53,342 nt of DNA from assembly GCA_016192545.1 (NCBI GenBank), contig JACPTX010000048.1:1-53342 (forward strand), written 5' to 3'. The position numbers and the translations under genes were made by a program. The notes under the pieces are model-generated. The model did not search any database and was not told the DNA's origin. It saw only the letters and a list, made by a program, of their open reading frames with translations. Below, one piece after another: positions 1-53,342 of this stretch; the stretch's first letter is position 1, and the number at the start of each line of letters is the position of its first letter. Source of the DNA: Candidatus Omnitrophota bacterium (GTDB taxonomy: Bacteria > Omnitrophota > Gorgyraeia > Aquiviventales > Aquiviventaceae).

Positions 1-362
1 CCAAGAACCAGGCGGACCAGCTCATCTACTCGACGGAGAAGAGCCTGAAGGAGTTCGGCGACAAGGTGAGCCAGTCGGATCGGCTTGCCATCGAGCAGGC
101 CACGCGGGACCTGAAGGACGCCATCAAATCCGACGACCTCGGGAAGATCAAGCGGGCGACCGAGGCGCTGACGCAGGCCTCCTATAAGCTGGCGGAGGAG
201 CTGTATAAGAAAAGTCAAAAGTCAGAAGGTAAAAGTCAAAAGTCAGAAGAGGCGGAGCCGGCTGGCCAGGCGCACGCCCGCCCCGGCGATAGCGGTCGGC
301 AGGCCGGGGGCAAGGACGACAAAGTCGTGGACGCCGAATTCAAAGTGGAGGATGAGAAGTGA
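1..362 (+). CDS. dnaK: Chaperone DnaK, C-terminal end (partial)
   Basis: This is the last 119 codons of Hsp70/DnaK, open at the left edge of the window and read from base 3. The first visible residues (KNQADQLIYSTEKSLKEFGDKV) belong to the helical lid of the substrate-binding domain. The LxxASxKLAEELY helix follows, then a charged disordered tail ending in DDKVVDAEFKVEDEK, close to the usual DnaK ending. DnaK is a cytosolic ATP-dependent chaperone that works with DnaJ and GrpE. The tail contains a tandem seven-residue repeat (KSQKSEG, KSQKSEE) encoded by two 19-bp direct repeats at 210-249, unusual for the family. The stop overlaps the GTG of the next gene, and dnaJ follows two genes later, so this is a chaperone operon. 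Confidence 0.93.
   Translation, partial: KNQADQLIYSTEKSLKEFGDKVSQSDRLAIEQATRDLKDAIKSDDLGKIKRATEALTQASYKLAEELYKKSQKSEGKSQKSEEAEPAGQAHARPGDSGRQAGGKDDKVVDAEFKVEDEK
210..249 (+). repeat. Tandem 19-bp direct repeat inside dnaK tail
   Basis: Two identical 19-bp copies (210-228 and 231-249) are separated by GT, giving a 21-nt period that keeps frame and encodes KSQKSE twice. The sequence is A-rich within a G+C-rich gene, which suggests a repeat expansion or inserted repeat tolerated in the disordered tail. Confidence 0.85.
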
Positions 363-574
363 GACAGAGTCTGTTTGAGTTAGCCGTGGCCTACGTGAAG
401 ATCATTGAGCGTATTGAGCACACGGCTGACCCAGAACAGCTTCGTGAGCTTGAGGAAGAGCGCGTGATTCGCCATAATCGGTTCGCTGACGCCTTGAAAG
501 CCGCTGGTATACACTACAAAGACCGCGAGCACGTGACGCGCATTGCCTTTCGCATTGCGAAGGAAGAGTTATGA
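359..574 (+). CDS. Small helical protein A between dnaK and dnaJ
   Basis: A 71-residue protein starting at GTG, whose start overlaps the dnaK stop (GTGA). I do not recognise a family. It is charged and predicted helical throughout, with no signal peptide or membrane segment. Its C-terminal half (FADALKAAGIHYKDREHVTRIAF) closely parallels the neighbouring 76-residue protein ([22 protein letters not shown]), so the two look like tandem paralogues. The coupling on both sides (GTGA, ATGA) and the position between dnaK and dnaJ argue for real expression and a possible chaperone-related role; that role is inference. Confidence 0.72.
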   Translation: MRQSLFELAVAYVKIIERIEHTADPEQLRELEEERVIRHNRFADALKAAGIHYKDREHVTRIAFRIAKEEL

Positions 575-801
575 CTCTGAAGGAAGCGGCACAAATTTAC
601 GTGGATCTCATCCACTTGGAGGAGTCGCTGGCGCCGGACCAGCACCAGGCGAGGCAGGAAGTGAGCGCGTTGCGGTCGAAATACCACGATCTGTTCACCC
701 AAGCGCTCCGGGCCGCAGGCATCCACTGCGCCGACCGTTTCGAAGCCACCTCCCGTGCGTTCGAATTAGTTTCCGAAGATATCAAGAAGACCGCTAACTG
801 A
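571..801 (+). CDS. Small helical protein B between dnaK and dnaJ
   Basis: A 76-residue protein starting at the ATG that overlaps the stop of the preceding small gene (ATGA) and ending in TGATG with dnaJ. It shares the AAGIHxxDR...xRAF core and overall layout with small protein A, so it is probably a duplicate. No known domain is recognised, and no membrane segment or metal ligand cluster is visible. Its place in a four-gene coupled operon suggests it is made in proportion to DnaK and DnaJ. A long antisense frame covers this gene but shows no protein-like features. Confidence 0.75.
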
Positions 802-1931
802 TGACGGTGACGAAGAGGGATTATTACGAGATTCTGGGGGTGTCGAAGGGTGCCTCGGTCGAGGAGATCAAGCGCGCCTACCGGACGCTTGCGCTCAAGC
901 ACCATCCGGACCGCGTCCCCCACGAGCAGAAGAAAGAGGCCGAGGAGCGGTTCAAGGAAATCTCCGAGGCCTACGCGGTGCTCTCCGACGCCGAGAAGCG
1001 CTCGGCGTACGACCAGTACGGCCACGCGGGCTTCGACCGGCGCTACTCGACCGAGGACATCTTCCGCGGCGCGGACTTCTCCAGCATCTTCGAGGATCTC
1101 GGGTTCGGGGGCTCCATCTTCGAGGACCTGCTCGGCGGCTTGTTTGGGGTTGGCGGGGGGCCGCGCCAGCGCAGCCGGCGCGGCGCGGACCTGGCCTACG
1201 AGCTGGAGCTGTCGTTCGAGGACGCCGCGCGCGGCGTGACCAAAACGATCACAGTGGGCCGCCGCGAGGTCTGCGCGGACTGCCGCGGCGAAGGCGGGAC
1301 GCGCGCCGCCTGCACGAGTTGCCGGGGGACGGGCCAGTTGCGCCAGAGCAGCGGGTTTATGGTCATTGCCCGGACCTGCCCCAAGTGCCGCGGGGCGGGG
1401 AGTGCGATCACGAAGGCCTGTCCGCGTTGCCGCGGGGAGGGCCGCGTGGCGGTCGAGCGCAAGATTCAGGTGAAGGTCCCGCCGGGCATCGAAGACGGCA
1501 TGCGCCTGCGCGTCGGCGGCGAGGGGGAGGGTGGGGCGCGCGGCCGGGGCGACCTGTACGTGTTAATCGGCGTGAAGCCGCATCCGCTGTTTCAGCGCGA
1601 CGGGGCCAATCTGATCCTGGACTATCCCATGGACATCGCGCAGGCGGCGCTGGGTGGCGACGCCGAGGTGCCGACGATGAACGGGCGCGTGAGCATGAAG
1701 ATCCCCGCGGGCACGCAGAGCGGCACGGTGTTCCGCGTCCGGGGCAGGGGATTGCCGGACCTGCATCATGGGCGGCCCGGCGACCTGCTGGTGCGGGTGC
1801 TGGTGGAAACGCCGGCGAATCTGACGGACCGCCAGCGGCAGTTGTTGGAAGAGCTGGGCAAGACGTTCGGGGAGCGCACCCATCCTTCCCGCCAGTCATT
1901 TCTATCGAAGATCAAGGAACTCTTGAGGTAA
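801..1931 (+). CDS. dnaJ: Chaperone protein DnaJ
   Basis: A 376-residue Hsp40 co-chaperone of normal length. The J domain occupies about residues 5-70, with the HPD motif at 35-37 that stimulates DnaK ATPase activity. A Gly/Phe-rich linker follows ([16 protein letters not shown]). The cysteine-rich zinc domain has four CxxCxGxG repeats ([32 protein letters not shown]), and then the C-terminal peptide-binding domains. The ATG overlaps the stop of small protein B. The complete type I architecture makes this the canonical DnaJ rather than a J-domain paralogue. Confidence 0.97.
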
Positions 1932-1932
1932 G

Positions 1933-2193
1933 ATGCCGACGTACGAATACGAGTGCCGGAAATGCAAGAAACGGCACGAGGCCTCCCAGTCCATCACCGC
2001 CAAGCCCCTGACGACGTGCCCGACATGCCGCGGGCGGCTCAAGCGGCTGCTGGGCAGCGGCTCGGGATTTTTGTTCAAGGGCAGCGGATTTTACATCACC
2101 GACTACCGCAGCAAAGGCTATCACGACGCCAAGAAGCGCGAGGAATCGTCTGCCAAACCGTCGGCTCCGGCTGCTTCCTCGGACAAGTCGTGA
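1933..2193 (+). CDS. FmdB-family zinc-ribbon protein
   Basis: An 86-residue protein beginning MPTYEYECRKCKKRHE, the signature start of the FmdB/CxxC_CxxC_SSSS family, with a second CPTC pair completing a zinc ribbon in the first 40 residues. A GSGFYITDY motif and a short low-complexity Ser/Ala/Pro tail follow. These small proteins have been called putative regulators, but their molecular role is not settled. It sits two bases after the dnaJ stop and is probably cotranscribed with it. Confidence 0.88.
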   Translation: MPTYEYECRKCKKRHEASQSITAKPLTTCPTCRGRLKRLLGSGSGFLFKGSGFYITDYRSKGYHDAKKREESSAKPSAPAASSDKS

Positions 2194-2212
2194 GTGGTGG
2201 CGGCTGACCGCC

Positions 2213-2527
2213 GTGTGCGCCGCGGCCATCGCCGTCGGCGCGCTCATCCCGATTCCCCCGGCGAAGGCCGCCGGCCCGCCGTGGCTTGACAAGCTCCTCC
2301 ACGTTTGCGAGTATGCCCTCTTTGCGTGGTGCCTCGTGCGGGCCGCGCGGGCCTCAGGGATGCCTCGTTCCCGGACCCTCGCGTTGGCGTTCGTCCTCTC
2401 CGTGGGCTACGGGATGCTGCTGGAAGGTCTGCAGGCGTGGCTGCCGTATCGCGCCGCGGAGTGGGGGGATCTGGCGGCGAATCTCATCGGAACCGGTCTG
2501 AGTCTGGTGTGGAGCATTCGGAGCTGA
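2213..2527 (+). CDS. VanZ-like membrane protein
   Basis: A 104-residue integral membrane protein resembling VanZ. It has an N-terminal hydrophobic helix, then DKLLHVCEYALFAWCLVRA, then a hydrophobic segment with YGMLLEGLQAWLPYRAAEWGDLAANLIG. The HxxxY and E...Q...R...D pattern is typical of the family. The role of VanZ homologues outside glycopeptide resistance is unclear. The start is uncertain: GTG 2213 is the first standard start, but the frame is open upstream (reading REWWRLTAV), so a non-standard earlier start is possible. The stop overlaps the next ATG. Confidence 0.78.
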   Translation: MCAAAIAVGALIPIPPAKAAGPPWLDKLLHVCEYALFAWCLVRAARASGMPRSRTLALAFVLSVGYGMLLEGLQAWLPYRAAEWGDLAANLIGTGLSLVWSIRS

Positions 2528-3204
2528 TGCGGACGCGGTGGAACGTGCTGGCGGTGGAGTTTGCGCACCATCTGCCCTATACCCTCATCAGCTCGCTGAT
2601 CGCGATGGGCGCGGTGTGGTATTTCGGCATCACCCAGCTGCCGAAGCTGGCCGAGGCGGGGCTGGTGCCGTGGGCGTGGTCGTTCCACATCCTGCATCCG
2701 ATGCACCTGGCGCTGAGCGCGATCGCCACGACCTCGGTGTTCTGGCGCCATGAACGCCGGCTGCTGAAGGCGCTCGTCGTCGGCTTCTTCGGCACGGTCA
2801 TCCCCTGCGGGCTGTCGGACTACGTCTTCCCCTTCGTCGGCGCCGCCTTCTTGGGGCATCCGGTGGAGCTGCACATCTGCCTGCTCGAGGAGCCGACGCT
2901 CATCCTGCCGTTCGTGATGCTGGGCATCCTCGCGGGATTGCTGTTCGAGGAGCGGCTGTCCGGCAGCTCCGTGTTCTCGCACGGGGCGCACGTGTTCGTC
3001 AGCAGCCTCGCCTCGCTGCTGTACCTGGTGTCGTTCGGGTTCACCGCCTGGCTGACGGACATCCACCTGGTGTTTCCGGTCTTCCTCGTGGTCGTCATCG
3101 CGGTGTGGATCCCCTGCTGCATCAGCGACATCGTCGTGCCGGTGGAAGCCGCGCACGCCCATGCGCATGGCGGCCATCGCCCCGTTCCGCGCGCTTCGGT
3201 ATAA
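2527..3204 (+). CDS. Unrecognised multi-pass membrane protein with His-rich tail
   Basis: A 225-residue protein starting at the ATG that overlaps the upstream stop. It has about six hydrophobic segments. Histidines lie in or beside them (FAHHLPYT, SFHILHPMHLAL, HPVELHICLLEE), together with ER and CGLSDYVFPF motifs that look conserved rather than random. The C-terminus is histidine-rich (AHAHAHGGHRP). I do not recognise the family. Membrane histidines plus a His tail make metal binding or transport a reasonable guess, nothing more. It overlaps the next gene by about 40 nt. Confidence 0.7.
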   Translation: MRTRWNVLAVEFAHHLPYTLISSLIAMGAVWYFGITQLPKLAEAGLVPWAWSFHILHPMHLALSAIATTSVFWRHERRLLKALVVGFFGTVIPCGLSDYVFPFVGAAFLGHPVELHICLLEEPTLILPFVMLGILAGLLFEERLSGSSVFSHGAHVFVSSLASLLYLVSFGFTAWLTDIHLVFPVFLVVVIAVWIPCCISDIVVPVEAAHAHAHGGHRPVPRASV

Positions 3205-4426
3205 CCTCGACGTCGTCGGGGACCTGAGCGCGGTGGTCGCGCCCCCCTACGACGTCATCTCCCCCCAGCAGCAGGACGCGCTCTACCAGGCCTCGCCGTA
3301 CAATGTCGTCCGGCTGATCCTCGGCAAGGAATCCCCGGCGGACCGCGCCTCCGACAACCGGTATACCCGTGCCCGGCAGACCCTCGACGAGTGGCGCGCG
3401 AGGGGCGTGCTCGTGCAGGATGACGCGCCGGCGTTCTACCTCTGCGAGCACGCGTTCACGTGGGAGGGCCGGCGCTTCACGCGCGCCGGCTTCCTCGCGC
3501 GGCTGGAGTTCGACGGGTCGGTGCCGGATCACGTGCTGGCGCACGAGGCGACGTTCGACGCGCCCAAGGCGGACCGCGCGCGCCTGCTCGAAGCGGTCCA
3601 GGCGAATCTCAGTCCGGTCTTCTGCGTCCTGTCTGATCCGGCGCGCACGGTCGCAGGATTGATGGATCAGGAGCAGCGTCAGCCGCCGCTGATGACGGTG
3701 AAGGTCGGAGAGGAGGCGGTGCGTCTGTGGGCGCTCACCGATCCGGCGCTGATCCGGCGGATTCAGCAGCACGTCGCGGGGGCCAAGGTCCTGATTGCCG
3801 ACGGGCACCACCGGTTCGCGGTGGCCCTGGCGCACCGCCATCTCTGCCCCGGGGTGATGAGTTACTTCGCGTGGGCGGAGGATCCCGCGCTGCTGATGCA
3901 GCCGATTCACCGGGTGATCCGATTGCCTGGCGAAGCCGAGGCCGCCTGGCAGGCGCAGCTGGCGAAGCTGTGCGTCGTGGAGCCGGCGGGCTCTCTCGAG
4001 GAGGTGACCCGGTGGCTGGCCTCGTCCGATGGGCAGGGGAGGTTCGGCTGTTACGCGCAGGGACGCTTTGCGCGCGTGCGCCTGCGTGACGAGGTCCTGG
4101 CGGAGTGGCTCCTGCATCCCTCCGTGCCGCTGGCGCTGGCGGGCCTGGATGTGACGATCCTGCATCAGATGCTCCTGCCGGGGCTCTGCGAATCCGCCGG
4201 ATTGCCCTCGACCACCCTTCCTCTCTATACGCCCCGGCCGGCTGAGGCGGTGGCGGCGGCCCGCGAGGGGGGCTGCGCCTTCCTCCTGCGCCCGATGCGG
4301 CTTTCGCAGGTGTTCGCGCTGGCGCAGCAGGGCTTCACGCTTCCCCAGAAGACGACCTATTTCCATCCCAAGGCGCTCTCCGGACTCGTCCTCAACCCCT
4401 TCCAAGAAGTGACAGTCACTTCGTAA
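3167..4426 (+). CDS. DUF1015 family protein
   Basis: A 419-residue soluble protein of the DUF1015 family. The start MAAIAPFRALRYN matches the family's usual opening, so ATG 3167 is preferred over ATG 3161. Other family marks are VVAPPYDVIS near residue 28 and ADGHHRFAVAL in the middle. The biochemical role is not well established; homologues are widespread and often annotated as HPr kinase- or SpoOJ-associated without proof. The last residues (EVTVTS) are encoded by a palindromic repeat at 4407-4421, so the natural C-terminus has been replaced or extended by a repeat element. Confidence 0.87.
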   Translation: MAAIAPFRALRYNLDVVGDLSAVVAPPYDVISPQQQDALYQASPYNVVRLILGKESPADRASDNRYTRARQTLDEWRARGVLVQDDAPAFYLCEHAFTWEGRRFTRAGFLARLEFDGSVPDHVLAHEATFDAPKADRARLLEAVQANLSPVFCVLSDPARTVAGLMDQEQRQPPLMTVKVGEEAVRLWALTDPALIRRIQQHVAGAKVLIADGHHRFAVALAHRHLCPGVMSYFAWAEDPALLMQPIHRVIRLPGEAEAAWQAQLAKLCVVEPAGSLEEVTRWLASSDGQGRFGCYAQGRFARVRLRDEVLAEWLLHPSVPLALAGLDVTILHQMLLPGLCESAGLPSTTLPLYTPRPAEAVAAAREGGCAFLLRPMRLSQVFALAQQGFTLPQKTTYFHPKALSGLVLNPFQEVTVTS

Positions 4427-4451
4427 AGCGGGAAAAGTGACTGTCACTTTT
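4407..4451 (+). repeat. Paired palindrome element (AAGTGACWGTCACTT)
   Basis: AAGTGACAGTCACTT (4407-4421) is followed after a short spacer by AAAAGTGACTGTCACTTTT (4433-4451). Each arm is a near-perfect palindrome, and the second is the reverse complement of the first, so the unit can form one long hairpin or two small ones. The first arm encodes the C-terminus of the DUF1015 protein. Confidence 0.85.
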
Positions 4452-4462
4452 GAGGGGGTTCG

Positions 4463-4492
4463 TTGACGGCGGGCGAGGGGCTGTGCTAGGAT
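4463..4492 (+). promoter_or_regulatory. Sigma-70-type promoter for accD, near-leaderless
   Basis: The -35 is TTGACG (4463-4468), the spacer is 18 nt and the -10 is TAGGAT (4487-4492). The accD ATG at 4504 lies only 11 nt after the -10, so the transcript would have a leader of about 4-5 nt and no room for a Shine-Dalgarno sequence. Confidence 0.62.
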
Positions 4493-4503
4493 AATGGGCT
4501 TAC

Positions 4504-5345
4504 ATGAAGTTCTTCGGCCGTCCAAGCCACACCCTCGCCCGCACATCCAAACGGGACATCCCTGCCGGCCTCTGGACCAAGTGCGAGGCCTGCGATCAGC
4601 TCCTCTACAACAAGGCGCTGGAGGAGTCGCTGAAGGTCTGCCCCAAATGCGACTTCCATTTCCCCCTCACGGCTCAGGAACGGCTGGCGCTCCTGGTCGA
4701 TGCGGGGACGTTCGAGGAGTGGGACGCCGGCCTCAGCCCGTCCGACCCCTTGAAGTTCCAGGGGCCGAAGGCGTCGTACGCCGACAAGGTCAAAGAGGAC
4801 CAGCAGACCTGCCAGATGCGGGACGCCTGCCTGACCGGCACCGGGAGGCTGGACGGCCATCCCGTGGTGCTGGGCCTGACCGATTCGCGGTTCATGATGG
4901 GCTCGATGGGCTCGGTGGTGGGCGAGAAGCTCACGCGGGCGATCGAGCGGGCCGCCGACCTGCACCGGCCCCTGGTGATCGTCTCCGGCTCGGGAGGCGG
5001 GGCGCGGATGCAGGAAGGGCTCTACAGCCTCATGCAGATGGCCAAGACGTCCAGCGCCTTGATGCGGCTCGATGAGGCCGGGGGGCTGTTCCTCTCGGTC
5101 CTCACGCATCCGACGATGGCCGGGGTGCTGGCGAGCTTCGCGAGCCTGGGGGATCTGATCCTCGCCGAGCCGAAGGCGCTGATCGGCTTCACCGGCCCCC
5201 GCGTGATCGAGCAGACCATCCGGCAGAAGCTCCCCGAAGGGTTCCAGCGGTCGGAATTCCTCCTCGAACACGGCCTCGTTGACCTGATTGTCCACCGGCG
5301 CGACATGAAGACCACGCTCTCCCGGCTGCTGGCGGATTTGGTCTG

Positions 5346-5346
<1 letters not shown>
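4504..5346 (+). CDS. accD: Acetyl-CoA carboxylase carboxyltransferase subunit beta
   Basis: A 280-residue carboxyltransferase beta subunit that transfers CO2 from carboxybiotin to acetyl-CoA in the first step of fatty-acid synthesis, working with AccA. The N-terminal zinc finger is complete: CEAC near residue 33 and CPKC near residue 52. The crotonase-fold core follows, with the oxyanion-hole glycines (SGSGGGARMQEG) and GFTGPRVIEQTI near the end. Length is normal. A promoter lies directly upstream and no ribosome binding site is visible. The stop overlaps the ATG of the ABC ATPase. Confidence 0.95.
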
Positions 5347-6449
<1,103 letters not shown>

Positions 6450-6455
6450 CGCCGG

Positions 6456-7901
6456 ATGGATTCCTCGGCAGAGCTGGCAGTCAAACCGGTCAATCCCCTG
6501 ATCCTCCAGGCGGCGACGGTGCTCGCCGGCCTCGCCGTCTGCGTCATCTACCTGGGGATCCTGCTCACCGGATCCGCGCGTGATCCGATCCTCCTGCACA
6601 GTCTCACCGTGCTCCTCATCGCCCTGGCGACGTACAGCATGGTGGCCCTCCCGATGGCCGCCAGCCTCCCGGTAGCGCTGTTGGCCGGCGTGTGCGCCCT
6701 GTGGGGGTGGGCTTCGCGCCAATCGCTGCTCCTCGGCGTGGATGCGGCGGCGGGCGTCGCGCTGGTGGGCCTGGCGGCCTTTCAGCAGCGGCGGCGATTG
6801 CGGGCCCTGATGCGGCTGAGGCAGAAGCTCGGGGATCTCGACGAGGAATGCTACATGAAGGACCAGGCGCTGCGGCTGAACGAGCAGACCCGCGAGTCCC
6901 TGGCCAAAAAGCTCGATCGCTATCAACAGCTGCAGGCCGTGGCCGAGCATCTCAGCCGCTGCCTCAATCTGGAGGAGATCTGTCAGCTCGCGGTGGACCG
7001 GGCCTTTGAGCTGATCGGCAAGTCCGATGCGTGCCTGCTGTTTTTGGTCGACAAGGAGCGCCAGGAGCTGGCGCTCTTCGCCTCCCGCAAGGGGGAGGGG
7101 GTCGCGGCCATCCGCACCAAGCAGGGAGACCAGTTCGACCGCTACGTCCTGCGGACCCACCGGCCGCTGATGGTCAACGACGTCCGACGGGATTTCCGGT
7201 TCAGCGGCCCGGGGACGGCGGACCGGCCGATCGGCTCGGTGATCGCCTGCCCGCTGCTCGTGGCCCAGAGCGCGGAGGGGGTGCTGCGGCTCGACAGCCG
7301 CCAGCCCGGCGTCTACACGCAGGATGACCTGCGGTTCCTCGACATCCTGCTGGACCTCGTGGATACCGCGATGACCAACGCCCGGCTGTTCGCGCAGACC
7401 CAGCAGCTGGCCATCACCGACGGGCTGACCGGGCTCTACCGCCGCCAGCCGTTCTTCGACCAGTTGGCGCGCGAGATCGCCCGCGCTAACCGGACCCGCG
7501 AGCCGCTCGCCGTCCTCATGCTCGACATCGATGATTTCAAACAGTACAACGACACCTTCGGGCACACGGCCGGGGACGTCGTGCTCAAGACCATCGCGGA
7601 CATCATACGGGACGTGGTGCCGCCGGATGGGATGTGCGCCCGGTACGGGGGAGAGGAGTTCTCCGTGCTGCTGCCGAAGGCGCCGCGCGCGCGCGCGGGC
7701 GAGATCGCCGAGCGCGTCCGCGAGATGGTGGCCGCCCGCGTCCGCGCGGCCGGGGAGGGTAGCGGCCGGCCGGTGACCGCCTCGCTCGGCGTGGCGGTCT
7801 TTCCCGAGGACGCGAAGTCGGAGCTGGAGCTGATCCGGCAAGCGGACCAGCGGCTGTATCAGGCCAAGCGTTCCGGCAAGAACTGTGTCGAGTCCTCATG
7901 A
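6456..7901 (+). CDS. Membrane GAF-GGDEF diguanylate cyclase
   Basis: A 481-residue protein with hydrophobic membrane segments at about residues 20-110, a short coiled coil, a GAF sensor domain (about 165-310) and a C-terminal GGDEF domain. The active-site loop is intact (GGEEF, residues 398-402) and the metal-binding DIDDFK is present, so it should make cyclic-di-GMP. The product-inhibition I-site (RxxD about five residues before GGEEF) is absent; the sequence there is VPPD. It starts a few bases after the ABC ATPase and ends exactly at a palindromic repeat. A second cyclase follows. Confidence 0.9.
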   Translation: MDSSAELAVKPVNPLILQAATVLAGLAVCVIYLGILLTGSARDPILLHSLTVLLIALATYSMVALPMAASLPVALLAGVCALWGWASRQSLLLGVDAAAGVALVGLAAFQQRRRLRALMRLRQKLGDLDEECYMKDQALRLNEQTRESLAKKLDRYQQLQAVAEHLSRCLNLEEICQLAVDRAFELIGKSDACLLFLVDKERQELALFASRKGEGVAAIRTKQGDQFDRYVLRTHRPLMVNDVRRDFRFSGPGTADRPIGSVIACPLLVAQSAEGVLRLDSRQPGVYTQDDLRFLDILLDLVDTAMTNARLFAQTQQLAITDGLTGLYRRQPFFDQLAREIARANRTREPLAVLMLDIDDFKQYNDTFGHTAGDVVLKTIADIIRDVVPPDGMCARYGGEEFSVLLPKAPRARAGEIAERVREMVAARVRAAGEGSGRPVTASLGVAVFPEDAKSELELIRQADQRLYQAKRSGKNCVESS

Positions 7902-7951
7902 GGGGTCAGACCCCTCAAGGACGACGGTCTCAACTGACGGGGTCTGACCCC
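7902..7951 (+). repeat. 50-nt paired palindrome element, copy 1
   Basis: GGGGTCAGACCCC (7902-7914), 24-nt spacer, GGGGTCTGACCCC (7939-7951). The second arm is the reverse complement of the first, and each arm is palindromic around its central base. A second copy with the same 24-nt spacing lies at 10318-10367. Confidence 0.9.
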
Positions 7952-7965
7952 GACGGGATGTTCGG

Positions 7966-9321
7966 ATGGTAGCTGTCATCGGATTGTGGGTCGTCGCGAT
8001 GATCGCGGGGCTGTGCTGGGCCCGGTGGGCGGTGGCGGCCTTGACCGGTCTGGCCGCGCTCGCCGCGCTCCTCGTGAAGTGGCCGGCGCTGAGCCAGCCG
8101 GTGGGATGGGTGCAGCTGGCGGCCTTCGTGGGCACGCCCTGGCTGTTGGCGATCCAGCGCGGGACGTTTGAACGGCAGGTCAAAGAGATCCGGGTGGCCG
8201 AAGCCACACAACTGAAGGCCCTGCAGGGCATCATCCGGGACTCGGTGGAGATGCAGGCCTGGATCCGCGAAACGGAGGGGGGCATCGCCCGGATCACGGA
8301 TCTGTACCACGTCACCAAAGAAACCGCGCGCGCCCTGCGGGTGCCGGACCTCTTCGCCTTCGCCGTGAACATCCTGCCGCGGCTCTTGCGCGCCAGCGGC
8401 CTGCGGCTGATTGACCTGTCGCTGTCAGGAGACGCGCCGGTCGTGCTGCGGGCCCGTCAGACGCCGGACGGGCGGCTGGTCGCCGAGGAGGTGGAAGGCA
8501 TCCTGCCCGTCGAGCAGGCGATCATCGCCTCGGCGGCGCAGACGTCGGGGGTCGTCTCGGCGGACGCCGGGACCCTCGGCTGCGAGCTGCCGGCCGGCGT
8601 GTCACGGGTGGCATGGACGCCGCTGTGGAGCGAGCAGACCCTGCTCGGCGTGGCGGCGGCGGATGACCTCCCGGCGGATCAAGTGGAGACGCTGGCCATC
8701 GTCGCCAATCAGCTCTCCCTGCAGTTGGCCCGCGTGCATCTCTACCAGCAGGTCGAGTCCATGGCGATCACCGACACGCTGACGGGGCTGTTCGTCCGCC
8801 GGTATTTCCTGGAATTGGCGACGGAAGAATTGCTGCGCGCCAAGCGCCACCACCTGCCCTGCGCGTTCCTCATGGCGGATCTGGATTTCTTCAAGGCGAA
8901 GAACGACACCTACGGCCACCTCACGGGGGATGTGGTCCTGCGGGAGGTGGCCCAGCTGCTGCGGAAAAACCTGCGGGGGATCGATCTCATCGCGCGCTAC
9001 GGCGGGGAGGAGTTCATCCTGTTGCTGGTGGAGAGCGATCCCGAGCAGGCCCGGCTGGTGGCGGAGCGGCTCCGGCAACTGGTGGAGATTCATCCGATCC
9101 GGGCGTACGATGAGCTGCTGAGCCAGACGATCAGCGTCGGGACGGCCTGCTATCCCGAGGACGGGCAGGAGCTGCAAGAATTGATTGACCGGGCGGACCA
9201 CGCCCTGTACGCGGCCAAACGCGCCGGGCGCAACCGGGCGCTTCGCTGGTCTCCAACCAGTTCAAGGTTGAAGGCTGAAGGTTCAAGGGAAGAGACGGGA
9301 CGCCTTGAACCTCGAACCTAG
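7966..9321 (+). CDS. Membrane-anchored diguanylate cyclase with GAF-like domain
   Basis: A 451-residue protein with two or three N-terminal membrane segments (about residues 1-65), a short linker helix, a GAF-like region (about 125-265) and a GGDEF domain. The active site GGEEF is at residues 346-350. Unlike its neighbour it has an intact I-site, RGID at 337-340, so its activity should be feedback-inhibited by cyclic-di-GMP. Domain order matches the upstream cyclase, suggesting an old tandem duplication. The final ~20 residues (after RNRALRW) are encoded by an inverted repeat rather than family sequence. Confidence 0.89.
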   Translation: MVAVIGLWVVAMIAGLCWARWAVAALTGLAALAALLVKWPALSQPVGWVQLAAFVGTPWLLAIQRGTFERQVKEIRVAEATQLKALQGIIRDSVEMQAWIRETEGGIARITDLYHVTKETARALRVPDLFAFAVNILPRLLRASGLRLIDLSLSGDAPVVLRARQTPDGRLVAEEVEGILPVEQAIIASAAQTSGVVSADAGTLGCELPAGVSRVAWTPLWSEQTLLGVAAADDLPADQVETLAIVANQLSLQLARVHLYQQVESMAITDTLTGLFVRRYFLELATEELLRAKRHHLPCAFLMADLDFFKAKNDTYGHLTGDVVLREVAQLLRKNLRGIDLIARYGGEEFILLLVESDPEQARLVAERLRQLVEIHPIRAYDELLSQTISVGTACYPEDGQELQELIDRADHALYAAKRAGRNRALRWSPTSSRLKAEGSREETGRLEPRT

Positions 9322-9331
9322 AACCTTGAAC
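9260..9331 (+). repeat. 29-bp imperfect inverted repeat
   Basis: The left arm (9260-9288) and right arm (9303-9331) are complementary at 24 of 29 positions; both begin GTTCAAGGTT and end GGTTCAAGG when read in the same sense. A 14-nt loop separates them. The element contains the C-terminal codons and stop of the second cyclase and ends just before the ROK kinase ATG. Confidence 0.88.
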
Positions 9332-9337
9332 AAGCTC

Positions 9338-10363
9338 ATGGGACTTCAAGGATGGACGATCGGGGTCGACTTCGGGGGCACGAATATCAAGGTCGGCGCC
9401 GTCACCGCGCGCGGCGTCGTGGCCCGCCACGTCGTGTTGGCGGCGCGTGAGCATGCGACCCCGGAGGCGTTCGCCCTCGGGCTGGAGGGGGCCATCCGCC
9501 GGCTGGCGGAGACGCTGGGGTTTTCAGCCGGACGGATCCGCGGCGTCGGCGTCGGCGCCCCGGGCGTGATTGACGGGGAGCGCGGCGTCATCCATCGCTT
9601 GGTCAACGTCCCGGGCGGCTGGCGCGGTGTCGCGCTGAAGCGGCTCCTCGAGCGGCGGCTGCGGCGCCGGTGTGCCGTGGACAACGACGTGAACGTGGTG
9701 GCGCTGGGGGAATGGCGCGCCGGGGCCGGCCGCGGGACGCGTCACAGCGTGTATCTGACGCTCGGCACCGGCGTCGGGGGCGGGGTGGTCGCCAATGGGG
9801 CGCTGGTCCGCGGCGTCAGCGGCTCGGCCGGCGAGATCGGCCACACGGTGATCCGGCCCGACGGGCCGCGGTGCGCCTGCGGCGCGCGGGGCTGTCTGGA
9901 GGCGTTGATCGGCACGCCCGCGATTGTGCGCCGGGCCCGCGCCGCGATCCGCGGGGGCAGCCGCATCCTGGCGCGGCTGGCGGCTCGTGAGGGAGCGGTG
10001 ACGCCGGTCGTGGTGAGCCGCGCGGCCGCCGCCGGAGACCGCGCCGCCAGGCGGATCTGGGATGAGGCGGGCTTCCACCTGGGCCTTTCGCTGTCGAATC
10101 TCATCAACCTGCTGAACCCGGAACGCATCGTGGTGGGGGGCGGGGTGGCGCGCGCGTGGCCGTGGTTTGCGCCCCGCATGCGCCTGACGATCCGCCGGAC
10201 CGCCTTCCGCGTGCCGGCCCGCGCCTGCCGCGTCGTGCGCTCGGCCCTCGGCGACGAGGCCGGGATCATCGGAGGCGCCATCCTCGTGTGGGAGCAAACC
10301 AGCAAACAAAAGGGAAAGGGGTCAGACCCCTCAAGAACTGTGGGTTTGACCAACGGGGTCTGA
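9338..10363 (+). CDS. ROK-family sugar kinase (glucokinase-like)
   Basis: A 341-residue ROK-family kinase, probably phosphorylating glucose or a related hexose with ATP. Motifs are the phosphate-binding [10 protein letters not shown] near the N-terminus, the catalytic Asp in [15 protein letters not shown], and the zinc motif [17 protein letters not shown] 9338 is chosen because upstream in-frame codons lie in an inverted repeat. The last ~20 residues come from a palindromic repeat (10318-10367) and are not family sequence; the natural end is around GGAILVWEQ. The transaldolase gene follows, suggesting a sugar-phosphate operon. Confidence 0.9.
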
Positions 10364-10367
10364 CCCC
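10318..10367 (+). repeat. 50-nt paired palindrome element, copy 2
   Basis: GGGGTCAGACCCC (10318-10330), 24-nt spacer beginning TCAAG as in copy 1, then GGGGTCTGACCCC (10355-10367). The ROK kinase reading frame runs through the first arm and stops inside the second arm (TGA 10361-10363). Confidence 0.9.
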
Positions 10368-10392
10368 TTCTCGACTGACGGGAGGATTGACC

Positions 10393-11076
10393 ATGAAGCT
10401 GTTCTTGGACTCGGCGAATCTCAAGGAAATTGAGGAGGCGGTGAGCTGGGGCGCGATTGACGGCGTGACGACGAACCCCAGTCTCGTGGCCAAAGAGCAC
10501 CGGGACTTCGTGCCGCTCCTGCGCGAGATCTGCGAGCGGGTCAACGGCCCGGTGAGCATGGAGACGACGACGCGGGACGCCGAGGGGATGGCGAAGGAGG
10601 GGCGGCTCTTCGCCACGGTGCATCCCCATATCGTCGTCAAATGTCCGCTGACCAAGGAAGGGCTGAAGGCGACCCGGCAGCTGTCGTCCGAAGGCATCCG
10701 GGTCAACGTGACGCTCTGCTTCTCCCCCAGCCAGGCCCTCCTGGCGGCGAAGGCGGGCGCCTCTTTCGTGTCGCCGTTCGTGGGACGGCTGGACGACGTC
10801 AGCCAGGACGGCATGGCCCTCATCCGGGACATGAAGACCATCTACGCCAATTACCGGTTCGCCACGCAAATCCTGGTGGCGAGCGTCCGGCATCCGATCC
10901 ATGTGGTGGAAGCCGCGAAGATCGGGGCCGACATCGCCACGATGCCCTTCAGCGTGCTGGAGGCGCTCATCAAGCACCCGTTGACGGACATCGGCCTGGA
11001 CCGATTCCTGCGAGACTGGGAGAAGCTTCCGGCGGCGATCAAGCAGTTCAAAACGGTCGAGCGGACGCTCGCGTGA
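10393..11076 (+). CDS. Transaldolase, short (FSA/TalC) type
   Basis: A 227-residue TIM-barrel aldolase of the fructose-6-phosphate aldolase/transaldolase family. It begins [16 protein letters not shown], with [13 protein letters not shown] and the Schiff-base lysine in HIVVKCPLT (about residue 84). Family members transfer dihydroxyacetone units in the non-oxidative pentose phosphate pathway. GGAGG at 10381-10385 is a good ribosome binding site. The stop overlaps the GTG start of lptD. Confidence 0.94.
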
Positions 11077-13919
11077 TCCCCCCACCGCTGTCTCAGCGCT
11101 GGCTCCATGGGCTGCTGGCCGCGAGCCTCCTGGTGGCGGCTCCTGCCGTCGCGCAGGCCTCCTGGGATCACGTGAAGGAGGCGATGGCGCGCGGAGACTA
11201 CCGCGCCGCCTCGCAGGCGCTCGACGTCATCCTGTCCGCGGCCCCGGCGGACGCCCGGGCGCTGGCCTATCGCCAGATCTGTCAGAAGCGGTTGAGCGTG
11301 GCGGCGGAATTCCGTCCGGCCGATCCCGCGGCGTTGGACTCGCTGGCCGAGTCCCTGAAGCGGGAACAGGAGGCGCAGAAGCGCCACGCCGTCGTGATGA
11401 AGACGCTCGAGCGCCGGATCGAGCGCGAGCAGGCGGCCTGGGACAAGGACCTGCAACAACAGGTGAAGCGCGAGGCGCAGCAGCGCCGCCGCGAAGCCGC
11501 CCAACAGCGGCGACGCGCCGCCGCCCCGTCCCGTCCTGAACCAGCCCGGCCTGCCGCGCAGCCTCCGCTGGCCGTGTCCGCTCCTGCGCCGCCCTCCATC
11601 GAGGTCGCTCCCGCGGCGCTGCCCCCTGCGCCGACTCCCGCGCCGCCAGTCGTCTATCCGTCGCCGGAAGAGATTCCGCCCGGCGCCATCCGCATTTTCG
11701 GGGATCAGCTCAGCGCCTCGCCGGACCGGAAGCTGGCCGTCGCCAGAGGGCACGTCCACATCATCTTCTCGGAAGGGGTGGTCACCTGCGACCAGGCGAC
11801 GCTGTTCACCGATACGCAGGACGTCTATGCCCAGGGGCGCGTGCGGGTCGAATCCGGCGCGGACGTCTTCCGCGGCGAGCTGGTGCACTACAACCTCAAG
11901 ACCAAGAAAGGCCGCTTCCTGGAAGGCACCGCGTACCAGGAGCCGTGGTACGAGCACGGGCGGGTGGTGGAGCACGTCGCCGAAGGCGTCCTGCGCCTGC
12001 GGCCCGGGTATCTGACGTCGTGCGAGCTCGAGCCGCCGCACTTCCGGTTTCAGGGGCGCCAGGCGACGGTCTTCAGCGACGACAAGATCGCGCGCAGCCG
12101 CAACGTGGCCCTCCTGGTCGAGGAGCTCCCCTTCTTCTATCTGCCCTGGCTGTCGCTTGCCGACCGCCAGACCCCCTTCTTTCTCATCCCGGGCAAGAAG
12201 AAGCCGTGGGAGCAGTTCGCGCTGATGGGCTACCGCTACGAGTGGCCCGCCGGGCAGAAGGGCGCCCTGCGCATGGACTGGCGGCGGGCTTTCGGGTGGG
12301 GGTTCGGCGTGGACCACCAGTTCGACGACCCGCGCTTCGGCAAAGGCCTCATCAAGCTCTACTACAATGAAGAGCCGGACATGCGGGCGACCAACCCCAA
12401 GAAGGACACCCTGCCGAAGGGGGCGGCGCTGAAGCGGTACCGCATGCTCCTCCGCCACAACTGGGAGCCCCTGCCCGGGACGAACGTCGTCACCAGCATC
12501 CAGGAGTTCAGCGACGAGAACTTCCGCCGGGACTTCCTCTTCCGCGAAGAGTACGTGGGCGACGACACGCCGGAAAGCTACATCTCCTGGGTGACGAACG
12601 ACGAGCATTACCTCCTGGACGTCCTGGTGCGCAAGCGGATGAACCGGTTCGACACCGTCACCGAAGCCTTTCCGGACGCCAAGTTCCAGATCGTCTCGAG
12701 GCCGATCGGCGACTCCTACCTCTACACGAACTCGCAGCTCGGGTTTGCGAACCTCCAGACGAAGAACGCGCATTCGGATAGCGACACCGACGTCGTGCGG
12801 CTGGACTGGCTGCAACAATTCCGCTACGCGCTCAACTGGTTTCGGCCGGCGGAGGTGACGCCCAATGTCGGCGTGCGCCAGACCTATTACACCAAGGACA
12901 TCCAAAGCGGCTCCACCGACCGGCCGGAGGGCAAGCGCGACATCCTTGCCGGGCAGTTTTCCGGCGGGGCGGACCTGAGCCTCAAGCTCTTCCGCATCTT
13001 TCCCATCGTGACGAATCGCTGGGGCCTGAACCTCAACCTGTTGCGGCACGTCGTCACGCCGACGGTCTCGTACAGCTACGTCCATCAGCCGACGGTCCCG
13101 AACAGCGTCCTGGCCTTCCCCAGCGCCTCCGGCGCGGCGAACCAGGTGACGTTCGGCCTGGAGAACAAGCTCCAGACGAAGCGCTCCCTGGCGGAGGGGG
13201 AGAAGCCCCGGGGCGTGGATTTGGCGCGGGCGCTCCTGAGCATCCCCTACACGTTCCGGGGCAACGGCAACAAGCAGGGGGGACGGCTGGGCGACTGGGC
13301 GTTCGACATCGAGCTCTACCCCTGGCCGTGGCTCCGCCTGGAAACGAACTGGTCGTACCCAAGCCATTTTGTCAAGGGCATACGGGATGAACGGGTGACG
13401 GGGTGGAACGTGGATCTCGTCATGGTGGGTGGGAAACAGGGCGCGGGGGCCATCACGGCGCAGCAGGCGTCGGACATCCAGGCGCCGGAGCGGCGGACCT
13501 TCGAGCCGGGCCAGCAGTTCACCCAGGGCGTGCCCCTCTTGCCGCAGGGCCAGTGGTATCTGGGGTTCGGCCACCGGTACTCGTACAATGATAAGACCGA
13601 AGACGTCCTGCAGTTTGACTGGCGGCTCACGGAGAAGTGGCAGATCGGGACCTTCCATCGCCTGACCTGGAAGGAGGCGATCAGCGGGTCCAAGCGGTTC
13701 AACAACGTCCGCGAGTACCAATATACCCTCACCCGCGACCTCCACGACTGGATCGCGGAGCTGGCCTACCGGGTGGATCGGGAATACGGGGAAGAGCTGT
13801 GGTTTACGATGACGCTGAAGGCCTATCCGGATCTGCCCATCGAAATCGGGGAGTCGTACCACCAGCCTAAGATCGGCTCGCAGAGCAGCCCGTTCTCGCC
13901 CGTCCGCGGCGCGAAGTGA
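11073..13919 (+). CDS. lptD: LPS-assembly outer membrane protein LptD
   Basis: A 948-residue LptD/OstA homologue that inserts lipopolysaccharide into the outer leaflet of the outer membrane. GTG 11073 overlaps the transaldolase stop (GTGA). A signal peptide lies at about residues 10-29 ([16 protein letters not shown]). A basic coiled-coil and Pro/Ala-rich linker to about residue 205 is unusual in length. The OstA/LptA-like periplasmic domain follows ([19 protein letters not shown], then [16 protein letters not shown]), and then a long beta-barrel region with YLPWLSL, a family mark. It is the clearest sign that the organism is diderm with LPS-like lipid. Confidence 0.9.
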
Positions 13920-13957
13920 CCGTCGCGTTTGAACACCCCCGCTGACGCCGGGTGGGC

Positions 13958-13986
13958 TTGTCAAGCCGGCCTGCCCCGCCTATAAT
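13958..13986 (+). promoter_or_regulatory. Strong sigma-70-type promoter for the nucleotide-sugar block
   Basis: The -35 is TTGTCA (13958-13963), the spacer is 17 nt and the -10 is a consensus TATAAT (13981-13986). The UDP-glucose dehydrogenase ATG lies 38 nt further on, leaving room for the AAAGGCGG ribosome binding site. Confidence 0.75.
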
Positions 13987-14024
13987 TGAGGTTTGTCCCA
14001 CGCGAAAGGCGGCGCGTCAGCGGC

Positions 14025-15329
14025 ATGGACATCAGCATCATCGGAACCGGGCACGTCGGCCTGGTGACCGGGGCCTGTTTCGCCGACCTCGGCAACCGGG
14101 TCATGATGGTCGACGATGACCGTCGGAAGATCGCCCTGCTCAAACGGGGCGGGATGCCGTTCTACGAGCCGGGGCTGGAGGAGCTCGTCCGCCGCGGCGT
14201 CGCCCAGCGGCGCATCCGGTTTGCGGCCTCGATCAAGGACGCGGTGGACCACAGCCTCATCATCTTCATCTGCGTCGGCACCCCCGCCCGTCCGAACGGC
14301 GAGGCGGACCTCTCGGCGGTGGAGCGCGTCTGCCATGCGATCGCCAAGTCCCTGCGCGCCTACCGGCTGCTCGTCGAGAAGAGCACGGTGCCGGTGGAGA
14401 CCGGCGAGTGGATCACGCGGACCTGCCAGCTGACGATCCGGCGGGGGGTGCCGTTTGACGTCGCCTCGAATCCCGAGTTCCTGCGCGAAGGCCAGGCGGT
14501 GCAGGACTTCCTCCATCCGGACCGCATCGTGCTCGGCGTCGAGAGCACGCGCGCCAAGTCGCTGCTCCTGGAGCTCTACAAGCCGATCAAGTCCCCGGTC
14601 ATCGTGACGGACGTCAAGAGCGCCGAGCTCATCAAGCACGCCTCCAATTCCTTCCTGGCCGTCAAGCTTTCGTTCATCAACACCGTCGCCCGGCTGTGCG
14701 AGCAGGTCGGCGCGGACGTCGTCAAGGTCGCCGAGGGGATGGGGCTGGACCGGCGGATCGGCCGGGCGTTCCTCGACGCCGGGGTGGGCTACGGGGGCAG
14801 CTGCTTTCCGAAGGACGTCGCGGCGTTCATCCGGATCGCGGAGAAGCTGGGCGGCGACTTTCAGCTGCTGAAGGCGGCGGCGCGCGTCAACGACGAGCAG
14901 CGCCGGCACTTCGTCACGCGGGTGCGCGAGACGCTGTGGAATCTCAACCACAAGACGATCGGCGTGCTGGGCCTGGCGTTCAAGCCGGACACGGACGACC
15001 TGCGCGAGGCCCCCTCGATTGACATCGTGCGGATGTTCCAGGAGGAAGGCGCGCAGGTCCGGGCGTTTGACCCCAAGGCGATGGCGCACGCCGACGGCGT
15101 CTTTCCGGGGGTCGCGTTCTGCAAGGACGTCTACGAGACCGCCCGCGGCGCGGACTGCCTGGTCCTCCTGACGGAGTGGAACGAGTTCAAGGAGCTGGAT
15201 TTTGCCCGGCTGAAGAAACTCATGCGCCACCCCACCGTGATCGACGGGCGCAACGTGTATGACCCGGGCGCCCTGCGGCGTCTGGGCTTCCGCTACGTGG
15301 GCACGGGACGCGGGCATGCGCCTCATTAA
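14025..15329 (+). CDS. UDP-glucose 6-dehydrogenase
   Basis: A 434-residue enzyme oxidising UDP-glucose to UDP-glucuronate with two NAD+. The N-terminal Rossmann motif is IGTGHVGLVTGACFADLG, and the catalytic cysteine is Cys260 in GYGGSCFPKD. The central dimer domain and C-terminal UDP-binding domain (GLAFKPDTDDLREAPS) are complete. ATG 14025 is preferred over the upstream TTG because it begins directly at the Rossmann strand and has a purine-rich ribosome binding site. It is the first gene of the block behind a strong promoter and overlaps the RmlC-like gene by 14 nt. Confidence 0.95.
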   Translation: MDISIIGTGHVGLVTGACFADLGNRVMMVDDDRRKIALLKRGGMPFYEPGLEELVRRGVAQRRIRFAASIKDAVDHSLIIFICVGTPARPNGEADLSAVERVCHAIAKSLRAYRLLVEKSTVPVETGEWITRTCQLTIRRGVPFDVASNPEFLREGQAVQDFLHPDRIVLGVESTRAKSLLLELYKPIKSPVIVTDVKSAELIKHASNSFLAVKLSFINTVARLCEQVGADVVKVAEGMGLDRRIGRAFLDAGVGYGGSCFPKDVAAFIRIAEKLGGDFQLLKAAARVNDEQRRHFVTRVRETLWNLNHKTIGVLGLAFKPDTDDLREAPSIDIVRMFQEEGAQVRAFDPKAMAHADGVFPGVAFCKDVYETARGADCLVLLTEWNEFKELDFARLKKLMRHPTVIDGRNVYDPGALRRLGFRYVGTGRGHAPH

Positions 15330-15777
15330 CGGCGTCAAGGTCAAAGCCCTGAAGGTCATCCCCGATGACCGGGGCCGGCTGTTCGAGATCCTCCGGCGGG
15401 ATGAGCCGCTCTTCAGCCGGTTCGGCCAGGTCTACTGCACGACGGTGAATCCCGGCGTCGTCAAGGGCTGGCACTACCACAAGAAGCAGGTGGACCACTT
15501 CGTGTGCGTCGGCGGGATGATCAAGCTGGTCGCCTACGACTCCCGTCCCCGGTCGTCCACCAAGGGACAGGTCAACGAGTTCTTCCTGGGCGTCCACAGC
15601 CCGCTGCTTGTCCAGATCCCGCCGGGCGTGTACCACGGCTTCAAGGGCCTGAGCCACCCCGAGGCCATCGTCATCAACATCCCGACGGAGCCCTACCGCC
15701 ACGGCCGGCCCGATGAATTCCGCCTGGATCCCCACCACAACGACCTCCCCTACGACTGGAACCAGGTGGACCGATGA
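15316..15777 (+). CDS. dTDP-4-dehydrorhamnose 3,5-epimerase-like cupin
   Basis: A 153-residue cupin related to RmlC, which epimerises C3 and C5 of a 4-keto-6-deoxy sugar nucleotide. Visible family features are TTVNPGVVKGWHYHKKQVDHF (active-site histidine region), a central beta-barrel, IPPGVYHGFKGLS and a C-terminal PYDWNQVDR. It is shorter than classical RmlC (about 180) and belongs to the short subgroup, so the exact stereochemical outcome is uncertain. It overlaps UDP-glucose dehydrogenase. Confidence 0.82.
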   Translation: MRLINGVKVKALKVIPDDRGRLFEILRRDEPLFSRFGQVYCTTVNPGVVKGWHYHKKQVDHFVCVGGMIKLVAYDSRPRSSTKGQVNEFFLGVHSPLLVQIPPGVYHGFKGLSHPEAIVINIPTEPYRHGRPDEFRLDPHHNDLPYDWNQVDR

Positions 15778-15828
15778 CCCGTTCGACGCGCTTCGCGCGC
15801 TCAGGGTCATGGTGAGCAGGAGCGAACC
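15774..15828 (+). repeat. Palindromic repeat preceding the RmlA-like gene
   Basis: ATGACCC (15774-15780) pairs with GGGTCAT (15804-15810). Inside, CGCGC (15787-15791) pairs with GCGCG (15795-15799) over a TTC loop. Alternative pairings exist: GTTCG (15781-15785) with CGAAC (15823-15827), and GCTCA with TGAGC. It spans the RmlC-like stop and ends at the next ATG. Confidence 0.75.
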
Positions 15829-16596
15829 ATGAAAGGGGTCGTGTTAGCCGGGGGATTGGGGAAGCGCCTGGAGCCGCTGACGCGGATCACGAACAAGCAC
15901 CTCCTGCCCGTGTATAACCGGCCGATGATCTACTATCCGATCCAGACGCTCGTGGAGGCCGGCATCACCGAAATCCTCATCGTGACCGGCGGCAACAACG
16001 CCGGCGACTTCCTCCGGCTCCTGGGCAACGGGCAGGAGTTCGGGCTCAAGCATCTGGATTACACCTATCAACGGGGGGAGGGCGGGATCGCGGAGGCCTT
16101 GAGCCTGGCCGAGCATTTCGCCGAGCGCGACAAGCTGGTCGTCATCCTGGGCGATAACATCATTGAGCAGAGCATCCGGCCCTCCGTCGAGCGCTTCACC
16201 GCCCAGCCGCAGGGCGCGCGCCTCCTGCTGAAGGAGGTCGAAGACCCCTGGCGCTTCGGCGTGGCGGAGGTGCGCGACGGCCGGATTGTCTCCATCGAGG
16301 AAAAGCCGAAGGCGCCGAAGTCCTCCTCCGTGGTGACCGGCATCTACCTGTACGATGCGCAGGTGTTCGACCTCATCCGGACCCTGCAGCCCTCCGGGCG
16401 CGGAGAGCTGGAGATCACCGACGTGAACACCGCCTATCTCCGGAAGGGGCAGCTGGCCTACGACGTCCTCGAGGGATGGTGGACGGATGCCGGACTGCCC
16501 GAGACGCTGTACCGGGCCACGACCCTGGTGCGGGAACGGGAGCTGAAGCGCCAGCCAGCCCATCGGCCGACACGAGAGGCGCTGACGTCGGCATGA
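15829..16596 (+). CDS. Glucose-1-phosphate nucleotidyltransferase, RmlA-like
   Basis: A 255-residue sugar-nucleotidyltransferase. It has the start MKGVVLAGGLGKRLEPLT (nucleotide-binding loop), KHLLPVYNRPMIYYPI, the catalytic ILGDNII and EVEDPWRFGVAEV, and EEKPKAPKSS. These match the short RmlA form that makes dTDP-glucose from glucose-1-phosphate and dTTP. It lacks the C-terminal allosteric extension of long RmlA (about 290). With RmlB, RmlC-like and RmlD-like genes adjacent, dTDP-sugar synthesis is the natural role. Confidence 0.88.
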   Translation: MKGVVLAGGLGKRLEPLTRITNKHLLPVYNRPMIYYPIQTLVEAGITEILIVTGGNNAGDFLRLLGNGQEFGLKHLDYTYQRGEGGIAEALSLAEHFAERDKLVVILGDNIIEQSIRPSVERFTAQPQGARLLLKEVEDPWRFGVAEVRDGRIVSIEEKPKAPKSSSVVTGIYLYDAQVFDLIRTLQPSGRGELEITDVNTAYLRKGQLAYDVLEGWWTDAGLPETLYRATTLVRERELKRQPAHRPTREALTSA

Positions 16597-17633
16597 AGCT
16601 GCTCGTCACAGGCGGCGCGGGGTTCATTGGCTCGCATTTCATCCGGTCGGTCCTCAGAGAGCGACCGGGTTGGGACGTCGTGAACCTTGATACGCTCACG
16701 TATGCAGGGGACCTCAAACGTCTCAACGATGTCGAAGGGGGTCCACGGTACCGCTTTGTCCGAGGGGATATCGCTGACCGGAAGTTCATCAGCCGGCTGT
16801 TCGCCAAGGAGCGGTTCGACATCGTCGTGAACTTTGCCGCTGAGACGCATGTGGATCGCAGCATCCTGGACCCCTCACCGTTTCTCCAGACCAATGTGCT
16901 GGGCGTTCAGGTCCTCTTGGAAGCCGCCCGAGATTCCGGCCTCGGCCGGCTTGTGCACATTTCTACTGATGAAGTGTACGGCCCGATCCTCGAGGGCGCG
17001 CATGCCGAGACGGCGCCGCTGGCTCCCCGGAGTCCCTATGCCGCCAGCAAGGCGGCCGGCGACCTGCTGGTGGGGGCGTATCAGGCCACGTACGGACTGC
17101 CGGCCGTCATCGTCCGTCCGACCAACACGTTCGGGCCTGGACAATTCCCGGAGAAGCTGATCCCCCTCTGCATCACCCACGCCGTGGACGATCAGCCGAT
17201 TCCCGTCTACGGCGACGGGCTCCATCGGCGCAGCTGGCTGTTCGTGGCGGACCTCTGCCAGGCCGTCGCGCGCATCGCGGAGCGGGGCGAGGAGGGGCGC
17301 GTCTACAACGTGAGCAGCCCGTGGGAGCGTCCGAATCTGGAGGTGGTCCAGGAGATCCTCCGCCTCTTGGGCAAGCCGCAGACGCTGATCCGGTTCGTCC
17401 AGGACCGTCCCGGGCATGACCGGCGCTATGCCATGGACGGCGCGCGCCTGTCTCAGTTGGGCTGGCGCGCCACGACGAGTTTTGAGGACGGCTTACGGGA
17501 GACGGTCGCCTGGTATCGCGGCCACGCGGACTGGTGGCAGCCGTTGAAAGCGCGCTTGCGTGAAGATCCTTATCACTGGCTCCACGGGACTCCTGGGTCA
17601 GGCGCTCGTCAGCCGGCTCGCCTCGCGGTGTGA
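16593..17633 (+). CDS. rmlB: dTDP-glucose 4,6-dehydratase, RmlB-like
   Basis: A 346-residue extended SDR. Motifs are TGGAGFIGSHFIR for NAD binding, NFAAETHVDRSI, the catalytic STDEVYG and YAASKAAGD (Tyr and Lys), and RPTNTFGPGQFPEKLIPL. It converts dTDP-glucose to the 4-keto-6-deoxy sugar. It starts in ATGA overlap with the RmlA-like gene. The final ~17 residues (after PYHW) are not family sequence and overlap the start of the next gene by 74 nt, so the original stop was probably lost. Confidence 0.9.
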   Translation: MKLLVTGGAGFIGSHFIRSVLRERPGWDVVNLDTLTYAGDLKRLNDVEGGPRYRFVRGDIADRKFISRLFAKERFDIVVNFAAETHVDRSILDPSPFLQTNVLGVQVLLEAARDSGLGRLVHISTDEVYGPILEGAHAETAPLAPRSPYAASKAAGDLLVGAYQATYGLPAVIVRPTNTFGPGQFPEKLIPLCITHAVDDQPIPVYGDGLHRRSWLFVADLCQAVARIAERGEEGRVYNVSSPWERPNLEVVQEILRLLGKPQTLIRFVQDRPGHDRRYAMDGARLSQLGWRATTSFEDGLRETVAWYRGHADWWQPLKARLREDPYHWLHGTPGSGARQPARLAV

Positions 17634-18345
17634 CGTCACGGGGCTCTCGCGGCATGCGCCTGCTGCCGCGGGCGGGGCCGCCCATCTCCTCTGTGACCTG
17701 ACGGATGCCGGCGCGACGGAGCGCGCCGTGCGCGCGGCGCAGCCGGAGGCCGTCCTCCACAGCCAGGCGCTCTCGGACGTGGACCGCTGCGAGCTCGACC
17801 CGCAGGACGCGGAGCGCCACAACCCCCCGAATCCCGTGAGCGTGTACGGGCGTACCAAGCTGGCCGGGGAGCAGGCCGCGCTCGCGTATCCCCTGAGCGT
17901 GGTGATTCGGCCCAGCAGCCTGTTCGGCCCGGGGCGGATGAACTTCTGCGATCAGGTGGTCGCGCGGGCCCGCCGGCAGGAGCCGGTGGAGGCCTATGTG
18001 GACCAGGCCACGTCCCCCAGCTACACCGAAGACGTCGCGGACGGGGTGTGGGCGCTGCTGACGGCGCTCCAGGGACGGGGCCTGGCGGGTCAGGCGCGGA
18101 TCTATCACGTGGTGAACGCCGGCGGGTGCCGGCGGGTGGAGTTCGTCGAGCGGGTGCTGGCGCTGACGGGAGCCCCGCGGACGCTCCTCCGGCCCATCCG
18201 GATGGCTGACCAGCGCCGTCCGGCCCGCCGGCCGCCGTACTCGGTCTTGACCAGCCGGCATCTGCCGCCGGTCATCGGGAGGACGTTACGACCATGGGAC
18301 GAAGCACTGCACGCCTATCTCCAACAGCGCCGCTGGCTCAACTGA
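17560..18345 (+). CDS. RmlD-like dTDP-4-dehydrorhamnose reductase with internal deletion
   Basis: A 261-residue protein starting at GTG 17560 inside the rmlB 3' end. It has the RmlD Rossmann start (MKILITGSTGLLGQALV) and PPNPVSVYGRTKLAGEQ with the YxxxK pair. Between DVDRCELDPQDAERHN and PPNPVSVYG the family normally has about 45-50 more residues, including the STDYVFDG strand with the catalytic Ser/Thr. That segment is missing while the reading frame is kept. Either the enzyme is inactive or it works differently; a sequencing or assembly deletion is also possible. Confidence 0.75.
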   Translation: MKILITGSTGLLGQALVSRLASRCDVTGLSRHAPAAAGGAAHLLCDLTDAGATERAVRAAQPEAVLHSQALSDVDRCELDPQDAERHNPPNPVSVYGRTKLAGEQAALAYPLSVVIRPSSLFGPGRMNFCDQVVARARRQEPVEAYVDQATSPSYTEDVADGVWALLTALQGRGLAGQARIYHVVNAGGCRRVEFVERVLALTGAPRTLLRPIRMADQRRPARRPPYSVLTSRHLPPVIGRTLRPWDEALHAYLQQRRWLN

Positions 18346-21089
18346 CCCGGCGGCTCGCGGCGAAGACCGCCCACGTCGGGGTGATCGGGCTGGGCTACGT
18401 CGGGCTGCCGCTGGCGGTCGAGTTCGCGAAAGAAGGATTCCCGGTGACGGGCATCGACCTCGACGGCGAGCGGGTCCGGCAGGTCAATCGCGGGCGGTCG
18501 TATGTGCCGGACGTCTCGGCGCAGGAGCTGGGGCGCCTGGTGCGCGAGCGGCGCCTGGTGGCGACGACGCACGCGGAGAGCCTCTCCGGCATGGACGCGA
18601 TCATCATCTGCGTGCCGACGCCGCTGCGCAAAACGCGAGAGCCGGACATCTCCTACATCATCTCGGCGGCCCAGGAGATCGCCAAGGCGCTCCGGCGGGG
18701 GCAGGTGATCGTGCTCGAGAGCACGACCTATCCCGGCACCACCGACGAGGTCATTCTCCCGATGCTGGAGGCCGGCGGGCTGAAGGTGGGACGGGATTTC
18801 TGCCTGGCGTTTTCACCGGAACGCATCGATCCCGGCAACGCCACCTACACGACGCGCACCATCCCCAAGGTCATCGGCGGCATCACCCCGACCTGCCAGA
18901 AGCTGGCGATGCAGCTCTACGGGCAGATCATCCCGCGCGTGGTGCCGGTGTCCTCGACGAAGGTGGCCGAGATGGTCAAGCTGCTCGAGAACACCTTCCG
19001 GGCGGTGAACATCGGATTGGTCAACGAGATCGCCTTGATGTGCGACAAGCTCGGGGTGGATGTGTGGGAGGTCATCGGGGCGGCGAAGACCAAGCCCTTC
19101 GGCTTCATGGCGTTCTACCCCGGCCCCGGCATCGGCGGCCACTGCCTGGCAGAGCATGAACGCATCGTGATCAAGCGGGGCGACGACGTCCACACGCCGA
19201 CGTTCAAGGAGTTGTTCCGTTTCTTGACGTCCGAAGGCGCTCATCGCATCATACGTCGCCGCGGGCTGACTGTCATCCGACCTCGGGGTCTTGAAGCACT
19301 TTCCTTCGACCTCAGCACGCGCCAGGTCTGCTTCCAGCCGTTACAGGTGTTGATCTCCCGGTCGTACGAGGGGCCGATGGTGGACCTTCGAACGGCCGAA
19401 GGTCGGACCTTGACCGTGACCGATCGCCATCCGATGGTCGTCCACAATGGTGCCTTGGGTGTGCGGTGGGCGAAGGATTTGCACGGCCACCATGAGCCGG
19501 TGGTCATTACGTCACTCCCGGAGGGTCGTGCCAGCGCTCAGATTGATCTCATTGACCACTTCCGTCTGGATCCGCGCTACGTGCGGCCCATCCGCGTGGT
19601 CCCGCAAGGATTTTTCTGGTCAGACTATCGCCAATGGCTGCGCCCCATTCTCAGGCGGTATCGGAAAGATCCATGGGAATACTATCGGCGCAACGCGATT
19701 CCACTCGCCGCCTTTCTGGAGGCCGAGGCGCTGCCGTCATTTCCGCGCATCAATCACCGGCAGCTTGTCTTGAGTACGGGCAAGGGGCCGTCATGGTCAA
19801 CCTGCCCGGCCGTGATTCCGTTAGACGAGCCGTTCTGCCGGCTCATCGGCTATTATTTGAGCGAGGGCTGTGTCACCGAAGATCAATCCTTGCGCGTCCG
19901 GTTTTCTTTCCATCAGAACGAGCACGCCTACATCCAGGACGTCCAAGACATCCTCAGCCGGATCGGGATGCGCAGTTCGCTCTACCGTTCCCGTCAATGG
20001 CAGGCCTGCCACTTGAAAGTCTCATCGCTGCCATTCGGGGTGCTCATCCGCGACGCGCTGCGATGCGGCATCGACTCGTATACGATGCAGGTGCCCCCGC
20101 GACTCTTGGGATTGTCCCAACGCCATCGCGCCGCGCTGTTAGCTGGCCTGTTGCGTGGAGATGGCGGCGTCGAGGTCAGCCAAGGCCGGCGCACATACAT
20201 GAAGCGCGGCAGGCGCTACACCCATTGGGCGAACCATGGCTCGCTCAACTACTACTCGGTCAGCCCCGATCTGTTTCACCAGACCGTCCTGTTGTTGCAC
20301 GGGCAGGGCATTCTGCCCACCTTCAAACGGAGAGCGAACCTGTTGACCGTGTTTGGAGAGCGCCATCTGCGCCGATGCGCCGAGTGGCTCGACGGGGAAA
20401 AGCGTCAGCGTCTCCTGACATACCTGGACGGCCGGAGGAAGCCGATGAGCCTCAAGAGCTTCCGGAACCATGACACCTACGCCAGTGTCAAGTTGGACAA
20501 GCTGGCCGTTCGCAACGGACGGCACACGGTCTATTCCGCCGAGGTCGCCAACACGCACACCTTCGTGACCAGCTACGGCATCGTCGTCCATAACTGTATC
20601 CCGTCGGACCCGATGTACCTGGCGTGGAAGGCCCGCAGCCACGGCTTCGAGCCGCGGTTCATCGAATTGGCGGATGAGACGAACCGCTACATGCCGCGCC
20701 ACGTGGTCGAGAAGATCGCGCAGGCCCTGAACGAACGGCGCAAGGCCCTGAAGGGCTCGCGCGTGCTCCTCCTCGGCCTGGCCTACAAGCCGGACGTCAA
20801 CGACACCCGCGACTCCCCGGCGTTCGACGTCGCCCGGGAGTTGGCGGAGCGCGGCGGGGTGGTGAGCTATCATGACCCCTATGTGCCGGCGGCCCGGGTG
20901 AACGGCGCGGCGATGCGCTCGACCCCGCTGACGCCGCAGCGCCTCGCGCGCACGGACTGCGTGGTGGTGCTGACCAACCACTCGACCGTGGACTACGAGC
21001 TCATCCGCCGGCACGCCCCCCTGATCGTGGACACCCGCAACCAGTACGACCGCGCGGCCCGGCCGGGCGCGCGCATCACGCGGCTGTAA
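18294..21089 (+). CDS. UDP-N-acetyl-hexosamine dehydrogenase interrupted by an intein
   Basis: A 931-codon gene encoding a 447-residue nucleotide-sugar dehydrogenase plus a 484-residue intein. The N-terminal extein (residues 1-283) has VGVIGLGYVGLPLAVEF, CVPTPLRKTREPDIS, and ends YPGPGIGGH. The C-terminal extein begins at Cys768 (CIPSDPMYLAWKA) and includes GLAYKPDVNDTRDSP. Joined, they restore the active-site motif GIGGHCIPSDP. It resembles WbpA/TviB/WecC-type enzymes that oxidise UDP-GlcNAc or UDP-ManNAc to the uronic acid; the substrate is inferred. The start overlaps the RmlD-like gene by 52 nt. Confidence 0.92.
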   Translation: MGRSTARLSPTAPLAQLTRRLAAKTAHVGVIGLGYVGLPLAVEFAKEGFPVTGIDLDGERVRQVNRGRSYVPDVSAQELGRLVRERRLVATTHAESLSGMDAIIICVPTPLRKTREPDISYIISAAQEIAKALRRGQVIVLESTTYPGTTDEVILPMLEAGGLKVGRDFCLAFSPERIDPGNATYTTRTIPKVIGGITPTCQKLAMQLYGQIIPRVVPVSSTKVAEMVKLLENTFRAVNIGLVNEIALMCDKLGVDVWEVIGAAKTKPFGFMAFYPGPGIGGHCLAEHERIVIKRGDDVHTPTFKELFRFLTSEGAHRIIRRRGLTVIRPRGLEALSFDLSTRQVCFQPLQVLISRSYEGPMVDLRTAEGRTLTVTDRHPMVVHNGALGVRWAKDLHGHHEPVVITSLPEGRASAQIDLIDHFRLDPRYVRPIRVVPQGFFWSDYRQWLRPILRRYRKDPWEYYRRNAIPLAAFLEAEALPSFPRINHRQLVLSTGKGPSWSTCPAVIPLDEPFCRLIGYYLSEGCVTEDQSLRVRFSFHQNEHAYIQDVQDILSRIGMRSSLYRSRQWQACHLKVSSLPFGVLIRDALRCGIDSYTMQVPPRLLGLSQRHRAALLAGLLRGDGGVEVSQGRRTYMKRGRRYTHWANHGSLNYYSVSPDLFHQTVLLLHGQGILPTFKRRANLLTVFGERHLRRCAEWLDGEKRQRLLTYLDGRRKPMSLKSFRNHDTYASVKLDKLAVRNGRHTVYSAEVANTHTFVTSYGIVVHNCIPSDPMYLAWKARSHGFEPRFIELADETNRYMPRHVVEKIAQALNERRKALKGSRVLLLGLAYKPDVNDTRDSPAFDVARELAERGGVVSYHDPYVPAARVNGAAMRSTPLTPQRLARTDCVVVLTNHSTVDYELIRRHAPLIVDTRNQYDRAARPGARITRL
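19143..20594 (+). other. Intein with LAGLIDADG homing endonuclease
   Basis: A 484-residue in-frame insertion starting with Cys (CLAEHERIVIKRGDD, block A) and ending VVHN before a +1 Cys. Block B is TDRHPMVVHN with the TxxH pair, and the C-terminal block is NTHTFVTSYGIVVHN with the penultimate His and terminal Asn. All class 1 splicing residues are present. Two LAGLIDADG-like helices, LIGYYLSEG (19842-19868) and LLAGLLRGDGG (20136-20168), keep their acidic residues, so the endonuclease may be active. The +1 residue is the dehydrogenase's catalytic Cys. Confidence 0.95.
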
Positions 21090-21092
21090 GTG

Positions 21093-22025
21093 ATGACATA
21101 TCTCGTCACGGGCGGGGCCGGATTCATCGGCTCCCACATCGCGGACCGCCTGGTCCGCGAGGGGCAGGCCGTCCGCATCCTGGATGATTTCTCCAGCGGG
21201 CGGCGGGAGCACCTCGCGGAGGCGCGCGGACGGATTGAGGTCGTGGAGGGGGACATCCGGGACCGCGGCGCGGTCCGCCGCGCGGTGCAGGGCGCCGACT
21301 ACGTGATTCATGCCGCCGCGTGGCGCAGCGTGCCCAAGTCCATGGAGGATCCCTGCGGCTACGCCGCGGTCAATGTCCTGGGGACGGTCCATGTGCTGGA
21401 GGAGGCGCGCGCGGCCAAGGTGAAGCGGGTCGTCTTCTCGTCCTCGAGCTCCGTGTATGGGGACACGGACCGGCTGCCGCTCCGCGAGGATCAGCCGGCG
21501 GTCCCGATCTCGCCGTACGCGCTGTCGAAGCTCAGCGGGGAGCACTACTGCCGGCTGTTCGCCCGCGGGTTCGGCCTGGAGACGGTGAGCCTGCGGTACT
21601 TCAACGTCTTCGGCCCGCGCCAGAGCCTGGAGAACGAGTACGCGGTGGTCGTGCCGAAATTCATCACGTGCGTCCTGCGCGGGGAGCCCCCCCCGGTGCA
21701 CGGCACCGGGGAGCAATCGCGCGATTTCACCTACGTGGACAACGTCGCCGACGCCACCATCCACGCCTGTACCGCGCCGGGCGTGAGCGGGGAGGTCTTC
21801 AACGTCGCCTGCGGGGAAACCCATACGGTGCTGGAGCTGCTGGAGGCCGTCAACCGTCTGCTGAAGACCGCCGTGCCCCCGGCGTTCACCCCGCCCCGCC
21901 CCGGCGACATCCTGCGGACCTCCGCCGACATCGCCAAAGCGGCCCGGCTCCTTGGCTGGCGCCCCACCGTGCCGTTCACGGAGGGCCTGCGCCGGACGGT
22001 CGCCTGGTTTCAGACCCAGCCCTGA
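21093..22025 (+). CDS. NAD-dependent UDP-sugar epimerase (WbpP/GalE-like)
   Basis: A 310-residue extended SDR with TGGAGFIGSHIADRLV, HAAAWRSVPKSMEDP, the SSSSSVYGD and YALSKLSGE catalytic motifs, RYFNVFGPRQ and DFTYVDNVADA. It resembles UDP-GlcNAc/UDP-GlcA C4-epimerases; the SVPKSMEDP motif is typical of the WbpP/TviC group. Next to a UDP-HexNAc dehydrogenase and an aminotransferase, it may make the galacto-configured acid. Start ATG 21093 is preferred to the adjacent GTG 21090. The stop overlaps the aminotransferase ATG. Confidence 0.88.
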   Translation: MTYLVTGGAGFIGSHIADRLVREGQAVRILDDFSSGRREHLAEARGRIEVVEGDIRDRGAVRRAVQGADYVIHAAAWRSVPKSMEDPCGYAAVNVLGTVHVLEEARAAKVKRVVFSSSSSVYGDTDRLPLREDQPAVPISPYALSKLSGEHYCRLFARGFGLETVSLRYFNVFGPRQSLENEYAVVVPKFITCVLRGEPPPVHGTGEQSRDFTYVDNVADATIHACTAPGVSGEVFNVACGETHTVLELLEAVNRLLKTAVPPAFTPPRPGDILRTSADIAKAARLLGWRPTVPFTEGLRRTVAWFQTQP

Positions 22026-23146
22026 TGACGATTCCCCTCATCGATCTCGTGGCCCAATACCAGGGGATCAAGCCGGAGATTGACGCCGCCATCCACCAGG
22101 TGGTGAGCCGGGGCCAATTCATCCTCGGCCCGGAGGTGGAGGCGTTCGAGCAGGAGCTGGCCGCCTACTGCGGCGCCGCCCACGCCGTGGGGGTGGCCTC
22201 CGGGACGGATGCGCTGGAACTGACGCTGCGGGCCTGCGGGATCGGGCCGGGGGATGAGGTGATCACCGCGGCGTTTTCGTTCATCGCCAGCGCGGAGGCG
22301 ATCATCGCGGCGGGGGCGCGTCCCGTGTTTGTGGACATTGACCCGGGCAGTTATACGCTCGATGTCGCCAAGCTCGACGCGGCGATCTCCCCGAAGACCA
22401 AGGCCATCCTGCCGGTCCACCTGTACGGCCACCCCTGCGACCTGGATGCCCTGATGCGCCTCGCCGCGCCGCGCAAGCTCCTCCTCATCGAAGATTGCGC
22501 GCAGGCGATCGGCGCGGAGGTGCGCGGCCGCCGGGTGGGCTCGTTCGGGACCGCCGGGTGTTTCAGTTTCTTCCCGAGCAAGAACCTCGGGGCGTACGGA
22601 GACGGCGGCATGGTCGTGACCAACGACGGCGCGCTGGCGGAGCAGGTTCGCTGCCTGCGCGTGCATGGCAGCCGCCGGCGTTATCACCACGAAGTCATCG
22701 GCAGGAACAGCCGGCTGGATGAGCTCCAGGCGGCGATCCTCCGCGTCAAGCTGCGTCACCTGGACGAGTGGAACGCCGCGCGGCGCCGCCATGCCCAGGC
22801 GTATCGCCGGGCGATCGACGGCGCGGGCCTGACCGAACTCGCCCTGCCGCAGGAGGCCGCCGGTGCCGCGCACGTCTATCATCTCTACACCATCCGCCTG
22901 GAAGCCCGCGAGGCGGTGCAGCAGGCCTTGACGCAGGCCGGGATCGGCTGCCAGGTGGCGTACCCCTCGACCCTTCCGGCCCAGCCCGCGCTGGCCCCGT
23001 GGGTGGATGCGCGCCAGCGGTTCCCGGTGGCGGAGGCCTGTGCCAGGACCGTCCTGTCGCTGCCCATGTACGCCGAGCTGACGGCCGCCCTCCTCGAGCG
23101 CGTCGTCGAGGTCCTCGCCAAGTCCGCCGCCGTGCGCGCCAAGTAA
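22025..23146 (+). CDS. DegT/DnrJ/EryC1 sugar aminotransferase
   Basis: A 373-residue PLP-dependent aminotransferase that aminates keto-sugar nucleotides. Motifs are ASGTDALELTLRA, PVHLYGHPCDLDAL, IEDCAQAIGAE (PLP-binding Asp), and the Schiff-base lysine in FFPSKNLGAYGDGG. Length is normal. It sits last in the nucleotide-sugar block, in TGATG overlap with the epimerase. Its TAA stop lies within the 8-bp target site duplicated by the adjacent transposon, so insertion left the protein intact but separated it from any downstream cotranscribed genes. Confidence 0.93.
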   Translation: MTIPLIDLVAQYQGIKPEIDAAIHQVVSRGQFILGPEVEAFEQELAAYCGAAHAVGVASGTDALELTLRACGIGPGDEVITAAFSFIASAEAIIAAGARPVFVDIDPGSYTLDVAKLDAAISPKTKAILPVHLYGHPCDLDALMRLAAPRKLLLIEDCAQAIGAEVRGRRVGSFGTAGCFSFFPSKNLGAYGDGGMVVTNDGALAEQVRCLRVHGSRRRYHHEVIGRNSRLDELQAAILRVKLRHLDEWNAARRRHAQAYRRAIDGAGLTELALPQEAAGAAHVYHLYTIRLEAREAVQQALTQAGIGCQVAYPSTLPAQPALAPWVDARQRFPVAEACARTVLSLPMYAELTAALLERVVEVLAKSAAVRAK

Positions 23147-23150
23147 AAAG
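23143..23150 (+). repeat. Left 8-bp target site duplication
   Basis: GTAAAAAG, identical to 27088-27095 at the other end of the element. It contains the stop codon of the DegT gene. Confidence 0.85.
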
Positions 23151-23175
23151 GGGAATTGTATACTTGAGTCAGCAA
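23151..23175 (+). repeat. Left terminal inverted repeat
   Basis: Starts GGGAATTGTATAC and matches the reverse complement of 27063-27087 at 22 of 25 positions; differences are at positions 1, 14 and 20. Confidence 0.87.
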
Positions 23176-23180
23176 GAGGC

Positions 23181-23209
23181 TTGACAAGGTCAGGATGGCT
23201 CTCTAAACT
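23181..23209 (+). promoter_or_regulatory. Promoter of the small protein/PIN pair
   Basis: TTGACA (23181-23186), 17-nt spacer, TAAACT (23204-23209). The first ATG (23220) is 10 nt after the -10, so the transcript would be nearly leaderless. Confidence 0.6.
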
Positions 23210-23219
23210 TACTCAACAG

Positions 23220-23408
23220 ATGCCTACCGTATCAAGATCGCGCCACGAACTGCCCCAAACGCTCAAGCAAACCGTGATCGCAGAGCTTGGCCAGCGTTCT
23301 TATAACCAGCTTACACGGGAAGTAAAGCAAGAAATTCAGCAGATAGATAACCTACGGAGGTTGAGCGAGAAAAGAAATATTTCCCTCAAAGATTTACTAC
23401 CAACCTAA
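23220..23408 (+). CDS. Small protein upstream of PIN-domain gene (antitoxin candidate)
   Basis: A 62-residue charged, mostly helical protein (MPTVSRSRHELPQTLKQ...ISLKDLLPT). The frame is open upstream to TTG 23181, but that codon forms the -35 hexamer of the apparent promoter, so ATG 23220 is preferred. No known DNA-binding fold is recognised. Its stop overlaps the ATG of the PIN gene (TAATG), the arrangement expected for an antitoxin-toxin pair. The antitoxin role is inferred only from this context and size. Confidence 0.6.
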   Translation: MPTVSRSRHELPQTLKQTVIAELGQRSYNQLTREVKQEIQQIDNLRRLSEKRNISLKDLLPT

Positions 23409-23953
23409 TGTTGTATTACCTTCTTGATTCCTCTGCATTGCTCCTTCGCTACTTACATCATAAATCCTTACTCGATCAAATGTATGTGCAAAAACTAAAG
23501 AAAGAAGCTTTCTTTTACTTTCCAAGTTTTTGCGTGCCTGAAATTTTCAATTCTTTTGCACGACTCAGGTATCGAGAAGGAAAACTCACAGAAAAGGAAT
23601 ACAGTCAATATTGCAATACGTTTCGTGGAGAAATTAAAAATCGTCATATCCTGTATGCCTATGATTTGCATCGCTATCACAATTACAATGCAGATTTAAT
23701 TTATGAAGTTGAGCACACAACCGCACCGCTTTCACCAACCCAAATGATAAAAGCGAATAAGTGCTCTCTAAGTGCGTTGGATTTACTGATTATTGCGATG
23801 GGAATGGAACTGAGGAGAATTCATAGTAAGGACAAAGTATACGTGATAACGAATGATGAACGATTAGCGAGCATTTCCAATGCTCGTCCAAACCTCTTTG
23901 CTCCAGCTATCTATTTGGAGAAAGCAACCCAAACAAACATGCCTACGCCGTAA
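23408..23953 (+). CDS. PIN-domain protein (VapC-like nuclease)
   Basis: A 181-residue protein with the PIN acidic pattern: Asp in YYLLDSSALLLRYL near the N-terminus, Glu in FCVPEIFNSFARLR, Asp in LSALDLLIIAMGMEL, and a final Asp in VYVITNDERLASI. PIN domains are metal-dependent RNases, commonly toxins of type II toxin-antitoxin systems. It is longer than typical VapC (about 130-140), with extra sequence in the middle (residues about 60-110). Low G+C content marks it as part of the transposon cargo. It could stabilise the element or act in defence; which is not shown. Confidence 0.78.
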   Translation: MLYYLLDSSALLLRYLHHKSLLDQMYVQKLKKEAFFYFPSFCVPEIFNSFARLRYREGKLTEKEYSQYCNTFRGEIKNRHILYAYDLHRYHNYNADLIYEVEHTTAPLSPTQMIKANKCSLSALDLLIIAMGMELRRIHSKDKVYVITNDERLASISNARPNLFAPAIYLEKATQTNMPTP

Positions 23954-23988
23954 TGGAAAATATCACCTTTCGTTTCGCGCTACGAAAA

Positions 23989-25218
23989 TTAAGGCAATAA
24001 ATCTTCCTCCTTAATCATTCCAGATTGAACCCCTCTAATTAAAACGTGCGATGGCATCAATGGGTTTGTGAAGATGTATTTAGGTCTATAGCGTTCTCCA
24101 ATTTTTCTCAAGATCGGGCCTCTTTCTTCACAAAATTCGTTCAAATGCTTCATGAAGTGCGGAATTTCATAGGGCTTGCCTGTAATGCTTCGTAATTTTT
24201 CTCTAACATACGAAGGGGAGAAGTATCCACGTTCATCTGGTATTACCAATGCACAAGCTAATAGCACCTTTTCATAGATAGCGTTCTTGTAGTTGCTGTG
24301 AATGGCCTTGTGATAAAGCGAGCGGATGGTTTCTTGGGTTTCTTCAATCGCACTTACCAGGGCTTTTGCTACATGTTCGATAAGGATGATCGTTACCTCC
24401 CGATCTATGGCGCTATAAGAAGCGTAGAGACCGAGCAAATGAGCATAGTAGGGCATCCCTTGCGCAAGCCGACAAATATACGTCTTGGCTCTCTCATCCA
24501 TTTGGAGTCCCGTTTCTACGCATCCCTTTTCGAGGATTTCTTTAAGTTCTGACGTAGACATTCTCGGCATGTGAATTTGAACGATAGCCCGTTCAATAGA
24601 ATGGTGACTTTCAATCAACTGATCGACGGATTCTCCTACCCCAACAATAATGAGGGTTCCCCGGATAGCACGATCTGAAAGACCCTTTATGGTATCTGCA
24701 AATAGATTTTGAGTTGGTTTGTCTTCTATCCTGTCAAACTCGTCTATGATGACAATAAATCCAAAATTATTTTTTTGTAAGGATTCCAGAATTCCCACCA
24801 CTTCGTCAGGAGTAGCATGTTCGGTCAGTTGTTCCTCTACCTTGAATGGTGTAGTAGTTTCTGAGAATCCTTGCACTCGTTTTTGATTCAACGAAATGCT
24901 AGAAAACACTCTTTTCCAGACAGACAAGAAGGTATCAGCACTATTACAAGCAATCCGAGGAATAAGAAGCCGAGAATCTGGAGCAGGCAAGAAATTTTCC
25001 AAGACATTTGCGAAAGATGTCTTTCCGACCCCCCGCTCTCCATAGATAACAACATGCGCTCCCACCTGACCAATAGCATCAATGACTTTGACCAATTGCT
25101 TGATTCTGCGAACAAATAAACGCGTTTCATTGATGGGAGTCCTTGGATTAAACGCTTTGCTCGCTTTAAACCTGAGTTCTAGGTTTTTCTTTAGAGCTTC
25201 TTGCCCTTCTTGATCCAT
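23989..25218 (-). CDS. AAA+ ATPase, Orc1/Cdc6- or TniB-like
   Basis: A 409-residue AAA+ protein. Walker A is GERGVGKTS (about residues 59-67), Walker B is FIVIIDEFDR, and a sensor-like IIVGVGESVDQL and arginine-rich HSIERA region follow. The C-terminal third looks like a winged-helix domain (YFSPSYVREKLRSITGKPYEIPHFMKHL). The layout recalls archaeal Orc1/Cdc6 and transposon ATPases such as TniB/TnsC. It could assist transposition, or be a nucleic-acid-responsive ATPase of a defence system. GGAGGG lies a few bases before its ATG. It is the only convincing minus-strand gene in the window. Confidence 0.8.
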   Translation of the reverse strand: MDQEGQEALKKNLELRFKASKAFNPRTPINETRLFVRRIKQLVKVIDAIGQVGAHVVIYGERGVGKTSFANVLENFLPAPDSRLLIPRIACNSADTFLSVWKRVFSSISLNQKRVQGFSETTTPFKVEEQLTEHATPDEVVGILESLQKNNFGFIVIIDEFDRIEDKPTQNLFADTIKGLSDRAIRGTLIIVGVGESVDQLIESHHSIERAIVQIHMPRMSTSELKEILEKGCVETGLQMDERAKTYICRLAQGMPYYAHLLGLYASYSAIDREVTIILIEHVAKALVSAIEETQETIRSLYHKAIHSNYKNAIYEKVLLACALVIPDERGYFSPSYVREKLRSITGKPYEIPHFMKHLNEFCEERGPILRKIGERYRPKYIFTNPLMPSHVLIRGVQSGMIKEEDLLP

Positions 25219-25222
25219 TCAA

Positions 25223-25285
25223 CCCTCCATGTTGTATACTCTCAACCTATATATGTATACTATAATATTAAGTATACAGTGTCAA
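25223..25285 (-). promoter_or_regulatory. Promoter and GTATAC operators of the ATPase gene
   Basis: Read on the minus strand: TTGACA (25280-25285), 17-nt spacer, TAGTAT (25257-25262). Three GTATAC palindromes lie at 25234, 25255 and 25272, overlapping the spacer, the -10 and the leader. The same hexamer is in both terminal inverted repeats. Confidence 0.65.
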
Positions 25286-25300
25286 GTATAAAGTATTTAC

Positions 25301-25329
25301 TTGACATAATATAGTATTCATATTAGGAT
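25301..25329 (+). promoter_or_regulatory. Transposase promoter
   Basis: TTGACA (25301-25306), 17-nt spacer, TAGGAT (25324-25329), divergent from the ATPase promoter. The -10 abuts ATG 25330; ATG 25336 would give a leaderless start. Confidence 0.6.
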
Positions 25330-26223
25330 ATGTTTATGAATCCTACAGAAGAGCAGGCAAGAGACCGCATAGAACAATTGCGTTGGCCTGACGGCGCCGC
25401 TTGTCCGTTCTGCCGCCTTCACCAAGTCACCAAACTCAACGGCAAGCGTGAAGGATTTTTTCAATGCAACCGTTGCCGCCGTCAATTCACCGTCAGAACC
25501 GGCACAATCTTTGAACGATCGCACGTCCCGTTGTCTAAGTGGCTGCAAGCCGTGCATCTGCTCTGTGCCAGCAAGAAGGGCATGAGCGCCTTACAGGTAA
25601 GCCGAATGCTTGGAGTCAGCTATAAGACGGCCTGGTTCCTGTGCCATCGGATTCGGGAGGCCATGCGCTCCCCTGGCGGGTTGCTGACGGGGACGGTCGA
25701 GGTGGACGAAACGTATGTCGGTGGGAAGGGAAGCAATCGGCATCAAGGACGCGGGACCTTCAACAAAGTGCCGGTGGTCGCCCTCATCCAACGGCAGGGG
25801 AACATGAGGACGCGGGTCGTCAAGACGGTTTCAGCGAAGAACCTGATGAAGGCGTTGCGCGATCATGTAGACATTGAGTCTACAGTTATGACGGATGATT
25901 TCATGTCCTACCGCAAGCTCGATGAGGTTTTTTATCAGCATGAGGCGGTAGTTCACAGCAAGAAGGAATACGCACGAGGCAACGTCCATGTCAATAATTG
26001 CGAGTCCTTCTTTGCCTTGCTCAAGCGGGGACTGATGGGGAGCTTCCACCACGTCTCGCGCAAGCACCTGGGGCGCTATTCAAATGAGTTTGCCTTTCGG
26101 TGGGACACGCGCAAGATCACCGATGAAGAGCGCACTACCACTGCCTTACAGCTTGCAGAGGGCAAGCGCTTGCGCTATGCTCAGTTAATCGGCCATGAGG
26201 AAGAAGCAGGAAGCAAAAACTAA
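25330..26223 (+). CDS. IS1595-family transposase
   Basis: A 297-residue transposase. The N-terminal zinc ribbon has CPFC and CNRC near residues 25-50, then FTVRTGTIFERSHVPLSKW and a helix-turn-helix (MSALQVSRMLGVSYKTAWFLCHRIR). The DDE-type catalytic domain has VEVDETYVGGK (first Asp), VMTDDFMSYRKL (second Asp) and NCESFFALLKRGLMGSFHHVS (Asn/Glu region). All appear intact, so the element may be active. ATG 25330 directly follows the -10; ATG 25336 (MNPTEEQ) is an equally good start. Base composition is closer to the host than the cargo. Confidence 0.93.
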   Translation: MFMNPTEEQARDRIEQLRWPDGAACPFCRLHQVTKLNGKREGFFQCNRCRRQFTVRTGTIFERSHVPLSKWLQAVHLLCASKKGMSALQVSRMLGVSYKTAWFLCHRIREAMRSPGGLLTGTVEVDETYVGGKGSNRHQGRGTFNKVPVVALIQRQGNMRTRVVKTVSAKNLMKALRDHVDIESTVMTDDFMSYRKLDEVFYQHEAVVHSKKEYARGNVHVNNCESFFALLKRGLMGSFHHVSRKHLGRYSNEFAFRWDTRKITDEERTTTALQLAEGKRLRYAQLIGHEEEAGSKN

Positions 26224-26329
26224 GCGCAAGAATCCCACGCGGTTCTCGCTCTACCCTCTGACCGTCGAACAAGTCCTTAAGAAGCTCCTGTCTGTTCCAG
26301 CCCCCAAAAAGGCTAAGAAATCCCGCTAG
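26195..26329 (+). CDS. 44-residue basic protein overlapping the transposase end
   Basis: ATG 26195 to TAG 26329 encodes MRKKQEAKTKRKNPTRFS, then LYPLTVEQVLKKLLSV and a Lys-rich end. It overlaps the last 29 nt of the transposase gene in another frame. The RFSLYPLTVEQVLKKLL core looks like a conserved short motif rather than random translation; from memory, similar small frames follow other IS1595-type transposases and prophage genes, but I cannot confirm this here. Possible small regulator or antitoxin-like peptide. Confidence 0.55.
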   Translation: MRKKQEAKTKRKNPTRFSLYPLTVEQVLKKLLSVPAPKKAKKSR

Positions 26330-26422
26330 CAGAAACTCCTTGCTTTCAGGTAAGGTAGTTACTACCATACAGGGTGGTCATGCCATACATGGCTGTCTAT
26401 CTCTAGCGGAGGGAGGTAGGCT

Positions 26423-26989
26423 GTGTTTCTCACCTCGCTTGTTTCCACCATAACGGTCTACCACGATTTTGCAAATTTAATGGTTCCTGAGTGGATAGTG
26501 CAATCTGGCGTTCTGGGAGGAATTATCTTGGTTATTTTCCGATTGGGGAAAATAAGCGAGAGGTTTACTACTTTAGAACGAACAGTAACCGGGTCAGAAA
26601 GCGAGATTAAGAGCGTTCGAGATATGGTAATCAAGATCACTTCGGCATTAGTAGCTAATAAGACAATCGAACAAGGTTTTATTACTACTCACAGCCCTAC
26701 TGTCTTAACGGAAATTGGTGTAAGAATGCTTCAGGAATCTGGATTTATGGATGTTTTTAGGTTGCAAGGCCAGAAGATACTTGATGCCGTTGAAGCTAAA
26801 TCTCCGAAGTTAAAATATGATGCAGAGGAAATTTCAATTGATGTTTTGCTTTCCATGAGGGATGACCCGATTATGGAACCGCTCAAGTCGTATGCCTTTC
26901 AACATGGGTTAAACCTGACAGAAATGTTGATAGCGGCAGGAATCTACGTTCGTGATCGAGTAATTGAAGAACTACACTTAGCTAAGTAA
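26423..26989 (+). CDS. Membrane-anchored coiled-coil protein of unknown function
   Basis: A 188-residue protein with one N-terminal hydrophobic segment (about residues 22-40, WIVQSGVLGGIILVIFRLG), then a coiled-coil stretch (ISERFTTLERTVTGSESEIKSVRDM) and a cytosolic C-terminal helical region. I do not recognise a family. GTG 26423 is supported by a strong GGAGGGAGG ribosome binding site ending about six bases upstream. It is A+T-rich like the other cargo and is followed by a terminator. A single membrane anchor next to an AAA+ ATPase could fit a defence or stability module; this is speculation. Confidence 0.72.
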   Translation: MFLTSLVSTITVYHDFANLMVPEWIVQSGVLGGIILVIFRLGKISERFTTLERTVTGSESEIKSVRDMVIKITSALVANKTIEQGFITTHSPTVLTEIGVRMLQESGFMDVFRLQGQKILDAVEAKSPKLKYDAEEISIDVLLSMRDDPIMEPLKSYAFQHGLNLTEMLIAAGIYVRDRVIEELHLAK

Positions 26990-27013
26990 TCAGTTCTACT
27001 TTACTAGGTCAAG

Positions 27014-27045
27014 CGCCCACCCTGTTTAGAGTGGGCGTTCTTATT
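27014..27045 (+). terminator. Rho-independent terminator at transposon right end
   Basis: CGCCCAC (27014-27020) pairs with GTGGGCG (27031-27037) across a 10-nt loop and is followed by TTCTTATTT. Confidence 0.8.
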
Positions 27046-27062
27046 TGGAGGGACTATAGTTT

Positions 27063-27087
27063 TTGCTTACTCATGTATACAATTCCG
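27063..27087 (+). repeat. Right terminal inverted repeat
   Basis: Contains GTATACAATTCCG at its outer end and is the imperfect inverse of 23151-23175. Confidence 0.87.
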
Positions 27088-27095
27088 GTAAAAAG
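27088..27095 (+). repeat. Right 8-bp target site duplication
   Basis: GTAAAAAG, identical to 23143-23150. Confidence 0.85.
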
Positions 27096-27102
27096 AATCT
27101 GG

Positions 27103-27131
27103 TTGACGGCGCCTCCGTGGTTCTGTAAATT
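27103..27131 (+). promoter_or_regulatory. Promoter of the LexA-domain gene
   Basis: TTGACG (27103-27108), 17-nt spacer, TAAATT (27126-27131), 44 nt before the ATG. It begins eight bases outside the transposon's right duplication. Confidence 0.5.
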
Positions 27132-27175
27132 ATGGTAAGTTTTCCAACCCAATAACTCCCCTGACCAAGCTCTCC

Positions 27176-27442
27176 ATGACCGAAAAACAGCGGCTGATGC
27201 TGGCGTTCATCGCGCGGTATCTCGATGAGCACCGGCAGGCGCCGCTGATCCGCGAGATCCAAGCGGGCTGCCAGATCTTCTCCTACAAATCCACCATTGA
27301 CCGCCTCAACGCCCTGGAACGCAAAGGGTATATCAAGCGCCGGCCGAATAAGCATCGGGGAATCCGGATGGCCCGGCTCCGAGCCGAACAACCACCGCCT
27401 CCGCAGGCCGTGGAGGCGGGGTCGGTTCAAGAGACCGGATGA
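27176..27442 (+). CDS. LexA-type winged-helix DNA-binding protein
   Basis: An 88-residue protein that consists of the N-terminal DNA-binding domain of LexA: MTEKQRLMLAFIARYLDEHRQAPLIREIQ, followed by YKSTIDRLNALERKGYIKRRPNKHRGI. The autoprotease/dimerisation domain of LexA (S24 peptidase) is absent; a short Pro/Gln-rich tail ends the protein. It may be a local regulator of the glycan locus that begins here. Its stop region overlaps the start of the next small gene. Confidence 0.82.
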   Translation: MTEKQRLMLAFIARYLDEHRQAPLIREIQAGCQIFSYKSTIDRLNALERKGYIKRRPNKHRGIRMARLRAEQPPPPQAVEAGSVQETG

Positions 27443-27675
27443 CCGTGCACCGCCTCAGGCCTCCGCAACCGCCGTCACGTACGCCGGCGCCGACGCGCCC
27501 GCAAGGGTACTGCGTCTTCTGCGGCGAGCCGCTGGCCGGCCGCGGGCGGGGAGGGCGGGTGCGCTGCCGGCGGTGCCGGGCGGTGTTGCTGCAGGAGCGC
27601 GACCGCGACGGCTGCCTCGTCGGCCTGCGGGTGCAGTCGTGCGGGACGCCGGACTGTTGTCAAGGCGTGAGATGA
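27439..27675 (+). CDS. Small zinc-ribbon protein
   Basis: A 78-residue Arg/Pro-rich protein with CVFCGEPL and CRRCRAVLL, a plausible zinc ribbon, and a Cys-containing tail (SCGTPDCCQ). Its ATG overlaps the LexA-domain gene and its stop overlaps the ATG of the GT39 gene. No specific family is recognised. Composition is typical of a G+C-rich spurious frame, but the cysteine pairs and the tight coupling on both sides support it. Confidence 0.55.
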   Translation: MTVHRLRPPQPPSRTPAPTRPQGYCVFCGEPLAGRGRGGRVRCRRCRAVLLQERDRDGCLVGLRVQSCGTPDCCQGVR

Positions 27676-29480
27676 AGATCGCCCGGACGCTGGGAGCCCT
27701 CGCCTGGGCCGCGGGACTGTGCGCCGTCGCCATGGCCGACGTGTTCGTGTGGGGCGGCGGCTATGTCCGGGCGCCGATTGCGCTGGGGGGCGGCGAAGGA
27801 TTTCCGGTGCCGCTCTTCCTCTGGTCGGCGGCCGCCGTGTACGCGTGGGGCTATGCCCGCGCCACCGGCGAGCCGGTCGCCAGGCAGTGGGGGCGCGCGC
27901 TGGGCGTGGCGTTCGGCCTCCATGTCGTCTTCCTGATGACCGATCTGGTCGCGAAGATGGCCGAGGGCCGGTATCCGCTGGCGTCGGTCTGGTACCAACG
28001 ATACGTGGAGGCGGTGTGGGGCGCGCTGTTGGGCGGCGGCCTCGCCGCCCTCGCCTGGGTCGTCCTGCGCCACCCCCTCCGCAGCGACGGGCAGGGCGGC
28101 CGCCTCTGGCTGGCGCCCTTGGCGCTGGGCTACGCCGTGTTCTGGGGACAGTCCCTCCTCCTCGCGCCGGTTCCGACGCTGGCCGTGTCCGTGATCGGCC
28201 TCGGGGCGGCCGCGGCATGGCGGATGGACCGGGTCGGCCGCTGGATCGGCCGGCAGGCGGGGGCGTGGTGGACGAGCGAGCGGCTGTTCGTCGGGTTCAT
28301 CGCCCTGCTGGCGCTGGGCATCCGGGTGTTTTATGCGACGCGGGTGATGTCGAATCCGGATTTCCTGAACACCGGGTCGGACGGGCCGGTGTATGATGAC
28401 ATTGCCTGGTCCATCGTCCAGGGCGTGCCGTCGAAATGGGATTACATCCCGATGCTCGTGCCGGGCTACACCAGGTTCCTGGCGATGCTGTATTGGCTGT
28501 TCGGCAGGAACTACTTCCTGGTCTGCGCCGTGCAGTCGGTCGTCGGCGCGGCCGCCTGCGTGCTGATGTACGCCATCGCGCGCCGCCTCGGCGGCCGGGC
28601 CGTGGCGCGCCTGGCCATGGTCTTCGGCGCCCTCGATTTCCCGATGGTGTTTGCCGCCGCGGCGATCGGCCACCAGGCCATGGACCTCTTCTGGACGCTG
28701 CTGGTCGTCTGGTGCCTCCTGCGCTATCTGGAGGCACCGCGCCGCCTGGGCGGGTGGCTGCTCGGCGTCGGCGCGCTGCTCGGCTGGGCGATCCTGACGC
28801 GGGAAACGAACCTGCCGTTTTGGATCATCCTGGCCGGCTGGTTCCTGCTCGGCGTGCGGACGGTCATCGGCCTGCGCCTCGCGGCCGGGCATTTCCTGGC
28901 GCTGTCCATCGGCGTGCTGCTGGTGTACCTCCCGGTGTCCCGGAACCAGATGCACCGGCAGATCGGCGAAGGCAGTCTCCGCGGCCACGTCGCGTGGCTC
29001 TGGTTCAAAAACGCCCCCACCGATCTCCACGAAACGTTTAACCCCTGGAGCGACCCCCAGGGGGCGTTCCGGGCGCTGCGCGAGCAGCCCGTCGTGGTGG
29101 CCGGCAAGCTGGCCGCCGCGCTGTGGAGCAACTTCCAGTCGCTGTTTTTCAGCCAGACCTACGGACGGTTCGATCCGATCTTCCTGGTCCGCGACAGCGT
29201 CTTCTTTTTCGGGATGTGGAGCTACGCGTATCTGTTGGTCTTGCTGGGGCTGATGCTGGTCATCCAACGGGGCATCCGCCAGCCCACCGAGCACTTGGGC
29301 TGGTGGCTCATCGTGGTCCTCTTGGCCTCTCGGACGCTGGCGCACCTCTTCTTTGAGTCGTCATACCGCCACCGCACGCCGTTTGACCCGTATCTGATCA
29401 TCCTGGCCTCGTTCGCCTGTATCTGGGTGCTCCGCACCGCCAGGCAGGCGGTCCCATCCGCCTCGTGTCCGGCCACCTAA
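27672..29480 (+). CDS. GT39-like integral membrane glycosyltransferase
   Basis: A 602-residue polytopic membrane protein with ten or more hydrophobic segments. A C-terminal two-thirds of the PMT/ArnT (GT39) type begins around RLFVGFIALLALGIRVFY, with TGSDGPVYDDIAWSIVQG carrying the acidic residues expected in the first periplasmic loop. Such enzymes use polyprenyl-phosphate sugars outside the membrane. It is a clear paralogue of the protein at 42403-44205: both share GFPVPxxxW, FLxTGSDGPxYD, the FGRNYFLVC/AGRSYLAVC region and the SYRHRxPxDP end. The ATG overlaps the preceding gene's stop. Confidence 0.82.
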   Translation: MKIARTLGALAWAAGLCAVAMADVFVWGGGYVRAPIALGGGEGFPVPLFLWSAAAVYAWGYARATGEPVARQWGRALGVAFGLHVVFLMTDLVAKMAEGRYPLASVWYQRYVEAVWGALLGGGLAALAWVVLRHPLRSDGQGGRLWLAPLALGYAVFWGQSLLLAPVPTLAVSVIGLGAAAAWRMDRVGRWIGRQAGAWWTSERLFVGFIALLALGIRVFYATRVMSNPDFLNTGSDGPVYDDIAWSIVQGVPSKWDYIPMLVPGYTRFLAMLYWLFGRNYFLVCAVQSVVGAAACVLMYAIARRLGGRAVARLAMVFGALDFPMVFAAAAIGHQAMDLFWTLLVVWCLLRYLEAPRRLGGWLLGVGALLGWAILTRETNLPFWIILAGWFLLGVRTVIGLRLAAGHFLALSIGVLLVYLPVSRNQMHRQIGEGSLRGHVAWLWFKNAPTDLHETFNPWSDPQGAFRALREQPVVVAGKLAAALWSNFQSLFFSQTYGRFDPIFLVRDSVFFFGMWSYAYLLVLLGLMLVIQRGIRQPTEHLGWWLIVVLLASRTLAHLFFESSYRHRTPFDPYLIILASFACIWVLRTARQAVPSASCPAT

Positions 29481-29505
29481 CAGCCGTTCCCGAATGCTTT
29501 GACGT

Positions 29506-29534
29506 TTGACGAGTCCGGCAGATTCGCATATACT
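29506..29534 (+). promoter_or_regulatory. Promoter of the SQD1-like gene
   Basis: TTGACG (29506-29511), 17-nt spacer, TATACT (29529-29534), 32 nt before the ATG. Confidence 0.68.
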
Positions 29535-29565
29535 GGCACTCAATCAGTTCACACCATGAACGCTG

Positions 29566-30837
29566 ATGCGCATCTATATCATCGGGGTTGACGGCTACTT
29601 GGGCTGGCCGCTCGCCATGTCGCTGGCCGGCCGCGGCCACCGGGTCGGCGGCTGCGACCTCCATCTGCGGCGCCGCTGGGTCGCCGAGATGGGCTCCCAG
29701 TCCGCCACCCCGATCCGGTCGATGCCCGTGCGGCTGAAGGCGTTCCGCGAGCGGTTCGGCCGACCCGTGGAGTTCGCGAAGGGGGACATCCGCGACTACA
29801 CGTTTGTCCTCTCCTGCCTGAGAGCCTTCCGGCCCGACGCCATCGTCCATCTCGGCGAGATGCCCTCCGCCTCCTACAGCATGATGGACCTCGCGCACTG
29901 CGCCTTCACGATGACCAATAATCTGCTCGGCACCCTCAATATCCTCCATGCGATGAAAGCGGCCTGCCCCGAGGCCCATCTGGTCAAGCTCGGCACGATG
30001 GGGGAGTACGGCACCCCGAACCTCGACATCCCGGAGGGCTTCTTCACCATCGCATACCGCGGCCGGACCGACACGCTGCCGTTCCCGCGGCAGGCGGGGA
30101 GCTGGTACCACCAGACCAAGGTGCACGATTCCAACAACGTGATGTTCGCCTGCCGGATGTGGGGCCTGCGCTCCACCGACATCATGCAGGGCGTGGTGTT
30201 CGGCACGCGGATCGACGAGATGGGCGAGGACGAGCGCCTCCTGACGCGCGTGGACTTCGATCAGTGCTTCGGCACCGCCGTCAACCGCTACTGCGCCCAG
30301 GCGGCGATCGGCCATCCCCTCACGCCCTTCGGCCGGGGCCACCAGAAACGCGGCTTCCTGCCGCTGCGCGATTCCATGCAGTGCCTCCGGCTGGCGATCG
30401 AACACCCCCCGGCGCCCGGCGAGTACCGCGTGTTCAACCAGTTTGAAGAGGTGTACGACATCACCGAGCTGGCCCAGAAGGTCCAGCGGGTCGGCGCCCG
30501 CCTGGGGCTGCAGGTCCAGATCCGTCCGCTGGAGAACCCGCGCAAAGAGAAGGAAGACCACTACTACCAGCCGGATCACCAGCACCTGCTGGACCTGGGC
30601 TACCAACCGACCCATGACACCGAGGCCGAGATGGCGATCATGCTGGCCGACCTGATGAAGTCCCGCGCGCGGATCGAGGCCTGCAGGGCCGCGCTGATCC
30701 CCGACATCCGCTGGGACGGCTCGCGCCGCAAGGTCGCGTTCGTGAGCGAGGGGGCGCCGGCGCCACGGCCCCTCCAGGTCAACGGTCCGCGCCGCGCTGT
30801 CGGCCGCCGGCGCGAGCTGGCCGCGAAGAGCGCCTGA
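29566..30837 (+). CDS. sqdB: UDP-sulfoquinovose synthase homologue (SQD1/SqdB)
   Basis: A 423-residue extended SDR closely following the SQD1 pattern. It has IIGVDGYLGWPLAMSLA, the spaced helix with GSQSATPIRS, VHLGEMPSASYSMMD, LVKLGTMGEYGTPN with the catalytic Thr, GRTDTLPFPRQAGSWYHQTKVHDSNN with Tyr and Lys, GVVFGTR and GEYRVFNQFEE. SQD1 makes UDP-sulfoquinovose from UDP-glucose and sulfite, normally for the sulfolipid SQDG. The setting in a surface-glycan locus suggests a sulfonated sugar in a polysaccharide instead; no SQDG synthase partner is visible. It has its own promoter. Confidence 0.88.
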   Translation: MRIYIIGVDGYLGWPLAMSLAGRGHRVGGCDLHLRRRWVAEMGSQSATPIRSMPVRLKAFRERFGRPVEFAKGDIRDYTFVLSCLRAFRPDAIVHLGEMPSASYSMMDLAHCAFTMTNNLLGTLNILHAMKAACPEAHLVKLGTMGEYGTPNLDIPEGFFTIAYRGRTDTLPFPRQAGSWYHQTKVHDSNNVMFACRMWGLRSTDIMQGVVFGTRIDEMGEDERLLTRVDFDQCFGTAVNRYCAQAAIGHPLTPFGRGHQKRGFLPLRDSMQCLRLAIEHPPAPGEYRVFNQFEEVYDITELAQKVQRVGARLGLQVQIRPLENPRKEKEDHYYQPDHQHLLDLGYQPTHDTEAEMAIMLADLMKSRARIEACRAALIPDIRWDGSRRKVAFVSEGAPAPRPLQVNGPRRAVGRRRELAAKSA

Positions 30838-30840
30838 CGC

Positions 30841-30948
30841 ATGCGCGTGCTCGTGACGGGAGGGCAGGGGTTCACCCCGCCCCTCCTCATGGCTGATGCG
30901 GAACGTGGGTGCGCCACCGAGCGGCAGATGGGGATTCGCCACGGATGA
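30841..30948 (+). pseudogene. Vestigial epimerase start (35 codons)
   Basis: ATG 30841 begins MRVLVTGGQGF, the Rossmann start of an NAD-dependent epimerase, then leaves the family sequence and stops at TGA 30946-30948. The stop overlaps the ATG of the next full-length epimerase, which itself begins MRVLVTGGAGFIGTN. It looks like the remnant of a deleted tandem epimerase gene, or a coupled leader frame. Confidence 0.6.
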
Positions 30949-31892
30949 GAGTCCTTGTCACGGGAGGAGCGGGGTTCATCGGCACCAACCTGGTCGCGGC
31001 CTGGATCAACCGGCCCGGCCTCCGCGTGCGGGTGCTGGACAACGGGGAGTCCGGGCCCCTCCAGCGGCCGCTGCTGGATGGGCGGCTGGAGCGCGTGGAG
31101 GGGGACGTCCGCGAGGCGGAGGTCGTGGCGCGCGCCATCGCGGGGTGCGACGCGGTCGTGCACCTGGCGGCGGCCACCGGCGTGGCGGAGTCCATCCGGG
31201 ACCCGCGCAGGAGCGTGGAGGTGAACGTCCAGGGCACGCTGAATCTCCTCGAAGCGGCGCGCGCCGCCGGTGTCGCGCGGTGCGTGTTCGCCTCGTCCAA
31301 CGCCGCGGTCGGCGCCCATGAGCCGCCGCTGGATGAGACCCACCCCTTGAATCCCGTCTCACCCTATGGGGCCGGCAAGGCCGCCGGCGAGGCGCTGATG
31401 ACGGCCTACGCGAAGGCGTTCGGCCTCGGGACGGCGTCGCTGCGGTTCTCCAACGTGTATGGGCCCTACTCCGAGCACAAGGGCAGCGTCGTCGCGGCAT
31501 TCTTCCGGGCGGCGCTGGCCGGCGAGCCGATCACGGTGCACGGCGACGGCTCGCAGACGCGCGACTTCGTCTTTGTGGAGGACCTGTGCGAGGCCGTCTG
31601 GCTGGCGCTCCAGCGCGCGGAGCCGGGCAGCGTGTTCCAGATCGCCAGCGGCGTCGAAACGCCGATCGGCGAGCTGGCCGAGCAGGTCCGCCGCCTCGTC
31701 GAATCGGAGGGCGGCATCCGCGTGGCCGTGCGTCATGCGCCGGTCCGCGCCGGAGATGTCGCCCGCAATTACTCGCGCATCGAGCTGGCCCGCGCGCGGC
31801 TGGGCTACGCGCCGCGGGTTGGGCTGGCGCAGGGGCTTCGGCGCACGTGGGAGTGGTGGAAAGCCGCCCGCGGCGTCCTGACGGCCGCCTGA
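30945..31892 (+). CDS. NAD-dependent nucleotide-sugar epimerase/dehydratase
   Basis: A 315-residue extended SDR with VTGGAGFIGTNLVAA, HLAAATGVAESIRDP, SSNAAVGAHEPPLDE, the YGAGKAAGE Tyr/Lys pair, RFSNVYGPYSEHKGSVV and DFVFVEDLCEAVW. It is GalE/WbpP-like, but the usual S(S/T)xxVYG is replaced by SSNAAVG, a substitution seen in some UDP-glucose 4-epimerase-like proteins. Substrate is not predictable from sequence alone. ATG 30945 is chosen because the longer frame upstream is not family sequence. Confidence 0.85.
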   Translation: MRVLVTGGAGFIGTNLVAAWINRPGLRVRVLDNGESGPLQRPLLDGRLERVEGDVREAEVVARAIAGCDAVVHLAAATGVAESIRDPRRSVEVNVQGTLNLLEAARAAGVARCVFASSNAAVGAHEPPLDETHPLNPVSPYGAGKAAGEALMTAYAKAFGLGTASLRFSNVYGPYSEHKGSVVAAFFRAALAGEPITVHGDGSQTRDFVFVEDLCEAVWLALQRAEPGSVFQIASGVETPIGELAEQVRRLVESEGGIRVAVRHAPVRAGDVARNYSRIELARARLGYAPRVGLAQGLRRTWEWWKAARGVLTAA

Positions 31893-31913
31893 CGATGCCA
31901 CAAGGGGCAGGGC

Positions 31914-32978
31914 ATGCCGCAGAGTAACTACCGCGAACCGCACATCAGCACGTGGCGGCGCGCGCGGACCGTCCTGATCGAATTCTGGAAGCGCGGCCTT
32001 GACCCGCGCTTCCTGTGGTACCGGGTGAAGTTCCGCTGGGCGCCGAAGCTTGACGTCGTTACGCGGTTCCCCAGCCACCTCGATCTCGAGCTGTCCGACG
32101 CCTGCAACCTGCGGTGCATCATGTGCATCCAGGGCATCGAGGACGGCGTCAAGGGGGCGGGGAACATGGACACCGCCTTCGCCAAGCGCCTGCTGGACCA
32201 GGGCGCCCGCCACGGGCTGCGCTCCATCAAGCTGAACTGGCGCGGGGAGCCGGCCCTGCACAAGGACATGGTCGAAATCATCCGCTACGCGAAGTCCAAG
32301 CGGATCCCCGACGTCCAGATGAACACCAACGGCCTCCTCTACGACGCCGAGCGGATCCGCGCGATCATCCTGGCCGGCCTGGACCGCGTGATCTTCTCGA
32401 TGGACGGCGCGACCAAAGAAACCTACGAGCGCATCCGGGTGCGCGCCAGCTACGAGAAGCTCCGCGAGAACGTCCTGCTGTTCTGGAGCATCCGCAAGAC
32501 GCTGGGCCGGGTGCGGCCGTTCATCCGCATCCAGATGGTGCGGATGAAGGAGAACGCCCATGAAGTTGAGCAGTTCATCGCGATGTGGAAGCCGTACGTG
32601 GACGACATCCGGGTCATGGACGCCTACTCCGCCTCCTCGGAAGCCCGGACGTTTTCGGTCGGCGACCAGGTGCCGGTCGGCCGGGCGGTGTGTCCGCAGC
32701 CGTGGCAGCGGATGATCGTCTCGCGCGACGGCAAGGTGCTGCCGTGCTGCTCCGACTGGCATCGCGAATGGATCATCGGCGACGCGACCCAGGAGGACCT
32801 GACCGCCATCTGGCGCGGCAAGCGCATGACCGCGCTGCGCAACCTGCTGCGCCAGCGCCGGCTGGACGAGTCCGCCCCCTGCAACCACTGCTTCGTCAAG
32901 GACAGCTACGTGTGGGCGCGCGTGACCGAAGAGAACAAGGATGAGCTCCTCAGCCGGGCCAAGCAGTATGGATACTGA
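31914..32978 (+). CDS. Radical SAM/SPASM protein
   Basis: A 354-residue protein. The radical SAM cluster motif is CNLRCIMC (CX3CX2C, near residue 63), with KLNWRGEPALHKD and NTNGLLYD as SAM-contacting segments. A C-terminal SPASM/twitch region has CPQPWQRMIVSRDGKVLPCC and CNHC for auxiliary clusters. It should perform radical chemistry, on a peptide or on a sugar nucleotide. Within a glycan locus, a sugar dehydrogenase or epimerase-like modification is plausible. It overlaps the next radical SAM gene, suggesting joint expression. Confidence 0.88.
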   Translation: MPQSNYREPHISTWRRARTVLIEFWKRGLDPRFLWYRVKFRWAPKLDVVTRFPSHLDLELSDACNLRCIMCIQGIEDGVKGAGNMDTAFAKRLLDQGARHGLRSIKLNWRGEPALHKDMVEIIRYAKSKRIPDVQMNTNGLLYDAERIRAIILAGLDRVIFSMDGATKETYERIRVRASYEKLRENVLLFWSIRKTLGRVRPFIRIQMVRMKENAHEVEQFIAMWKPYVDDIRVMDAYSASSEARTFSVGDQVPVGRAVCPQPWQRMIVSRDGKVLPCCSDWHREWIIGDATQEDLTAIWRGKRMTALRNLLRQRRLDESAPCNHCFVKDSYVWARVTEENKDELLSRAKQYGY

Positions 32979-35088
32979 CGGCGCGGCCAACACGAAGATC
33001 TGGCTGGTGGACTTCACCTACACCCAGCAGGTCATCGCCTCCGAAACCATGCCGAACGCCGTGGCCTGTCTGGGCACGTTCCTGAAGATCGCCCTGCCCG
33101 CCCCGCTCGAGGTCCGGGTCTTCAAGTATCCGGAAAAAGTCCTCGAGGCCCTCCAGGACGACTGGCCGCACCTCATCGGCTTCAGCAACTACATGTGGAA
33201 CTCCGAGCTGACGTTCGGCTTCGCGCGGGCCATGAAGGCCAAGCGGCCCCGGACCATCACCGTCGCCGGCGGGCCGAATTACCCGACCGAGAAGCCGGAA
33301 CAAGAGGCCTTCATGCGCGCCCACCCGGAGCTGGACTTCTACGTGGTCAAGGAAGGCGAGGTGGCCTTCAGCGACCTGGTCAAGGCCCTCCTGCAGGCCG
33401 GGCTCAACGCGGCGGACTGCAAGGTCCCGCGGCCCGGCGTGCATTCGATCGGGCTGGACGGCGCGTTCCATCACAGCGAGCCCGCCGAGCGCATCCGGGA
33501 CCTGACGGTCATCCCCTCGCCGTATCTGGAGGGCCTGCTGGATGAGTTCTTCGACGGCAAGCTCTATCCGATCATTCAGACGAACCGCGGCTGCCCGTTC
33601 ACCTGCACCTTCTGCGTCGAGGGCCTGAGCTACTACAACAAGGTCTACACCAACTCGGTCGAGAAGGTCCGGCGCGAGATCGACTACATCGGCCGCAAGA
33701 TGGTCCAGGTCCGCGAGCGGGGCGGGCGCAACGACCTGTTCATCGCGGACTCCAACTTCGGCATGTACAAGGACGATCTGGACACCTGCCGGGCGCTGGC
33801 GGAGTCGCAGGACACGTACGGCTGGCCCGGCTACATCAACGTCGCGACGGGCAAGAACAACAAGGAGCGGGTGCTGGAGGGCGCCAAGCTGATCCGCGGC
33901 GCGCTGCGGCTGGCCGGGTCCGTGCAAAGTCTCGATAAAGAGGTGTTGCAGAACATCAAGCGCGCCAACCTCAACGAGCAGCAGATCATGGAGCTGGCCA
34001 TCCGCTCCAGCGAGATCGGGGCCAACAGCTACAGCGAGGTGATCCTCGGCCTGCCGGGCGACCGCAAGGAGTCGCACTTCAAGACCGTCCAGATCCTGGT
34101 GGACGCCGGCTTCAACTACATCAACCTCTACCAGCTGATGCTCCTGCCGGGCACGGAGATGGCCAACCCGGAGACCCGCCGGAAGTTCCAGATGGTGACG
34201 AAGTTCCGCGTGCTGCCGCGGTGCTACGGCTACTATGACCTCGAGGATCTCCCGATCAACGCGGCGCAGATCGAAGAGGTGTGCGTCGCCCAGTCGACGC
34301 TGCCCTTCCAGGACTACCTCCAGTGCCGCAAGTTCCACCTGATGACCTACGTGTTCTATAACGACGGCATCTTCGGCGAGCTGCTGAAGCTGCTGCGCGT
34401 GCTGGGCATCTCCCGGTTCGACTGGATCATGAAGCTCTACGAGCACCCGCTGTCCGGCCCGATCGCGGAGGTCATGGACAACTTCCTCAAGGAGACGCAG
34501 GCCGAGCTGTGGGACTCCCGCGAGGCGCTGTGGGAGTTCGTGACACGGCGCGAGAACCTCACGCGGTACATCAACGGGGAAGTCGGCAGCAACCTGCTGT
34601 TCAAGCACAAGGCCTGGGCCTGGGCCGGCTGCCCGGAGGCCTCGGGCCGGGTCGCGCTGGCGACGGTCATCCAGTTGATGAAGGAGACCGGCAAGTGGTC
34701 CCAACAACTCGAGGCGTTTGCCCGCGAGCTGGTCCTCTTCGGTGTCCTGCGGATGCGGGATATCCTCATGGTGGAAGAGCAGCCGGTCGAGCAGGTCTTC
34801 CGGTTCGACGTCATGGGATTCGCCAAGAGCCCCTGGGACGTGCCCAGCCTGGAGCCGTTTCTCGCCGAGCAACCCCGACGCTTGCGGTTCTACCGCACCC
34901 CCGAGCAACTGGCGCAGGTTCGGACGATGGTGAACATCTACGGCCAGACCGTGCAGGGCCGGTCGGTCATGCTGGCGCGGGTCTTCGTCAAGAAGCTGCT
35001 GCGCCAGGTGACGGAGCAGGGCCAGGCGACTTGGGGTCAGCACACGGCGTCCCCCGCATGGATCGGCGCCGAAGCCCTCTCCTCGTGA
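32968..35088 (+). CDS. B12-binding-type radical SAM protein
   Basis: A 706-residue protein. The N-terminal ~170 residues have the cobalamin-binding-like Rossmann fold seen in this group (LIGFSNYMWNSE, TVAGGPNYPTEKP, VKEGEVAFSDL). The radical SAM core follows, with IQTNRGCPFTCTFC (CX3CX2C), VILGLPGDRKES and LYQLMLLPGTEM. A long C-terminal helical region (about 250 residues) has no domain I recognise. Related proteins methylate unactivated carbons or do other cobalamin-linked radical reactions. ATG 32968 lies inside the end of the SPASM gene; an in-frame earlier ATG (32941) is also possible. Confidence 0.85.
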   Translation: MDTDGAANTKIWLVDFTYTQQVIASETMPNAVACLGTFLKIALPAPLEVRVFKYPEKVLEALQDDWPHLIGFSNYMWNSELTFGFARAMKAKRPRTITVAGGPNYPTEKPEQEAFMRAHPELDFYVVKEGEVAFSDLVKALLQAGLNAADCKVPRPGVHSIGLDGAFHHSEPAERIRDLTVIPSPYLEGLLDEFFDGKLYPIIQTNRGCPFTCTFCVEGLSYYNKVYTNSVEKVRREIDYIGRKMVQVRERGGRNDLFIADSNFGMYKDDLDTCRALAESQDTYGWPGYINVATGKNNKERVLEGAKLIRGALRLAGSVQSLDKEVLQNIKRANLNEQQIMELAIRSSEIGANSYSEVILGLPGDRKESHFKTVQILVDAGFNYINLYQLMLLPGTEMANPETRRKFQMVTKFRVLPRCYGYYDLEDLPINAAQIEEVCVAQSTLPFQDYLQCRKFHLMTYVFYNDGIFGELLKLLRVLGISRFDWIMKLYEHPLSGPIAEVMDNFLKETQAELWDSREALWEFVTRRENLTRYINGEVGSNLLFKHKAWAWAGCPEASGRVALATVIQLMKETGKWSQQLEAFARELVLFGVLRMRDILMVEEQPVEQVFRFDVMGFAKSPWDVPSLEPFLAEQPRRLRFYRTPEQLAQVRTMVNIYGQTVQGRSVMLARVFVKKLLRQVTEQGQATWGQHTASPAWIGAEALSS

Positions 35089-35094
35089 CCTGCC

Positions 35095-36870
35095 ATGGAC
35101 CGGCTGTGGTGGTCTGATGCCCATGCGTATTGTGTCGCCGAAGTTGCGTCCAGCCATGAAGGCCGGGAGGAGCTCGCCGTCCGCCTGGCGCAGGCCGCGG
35201 CTCAGGCCGGGGCGGATGCCGTCAAGTTCCAGCTCTTCCGCGCCGACGAGCTAGCCGTTTCCCACCACCCCAAGGCCGACGCCTTCCGTCAGATCGAGTT
35301 CTCCCCAGACGCCTGGGAGCGTATCATCACGGCCGCCAAGGCGACCGGCATCCATGTCTGGGCGGACGTCTATGACGCGCCGAGCCTGGAGCTGGCCGAA
35401 CGGCTGGGCCTCGACGGCTACAAGGTCACGACCACCATCGCCGGCGATCCGGCGCTCCTGCCGGCATTGGGCGCGACCGGCAAGCCGCTGCTGCTGGCGG
35501 TGGGAGGGGAGCGCGAAGACGAGATTGCCGCGCTGATCGCGCAGGTCGGACGCCCGCGCGGCGACGGGCTTGCGCTGGTGCACGGCTTCCAGGGGTTTCC
35601 GACCCGCCTCGAGGACACGCACCTGCACCGGCTGGCCTGGCTGCGCGCGCGGTTCGGCCTGCCGGTGGGATTTGCGGATCACTGCCCGGGCGATTCGCCG
35701 GCGGCGGTCATCCTGCCGGCGGTCGCGGTCGGCATGGGCGCGCGCATCATCGAGAAGCATCTGACGCCGGACCGCGCGGCCAAGGGGCGCGATCACGTGT
35801 CCGCGTTGAACCCTGATGAATTCGCGCGCATGGTCGGCGCCATCCGCGACGTCGAGCGCGCCCTCGGGGGGACCGAGCCGGCGCCGAGCGAGGCCGAGGC
35901 GCGCTACCGCCAGACGATGCAGAAACGCGTCGTGGCGCGCACGGCGATTTCGGCCGGCGACCTGCTCGGGCCCAGGCATCTGGCGCTCAAGCGCACCCCC
36001 GACGCCGGGATCGGCCCGGAGTTCCTCACGCAGGTGCTGGGAAAGAAAGCGCGGCAGGCGTTGCCTCAGGAGGCGGCGATCCGTCCGGAGCACGTCGCCG
36101 AGCCGGTGACGCTCATCCTGGTGGCGGTGCGGATGAACTCCACCCGGCTGCCCACCAAAGCGCTGATTCCGCTGGCCGGCAAGCCGGTGCTGGCGCACCT
36201 GGTCGAGCGCGTGTTGCGCTCCCGGCGGGCCGCGAAGGTCGTGATCTGCACGTCCACGCATCCGGACGACCGGGTGCTGCTGGAGTGGGCGCAGCGTCTC
36301 GGCGTCGGAGGATACGCGGGCAGCGAAGACGACGTCATGGACCGCTTTCTCACCGTCGCCGGGCGCGAGGGCGCCGACCTGGTGGTGCGGGTGACCGGGG
36401 ACAATCCGCTGACGGACCCCGAGGCGATCGACGCGATGCTCGCGTGTCACGGCGAGCAGGGCGCCGACTACACCTATACCGACACGCTGCCGCGGGGCAC
36501 GCGCGCCGAGGTGCTGACCGTGGCCGCCCTGCGTCGCGCCCATGAATGGGCTGAGGACCCGAGGCACAGCGAATACATGTCGCTCTATTTCCGGGACTAC
36601 CCCGAGCTGTTCACGATCGCGCGCTGGGACGCGCCGGAGCCCCTCCGGCGTCCCCACTACCGCCTGACCCTGGACACCCCGGAGGACCTCGAGGTCGTGC
36701 GGCGGATCTACGAGACGCTCTACCGCGACGGGGAGGTGTTCCCGCTGTCCGCCGCCGTCGCGCTCCTCGACCGGCATCCGGAGTGGGCGGCGATCAACGC
36801 GCACGTCGCCCAGAAGCTGCCGGCCGGCCTCAACACGCGCCTGCGCGCGTCGGCCCAGAGCATCCGATGA
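35095..36870 (+). CDS. NeuB-SAF-cytidylyltransferase fusion
   Basis: A 591-residue three-domain protein. Residues about 10-265 are a NeuB-type TIM barrel (DAVKFQLFRADEL, GFADHCPGDSP, IIEKHLTPDRAAKGRDH). Residues about 275-340 are an antifreeze-like SAF domain (RTAISAGDLLGPRHLALKR). Residues about 343-560 are a SpsF/NeuA-like nucleotidyltransferase (ILVAVRMNSTRLPTKALIPLAG, VRVTGDNPLTDPEAID). The NeuB part is divergent: AEVASSHEG replaces AEIGxNHxG, and YKVTTT replaces YKIAS. A sugar-acid condensation followed by CMP activation in one polypeptide is the likely plan. Confidence 0.85.
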   Translation: MDRLWWSDAHAYCVAEVASSHEGREELAVRLAQAAAQAGADAVKFQLFRADELAVSHHPKADAFRQIEFSPDAWERIITAAKATGIHVWADVYDAPSLELAERLGLDGYKVTTTIAGDPALLPALGATGKPLLLAVGGEREDEIAALIAQVGRPRGDGLALVHGFQGFPTRLEDTHLHRLAWLRARFGLPVGFADHCPGDSPAAVILPAVAVGMGARIIEKHLTPDRAAKGRDHVSALNPDEFARMVGAIRDVERALGGTEPAPSEAEARYRQTMQKRVVARTAISAGDLLGPRHLALKRTPDAGIGPEFLTQVLGKKARQALPQEAAIRPEHVAEPVTLILVAVRMNSTRLPTKALIPLAGKPVLAHLVERVLRSRRAAKVVICTSTHPDDRVLLEWAQRLGVGGYAGSEDDVMDRFLTVAGREGADLVVRVTGDNPLTDPEAIDAMLACHGEQGADYTYTDTLPRGTRAEVLTVAALRRAHEWAEDPRHSEYMSLYFRDYPELFTIARWDAPEPLRRPHYRLTLDTPEDLEVVRRIYETLYRDGEVFPLSAAVALLDRHPEWAAINAHVAQKLPAGLNTRLRASAQSIR

Positions 36871-38261
36871 GCCATCCGAAAGTCAGCGTCATCCTGACCG
36901 CCCGCAACTACGCCAAGTACCTGGATCAGGCGGTGCAGTCGGTCTTCAAGCAGACGTTTCAGGACTTTGAGCTGATCATCGTGGACGACGGCTCCACCGA
37001 CCATACCGACCGGCTCCTCGACGCGTATACGGCGCACCCCCAGGTGCGGATCGTGCGGCTGAGCGGCGTCGGGCTGGCGGCCGCGTCGAACGCCGGGATT
37101 GCCGCCTCGCGGGGCGACTACCTGATCCGGCTGGACGCCGACGATTACTTCGACGAGCACATCCTCCTCGTCGAGGCGAACTACCTCGACGCGCACCCGC
37201 CGGTCCACATGGTCTACCCGGACTACTACCGCGTGGACGCGCGGGGCGGCATCCTGGAGCATGTCCGGCTGCCCAAGGTCTATGACGAGGTCACGCTGCT
37301 GGACCGCAGCCCGCTGGCGGCCGGGGCGATGTTCCGCCGCTGGTGCGTCGAGCAATTGGGCGGCTACGACGAGTCCCTGCGCTACCAGGAGGATTACGAC
37401 TTCTGGATCCGTTTCGTGGACCGCTTCACCGTCTACAACGTGAACCTGCCGCTGTTGTACTACCGCCAGCACGACCTGAACATGTCCCGGAACTTCGAGG
37501 CGCGGATGGATGCGCGGCGGGCGGTCAAGGAGAAGTTCGTGGAGGCCAAGGGCCTGCGCGCCGGCAAGCGAATCCTCGGGGTGATCCCGGCACAGGCGCG
37601 CCTGCGCGGCGGGCAGAAGCTGCCGCTGGCGCCGCTGGCCGGCCAGCCCTTGCTGGCGTACACCGTCGAAGAAGCCCTGCAGGCCAAGCTGCTGGACCGC
37701 GTCATCGTGTCCACCGAGGATCCGGAAGTGGCGGAGCTGGCCGTCCGCCTCGGGGCGGAGGCGCCGTTCCTGCGCCCGAAACACCTGGCCTCCAAGTCGG
37801 TGCCGGTGGAGGAGGTCGTGCGCGATCTCTTACTCCGCCTCTCCCGGGAACAGAGCTACCGGCCGGACCTCGTCGCGGTCCTGCACATCCATGCGCCGCT
37901 GCGGCGGGCCAAGCACATCATCGAGGGCATTGACACCCTGCTGCTCTACGAGGCGGACTCGGTGCTGTCCGTCTGCCAGGACCTCACCTTCCACTGGCGG
38001 CGCGGCAAGGAGGGCCTTGAGCCGGTGGGCTACCAGCGGCGGCTGCTGCGGGAAGAGAAGGAAACGATCTTCAAGGAAAACGGCGCGCTGTACGTGACCT
38101 CGGCCGCCTTGATCGAGGGCGGGGATTTCCTGGGCAAGCGGATCAGCTGCATCGAGATGTCCCCGCAGGAGTCGCTCCGCCTGGAGACGGACTTCGATTT
38201 CTGGGTGGCCGAGCAGTGGCTGGCCCGCGAGCGGGAGCGCGTCGGGCAGCAGACGTCATGA
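36867..38261 (+). CDS. GT2 glycosyltransferase fused to CMP-sugar synthetase
   Basis: A 464-residue fusion. Residues 1-235 are a GT-A family 2 glycosyltransferase (VSVILTARNYAKYLDQAVQSV, VDDGSTD, RLDADDYFDEH, QEDYDFWIRF). Residues about 240-460 are a NeuA-type cytidylyltransferase (GVIPAQARLRGGQKLPLAPLAG, VIVSTEDPEV, HIHAPLRRAKHI, DFDFWVAEQWL). The usual PARGGSKR(I/L)PxKN loop is altered to PAQARLRGGQKLP, so nucleotide binding may be changed. It starts in ATGA overlap with the previous fusion, and the next NeuB gene starts the same way. Confidence 0.85.
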   Translation: MSHPKVSVILTARNYAKYLDQAVQSVFKQTFQDFELIIVDDGSTDHTDRLLDAYTAHPQVRIVRLSGVGLAAASNAGIAASRGDYLIRLDADDYFDEHILLVEANYLDAHPPVHMVYPDYYRVDARGGILEHVRLPKVYDEVTLLDRSPLAAGAMFRRWCVEQLGGYDESLRYQEDYDFWIRFVDRFTVYNVNLPLLYYRQHDLNMSRNFEARMDARRAVKEKFVEAKGLRAGKRILGVIPAQARLRGGQKLPLAPLAGQPLLAYTVEEALQAKLLDRVIVSTEDPEVAELAVRLGAEAPFLRPKHLASKSVPVEEVVRDLLLRLSREQSYRPDLVAVLHIHAPLRRAKHIIEGIDTLLLYEADSVLSVCQDLTFHWRRGKEGLEPVGYQRRLLREEKETIFKENGALYVTSAALIEGGDFLGKRISCIEMSPQESLRLETDFDFWVAEQWLARERERVGQQTS

Positions 38262-39280
38262 CGGCGCTGCGCATCGGCTCGATCGACGTCGGGCCGCGGG
38301 TGCTGGCGGTCGCCGAGATCGGCAGCAACCACAACGGCGATTTCGCGCTGGCCTGCCGCCTCGTCGAGGCCGCGGCCAAGGCCGGGGCGGACGCCGTCAA
38401 GTTCCAGACCTACCGCGGCGAGGCGCTCATCCTGCCGACGGTCCCGACGCTGGCCCATGCCGCCGGCCGGCACCGAACCCAGCTGGAGCGGTTCAAGAGC
38501 CTGGAGTTTTCGCCCTGGCAATGGCGCGAGCTTGCGCAGCTGGCGGCCGCGCAGGGCGTGATCTTTTTCTCCAGCGCCTTCGACGAGGAATCGGCGGACC
38601 TGCTCGATCCGCTGATGCCGGCCTACAAGATCGCCTCCGGGGATTTGACCAACGCGCCGCTGCTGCGGTACATCGCCCGCAAAGGCAAGCCGGTGATCCT
38701 CTCAACCGGCATGGCGACGGAGGAGGAGATTGCGCGGGCGCTGGACGATCTGCGAGGGGTGCCGACGGCGCTGCTCCATTGCGTGTCGAGGTACCCGACG
38801 CCGATCGAAGCGGCCAATCTCCACTCGATCCCATTCCTGCGCCGGCGGTTCAAGGTGCCGGTCGGCTACTCGGACCACACGCTCGGCATCGTGGCCTGCG
38901 TCGGCGCGGCCGCGCTGGGCGCGGTGATCATCGAAAAACACTTCACGCTCGACAAGGACCAACCTCTCGGCGACCACCGGTTGTCCGCGACGCCGGAGGA
39001 ATTCCGGTCGCTGACGGACCAGGTCCGCCAGGTGACCGCCGCGCTGGGCGTGCTCGGCAAGGCGCCCGGCGACGATGAGCTGGCGATGCGCGCCAAGCTG
39101 CGGCGGGGCCTCTACGCCCGGCGCGCCATCGCGAAGGGGGCGGTGGTCGGCCACACCGATGTGATCGCGCTGCGGCCGGAAGGCGGCGCGCCTCCCACCA
39201 CGCTGGATCGGATCGTCGGCCGACGGGCCGTCAAAGACATCGGCGCGTGGAACCCATTGCAGGAAGCCGATGTCGCCTGA
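38258..39280 (+). CDS. N-acetylneuraminate synthase family protein (NeuB type, with SAF)
   Basis: A 340-residue canonical NeuB: AEIGSNHNGDFALA with the catalytic Glu, GADAVKFQTY, AYKIASGDLTN, STGMATEEEI, GYSDHTLG, IIEKHFTLDKDQPLGDH, and a C-terminal SAF domain (RRAIAKGAVVGHTDVIALRPEG). The family condenses an N-acyl-amino sugar with phosphoenolpyruvate to form a nonulosonic acid (sialic, legionaminic or pseudaminic type). Which sugar is used cannot be told here. The gene overlaps the GT2/NeuA fusion, which presumably supplies the CMP-activation step. Confidence 0.93.
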   Translation: MTALRIGSIDVGPRVLAVAEIGSNHNGDFALACRLVEAAAKAGADAVKFQTYRGEALILPTVPTLAHAAGRHRTQLERFKSLEFSPWQWRELAQLAAAQGVIFFSSAFDEESADLLDPLMPAYKIASGDLTNAPLLRYIARKGKPVILSTGMATEEEIARALDDLRGVPTALLHCVSRYPTPIEAANLHSIPFLRRRFKVPVGYSDHTLGIVACVGAAALGAVIIEKHFTLDKDQPLGDHRLSATPEEFRSLTDQVRQVTAALGVLGKAPGDDELAMRAKLRRGLYARRAIAKGAVVGHTDVIALRPEGGAPPTTLDRIVGRRAVKDIGAWNPLQEADVA

Positions 39281-39965
39281 AGCTCCGATGCCGGCCATCA
39301 ATGTAAAGACCATGAACCACTCGGAACTGCGCGATGCCAAGCACCAACTGTCCGAGACGGAGTTGCATGAGCTGATCGCCCATGTCGAAGGCCACGACCT
39401 GCAGGTGCGCGGGGTCGTCGGGTTTTTTCATCGGCATTTCCAGACGGCGGGCGCCGTCCGGCTCGCCAAGGAATATCCTGAGGACGAGATCCTGGAGATC
39501 GGCTGCGGGGAAGGGCTGGTCTTCCGGGAGACGGACCTCAATCCGATCCAGATGGATGTCTCGATGACCCGGCTGGCGCGCGCGAAGGGACGCGGCAAGC
39601 GGCTGCTGTGCGCGGACGCCTACCATCTCCCCTTTGCCCGCGAGGCGTTCCAGGTCGCCCTGCTCGTCGCCGTGCTGGAGCACACGCGCCGGCCCGAGCT
39701 GATCCTGCAGGAGGTCTGGCGGGTCCTGCGGCCGGGCGGCCGCGTGGTCATCGTCGTGCCGAACGACTGGAACATGAGCGTGGGGCGGATGCTCTGCCTG
39801 CGGTTTCCGCCGCGCAACCCCGATCATCTCATCTACCCCACGCCGCGCAAGGTCCGCCGCTGGCTGAGCGAGCGGTTTGCGATCGTGGAAGCCCATTCGC
39901 TGCCGTTCCGACGGCTGAGCTTTTTCTTCAACCTCTATCACTACGTCGTCGCCGAGAAACGCTAG
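39270..39965 (+). CDS. Class I SAM-dependent methyltransferase
   Basis: A 231-residue methyltransferase. Motif I is ILEIGCGEGLVF, followed by QMDVSMTRLARA, a LLCADAYHLPFAREAFQVALLVAVLEH acidic-loop/motif IV region, and LRPGGRVVIVVPN. It probably methylates a sugar or lipid-linked intermediate. ATG 39270 overlaps the NeuB gene by 11 nt; ATG 39288 (MPAINVK) and ATG 39312 (MNHSELRD) are alternative starts that would remove non-conserved residues. Confidence 0.87.
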   Translation: MSPEAPMPAINVKTMNHSELRDAKHQLSETELHELIAHVEGHDLQVRGVVGFFHRHFQTAGAVRLAKEYPEDEILEIGCGEGLVFRETDLNPIQMDVSMTRLARAKGRGKRLLCADAYHLPFAREAFQVALLVAVLEHTRRPELILQEVWRVLRPGGRVVIVVPNDWNMSVGRMLCLRFPPRNPDHLIYPTPRKVRRWLSERFAIVEAHSLPFRRLSFFFNLYHYVVAEKR

Positions 39966-41273
39966 GTGCGCGTTCCGTCGCTCCACCATCTTCGCTATGC
40001 GGCCAAGGCCCGTGCGTATGCGCCCGTGACCTACCTGAAACGGGTCGTGCTGGGCCGCGACCCGTATTGGCGGCGGTACTTCTGGAACCGCTGGGGGTAC
40101 GTGACGCCCGCGGATGGGGTCCAGAGCCCGCCGCGTCCGCTCATCTGGCTGGAGGCGTACGGCGGGGAGATCACGCAGCTGCCGACCGTCTGCCGGCTGC
40201 TGGGCGAGGAGTTCCCGCAGGTTCGGCTGGCCGTCTCCACGAACAACCGGTTTTCCTTCGAGTTCGCGCGCCGACTTCCGGCATTGGAACAGGTCTTCGA
40301 TACCCCCTGGGATTTGACCGGACCGATGCGCCGGGCCCTGCGCGGGCTGCGGCCGTCGGCGCTGGCGTTCGTCGACAGCATCAAGTATCCCGTCCTGGCG
40401 CGGCTGGCCGCCGGCCAGGGCATCCCGGTGGTGCTGATCAACGGCTTCCTGAGCCAGGGGTGGAAGGAGCATGCCTTCATGCGGCGCGCCATGCACATGG
40501 GCGCGTATCGCCAGCTCACGGCGGTTGCGGCTCGGTCGGAGGAGGACGCCGAACACTTTACCGAACTGGGCATTCCAGCCGACCGGATCGTCGTCACCGG
40601 CAACCTCAAGTTCGATCCGGAGTCCGTGCGGCTGACCGACGAAGAGCGCCGCGCATGGCTGCAGGCGCTGGGCTGGAACTCCGAGGATCCGGTCTTTGTC
40701 GCAGGCGGCGTGCGCCTGCCGGAATATGCGGCCGTCGCCCAGGCGTTCCAGGAAGCCGCCCGTGCCGTGCCGTCGCTGAAATTGATCATCGCGCCCAGCT
40801 TCGACCACCGGGCGCAGCTGGACCGCCTGTCGGCTGCGCTAGGTGGGGACACCGCCCGATGGTCCGACGTTGTGCAGGGCCGCGGGGGACGGCCGGTGCG
40901 GGCCGTCATCGTGGACACGTTCGGCGACCTGCCGAAGCTCTACGGGCTGGGGACGGTGGCCTTCGTGGGGAGTCTCATCTACGGCTCCGCCGGGCTGGGC
41001 CACAATCTCGTCGAACCGTTGCTGCACGGCGTGCCCACGCTGGTGGGACCGTATGTGGGCCGCTGGGAGGACATCGTCGGGGAGCTCAAGCAGATCTGGC
41101 ACGGGGTCCAGTGTCTGGATGCCCAAGCGCTGGCGCAGAACCTTCAGGCGGTCCTCCAATCGCCGCGCCTGGCCGAGCAGCTCCGCCTGCACATCCGCGA
41201 GCTGGCGCAGCGAAAGGCGGGGGCGGTGGAGCGGACCCGGCTCTTCCTGCGGCAGTCGTTGGCGTGGCGATGA
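39966..41273 (+). CDS. 3-deoxy-D-manno-octulosonic acid transferase-like protein
   Basis: A 435-residue GT-B protein of the WaaA/KdtA (GT30) type, starting at GTG directly after the methyltransferase stop. Matches include IWLEAYGGEITQLPTV (GE as in the catalytic Glu segment), AARSEEDAEHFTELGI, VVTGNLKFDP, and the C-terminal DTFGDLPKLYGLGTVAFVGSLIYG, then LGHNLVEPLLHGVP. The family adds Kdo from CMP-Kdo to lipid A or another acceptor. In a nonulosonate locus, it may transfer a CMP-nonulosonate instead. A clear N-terminal membrane anchor is not seen. Confidence 0.85.
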   Translation: MRVPSLHHLRYAAKARAYAPVTYLKRVVLGRDPYWRRYFWNRWGYVTPADGVQSPPRPLIWLEAYGGEITQLPTVCRLLGEEFPQVRLAVSTNNRFSFEFARRLPALEQVFDTPWDLTGPMRRALRGLRPSALAFVDSIKYPVLARLAAGQGIPVVLINGFLSQGWKEHAFMRRAMHMGAYRQLTAVAARSEEDAEHFTELGIPADRIVVTGNLKFDPESVRLTDEERRAWLQALGWNSEDPVFVAGGVRLPEYAAVAQAFQEAARAVPSLKLIIAPSFDHRAQLDRLSAALGGDTARWSDVVQGRGGRPVRAVIVDTFGDLPKLYGLGTVAFVGSLIYGSAGLGHNLVEPLLHGVPTLVGPYVGRWEDIVGELKQIWHGVQCLDAQALAQNLQAVLQSPRLAEQLRLHIRELAQRKAGAVERTRLFLRQSLAWR

Positions 41274-42424
41274 AGCCGGCCCGCGTCCGCATCGTCCATC
41301 TGATTGAGAGCCTTGGGGTCGGCGGCGCGGAGCGCCGGCTGGTCTCCGACCTGCGCTGGCTGGATCGCCGGCGCTATGAGCACCGGGTCGTCTACCTGAC
41401 CCCGGCGGACGCGCTCAGAGCCGAGATCGAGGCGCTGGGCGTGCCGACGTACGGCCTCGGCATGCGCGGCCTGCGGGACTGGCGCAGCGGGCTGGTGCGC
41501 CTGACCGCGCGGCTGCGGGCGTGGCGGCCGCACGTGGTGCATACCCAGGTGTTCGGCGCCGACGTGTACGGGCGGCTCGCCGCGCGGCTGGCCGGGGTGC
41601 CGGCGGTGGTCTCGACGGTGCAGACCATGCCGTACGATCCGACGCTGTCGCGCTTCTATTCCAGGAAGCGGATGGCGGCGGACCGCTGGACCGCGAGGTG
41701 GTGCGCCCGGCGCCTGATCGCGGTGTCGGAGCCGGTCCGGGACGCGTTAGTCGAACGGTTCGGGTTGCCGGCGTCGCGGATTTGCGTGATTCCGAACGGT
41801 GTGGATCTCGTCCGGTGCTCACCAGCCACTGAGAGCGAACGGGCGCAGGCCCGGCTCGCGCTCGGACTTCCTCAGGAGACGTTGGCGATCCTGACGGTCG
41901 GCCGCCTCATTCCGGAGAAGAACCACGCGGCGCTCATCGCGGCCTGCGGGCTGATGCGGGAGCGGCATCCGGTCCGCCTGCTCATCGCCGGCGACGGCCC
42001 TCTTCGGGCGGAGCTGGAGTCCCTCGTGGCGCGCCTGGAACTGACGGATTATGTCAGCCTCTTAGGCACGCGCAGTGACGTGCCGCGGCTGCTGCAGGCG
42101 GCCGACCTCTTCGTGCTGCCGTCGATCCGGGAAGGGCTGCCGGTCGCGCTGCTGGAAGCGATGGCCTCCGCCGTGCCGGTCGTGGCCTCGGACATCCCGC
42201 AGCACCGGACCATCGTGCAGGCGGGCTCGACCGGCTGGTTGGTGCCGCCCCAAGACGAGGGGGGCCTGGCGGAGGCCGCGCTCTCCGTGGCGCGTGACCC
42301 CATCGCCGCGCGGGCCGTCGGGCAGCGGGGCCGGTCGTATGTCGTCGAGCATTTTTCCTCGGAAACCCTGGCCCGCCGGCTGCAGGCGCTGTACGACGAG
42401 CTGTGCGCGGCGGGGGCGAACTGA
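41270..42424 (+). CDS. GT4 family glycosyltransferase
   Basis: A 384-residue GT-B glycosyltransferase starting at the ATG overlapping the previous stop (ATGA). It has IVHLIESLGVGGAERRLVSDL at the N-terminus, VVHTQVFGADVYGRLAARLAG, VIPNGVDLVRC, LTVGRLIPEKNHAALI and the acidic EGLPVALLEAMASAVPVVASD motif with its paired Glu residues. It retains nucleotide-sugar donor binding and probably adds a sugar to a lipid-linked oligosaccharide in the cytosol. The downstream GT39 paralogue begins within its 3' end. Confidence 0.92.
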   Translation: MKPARVRIVHLIESLGVGGAERRLVSDLRWLDRRRYEHRVVYLTPADALRAEIEALGVPTYGLGMRGLRDWRSGLVRLTARLRAWRPHVVHTQVFGADVYGRLAARLAGVPAVVSTVQTMPYDPTLSRFYSRKRMAADRWTARWCARRLIAVSEPVRDALVERFGLPASRICVIPNGVDLVRCSPATESERAQARLALGLPQETLAILTVGRLIPEKNHAALIAACGLMRERHPVRLLIAGDGPLRAELESLVARLELTDYVSLLGTRSDVPRLLQAADLFVLPSIREGLPVALLEAMASAVPVVASDIPQHRTIVQAGSTGWLVPPQDEGGLAEAALSVARDPIAARAVGQRGRSYVVEHFSSETLARRLQALYDELCAAGAN

Positions 42425-44205
42425 GAGGCCGTGGGGTGGCTGTCGCCGCCGCGGGCGGGCTGGTGCTGTGGGCGCTGGCGACCGTCCTGATCCCGACGGT
42501 GCCGCCGGTCCGCATCCCGCTGCCCATCGCCGGGGGGGCGGGGTTTCCGGTGCCCGTCTGGTACTGGCTGGGCGTCGCCGCGTATGCCGGGATCTATCAG
42601 CGGCTCTTCGGGCTGCCCATGCGGACCGTGGCGGCGCGCGCGATCCGGCTCGGGCTGATTCTCCACCTGCTGTTTCTCCTCGGCAGTCTCCCGACGTATC
42701 TGGTGGAGGCGCGCTACGCCTTCGCCTCGCCGTGGTACGCGCGGTACGCCGCCGCGGTCTGGGTGCTCGCCTTGTCCGCCGCGGTGATCGGGTCAGGGTG
42801 GGTGCTGCGGGCCGGGGCGGGCGCGGGGGAGGCGTTGCCGTTTTTCCTCCCCCTGGTGTTCGGGACCGGGGTGTTCTGGGCGGTCTCGTACACGCTGCAG
42901 CCGTGGGGGACGCTGGCGGCGACGGTGGTCGCGGCCGCCGCCGGCTTCGCGACAGGCTGGGGCCGGCGCCTGGCTGGATTGGCGCAGGGGCAGGGCCGGG
43001 AGCGGTGGTGGCTGGCCGGCCTCTGCGTGTTGGCGCTTGGCGTGCGCCTGTTCTATCTCAACCGGATTCTGGCGGACCCCGCGTTCCTGCAGACCGGCTC
43101 CGATGGGCCGCTCTATGATCACATGGCGTGGAGTCTCGCCCAAGGCGGCGGCATTCCCGACGAGATCAGGCAGCGGTACACCCTGTTGGTGCCCGGGTAC
43201 GTCTATTTCATCGCGCTCGTCTACAGCCTCGCCGGCCGCAGTTACCTCGCCGTCTGCCTGATCCAGGCGGTCGCTGGCGCCGCGGCCTGCGGCTTCGTCT
43301 ACGCGATCGCGAAGCGGCTGTTCGGGCCGGCGGCGGGCTGGCTCGCGGCCGTCGCGGCCGCGGTCGATTTTCCGATGGTGTTCGCCGCCGCCGCGCTGGG
43401 CCACCAGGGCATGGACCTGTTTTGGGTCACGCTCATTGTGTGGCTGCTGGTCCGGCATCTCCAGGCGCCGCGGGTCGCCTCGTGGGGGAGCGGAGGCATC
43501 GGGTTGCTGCTGGGATGGGCCGTCGCGACGCGCGAATCGAATCTCGTGTTCTGGGCGTTTCTCATCGGGTGGTTCCTGACGGTGTTCCGGACGCGGGCCG
43601 GGTGGCGGGCCGCATGGCGCCAGGCGGCGTGGCTGACGCTGGGCGTCGTGGTCGTGCTGCTCCCGGTGCTCTACGTCGAGCTGATCAAGCCCGGGTATTT
43701 CCCAGGGACCGCCACGGAGGGGATGCGGTTTCAGCTGGGGAACCTCTATTTCCGTAACATGGTGTATCCGGATCCCGACATGGTCAATCCCTTTCTCAGC
43801 CCCGGCGGCGCGCTCCAGCAGCTGAGCCGGGAACCGCTGCGCGTCCTGGGCTATCTCGTCAGGAACATGTGGGGCAATTTCGCGGTCGTGCTCTTCAGCC
43901 AGGGCTATGGCGGCTTCGACCCCATCTTCCTGGTGCGCGGCAGCCCGTACTACTTCGGGATGTGGGGCTACGCGTACCTCTTCGGGCTCATCGGGGCGGG
44001 GCTGATGGTCCGGGCCATCCTCCGCGGCGCCCCGCAGGCCTGGGGGATGTGGATGGTGCTGGGATTGCTGGCCTCCCGCATCGGCGTGCACCTGATCATG
44101 GAAGCGTCGTACCGCCATCGGGCGCCGCTGGATCCTCTGCTGATTCTCGTGGCCGCCTATGGGGCCGCCACCGCCCTTTTCGTTGACACTCGTTGGAGCT
44201 CTTGA
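42403..44205 (+). CDS. GT39-like integral membrane glycosyltransferase, paralogue 2
   Basis: A 600-residue polytopic membrane protein homologous along its length to the one at 27672-29480. Shared marks are GGAGFPVPVWYW, FLQTGSDGPLYDHMAWSLAQG, AKRLFGPAAGWLA, DFPMVFAAAALGHQGMDLFW, ATRESNLVFW and EASYRHRAPLDP. Start ATG 42403 overlaps the GT4 gene by 22 nt; GTG 42436 is an alternative without overlap. As a likely polyprenyl-phosphate-sugar-dependent glycosyltransferase, it would act on the periplasmic face. Confidence 0.82.
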   Translation: MRGGGELRGRGVAVAAAGGLVLWALATVLIPTVPPVRIPLPIAGGAGFPVPVWYWLGVAAYAGIYQRLFGLPMRTVAARAIRLGLILHLLFLLGSLPTYLVEARYAFASPWYARYAAAVWVLALSAAVIGSGWVLRAGAGAGEALPFFLPLVFGTGVFWAVSYTLQPWGTLAATVVAAAAGFATGWGRRLAGLAQGQGRERWWLAGLCVLALGVRLFYLNRILADPAFLQTGSDGPLYDHMAWSLAQGGGIPDEIRQRYTLLVPGYVYFIALVYSLAGRSYLAVCLIQAVAGAAACGFVYAIAKRLFGPAAGWLAAVAAAVDFPMVFAAAALGHQGMDLFWVTLIVWLLVRHLQAPRVASWGSGGIGLLLGWAVATRESNLVFWAFLIGWFLTVFRTRAGWRAAWRQAAWLTLGVVVVLLPVLYVELIKPGYFPGTATEGMRFQLGNLYFRNMVYPDPDMVNPFLSPGGALQQLSREPLRVLGYLVRNMWGNFAVVLFSQGYGGFDPIFLVRGSPYYFGMWGYAYLFGLIGAGLMVRAILRGAPQAWGMWMVLGLLASRIGVHLIMEASYRHRAPLDPLLILVAAYGAATALFVDTRWSS

Positions 44206-44275
44206 TAGTATTGAGCGGCCTCCAATATGGTAATGTATTCCAAATCCACATGACCCGTAGCGCTCGCCTCATCGG

Positions 44276-45901
44276 ATGACCGCCCCGCGCCAGTCCTCCG
44301 CGGCGGCCTCGCTCGGCGCGGTCACGGCCTCGACCGTCGCCGGCGGGCTGCTCGGCGTGCTGTCCAACGTCCTCCTCGCGGCGCGCTTCGGCCGGGGCGT
44401 GGCGACCGACGCGTTCTTCATGGCCCAGTCGCTGCCGCTGCTGTTCGGCAAGTTCTTCCAGACCGGCCCGCTGCCGCAGGTCGTCATGCCCATCTTCCTG
44501 GAGGCGCGGGCGCAGGGGCGGGAGCGCGCGGCGTCCCGCTATGCCTCGAGCATGATCACCGTGGTCGTCTTGGCGGCGGCCGTCTCGTCGGCCGTCGTCT
44601 GGTTCGCCGCTCCCTGGCTCATCCGGCTCCTCGCCCCGGGATTCGACGGCGAGACGCGGTCGCTGACGATCGGCCTCGCGCGGCTGCTGGTCCCCGTGCT
44701 GCTCTGCACGGTCCTCATCAGTCTGCTGACCGGCTTCCTCAACGCCTCCCGGATCTTTGCCTGGCCTGAATGGCTGGCGCGCCTGCCGAGTCTCGCGCTG
44801 ATCGCGGTGATGGCGGCGGGAGCCGCCTGGCTCCGGATTGAAGCCCTGGCGTGGGCCTTGGCGGTCGGCTCGCTCGTCCAATTGGGGCTGCTCTGGCTGG
44901 TCGGCACGCGCAGGCGCGCGCTCGCGTATCAGCCGCTCGTCGCGTGGCGCGAGGAGGCGTTTCAAACCACCTGGCGACGGTTGAGCCCGTTCCTGCTGAG
45001 CGCGGCGGTGGTCCAGGCGCAGCTGGTCGTCCATCGGCTGGTCACGTCCCTGCAACCCCTCGGGACCTTGTCCGCCCTGAGTTATGCGGAACGGATCTCG
45101 AACTTTCTCGTGGCATTGCTGGGGGCGGTCCCCATGGTCCTCTTTCCCCAATTCATTCACGACGCCCTCGCCGCGGACCGCGCCGTCCTTCGCCGGCGCC
45201 TCACGCGGATGGCCGGCCTGGTCGCCCTGCTCTCGTTTCCGATGGCGGTGGGGCTGATCGTCGTGAGCGAACCGTTCATCCGCCTGCTCTTTGAGCGCGG
45301 ACGGTTCGATGCCCTGGCGACCCGGGAGACCGCCCTGGCGCTTGGCTGCCTGGCGGTGGGGGTGGCGGCGTCCGGATTGGCAGGCTTGTGCAAGGCGGTG
45401 GCCTACGCCGTCCAGCGGCCCGCGCTGGTCAACATCACCGTCATCGGCGCCTCGGCGGCGGCGATGGCGCTGACGCTGACGCTGGGCCGGTGGTGGGGGT
45501 TGCCGGGCCTGGCGCTGGTGTGGGGGTTGGTGCCGTATCTGGTGGCCGCCGGCTATCTCTGGCAGCTGCGCCGCGACGTGCCGGCCATTCACCAAGTGGT
45601 GTGGAACGGGACGGTGGCCCGGATCGCCCTGGCGGCCTGCGGCATGGGGGCGCTCTGTTGGGTGGTCCGGCAGGGGCTCGGGACGCCCCCAGCATGGTGG
45701 CATCAGGCGCTCGGACTCGGCCTCACCGTGCTGGTCGGCGCGGGAAGCTATTGGGGCCTGTTGAGCGGCCTGGGCGTCCAGGAGCGTCATGAGCTGGTGG
45801 CGGTCCTCAGGCGGGCCACAGGTCTGGCGCGTCCGCAGCCGGTGTCGCCGGCGGCGCGCGTCCCGCAGAGCGACCAGGTCGTGGCGGTGGAATCCTTCTA
45901 G
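44276..45901 (+). CDS. MurJ/MviN-like lipid flippase
   Basis: A 541-residue MATE/MOP-superfamily membrane protein with about 13-14 hydrophobic segments. It opens SLGAVTASTVAGGLLGVLSNVLLAARFGRGVATDAFFMAQSLP and has FPMAVGLIVVSEPFIRLLFERGRFD, classic for MurJ. MurJ flips lipid II; in glycan loci homologues may flip a polysaccharide repeat unit (Wzx role). The position supports the latter. A 70-nt intergenic gap before it is more A+T-rich than its surroundings; a weak promoter is possible there but not convincing. Confidence 0.87.
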   Translation: MTAPRQSSAAASLGAVTASTVAGGLLGVLSNVLLAARFGRGVATDAFFMAQSLPLLFGKFFQTGPLPQVVMPIFLEARAQGRERAASRYASSMITVVVLAAAVSSAVVWFAAPWLIRLLAPGFDGETRSLTIGLARLLVPVLLCTVLISLLTGFLNASRIFAWPEWLARLPSLALIAVMAAGAAWLRIEALAWALAVGSLVQLGLLWLVGTRRRALAYQPLVAWREEAFQTTWRRLSPFLLSAAVVQAQLVVHRLVTSLQPLGTLSALSYAERISNFLVALLGAVPMVLFPQFIHDALAADRAVLRRRLTRMAGLVALLSFPMAVGLIVVSEPFIRLLFERGRFDALATRETALALGCLAVGVAASGLAGLCKAVAYAVQRPALVNITVIGASAAAMALTLTLGRWWGLPGLALVWGLVPYLVAAGYLWQLRRDVPAIHQVVWNGTVARIALAACGMGALCWVVRQGLGTPPAWWHQALGLGLTVLVGAGSYWGLLSGLGVQERHELVAVLRRATGLARPQPVSPAARVPQSDQVVAVESF

Positions 45902-45929
45902 CCGACACCTCAGAGGGGGGGGACGCACA

Positions 45930-46817
45930 GTGGAAGGCATTGATCGGGAACTCGAAGCGGTGCGGATCCAGGACCGCCTGATCGGGCCGGGACAGCCCAT
46001 CTTCGTCGTCGCGGAGATCGGCATCAACCATAACGGGGACGTGGGGCTGGCCAAGAAGCTGATCAGCGCCGCCTCGGTCGCCGGCTGCGACGCGGTCAAG
46101 TTCCAGAAGCGCACCGTCGAGGTCGTCTACACGCCGGAGGAGCTGGCCCGGCCGCGGGAAAGCCCCTTCGGGACGACCAACGGCGATCTCAAGCACGGCC
46201 TGGAGTTCGACGCCGAGGAGTACGCCGAGATCGACCGCTTCTGCCGCAGTCTGGGGATCCTGTGGTTCGCGTCCTGCTGGGACGAGGGCTCGGTGGAGTT
46301 CCTCGAGCGGTTCAACCCGCCGTGCTACAAGATCGCCTCGGCCTCGCTGACGGACGACGCCCTGCTGCGCGCCCACCGGCGCAAGGGCCGGCCGATCATC
46401 CTCTCGACGGGCATGAGCTCCCTGGAGCAGATCGACCGCGCGGTGGACGTGCTCGGGCGCGAGCGCCTCCTCCTGATGCACTGCACCAGCACGTACCCCT
46501 CCAAGCCGGACGAGCTGAACCTGCGGGCGATCCCGCGCCTCAAGGAGCGCTACCGCGTCCCGATCGGCTACTCCGGCCACGAGGTCGGCCTGTACACGTC
46601 GCTGGCGGCGGTGGTGCTCGGGGCCTGCGCGGTGGAGCGGCACATCACGCTGGACCGCGCGATGTGGGGCAGCGATCAGGCCGCGTCGGTGGAGCCGCAG
46701 GGCTTCAGCCGATTGGTCCGGGACATCCGGGCCGTGGAGATGGCCATGGGCGACGGCGTCAAGCAGGTCTACGAGAGCGAGAAGCCGATCATGGCGAAGC
46801 TGCGGCGCGTGGGGTAG
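45930..46817 (+). CDS. NeuB-type synthase without SAF domain
   Basis: A 295-residue NeuB homologue. GTG 45930 is chosen because a GAGGGGGGGG purine run sits just upstream and translation begins MEGIDRELEAV. Motifs are FVVAEIGINHNGDVGLAKKL, GCDAVKFQKRTVEVVYTPEEL, CYKIASASLTD, STGMSSLEQID, MHCTSTYPSKPDELNL, IGYSGHEVGLYT, and ERHITLDRAMWGSDQ. It ends after the TIM barrel, so no SAF domain is present, unlike the two other NeuB genes in the window. This short form belongs with the KdsC-fused cytidylyltransferase that begins directly at its stop. Confidence 0.9.
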   Translation: MEGIDRELEAVRIQDRLIGPGQPIFVVAEIGINHNGDVGLAKKLISAASVAGCDAVKFQKRTVEVVYTPEELARPRESPFGTTNGDLKHGLEFDAEEYAEIDRFCRSLGILWFASCWDEGSVEFLERFNPPCYKIASASLTDDALLRAHRRKGRPIILSTGMSSLEQIDRAVDVLGRERLLLMHCTSTYPSKPDELNLRAIPRLKERYRVPIGYSGHEVGLYTSLAAVVLGACAVERHITLDRAMWGSDQAASVEPQGFSRLVRDIRAVEMAMGDGVKQVYESEKPIMAKLRRVG

Positions 46818-48035
46818 ATGCGGATCGTCACCATCATCCCGGCGCGCGGCGGATCCGCGCGGCTGCCGAGAAAGAACCTGGCGCTGCTGGACGGCACGCC
46901 GCTGGTGGCGCGCTCCATCGAGCAGGCCCGCCAGGGGCTGCCGGGGGGGCCGGTCTATGTCTCGACGGAGGACGCGGAGATCGCCGCGGCCGCCCGCGCG
47001 TCCGGCGCCGAGGTGATCGAGCGGCCCGCCGAGCTGGCGACGGAGACGGCCGGCTCCGAGTCCGCGCTGCTGCATGCGCTGGACCACCTCCGGGCCGCGC
47101 AGGGCGGGGATCCGGACCTGGTGGTGTTCCTGCAGTGCACGTCGCCGATCCGCCAGCCGGACGACATCCCCAACGCGCTGCGGACGCTCATCGAGCAGGG
47201 CGCCGATTCGCTGTTCTCCGCGGCGCGCTCGCATGGGCTGCTCTGGCGCCGGGGCGGGCAGGGCCTGCGGTCGCTGAACTACGATTTCACGAACCGCCAG
47301 CGCGACCAGGAGCGCCCCGACGAGTTCCGGGAGAACGGCTCGATCTACGTCTTCAAGCCGTGGGTGCTCCGCCGGCATCAGAACCGCCTGGGCGGGAAGA
47401 TCGCGGTCTACGAGATGGACTACTGGAGTTCCTTCCAGGTGGATTCGCCCGAGGACTTGGAGCTGTGCGCCTGGATCCTGCGCCGGCAGGCCGGCCGGCG
47501 GGCTTCCGAGGTGCTGCCGCGGCCGGTGGAGGCGGTGATCTTCGATTTCGACGGCGTCTTCACGGACAACCGGGTGCTGGTGCAGCAGGACGGCACCGAG
47601 TCGGTCCTGTGCGACCGGGGCGACGGCCTGGGGCTGTCGCGCCTGAAAGCGACCGGCCTTACCGTCGCCGTGCTCTCGACGGAGCGCAACCCCGTCGTCG
47701 GCGTCCGGTGCGCGAAGCTCGGCGTGCCCTGCTATCAAGGCGTGGAGGATAAAGCCAGGACGCTGCAGGCGATGCTCCAGGAGCACGGCCTGCGCCGGGA
47801 GCGCGTGGTGTTTGTCGGCAATGACGTCAACGATGCGGCCTGCATGCGGCAGGCGGGCTGCGCGATCGCCGTGGCCGACGCGCACCCCGAGGTCCGCGCC
47901 GCCGCGCACCTGGTCCTGCAACGGCCCGGGGGGCGCGGAGCCGTCCGCGAAGTGTGCGACCTGATTTGTGATGCCCTCAACGCCAGCGACACGACCGCGA
48001 ACGCCTGCAGCCCCTCCCGCGCCGCGCGCCGGTAA
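46818..48035 (+). CDS. CMP-nonulosonate synthetase fused to KdsC-type phosphatase
   Basis: A 405-residue fusion. Residues 1-225 are a canonical NeuA cytidylyltransferase (IIPARGGSARLPRKNLALLDGTPL, FLQCTSPIRQPDDI, WSSFQVDSPEDLEL). Residues about 233-400 are a HAD phosphatase of the KdsC group (FDFDGVFTDNRVLV, LSTERNPVVGVRCAKLG, FVGNDVNDAACMRQAG). The synthetase would activate the acid made by the adjacent short NeuB. The HAD part may remove a 9-phosphate first, or be only structural as in animal CMP-sialate synthetases. The tail after residue 390 is not conserved. Confidence 0.9.
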   Translation: MRIVTIIPARGGSARLPRKNLALLDGTPLVARSIEQARQGLPGGPVYVSTEDAEIAAAARASGAEVIERPAELATETAGSESALLHALDHLRAAQGGDPDLVVFLQCTSPIRQPDDIPNALRTLIEQGADSLFSAARSHGLLWRRGGQGLRSLNYDFTNRQRDQERPDEFRENGSIYVFKPWVLRRHQNRLGGKIAVYEMDYWSSFQVDSPEDLELCAWILRRQAGRRASEVLPRPVEAVIFDFDGVFTDNRVLVQQDGTESVLCDRGDGLGLSRLKATGLTVAVLSTERNPVVGVRCAKLGVPCYQGVEDKARTLQAMLQEHGLRRERVVFVGNDVNDAACMRQAGCAIAVADAHPEVRAAAHLVLQRPGGRGAVREVCDLICDALNASDTTANACSPSRAARR

Positions 48036-48873
48036 CGCCTCCGGCGCCAACGCGCTGTTCGGACTCGACGGCAAGACCGCCGTCGTGACCGGCGCCTGCG
48101 GCTTCTTCGGCCGGACGTTCACCCGCGGGCTCCTGGACGCGGGCGCCCGCGTGGTCCTCATGAGCCGGTCCGACGCGATCCACGGCCACGCCCGGCAGTA
48201 CGCCCGGCGGTTCGGCCGCCACGCGGTCGCGCGGCACCAGGTGGATTTTTACGACCGCGGCGCGCTGGAGGCCGCGCTGCGGCGCGTGCGCGAGGAGGAG
48301 CGGGTGGACATCCTGCTGAACAACGCCTACGACATGAGCCCGCGGACCGGGTTCAACTCCCGGCAGGGCCGGCTGGAAGCCGCCCCGTTCGACCAGTGGC
48401 AGCGGGCGTTTGAATCCGGCATCTACTGGGCCGTGCGCGCCACGCAGGTGCTCGGCGAGCCGATGGCGCGGCGGCGCGGGGGCAGCATCATCAACGTCGC
48501 CTCGATGTACGGCCTGGTCAGCCCGAACCCGGCCTTGTACGAGGGCGCGCGGTTTCTCAACCCGCCGACCTACAGCGTGATGAAAAGCGGCCTGCTGGCC
48601 TTCACGCGCTACGTCGCGGCGTTCTGGGGCGGGCACGGCGTGCGGTGCAACGCGCTGGTGCCGGGGCCGTTCTCCAACACGGAGGATGCGGCGGCGGGCA
48701 ACGCCGTCCGCAAGGATGATCCGTTCCTCACGCGCGTCGCCGCGCGCACGCTGCTGGGCCGGGTCGGCCGGCCGCGGGAGCTGCTGGGCGCGCTGCTCTT
48801 CCTCGCCTCCGACGCGTCCAGCTACATGACGGGGCAGATGGTGGTGGTGGACGGCGGGTGGACGGTCACATGA
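47971..48873 (+). CDS. SDR oxidoreductase 1 of the sugar module
   Basis: A 300-residue classical short-chain dehydrogenase. A ~25-residue Pro/Ala-rich N-terminal extension precedes LDGKTAVVTGACGFFGRTF (NAD(P)-binding). It has ILLNNAYDMSP, INVASMYGL, the catalytic PPTYSVMKSGLLAF (Tyr/Lys) and MTGQMVVVDGGWTVT. It overlaps the preceding fusion by 65 nt; a start near residue 26 is possible if the extension is not translated. It is one of three SDRs alternating with a sugar isomerase, probably successive oxidation/reduction steps. Confidence 0.85.
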   Translation: MPSTPATRPRTPAAPPAPRAGNASGANALFGLDGKTAVVTGACGFFGRTFTRGLLDAGARVVLMSRSDAIHGHARQYARRFGRHAVARHQVDFYDRGALEAALRRVREEERVDILLNNAYDMSPRTGFNSRQGRLEAAPFDQWQRAFESGIYWAVRATQVLGEPMARRRGGSIINVASMYGLVSPNPALYEGARFLNPPTYSVMKSGLLAFTRYVAAFWGGHGVRCNALVPGPFSNTEDAAAGNAVRKDDPFLTRVAARTLLGRVGRPRELLGALLFLASDASSYMTGQMVVVDGGWTVT

Positions 48874-49736
48874 TCGCCATGCCGCAGATCGGCATCATGC
48901 AGGGGCGGCTCGTGCCCCCGATTGACGGCCGGATCCAGGCGTTCCCCCGCGCGCGCTGGCGGGAGGAGTTCGCCGCCGCCGCGGAGCTGGGGTTTGAGGC
49001 CATCGAATTCATCTTCGGCGGAGACGACGCGTGGATCGCCGCGCATCCGCTGCTGCAGGACGGCTGCCGGGACATCCGCGAGTGCGTTGCGCGCTCCGGG
49101 GTGGCGGTCCGGACGGTCTGCGCGGATTACTTCATGGCGCATCCGTTCCACCGGGACGCGCAGGAGGCGGCGGCGTCCCTGCACCTGTTGGAGCGGCTGG
49201 TGGACCACGCGCGGCAGCTGGGCGTGCGCGACGTCGTGATCCCGTGCGTGGATGACGCCGGGCTCCGGACGCCCGATGAGCAGCAGCGGCTGGTGGATGC
49301 GCTGCGGCCCGCGCTCACAGCCTGCGAGCGCGCGCAGGTCCGCCTGGCGTTCGAAACCGACCTGGCGCCGGAGGCGTTCCGGGCGCTGCTGGAGCGGTTC
49401 GGGCATCCGGCGGTCCGCGTCAACTACGACATCGGCAACAGCGCCTCCCTGGGCTATGACCCGGCCCAGGAGTGGGCGGCCTACGGCCCGTGGGTGTCGG
49501 CGCTCCACGTCAAGGACCGGGTGCGCGGCGGCTCGACGGTGCCGCTCGGCGCCGGCTCGGCGCAGTTCGACCGCGTCTTCCGCCTGGCGCGGCAGGCCGG
49601 CTATCAGGGGCTGTTCGTCATCCAGGGCGCCCGGGGACCGGACGACGCGGCCACGGCCCGGCAGTACAAGGCGTTCGTCGCGCGGCTGTTGGAGCAGCAC
49701 TACGGATGCGTCCCGCATGGATCTGGGGTTGGCTGA
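48870..49736 (+). CDS. Sugar phosphate isomerase/epimerase (xylose-isomerase-like TIM barrel)
   Basis: A 288-residue AP-endonuclease-2/xylose-isomerase superfamily protein. It has PQIGIMQGRLVPP at the start, LGFEAIEFIFGG, IPCVDDAGLRTPDEQQ, AFETDLAPEAF with a metal-binding Glu, NYDIGNSASLGYDPAQEW, and ALHVKDRVRGGS. It uses a divalent metal to isomerise or epimerise a keto/aldo sugar or acid. It starts in ATGA overlap with SDR1 and ends overlapping SDR2, so all three act in one pathway. Confidence 0.85.
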   Translation: MIAMPQIGIMQGRLVPPIDGRIQAFPRARWREEFAAAAELGFEAIEFIFGGDDAWIAAHPLLQDGCRDIRECVARSGVAVRTVCADYFMAHPFHRDAQEAAASLHLLERLVDHARQLGVRDVVIPCVDDAGLRTPDEQQRLVDALRPALTACERAQVRLAFETDLAPEAFRALLERFGHPAVRVNYDIGNSASLGYDPAQEWAAYGPWVSALHVKDRVRGGSTVPLGAGSAQFDRVFRLARQAGYQGLFVIQGARGPDDAATARQYKAFVARLLEQHYGCVPHGSGVG

Positions 49737-50493
49737 CAAAGTCGCCGTCATCGCCGGCTCCAGCCGCGGCATCGGCAAGGCGATCGCGCGCCGGTTTCTT
49801 GAGGAGGGCGCCCGCGTGGTGATTTCCGGGCGGGCGCAGGAGACGCTGGCGCAGGCGCAGCGTGAGCTGGACCAGGCGTTTCCCTCGGGCCGCGTGCTGG
49901 CGCACTGCGGCGATCTGTCGGACGCGGCCCAGAGCCGCGCCTGCCTGCGCGCCGCGCTGGAGCGGTGGTCCCGGGTCGACATTGCCGTGGCCAACGTCGG
50001 CTCCGGCAAAGGCGCATCGTTTGCCGAGTCGGACGCGGCGGAGTGGTCGCGGGTATTCGGGGTAAACCTGTTTTCAGGGATGGTGCTGGTGCGGGAAGCC
50101 GTCGAGGTGATGAAGCGACAGCGGGGCGGGACGATGTGCCTGATCAGCTCCATCGCCGGCTTGGAGGCGACGCGCGCGCCGGTGCCGTACGCGGCGGCCA
50201 AGGCGGGTGTCGTCGCGGCGGGGAAGGCGCTGGCTCGCAGCCTGGCGGAATTTGACATCCGGGTGAACGTGGTGGCTCCGGGCAATGTGTTGTTCCCGGG
50301 CGGGGACTGGGACGCCAAGCGGCGGGCCGACCCCGGGGCGGTTGACGCCTACATCAAGGGGGAAGTGCCGATGCGGCGGTTCGGCACGCCGGCGGAGATC
50401 GCGGCGTGCGTGGCGTTCCTGTGCTCGCCCGGCGCCTCGTTCGTGACCGGCGCCTGCCTGGCGGTGGACGGCGGACAGACCAGGAGCTTCTGA
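49717..50493 (+). CDS. SDR oxidoreductase 2 of the sugar module
   Basis: A 258-residue FabG-like SDR beginning MDLGLADKVAVIAGSSRGIGKAIAR (ATG 49717, inside the isomerase 3' end). It has VANVGSGKG in place of NNAG, ISSIAGLEATRAPVPYAAAKAGV with the Tyr/Lys pair, and SFVTGACLAVDGGQTRSF. The altered NNAG motif and the pathway setting make a sugar substrate more likely than an acyl-ACP one. The stop overlaps the ATG of SDR3 (TGATG). Confidence 0.88.
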   Translation: MDLGLADKVAVIAGSSRGIGKAIARRFLEEGARVVISGRAQETLAQAQRELDQAFPSGRVLAHCGDLSDAAQSRACLRAALERWSRVDIAVANVGSGKGASFAESDAAEWSRVFGVNLFSGMVLVREAVEVMKRQRGGTMCLISSIAGLEATRAPVPYAAAKAGVVAAGKALARSLAEFDIRVNVVAPGNVLFPGGDWDAKRRADPGAVDAYIKGEVPMRRFGTPAEIAACVAFLCSPGASFVTGACLAVDGGQTRSF

Positions 50494-51356
50494 TGGCGAC
50501 TGCGACGACTCCGCGGCAGGCGGCCGCTCCACACACCGTGGACCGGTTGTTCCGCCTGGACGGCCGGGTGGCGGTGATCACCGGCGGGGCCGGCATGCTC
50601 GGCCGCAAGCACGCGGAGGCGATCCTGGAGATGGGCGGCCGGCCGGTGCTGCTGGACGTCAACCCGGCCAAGTGCCGGGCGGCGGCCGAGGAGCTGGCCA
50701 AGAGCCACGGGACCGCGCCGGAGGGCCACGCGGTGGACATCACGGACCGCGCCGCGGTCGCGGAGGCCGTCGAGCGGATCGTGCGCGCGCACGGACGCAT
50801 TGACATTCTGATCAACAATGCGGCGATGACCGTCGAGAGCTCAAGCCCTATCAGCGGCTATTTCGCGCCGTTTGAGGACTACGATGTGGCGCTCTGGGAG
50901 CAGGCGCTGCGGGTGTCCCTGACCGGGGCATTCCTGTGCGCGCAGGCCGTCGGCAAGCAGATGCTCCGCCAGCGGTCCGGCGTGATCCTCAACATCGCTT
51001 CCGACGTCGGCGTCATCAGCCCGGACCACCGGATCTACCGCCCCGACGGGGACTACCCCGGCACGCCGTTCAACACGCCGGTCTCGTATGCCGTGGCGAA
51101 GGCCGGCCTCATCAGCTTCACGCGCTACCTCGCGACCTATTGGGCGCCGCACATCCGGGTGAACGCCTTGTCGCCGGCGGGCGTGTACAACAACCATGAC
51201 GAGCAATTCGTGAAACGGCTGACCAATCTCATCCCGATGGGCCGGATGGCCACGAAGGACGAATACAAGGGCGCGGTGATCTTTCTGGTGTCGGACGCCT
51301 CGGCGTTCATGACCGGCTTCAACGTCGTCATGGACGGCGGCCGGACCTGCTGGTGA
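50493..51356 (+). CDS. SDR oxidoreductase 3 of the sugar module
   Basis: A 287-residue SDR with LDGRVAVITGGAGMLGRKHAEA, ILINNAAMTVESSSPISGYF, LNIASDVGVISPDHRIYR, and VSYAVAKAGLISFTRYLATYW. It shares several unusual segments with SDR1 (FTRYxAxxW, SPxxxxY before a P-rich loop), so the two are likely paralogues acting on related substrates. It ends four bases before the next gene. Confidence 0.88.
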   Translation: MATATTPRQAAAPHTVDRLFRLDGRVAVITGGAGMLGRKHAEAILEMGGRPVLLDVNPAKCRAAAEELAKSHGTAPEGHAVDITDRAAVAEAVERIVRAHGRIDILINNAAMTVESSSPISGYFAPFEDYDVALWEQALRVSLTGAFLCAQAVGKQMLRQRSGVILNIASDVGVISPDHRIYRPDGDYPGTPFNTPVSYAVAKAGLISFTRYLATYWAPHIRVNALSPAGVYNNHDEQFVKRLTNLIPMGRMATKDEYKGAVIFLVSDASAFMTGFNVVMDGGRTCW

Positions 51357-51360
51357 GGCC

Positions 51361-52695
51361 ATGAGCCGCGACGCGCCGCTCATCGCCATCTCGGTTCCGC
51401 TGGGCTACTACGCGCGCAACCTGCTGCGCAGCGGCATCCTGGAGCATCTCCTCGCCGCGCAGCCGCCGGTGCAGGTGCTGATCCTGAGTCCGGCCGCCGC
51501 CGAGGCCGAGTTCCTCGCGGAGTTTCAGCGTGACGGGCAGGTGCGGTGCTCGCCGCTGCCTGGGATTCCCCCGGCCCCCACGCTGCTGGACCGCGCGTAT
51601 TGGAAAACGCGATTGATGGTTCGCCGCTCGCGCGCGGCGTCGTTGGGGTTGGCCGCCCTGGGCCAGCAGGCGTATTTCCGCCGGCAGCCGCGCTACTACA
51701 CGGCGCTGCTGGCGGGGGAGCGGCCCTCGCTCGTGGTGACCGGCTCCCCGGGCTTCCACTCGAACCGCGATATTCCGATCATCCGCGAAGCGCAGTGGCA
51801 CGGGGTGCCGGTGCTGTGCCTCGTGCACAGCTGGGACAATCTGGCGACGCATCCCGTGACGCCGACCCGCCCGGATCACCTCGCGGTCTGGAACGGCGCG
51901 ATGCGCGAGGAAGCGATCGCGAAGCATTTCTTCCCGCCGGAGGCGGTGTCCATCGTCGGCCCGCCGCATTTTGATCTGTATCAGGATCCGGACACCTTCG
52001 TGCCGCGGGAGGCGTACTGCCGGGGCCTGGGCCTCAATCCGGCCAAGCGAATCCTCGTCGTGGCCGCCAGCGACAACACGTTCATCGACAACACGTTCGT
52101 GCTCGATCTGCTGCGGGACGCCTTCAGCGCCGGCGCGCTGTCGCCCTCGACGGCCCAGGTCGTCGTGCGGCCGCATCCGCTCGATACGACCGGGGCGTTC
52201 GACAGGTACCGGGGCGATCCGCTGTTCGCGTTCGATCATCCCGCCCGCTGGTCGGATGCGCTGCGCTGGAACCCGGACCGCGGGGAGATGCATGAGCTTG
52301 CGAACACGTTGAAGCACGGCGATGTGATTCTCAACGTCGCCTCGACGGTCGCCCTGGAAGCGGCCATCCTGGACCGGCCGATCGTCAACGTCTGCTTCAG
52401 CCCCACGCAGCCGGCGCGGTTCAAGCAGTGGGTCCTCGAGTTTCACTACGGCGGGCACTACAAGCCGATCAAGGACCATGCGTGTTCCGTCATGGCGATG
52501 AGCGCGCGCGAGCTGGTCGCCGGCGTGCAGACCTACCTGGCGCATCCGGAGCGGCATCGCCGCGAGCGGCGGGCGATGGCGGAGGCGCTGTGCTACCGTC
52601 TGGACGGGCAGGCGAGCCGCCGCGCCGCCGAGCTGATCCTGCGGCTGGCGGGCCATCGCGCGGGCTCCGGCCACGCGGCGGCGGCGGCGCGATGA
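51361..52695 (+). CDS. GT-B-like/CDP-glycerol transferase-like glycan protein
   Basis: A 444-residue cytosolic protein with a two-lobed GT-B appearance. It has LVVTGSPGFHSNRDIPIIREAQ, CLVHSWDNLATHPV, a helix with VSIVGPPHFDLYQ, then ILVVAASDNTF, VVVRPHPLDTTG and GDVILNVASTVALEAAILDRPIVNVCF. The last segment recalls CDP-glycerol glycerophosphotransferases and UDP-GlcNAc 2-epimerases. I place it as a glycosyl- or glycerol-phosphate-transferase of surface glycan assembly without assigning a substrate. Its stop codon begins the four-way inverted-repeat element. Confidence 0.68.
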   Translation: MSRDAPLIAISVPLGYYARNLLRSGILEHLLAAQPPVQVLILSPAAAEAEFLAEFQRDGQVRCSPLPGIPPAPTLLDRAYWKTRLMVRRSRAASLGLAALGQQAYFRRQPRYYTALLAGERPSLVVTGSPGFHSNRDIPIIREAQWHGVPVLCLVHSWDNLATHPVTPTRPDHLAVWNGAMREEAIAKHFFPPEAVSIVGPPHFDLYQDPDTFVPREAYCRGLGLNPAKRILVVAASDNTFIDNTFVLDLLRDAFSAGALSPSTAQVVVRPHPLDTTGAFDRYRGDPLFAFDHPARWSDALRWNPDRGEMHELANTLKHGDVILNVASTVALEAAILDRPIVNVCFSPTQPARFKQWVLEFHYGGHYKPIKDHACSVMAMSARELVAGVQTYLAHPERHRRERRAMAEALCYRLDGQASRRAAELILRLAGHRAGSGHAAAAAR

Positions 52696-52850
52696 TCCCA
52701 CACCCTGCGCCGGCTCCGCCGAAGGCGGAGCCCGATGAGGGATGCCGATGACCATGAGATGCCATGACAACCGACACCATCGCTGGCTCATCGTCACGGC
52801 GGCCTGTGTGGGCAGGTTGCCAAGCCGCCGTGAGGCGCAGGGTGTGGGAT
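52695..52850 (+). repeat. Four-way-junction inverted-repeat element
   Basis: Stem P1: 52695-52711 pairs with 52834-52850, 17 perfect pairs. P2: 52712-52720 with 52724-52732, nine pairs, GAA loop. P3: 52733-52739 with 52787-52793, seven pairs. P4: 52794-52803 with 52824-52833, ten pairs, with a further GGCA/TGCC hairpin in its loop. Each stem abuts the next with no unpaired base, making a perfect four-way junction. It exactly fills the gap between the upstream stop and the next ATG. It could be an RNA or a folded mobile DNA. Confidence 0.85.
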
Positions 52851-53342
52851 GACGGCGCGGAGGCGGTGGCTTGTCGGGATCGTCGCCGTCGCGGTGGCCC
52901 TGCGCATCTGGGCGGTGCTGCACCTGCCGCCGGAGGAGCAGCTGCCGGTCAATGACGCCCGGGGCTTTGACACCATGGCCATGAGCCTTCTCGCGGGGCG
53001 CGGTCTGTCGTATCCGGAAGGGGGCTCGGAGGCATTCTATCCGCTGCCGCCCGGCCCGACGTCGGAATTCGCGCCGGTCTTCCCGGCGTTCCTGGCGGCC
53101 GTCTACACGGTCTTCGGCCATGAGTACGCCGCCGCCCGCATCGTCCTGTCCATCGTGGAGTCCCTGACGTGCGCGTTCCTCTATGGGATCGGGGCCTGCT
53201 GGGGCGCGCCGGTGGTCGGGCTGCTCGCCGCCGCCATCGCAGCCGTCTATCCGCCGTTCATTCATTTCAGCTATTACGGCGGGCCGGGGTTTCTGCTGTC
53301 CGAAGGGATGTTCATGGTCCTGCTGGCCGCGGGCGTCTGGTG
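52849..53342 (+). CDS. GT39-like membrane glycosyltransferase, N-terminal part (cut by window end)
   Basis: The first 164 residues of a polytopic membrane protein, open at the right edge. ATG 52849 overlaps the end of the four-way element. The start is MTARRRWLVGIVAVAVALRIWAVLH, then a periplasmic-loop segment LPVNDARGFDTMAMSLLAGRG carrying the Asp expected in GT39/ArnT-type enzymes, and EFAPVFPAFLAAVYTVFG. Four hydrophobic segments are visible. It is a third GT39-type protein in the window but less similar to the other two than they are to each other. Confidence 0.8.
   Translation, partial: MTARRRWLVGIVAVAVALRIWAVLHLPPEEQLPVNDARGFDTMAMSLLAGRGLSYPEGGSEAFYPLPPGPTSEFAPVFPAFLAAVYTVFGHEYAAARIVLSIVESLTCAFLYGIGACWGAPVVGLLAAAIAAVYPPFIHFSYYGGPGFLLSEGMFMVLLAAGVW

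Follow-up and report, generated by a model that had tools for sequence, protein, structure and literature searches.

The gap between two open reading frames near the end of the window (the whole analysed stretch of 53,342 nucleotides) is, judged by sequence comparison, one copy of an abundant and apparently so far undescribed family of mobile DNA in Candidatus Omnitrophota. The comparisons brought out a dispersed family with exact target duplications, empty sites, a four-way fold, a reading-frame rule and longer members bearing a nuclease gene. Taken as a whole, these elements are very probably mobile crosses, non-autonomous in the short copies, that target ATGA and carry a relay frame from one neighbouring gene to the next, with a GIY-YIG nuclease as their likely mobiliser.

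An earlier note on this DNA had described four stems (P1, P2, P3 and P4 of 17, 9, 7 and 10 pairs) at 52695-52850 with zero unpaired bases at the junction, and this structure was reproduced. The fold is the same on either strand (the count of 17 pairs in P1 includes A52695-T52850), its z-scores are -8.2 (DNA) and -7.2 and -9.1 (RNA), and 0/200 shuffles reached equal stability. The claim that it exactly fills the gap holds for the limits of the gap, from the upstream stop TGA (52693-52695) to the downstream start ATG (52849-52851), but not for the outermost P1 pair, which lies outside the element. The borders set by relatives define a true element of 154 bp at 52696-52849 (TCCCACACCCTGCGCC...GGCGCAGGGTGTGGGA; plus strand, as are all window features given here) with a P1 of exactly 16 bp, and A52695 and T52850 are parts of the two TGA copies of the target duplication (52693-52695 and 52850-52852). 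The P1 arms are the terminal inverted repeats (52696-52711 and 52834-52849), between which follow the hairpins P2 (52712-52732, nine pairs; GGCTCCGCC-GAA-GGCGGAGCC), P3 (52733-52793; CGATGAG at 52733-52739 with CTCATCG at 52787-52793, around a 47-nt loop with several ATGA motifs) and P4 (52794-52833; TCACGGCGGC at 52794-52803 with GCCGCCGTGA at 52824-52833). The upstream ORF (444 aa, 51361-52695) has no Pfam match, and its TGA stop is the left duplication copy, forming ATGA together with A52692. The downstream ORF (52849-53342) runs off the window and has a weak match to PMT_2 (mannosyltransferase; E 3e-4, below the Pfam cut-off). Its ATG had been noted as paired into P1; P1 does touch this codon, the A of which is the last element base, but the significance of the contact lies in an ATGA overlap rebuilt on both sides. 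Insertion into TGA keeps the left ATGA, and the final element A and the right TGA make a second one. A reading frame begun at the left ATG can then stop at the right TGA only for element lengths of 2 mod 3. The window copy has a length of 1 mod 3, and its relay runs in two overlapping steps: mini-ORF 1 (52692-52751; MIPHPAPAPPKAEPDEGCR) starts in the ATGA of the upstream stop, and mini-ORF 2 (52748-52852; MTMRCHDNRHHRWLIVTAACVGRLPSRREAQGVG) starts in the ATGA of the mini-ORF 1 stop and ends on the right TGA duplication, overlapping the downstream ATG in a further ATGA.

A nucleotide search gave partial matches in 28 of 59 relatives, mostly of the same host family, and the relatives have their ends in common (TCCCACNNCCTG...CAGGNNGTGGGA). 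The end motif ATCCCACNNCCTG was found in 26 of the 27 genomes of the window's host family, with up to about 80 ends per genome, compared to one match for the reversed control pattern. In the named collection, hosts were Candidatus Omnitrophota and two Elusimicrobia records, and among 145 genomes sampled evenly from the phylum the strict two-ended pattern was confined to the window's host family and one family of another class. Hairpins of other phyla, which are unrelated and lack target duplications, were left out of the family, and searches of phages, plasmids and viral contigs found no relatives. Six SBAZ01 records labelled "Planctomycetales bacterium Bin_23_1_1" (L083, L105, L113, L125, L154 and L163) match G010, a member of the window's host family, and the SBAZ01 genome is probably a mislabelled Omnitrophota genome.

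An exact 3-bp target duplication flanks 113 of 129 copies (135 of 160 in the enlarged set), and only two copies have a 4-bp one. The triplets are mainly TGA/TCA and TAA/TTA, mostly TNA, and further include CCA, CGA, CGC, TTG, TGG, TCG, ACA and CAA, a variety which argues for true target duplications. With 16-bp terminal inverted repeats, exact target duplications, unrelated loci and no transposase of their own, the copies have the properties of miniature inverted-repeat elements (MITEs). A minimal copy (L112, 3832-4170) consists of the two ends and a 5-base loop, 29 bp in all, and is still flanked by TGA duplications. The earlier note had offered a small non-autonomous mobile DNA folding as a single strand as one of its two readings, and this is the one borne out: copies are many, their flanks carry 3-bp duplications, orthologous sites occur empty, and each of the four stems shows compensatory changes. 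It had proposed looking for second copies, covariation and duplicated flanks; copies and covariation are both present, the opposite of the outcome it had named as refuting, and exact 3-bp duplications flank most relatives.

No close orthologue of the gene upstream in the window was found in the host family, and the empty site was therefore sought at a second copy in the same genome, between genes read as mreD and mrdA. In four other genomes of the host family this junction consists of ATGA alone; an element fills it in the window's own genome and in two further genera. Of these three filled junctions, two read ATGA-element-ATGA, and the remaining one (L182) shows a TGG duplication. TGA within an ATGA stop/start overlap or a start codon is the preferred target: for 63 of 90 TGA copies with a length of 2 mod 3, an ORF of at least 60 codons ends on the left TGA and another of at least 60 codons begins on the right ATG, an arrangement found at 8.2% of control ATGA sites. 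By their reading frames, both neighbouring genes are kept intact. Other copies lie in frame within conserved genes, namely those for a NuoF-type FMN domain (own genome), ComEC, UvrA and a phosphodiesterase; in L039 (384-2537, minus strand) a NuoF/HydB-like protein has a 26-residue element insert within its FMN domain. Most TAA copies occupy TATAAT-like sites (-10 boxes), where the first element T restores the hexamer; these sites are likely promoters, though the upstream -35 boxes are mostly weak. Copies at TATAA/T, often with TGNTATAAT, are L059, L069, L070, L079, L103, L120, L132 and L171.

Nine members of 314-356 bp with TGA duplications encode an SLX1/UPF0213-like GIY-YIG nuclease in the relay frame, five in the window's host family (L277, L318, L335, L336 and L337) and four in the other class (L354, L360, L369 and L374). 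Their length is 2 mod 3 in 9/9, and the ORF opens on the left ATG, or GTG in L374, and closes on the right TGA duplication; the nuclease gene thus has neither a start nor a stop codon of its own, as both come from the target. Eight folded nuclease copies pair 15-16 of the 16 P1 positions and have three-helix cores with 0-3 unpaired bases. L337, read by hand, has an end pair C-G instead of T-A and GTG as its right start. In L277, a 317-bp hold-out copy placed between LpxI and a rhomboid protein, the relay frame is a GIY-YIG domain (PF01541, E 1.1e-12). An element-borne protein matched UPF0213 with E 1.8e-7, and UPF0213 and SLX1 were the nearest solved structures by sequence and predicted fold (model pLDDT 78.5; best Foldseek E about 1e-3); PHROGs and NCBIfam gave no name for these proteins. 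Among 40 small GIY-YIG proteins placed in a tree, eleven element-borne ones formed one clade (support 99/96), counting L337, which carried the label "free" in the tree. Four of eight checked nuclease copies lie at a start codon on which no long upstream ORF ends. L331 (601-917) and L334 (590-920) encode proteins of the same clade; each abuts the end of another element (GTGGTGGGG/TCCC) and lacks an exact duplication, and they are probably nested or tandem copies. Short copies can apparently be deletion derivatives of nuclease members: L162 (113 bp) matches both halves of L354 and is thus an internal deletion of an L354-like copy.

A different view of these long members is that the GIY-YIG gene is a passenger, and that an unseen DDE transposase moves all copies in trans. 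DDE transposases typically act on terminal inverted repeats and make short target duplications, and GIY-YIG copies are rare compared to short ones and absent from the window's own assembly. However, the GIY-YIG nuclease is the only protein found between element ends, its element-borne forms from both classes fall into a single clade and have residues in common that are conserved, and a transposase binding the terminal repeats would not need a conserved four-way junction. Furthermore, as candidate mobilisers both DDE_Tnp_1 and Y1_Tnp were rejected, having no element ends nearby and no link to copy number. A search for long partners of 330-6000 bp, made in the first 0.8 Mb of loci, gave none that was convincing. 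We regard the passenger view as unlikely, if the most serious of the alternatives, and favor the nuclease as the mobiliser. The own genome (86% complete) yielded no element-borne GIY-YIG gene that could serve as mobiliser of the window copy.

The frame rule was counted in several sets of copies. A length of 2 mod 3 was found for 73 of the 93 TGA copies in the strict set, and the frame is open in 69 of the 73, while shuffling of the cores left on average 31.7 open frames of 73 (maximum 42). In the enlarged set, the length is 2 mod 3 in 90 of 113, and 86 of the 90 have a mini-ORF that begins at the left ATG and ends on the duplicated TGA; the same cores reversed in place were open in 42/90, with discordant pairs at 44:0. 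These raw counts are inflated by copies related by descent, and the kinship was addressed by taking one copy per similarity cluster, which gave 56/72 with a length of 2 mod 3 and 52/56 open. The prediction was also written down before examination of a hold-out of 25 new copies, drawn from more genomes than the three named and excluding the copies already used: 16 of its 22 TGA copies had a length of 2 mod 3, and 15 of the 16 were open. Alone, the hold-out is weak on orientation, since 9/16 were open when reversed too. Among copies with a length of 1 mod 3, which include that of the window, the two-step ATGA-linked relay was present in 5/10 compared to 0.78 expected. The relay is not obligatory, as 27 of the 113 TGA copies lack a direct one, and the copies with TAA duplications (77, 78, 84, 95, 101, 103 and 109 bp) break the length rule.

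These counts bear on a simpler explanation, by which the family is an ordinary MITE with a TNA/TGA target preference and the open frame a by-product of GC-rich palindromes and the target, its translation being irrelevant. Few stops are expected in GC-rich sequence, the duplications are mostly TNA and the terminal repeats are fixed, all of which suits such an element. The same composition, however, kept far fewer frames open in the shuffled and reversed cores than in the observed ones, and the length rule, which the TAA copies do not follow, is left unexplained. We thus find it improbable that the frame is incidental and hold to a relay frame that is presumably translated.

Across the family, P1 is 16 bp in all copies, with compensatory changes at positions 7, 8 and 13-16; at position 17, 6% of copies are still paired, which places the junction sharply. 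The core comprises exactly three helices in 129 of 156 copies, and in 116 of 156 these leave at most three bases unpaired, compared to 2.1 in shuffles, in agreement with the earlier judgment that the window structure is far beyond chance. Thirteen members of the window type, when aligned, show both-sided changes at 17 pairs, with a covariation score of 0.229; the score was 0.101 when shuffled, and slid pairings reached 0.074 at most. The copies share their ends and fold and hardly any core sequence, and the loops are not conserved. G-U pairs make up about 1% in P1 and 2.2% in the outer core stems; stem variation almost exclusively among Watson-Crick pairs suggests a constraint on DNA rather than RNA. 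This speaks against the other reading of the earlier note, a structured RNA controlling the downstream (GT39) gene. The RNA fold is strong, and coupling by unfolding is plausible for a cis-acting RNA because P1 occludes the downstream start region. However, the copies have no tie to a gene, being dispersed at unrelated genes and within ORFs and promoters, and a riboswitch-like family is not indicated by cores that are unrelated in sequence, unconserved loops and so few G-U pairs; an Rfam search with the window element gave no match, the best score being far below the gathering score. A cis-regulatory RNA is therefore a very improbable reason for the structure, and a REP-like palindrome moved by a Y1 (RAYT/IS200-IS605) transposase is hardly credible, for Y1_Tnp genes occur in 19/27 genomes but are missing from the own genome and other high-copy ones, no element ends lie near Y1_Tnp loci, and the target duplications, which REP/RAYT elements lack, are exact.

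On the mobile-element reading, the proposed sequence of events is as follows. The element would exist as a DNA cross in which three abutting hairpins close the 16-bp P1, and would insert with a 3-bp duplication, by preference in the TGA of an ATGA overlap or a start codon. The left TGA would still terminate the upstream gene, and the last element A with the right TGA would provide a new ATG and a new ATGA overlap for the downstream gene. Termination-reinitiation at ATGA overlaps is established, as is coupling in which a start region is unfolded (PMC6728339), and we infer that both operate at the element: the frame from the left ATG to the right TGA would pass the ribosome on, keeping the downstream gene coupled, and relay translation would melt P1 and free the AGGTG/ATG start region. 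Most likely, given its homology and association with the element, the SLX1/UPF0213-type nuclease of the longer, presumably autonomous members recognizes the folded four-way junction, nicks or cuts P1 at its base and opens the target with a 3-nt stagger; the short copies, that of the window included, would be MITEs moved by it in trans. Nuclease copies would be found on ATGA/GTGA because they need a start and a stop codon, and short copies would keep the frame through selection for coupling. We know of no GIY-YIG protein that makes a 3-bp duplication. Whether the family amounts to a new kind of DNA transposon, a cloverleaf element whose SLX1-like GIY-YIG nuclease recognizes its own junction, captures the start of the target and a duplication-made stop and restores coupling, with deletion derivatives keeping the relay frame, is in our estimate evenly balanced.

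Several known systems resemble parts of this picture. Rickettsia palindromic elements (RPE; PMC10969869, PMC2229807) are likewise short (about 100-150 bp) palindromic mobile DNA with an open frame, inserted in frame in conserved genes, as are the copies in the NuoF-type, ComEC, UvrA and phosphodiesterase genes; this is a likeness by description. In contrast to the Omnitrophota element, no target duplication is established for RPE in the review's table, nor does the review describe targeting of stop/start overlaps, a relay ORF, a fixed four-way junction or a parent bearing a nuclease. Bacterial MITEs such as Correia/NEMIS, RUP and ERIC are also small and dispersed with terminal inverted repeats and target duplications, some with autonomous relatives, whereas the present element has three conserved internal hairpins, shared ends and fold with hardly any common core, a length set by the reading frame, and no DDE transposase that we could find. 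SLX1 is a branched-DNA nuclease, and the element nuclease resembles the SLX1 and UPF0213 families in sequence and predicted fold, with the difference that its gene is locked in a foldable element of 314-356 bp and takes start and stop from the target. GIY-YIG genes have been linked to palindromic repeats as mobile units, termed "palindrome-associated transposable elements". These have a GIY-YIG gene and palindromes in common with the Omnitrophota element, and are not known to show start/stop capture or a relay frame; if they match in these as well, the Omnitrophota family would be a variant of that kind. The ATGA junction and coupling principle are those of termination-reinitiation between host genes (PMC6728339), which a mobile element here appears to exploit and rebuild. 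The literature searched contained no report of the element family, of stop/start-overlap targeting or of a mobile-element relay frame, and none on Omnitrophota repeats was found.

The element appears to colonize the densest and least permissive part of a genome, the 4-bp overlap of co-translated genes, with little predicted harm: its reading-frame arithmetic keeps both genes and, if translated, the hand-over of ribosomes as well. Over 100 insertions provide natural replicates for tests of termination-reinitiation. The nuclease-bearing members link UPF0213/SLX1-like branched-DNA nucleases, the role of which is largely unknown, to a DNA that folds as their kind of substrate, and this link suggests a testable mechanism of transposition without a classical transposase. 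In Omnitrophota, the family accounts for many unannotated "intergenic" structures and in-frame protein inserts.

Similar arrangements were also observed outside the element family. In the own genome (L319, 1340-1830, contig C37), a UPF0213-type GIY-YIG gene is bracketed by a different palindromic repeat (CGTGGTTCGACTCGCTTCGCTCGCTCACCACGAGCC); its protein falls outside the element clade and perhaps represents a second type of GIY-YIG/palindrome element. GIY-YIG ORFs in L355, L367 and L368 lie between long inverted repeats of other kinds (e.g. TGTCATTCCCGCGAAAGCGGGAATCCA), which suggests that the association of GIY-YIG genes with inverted repeats is a general one.
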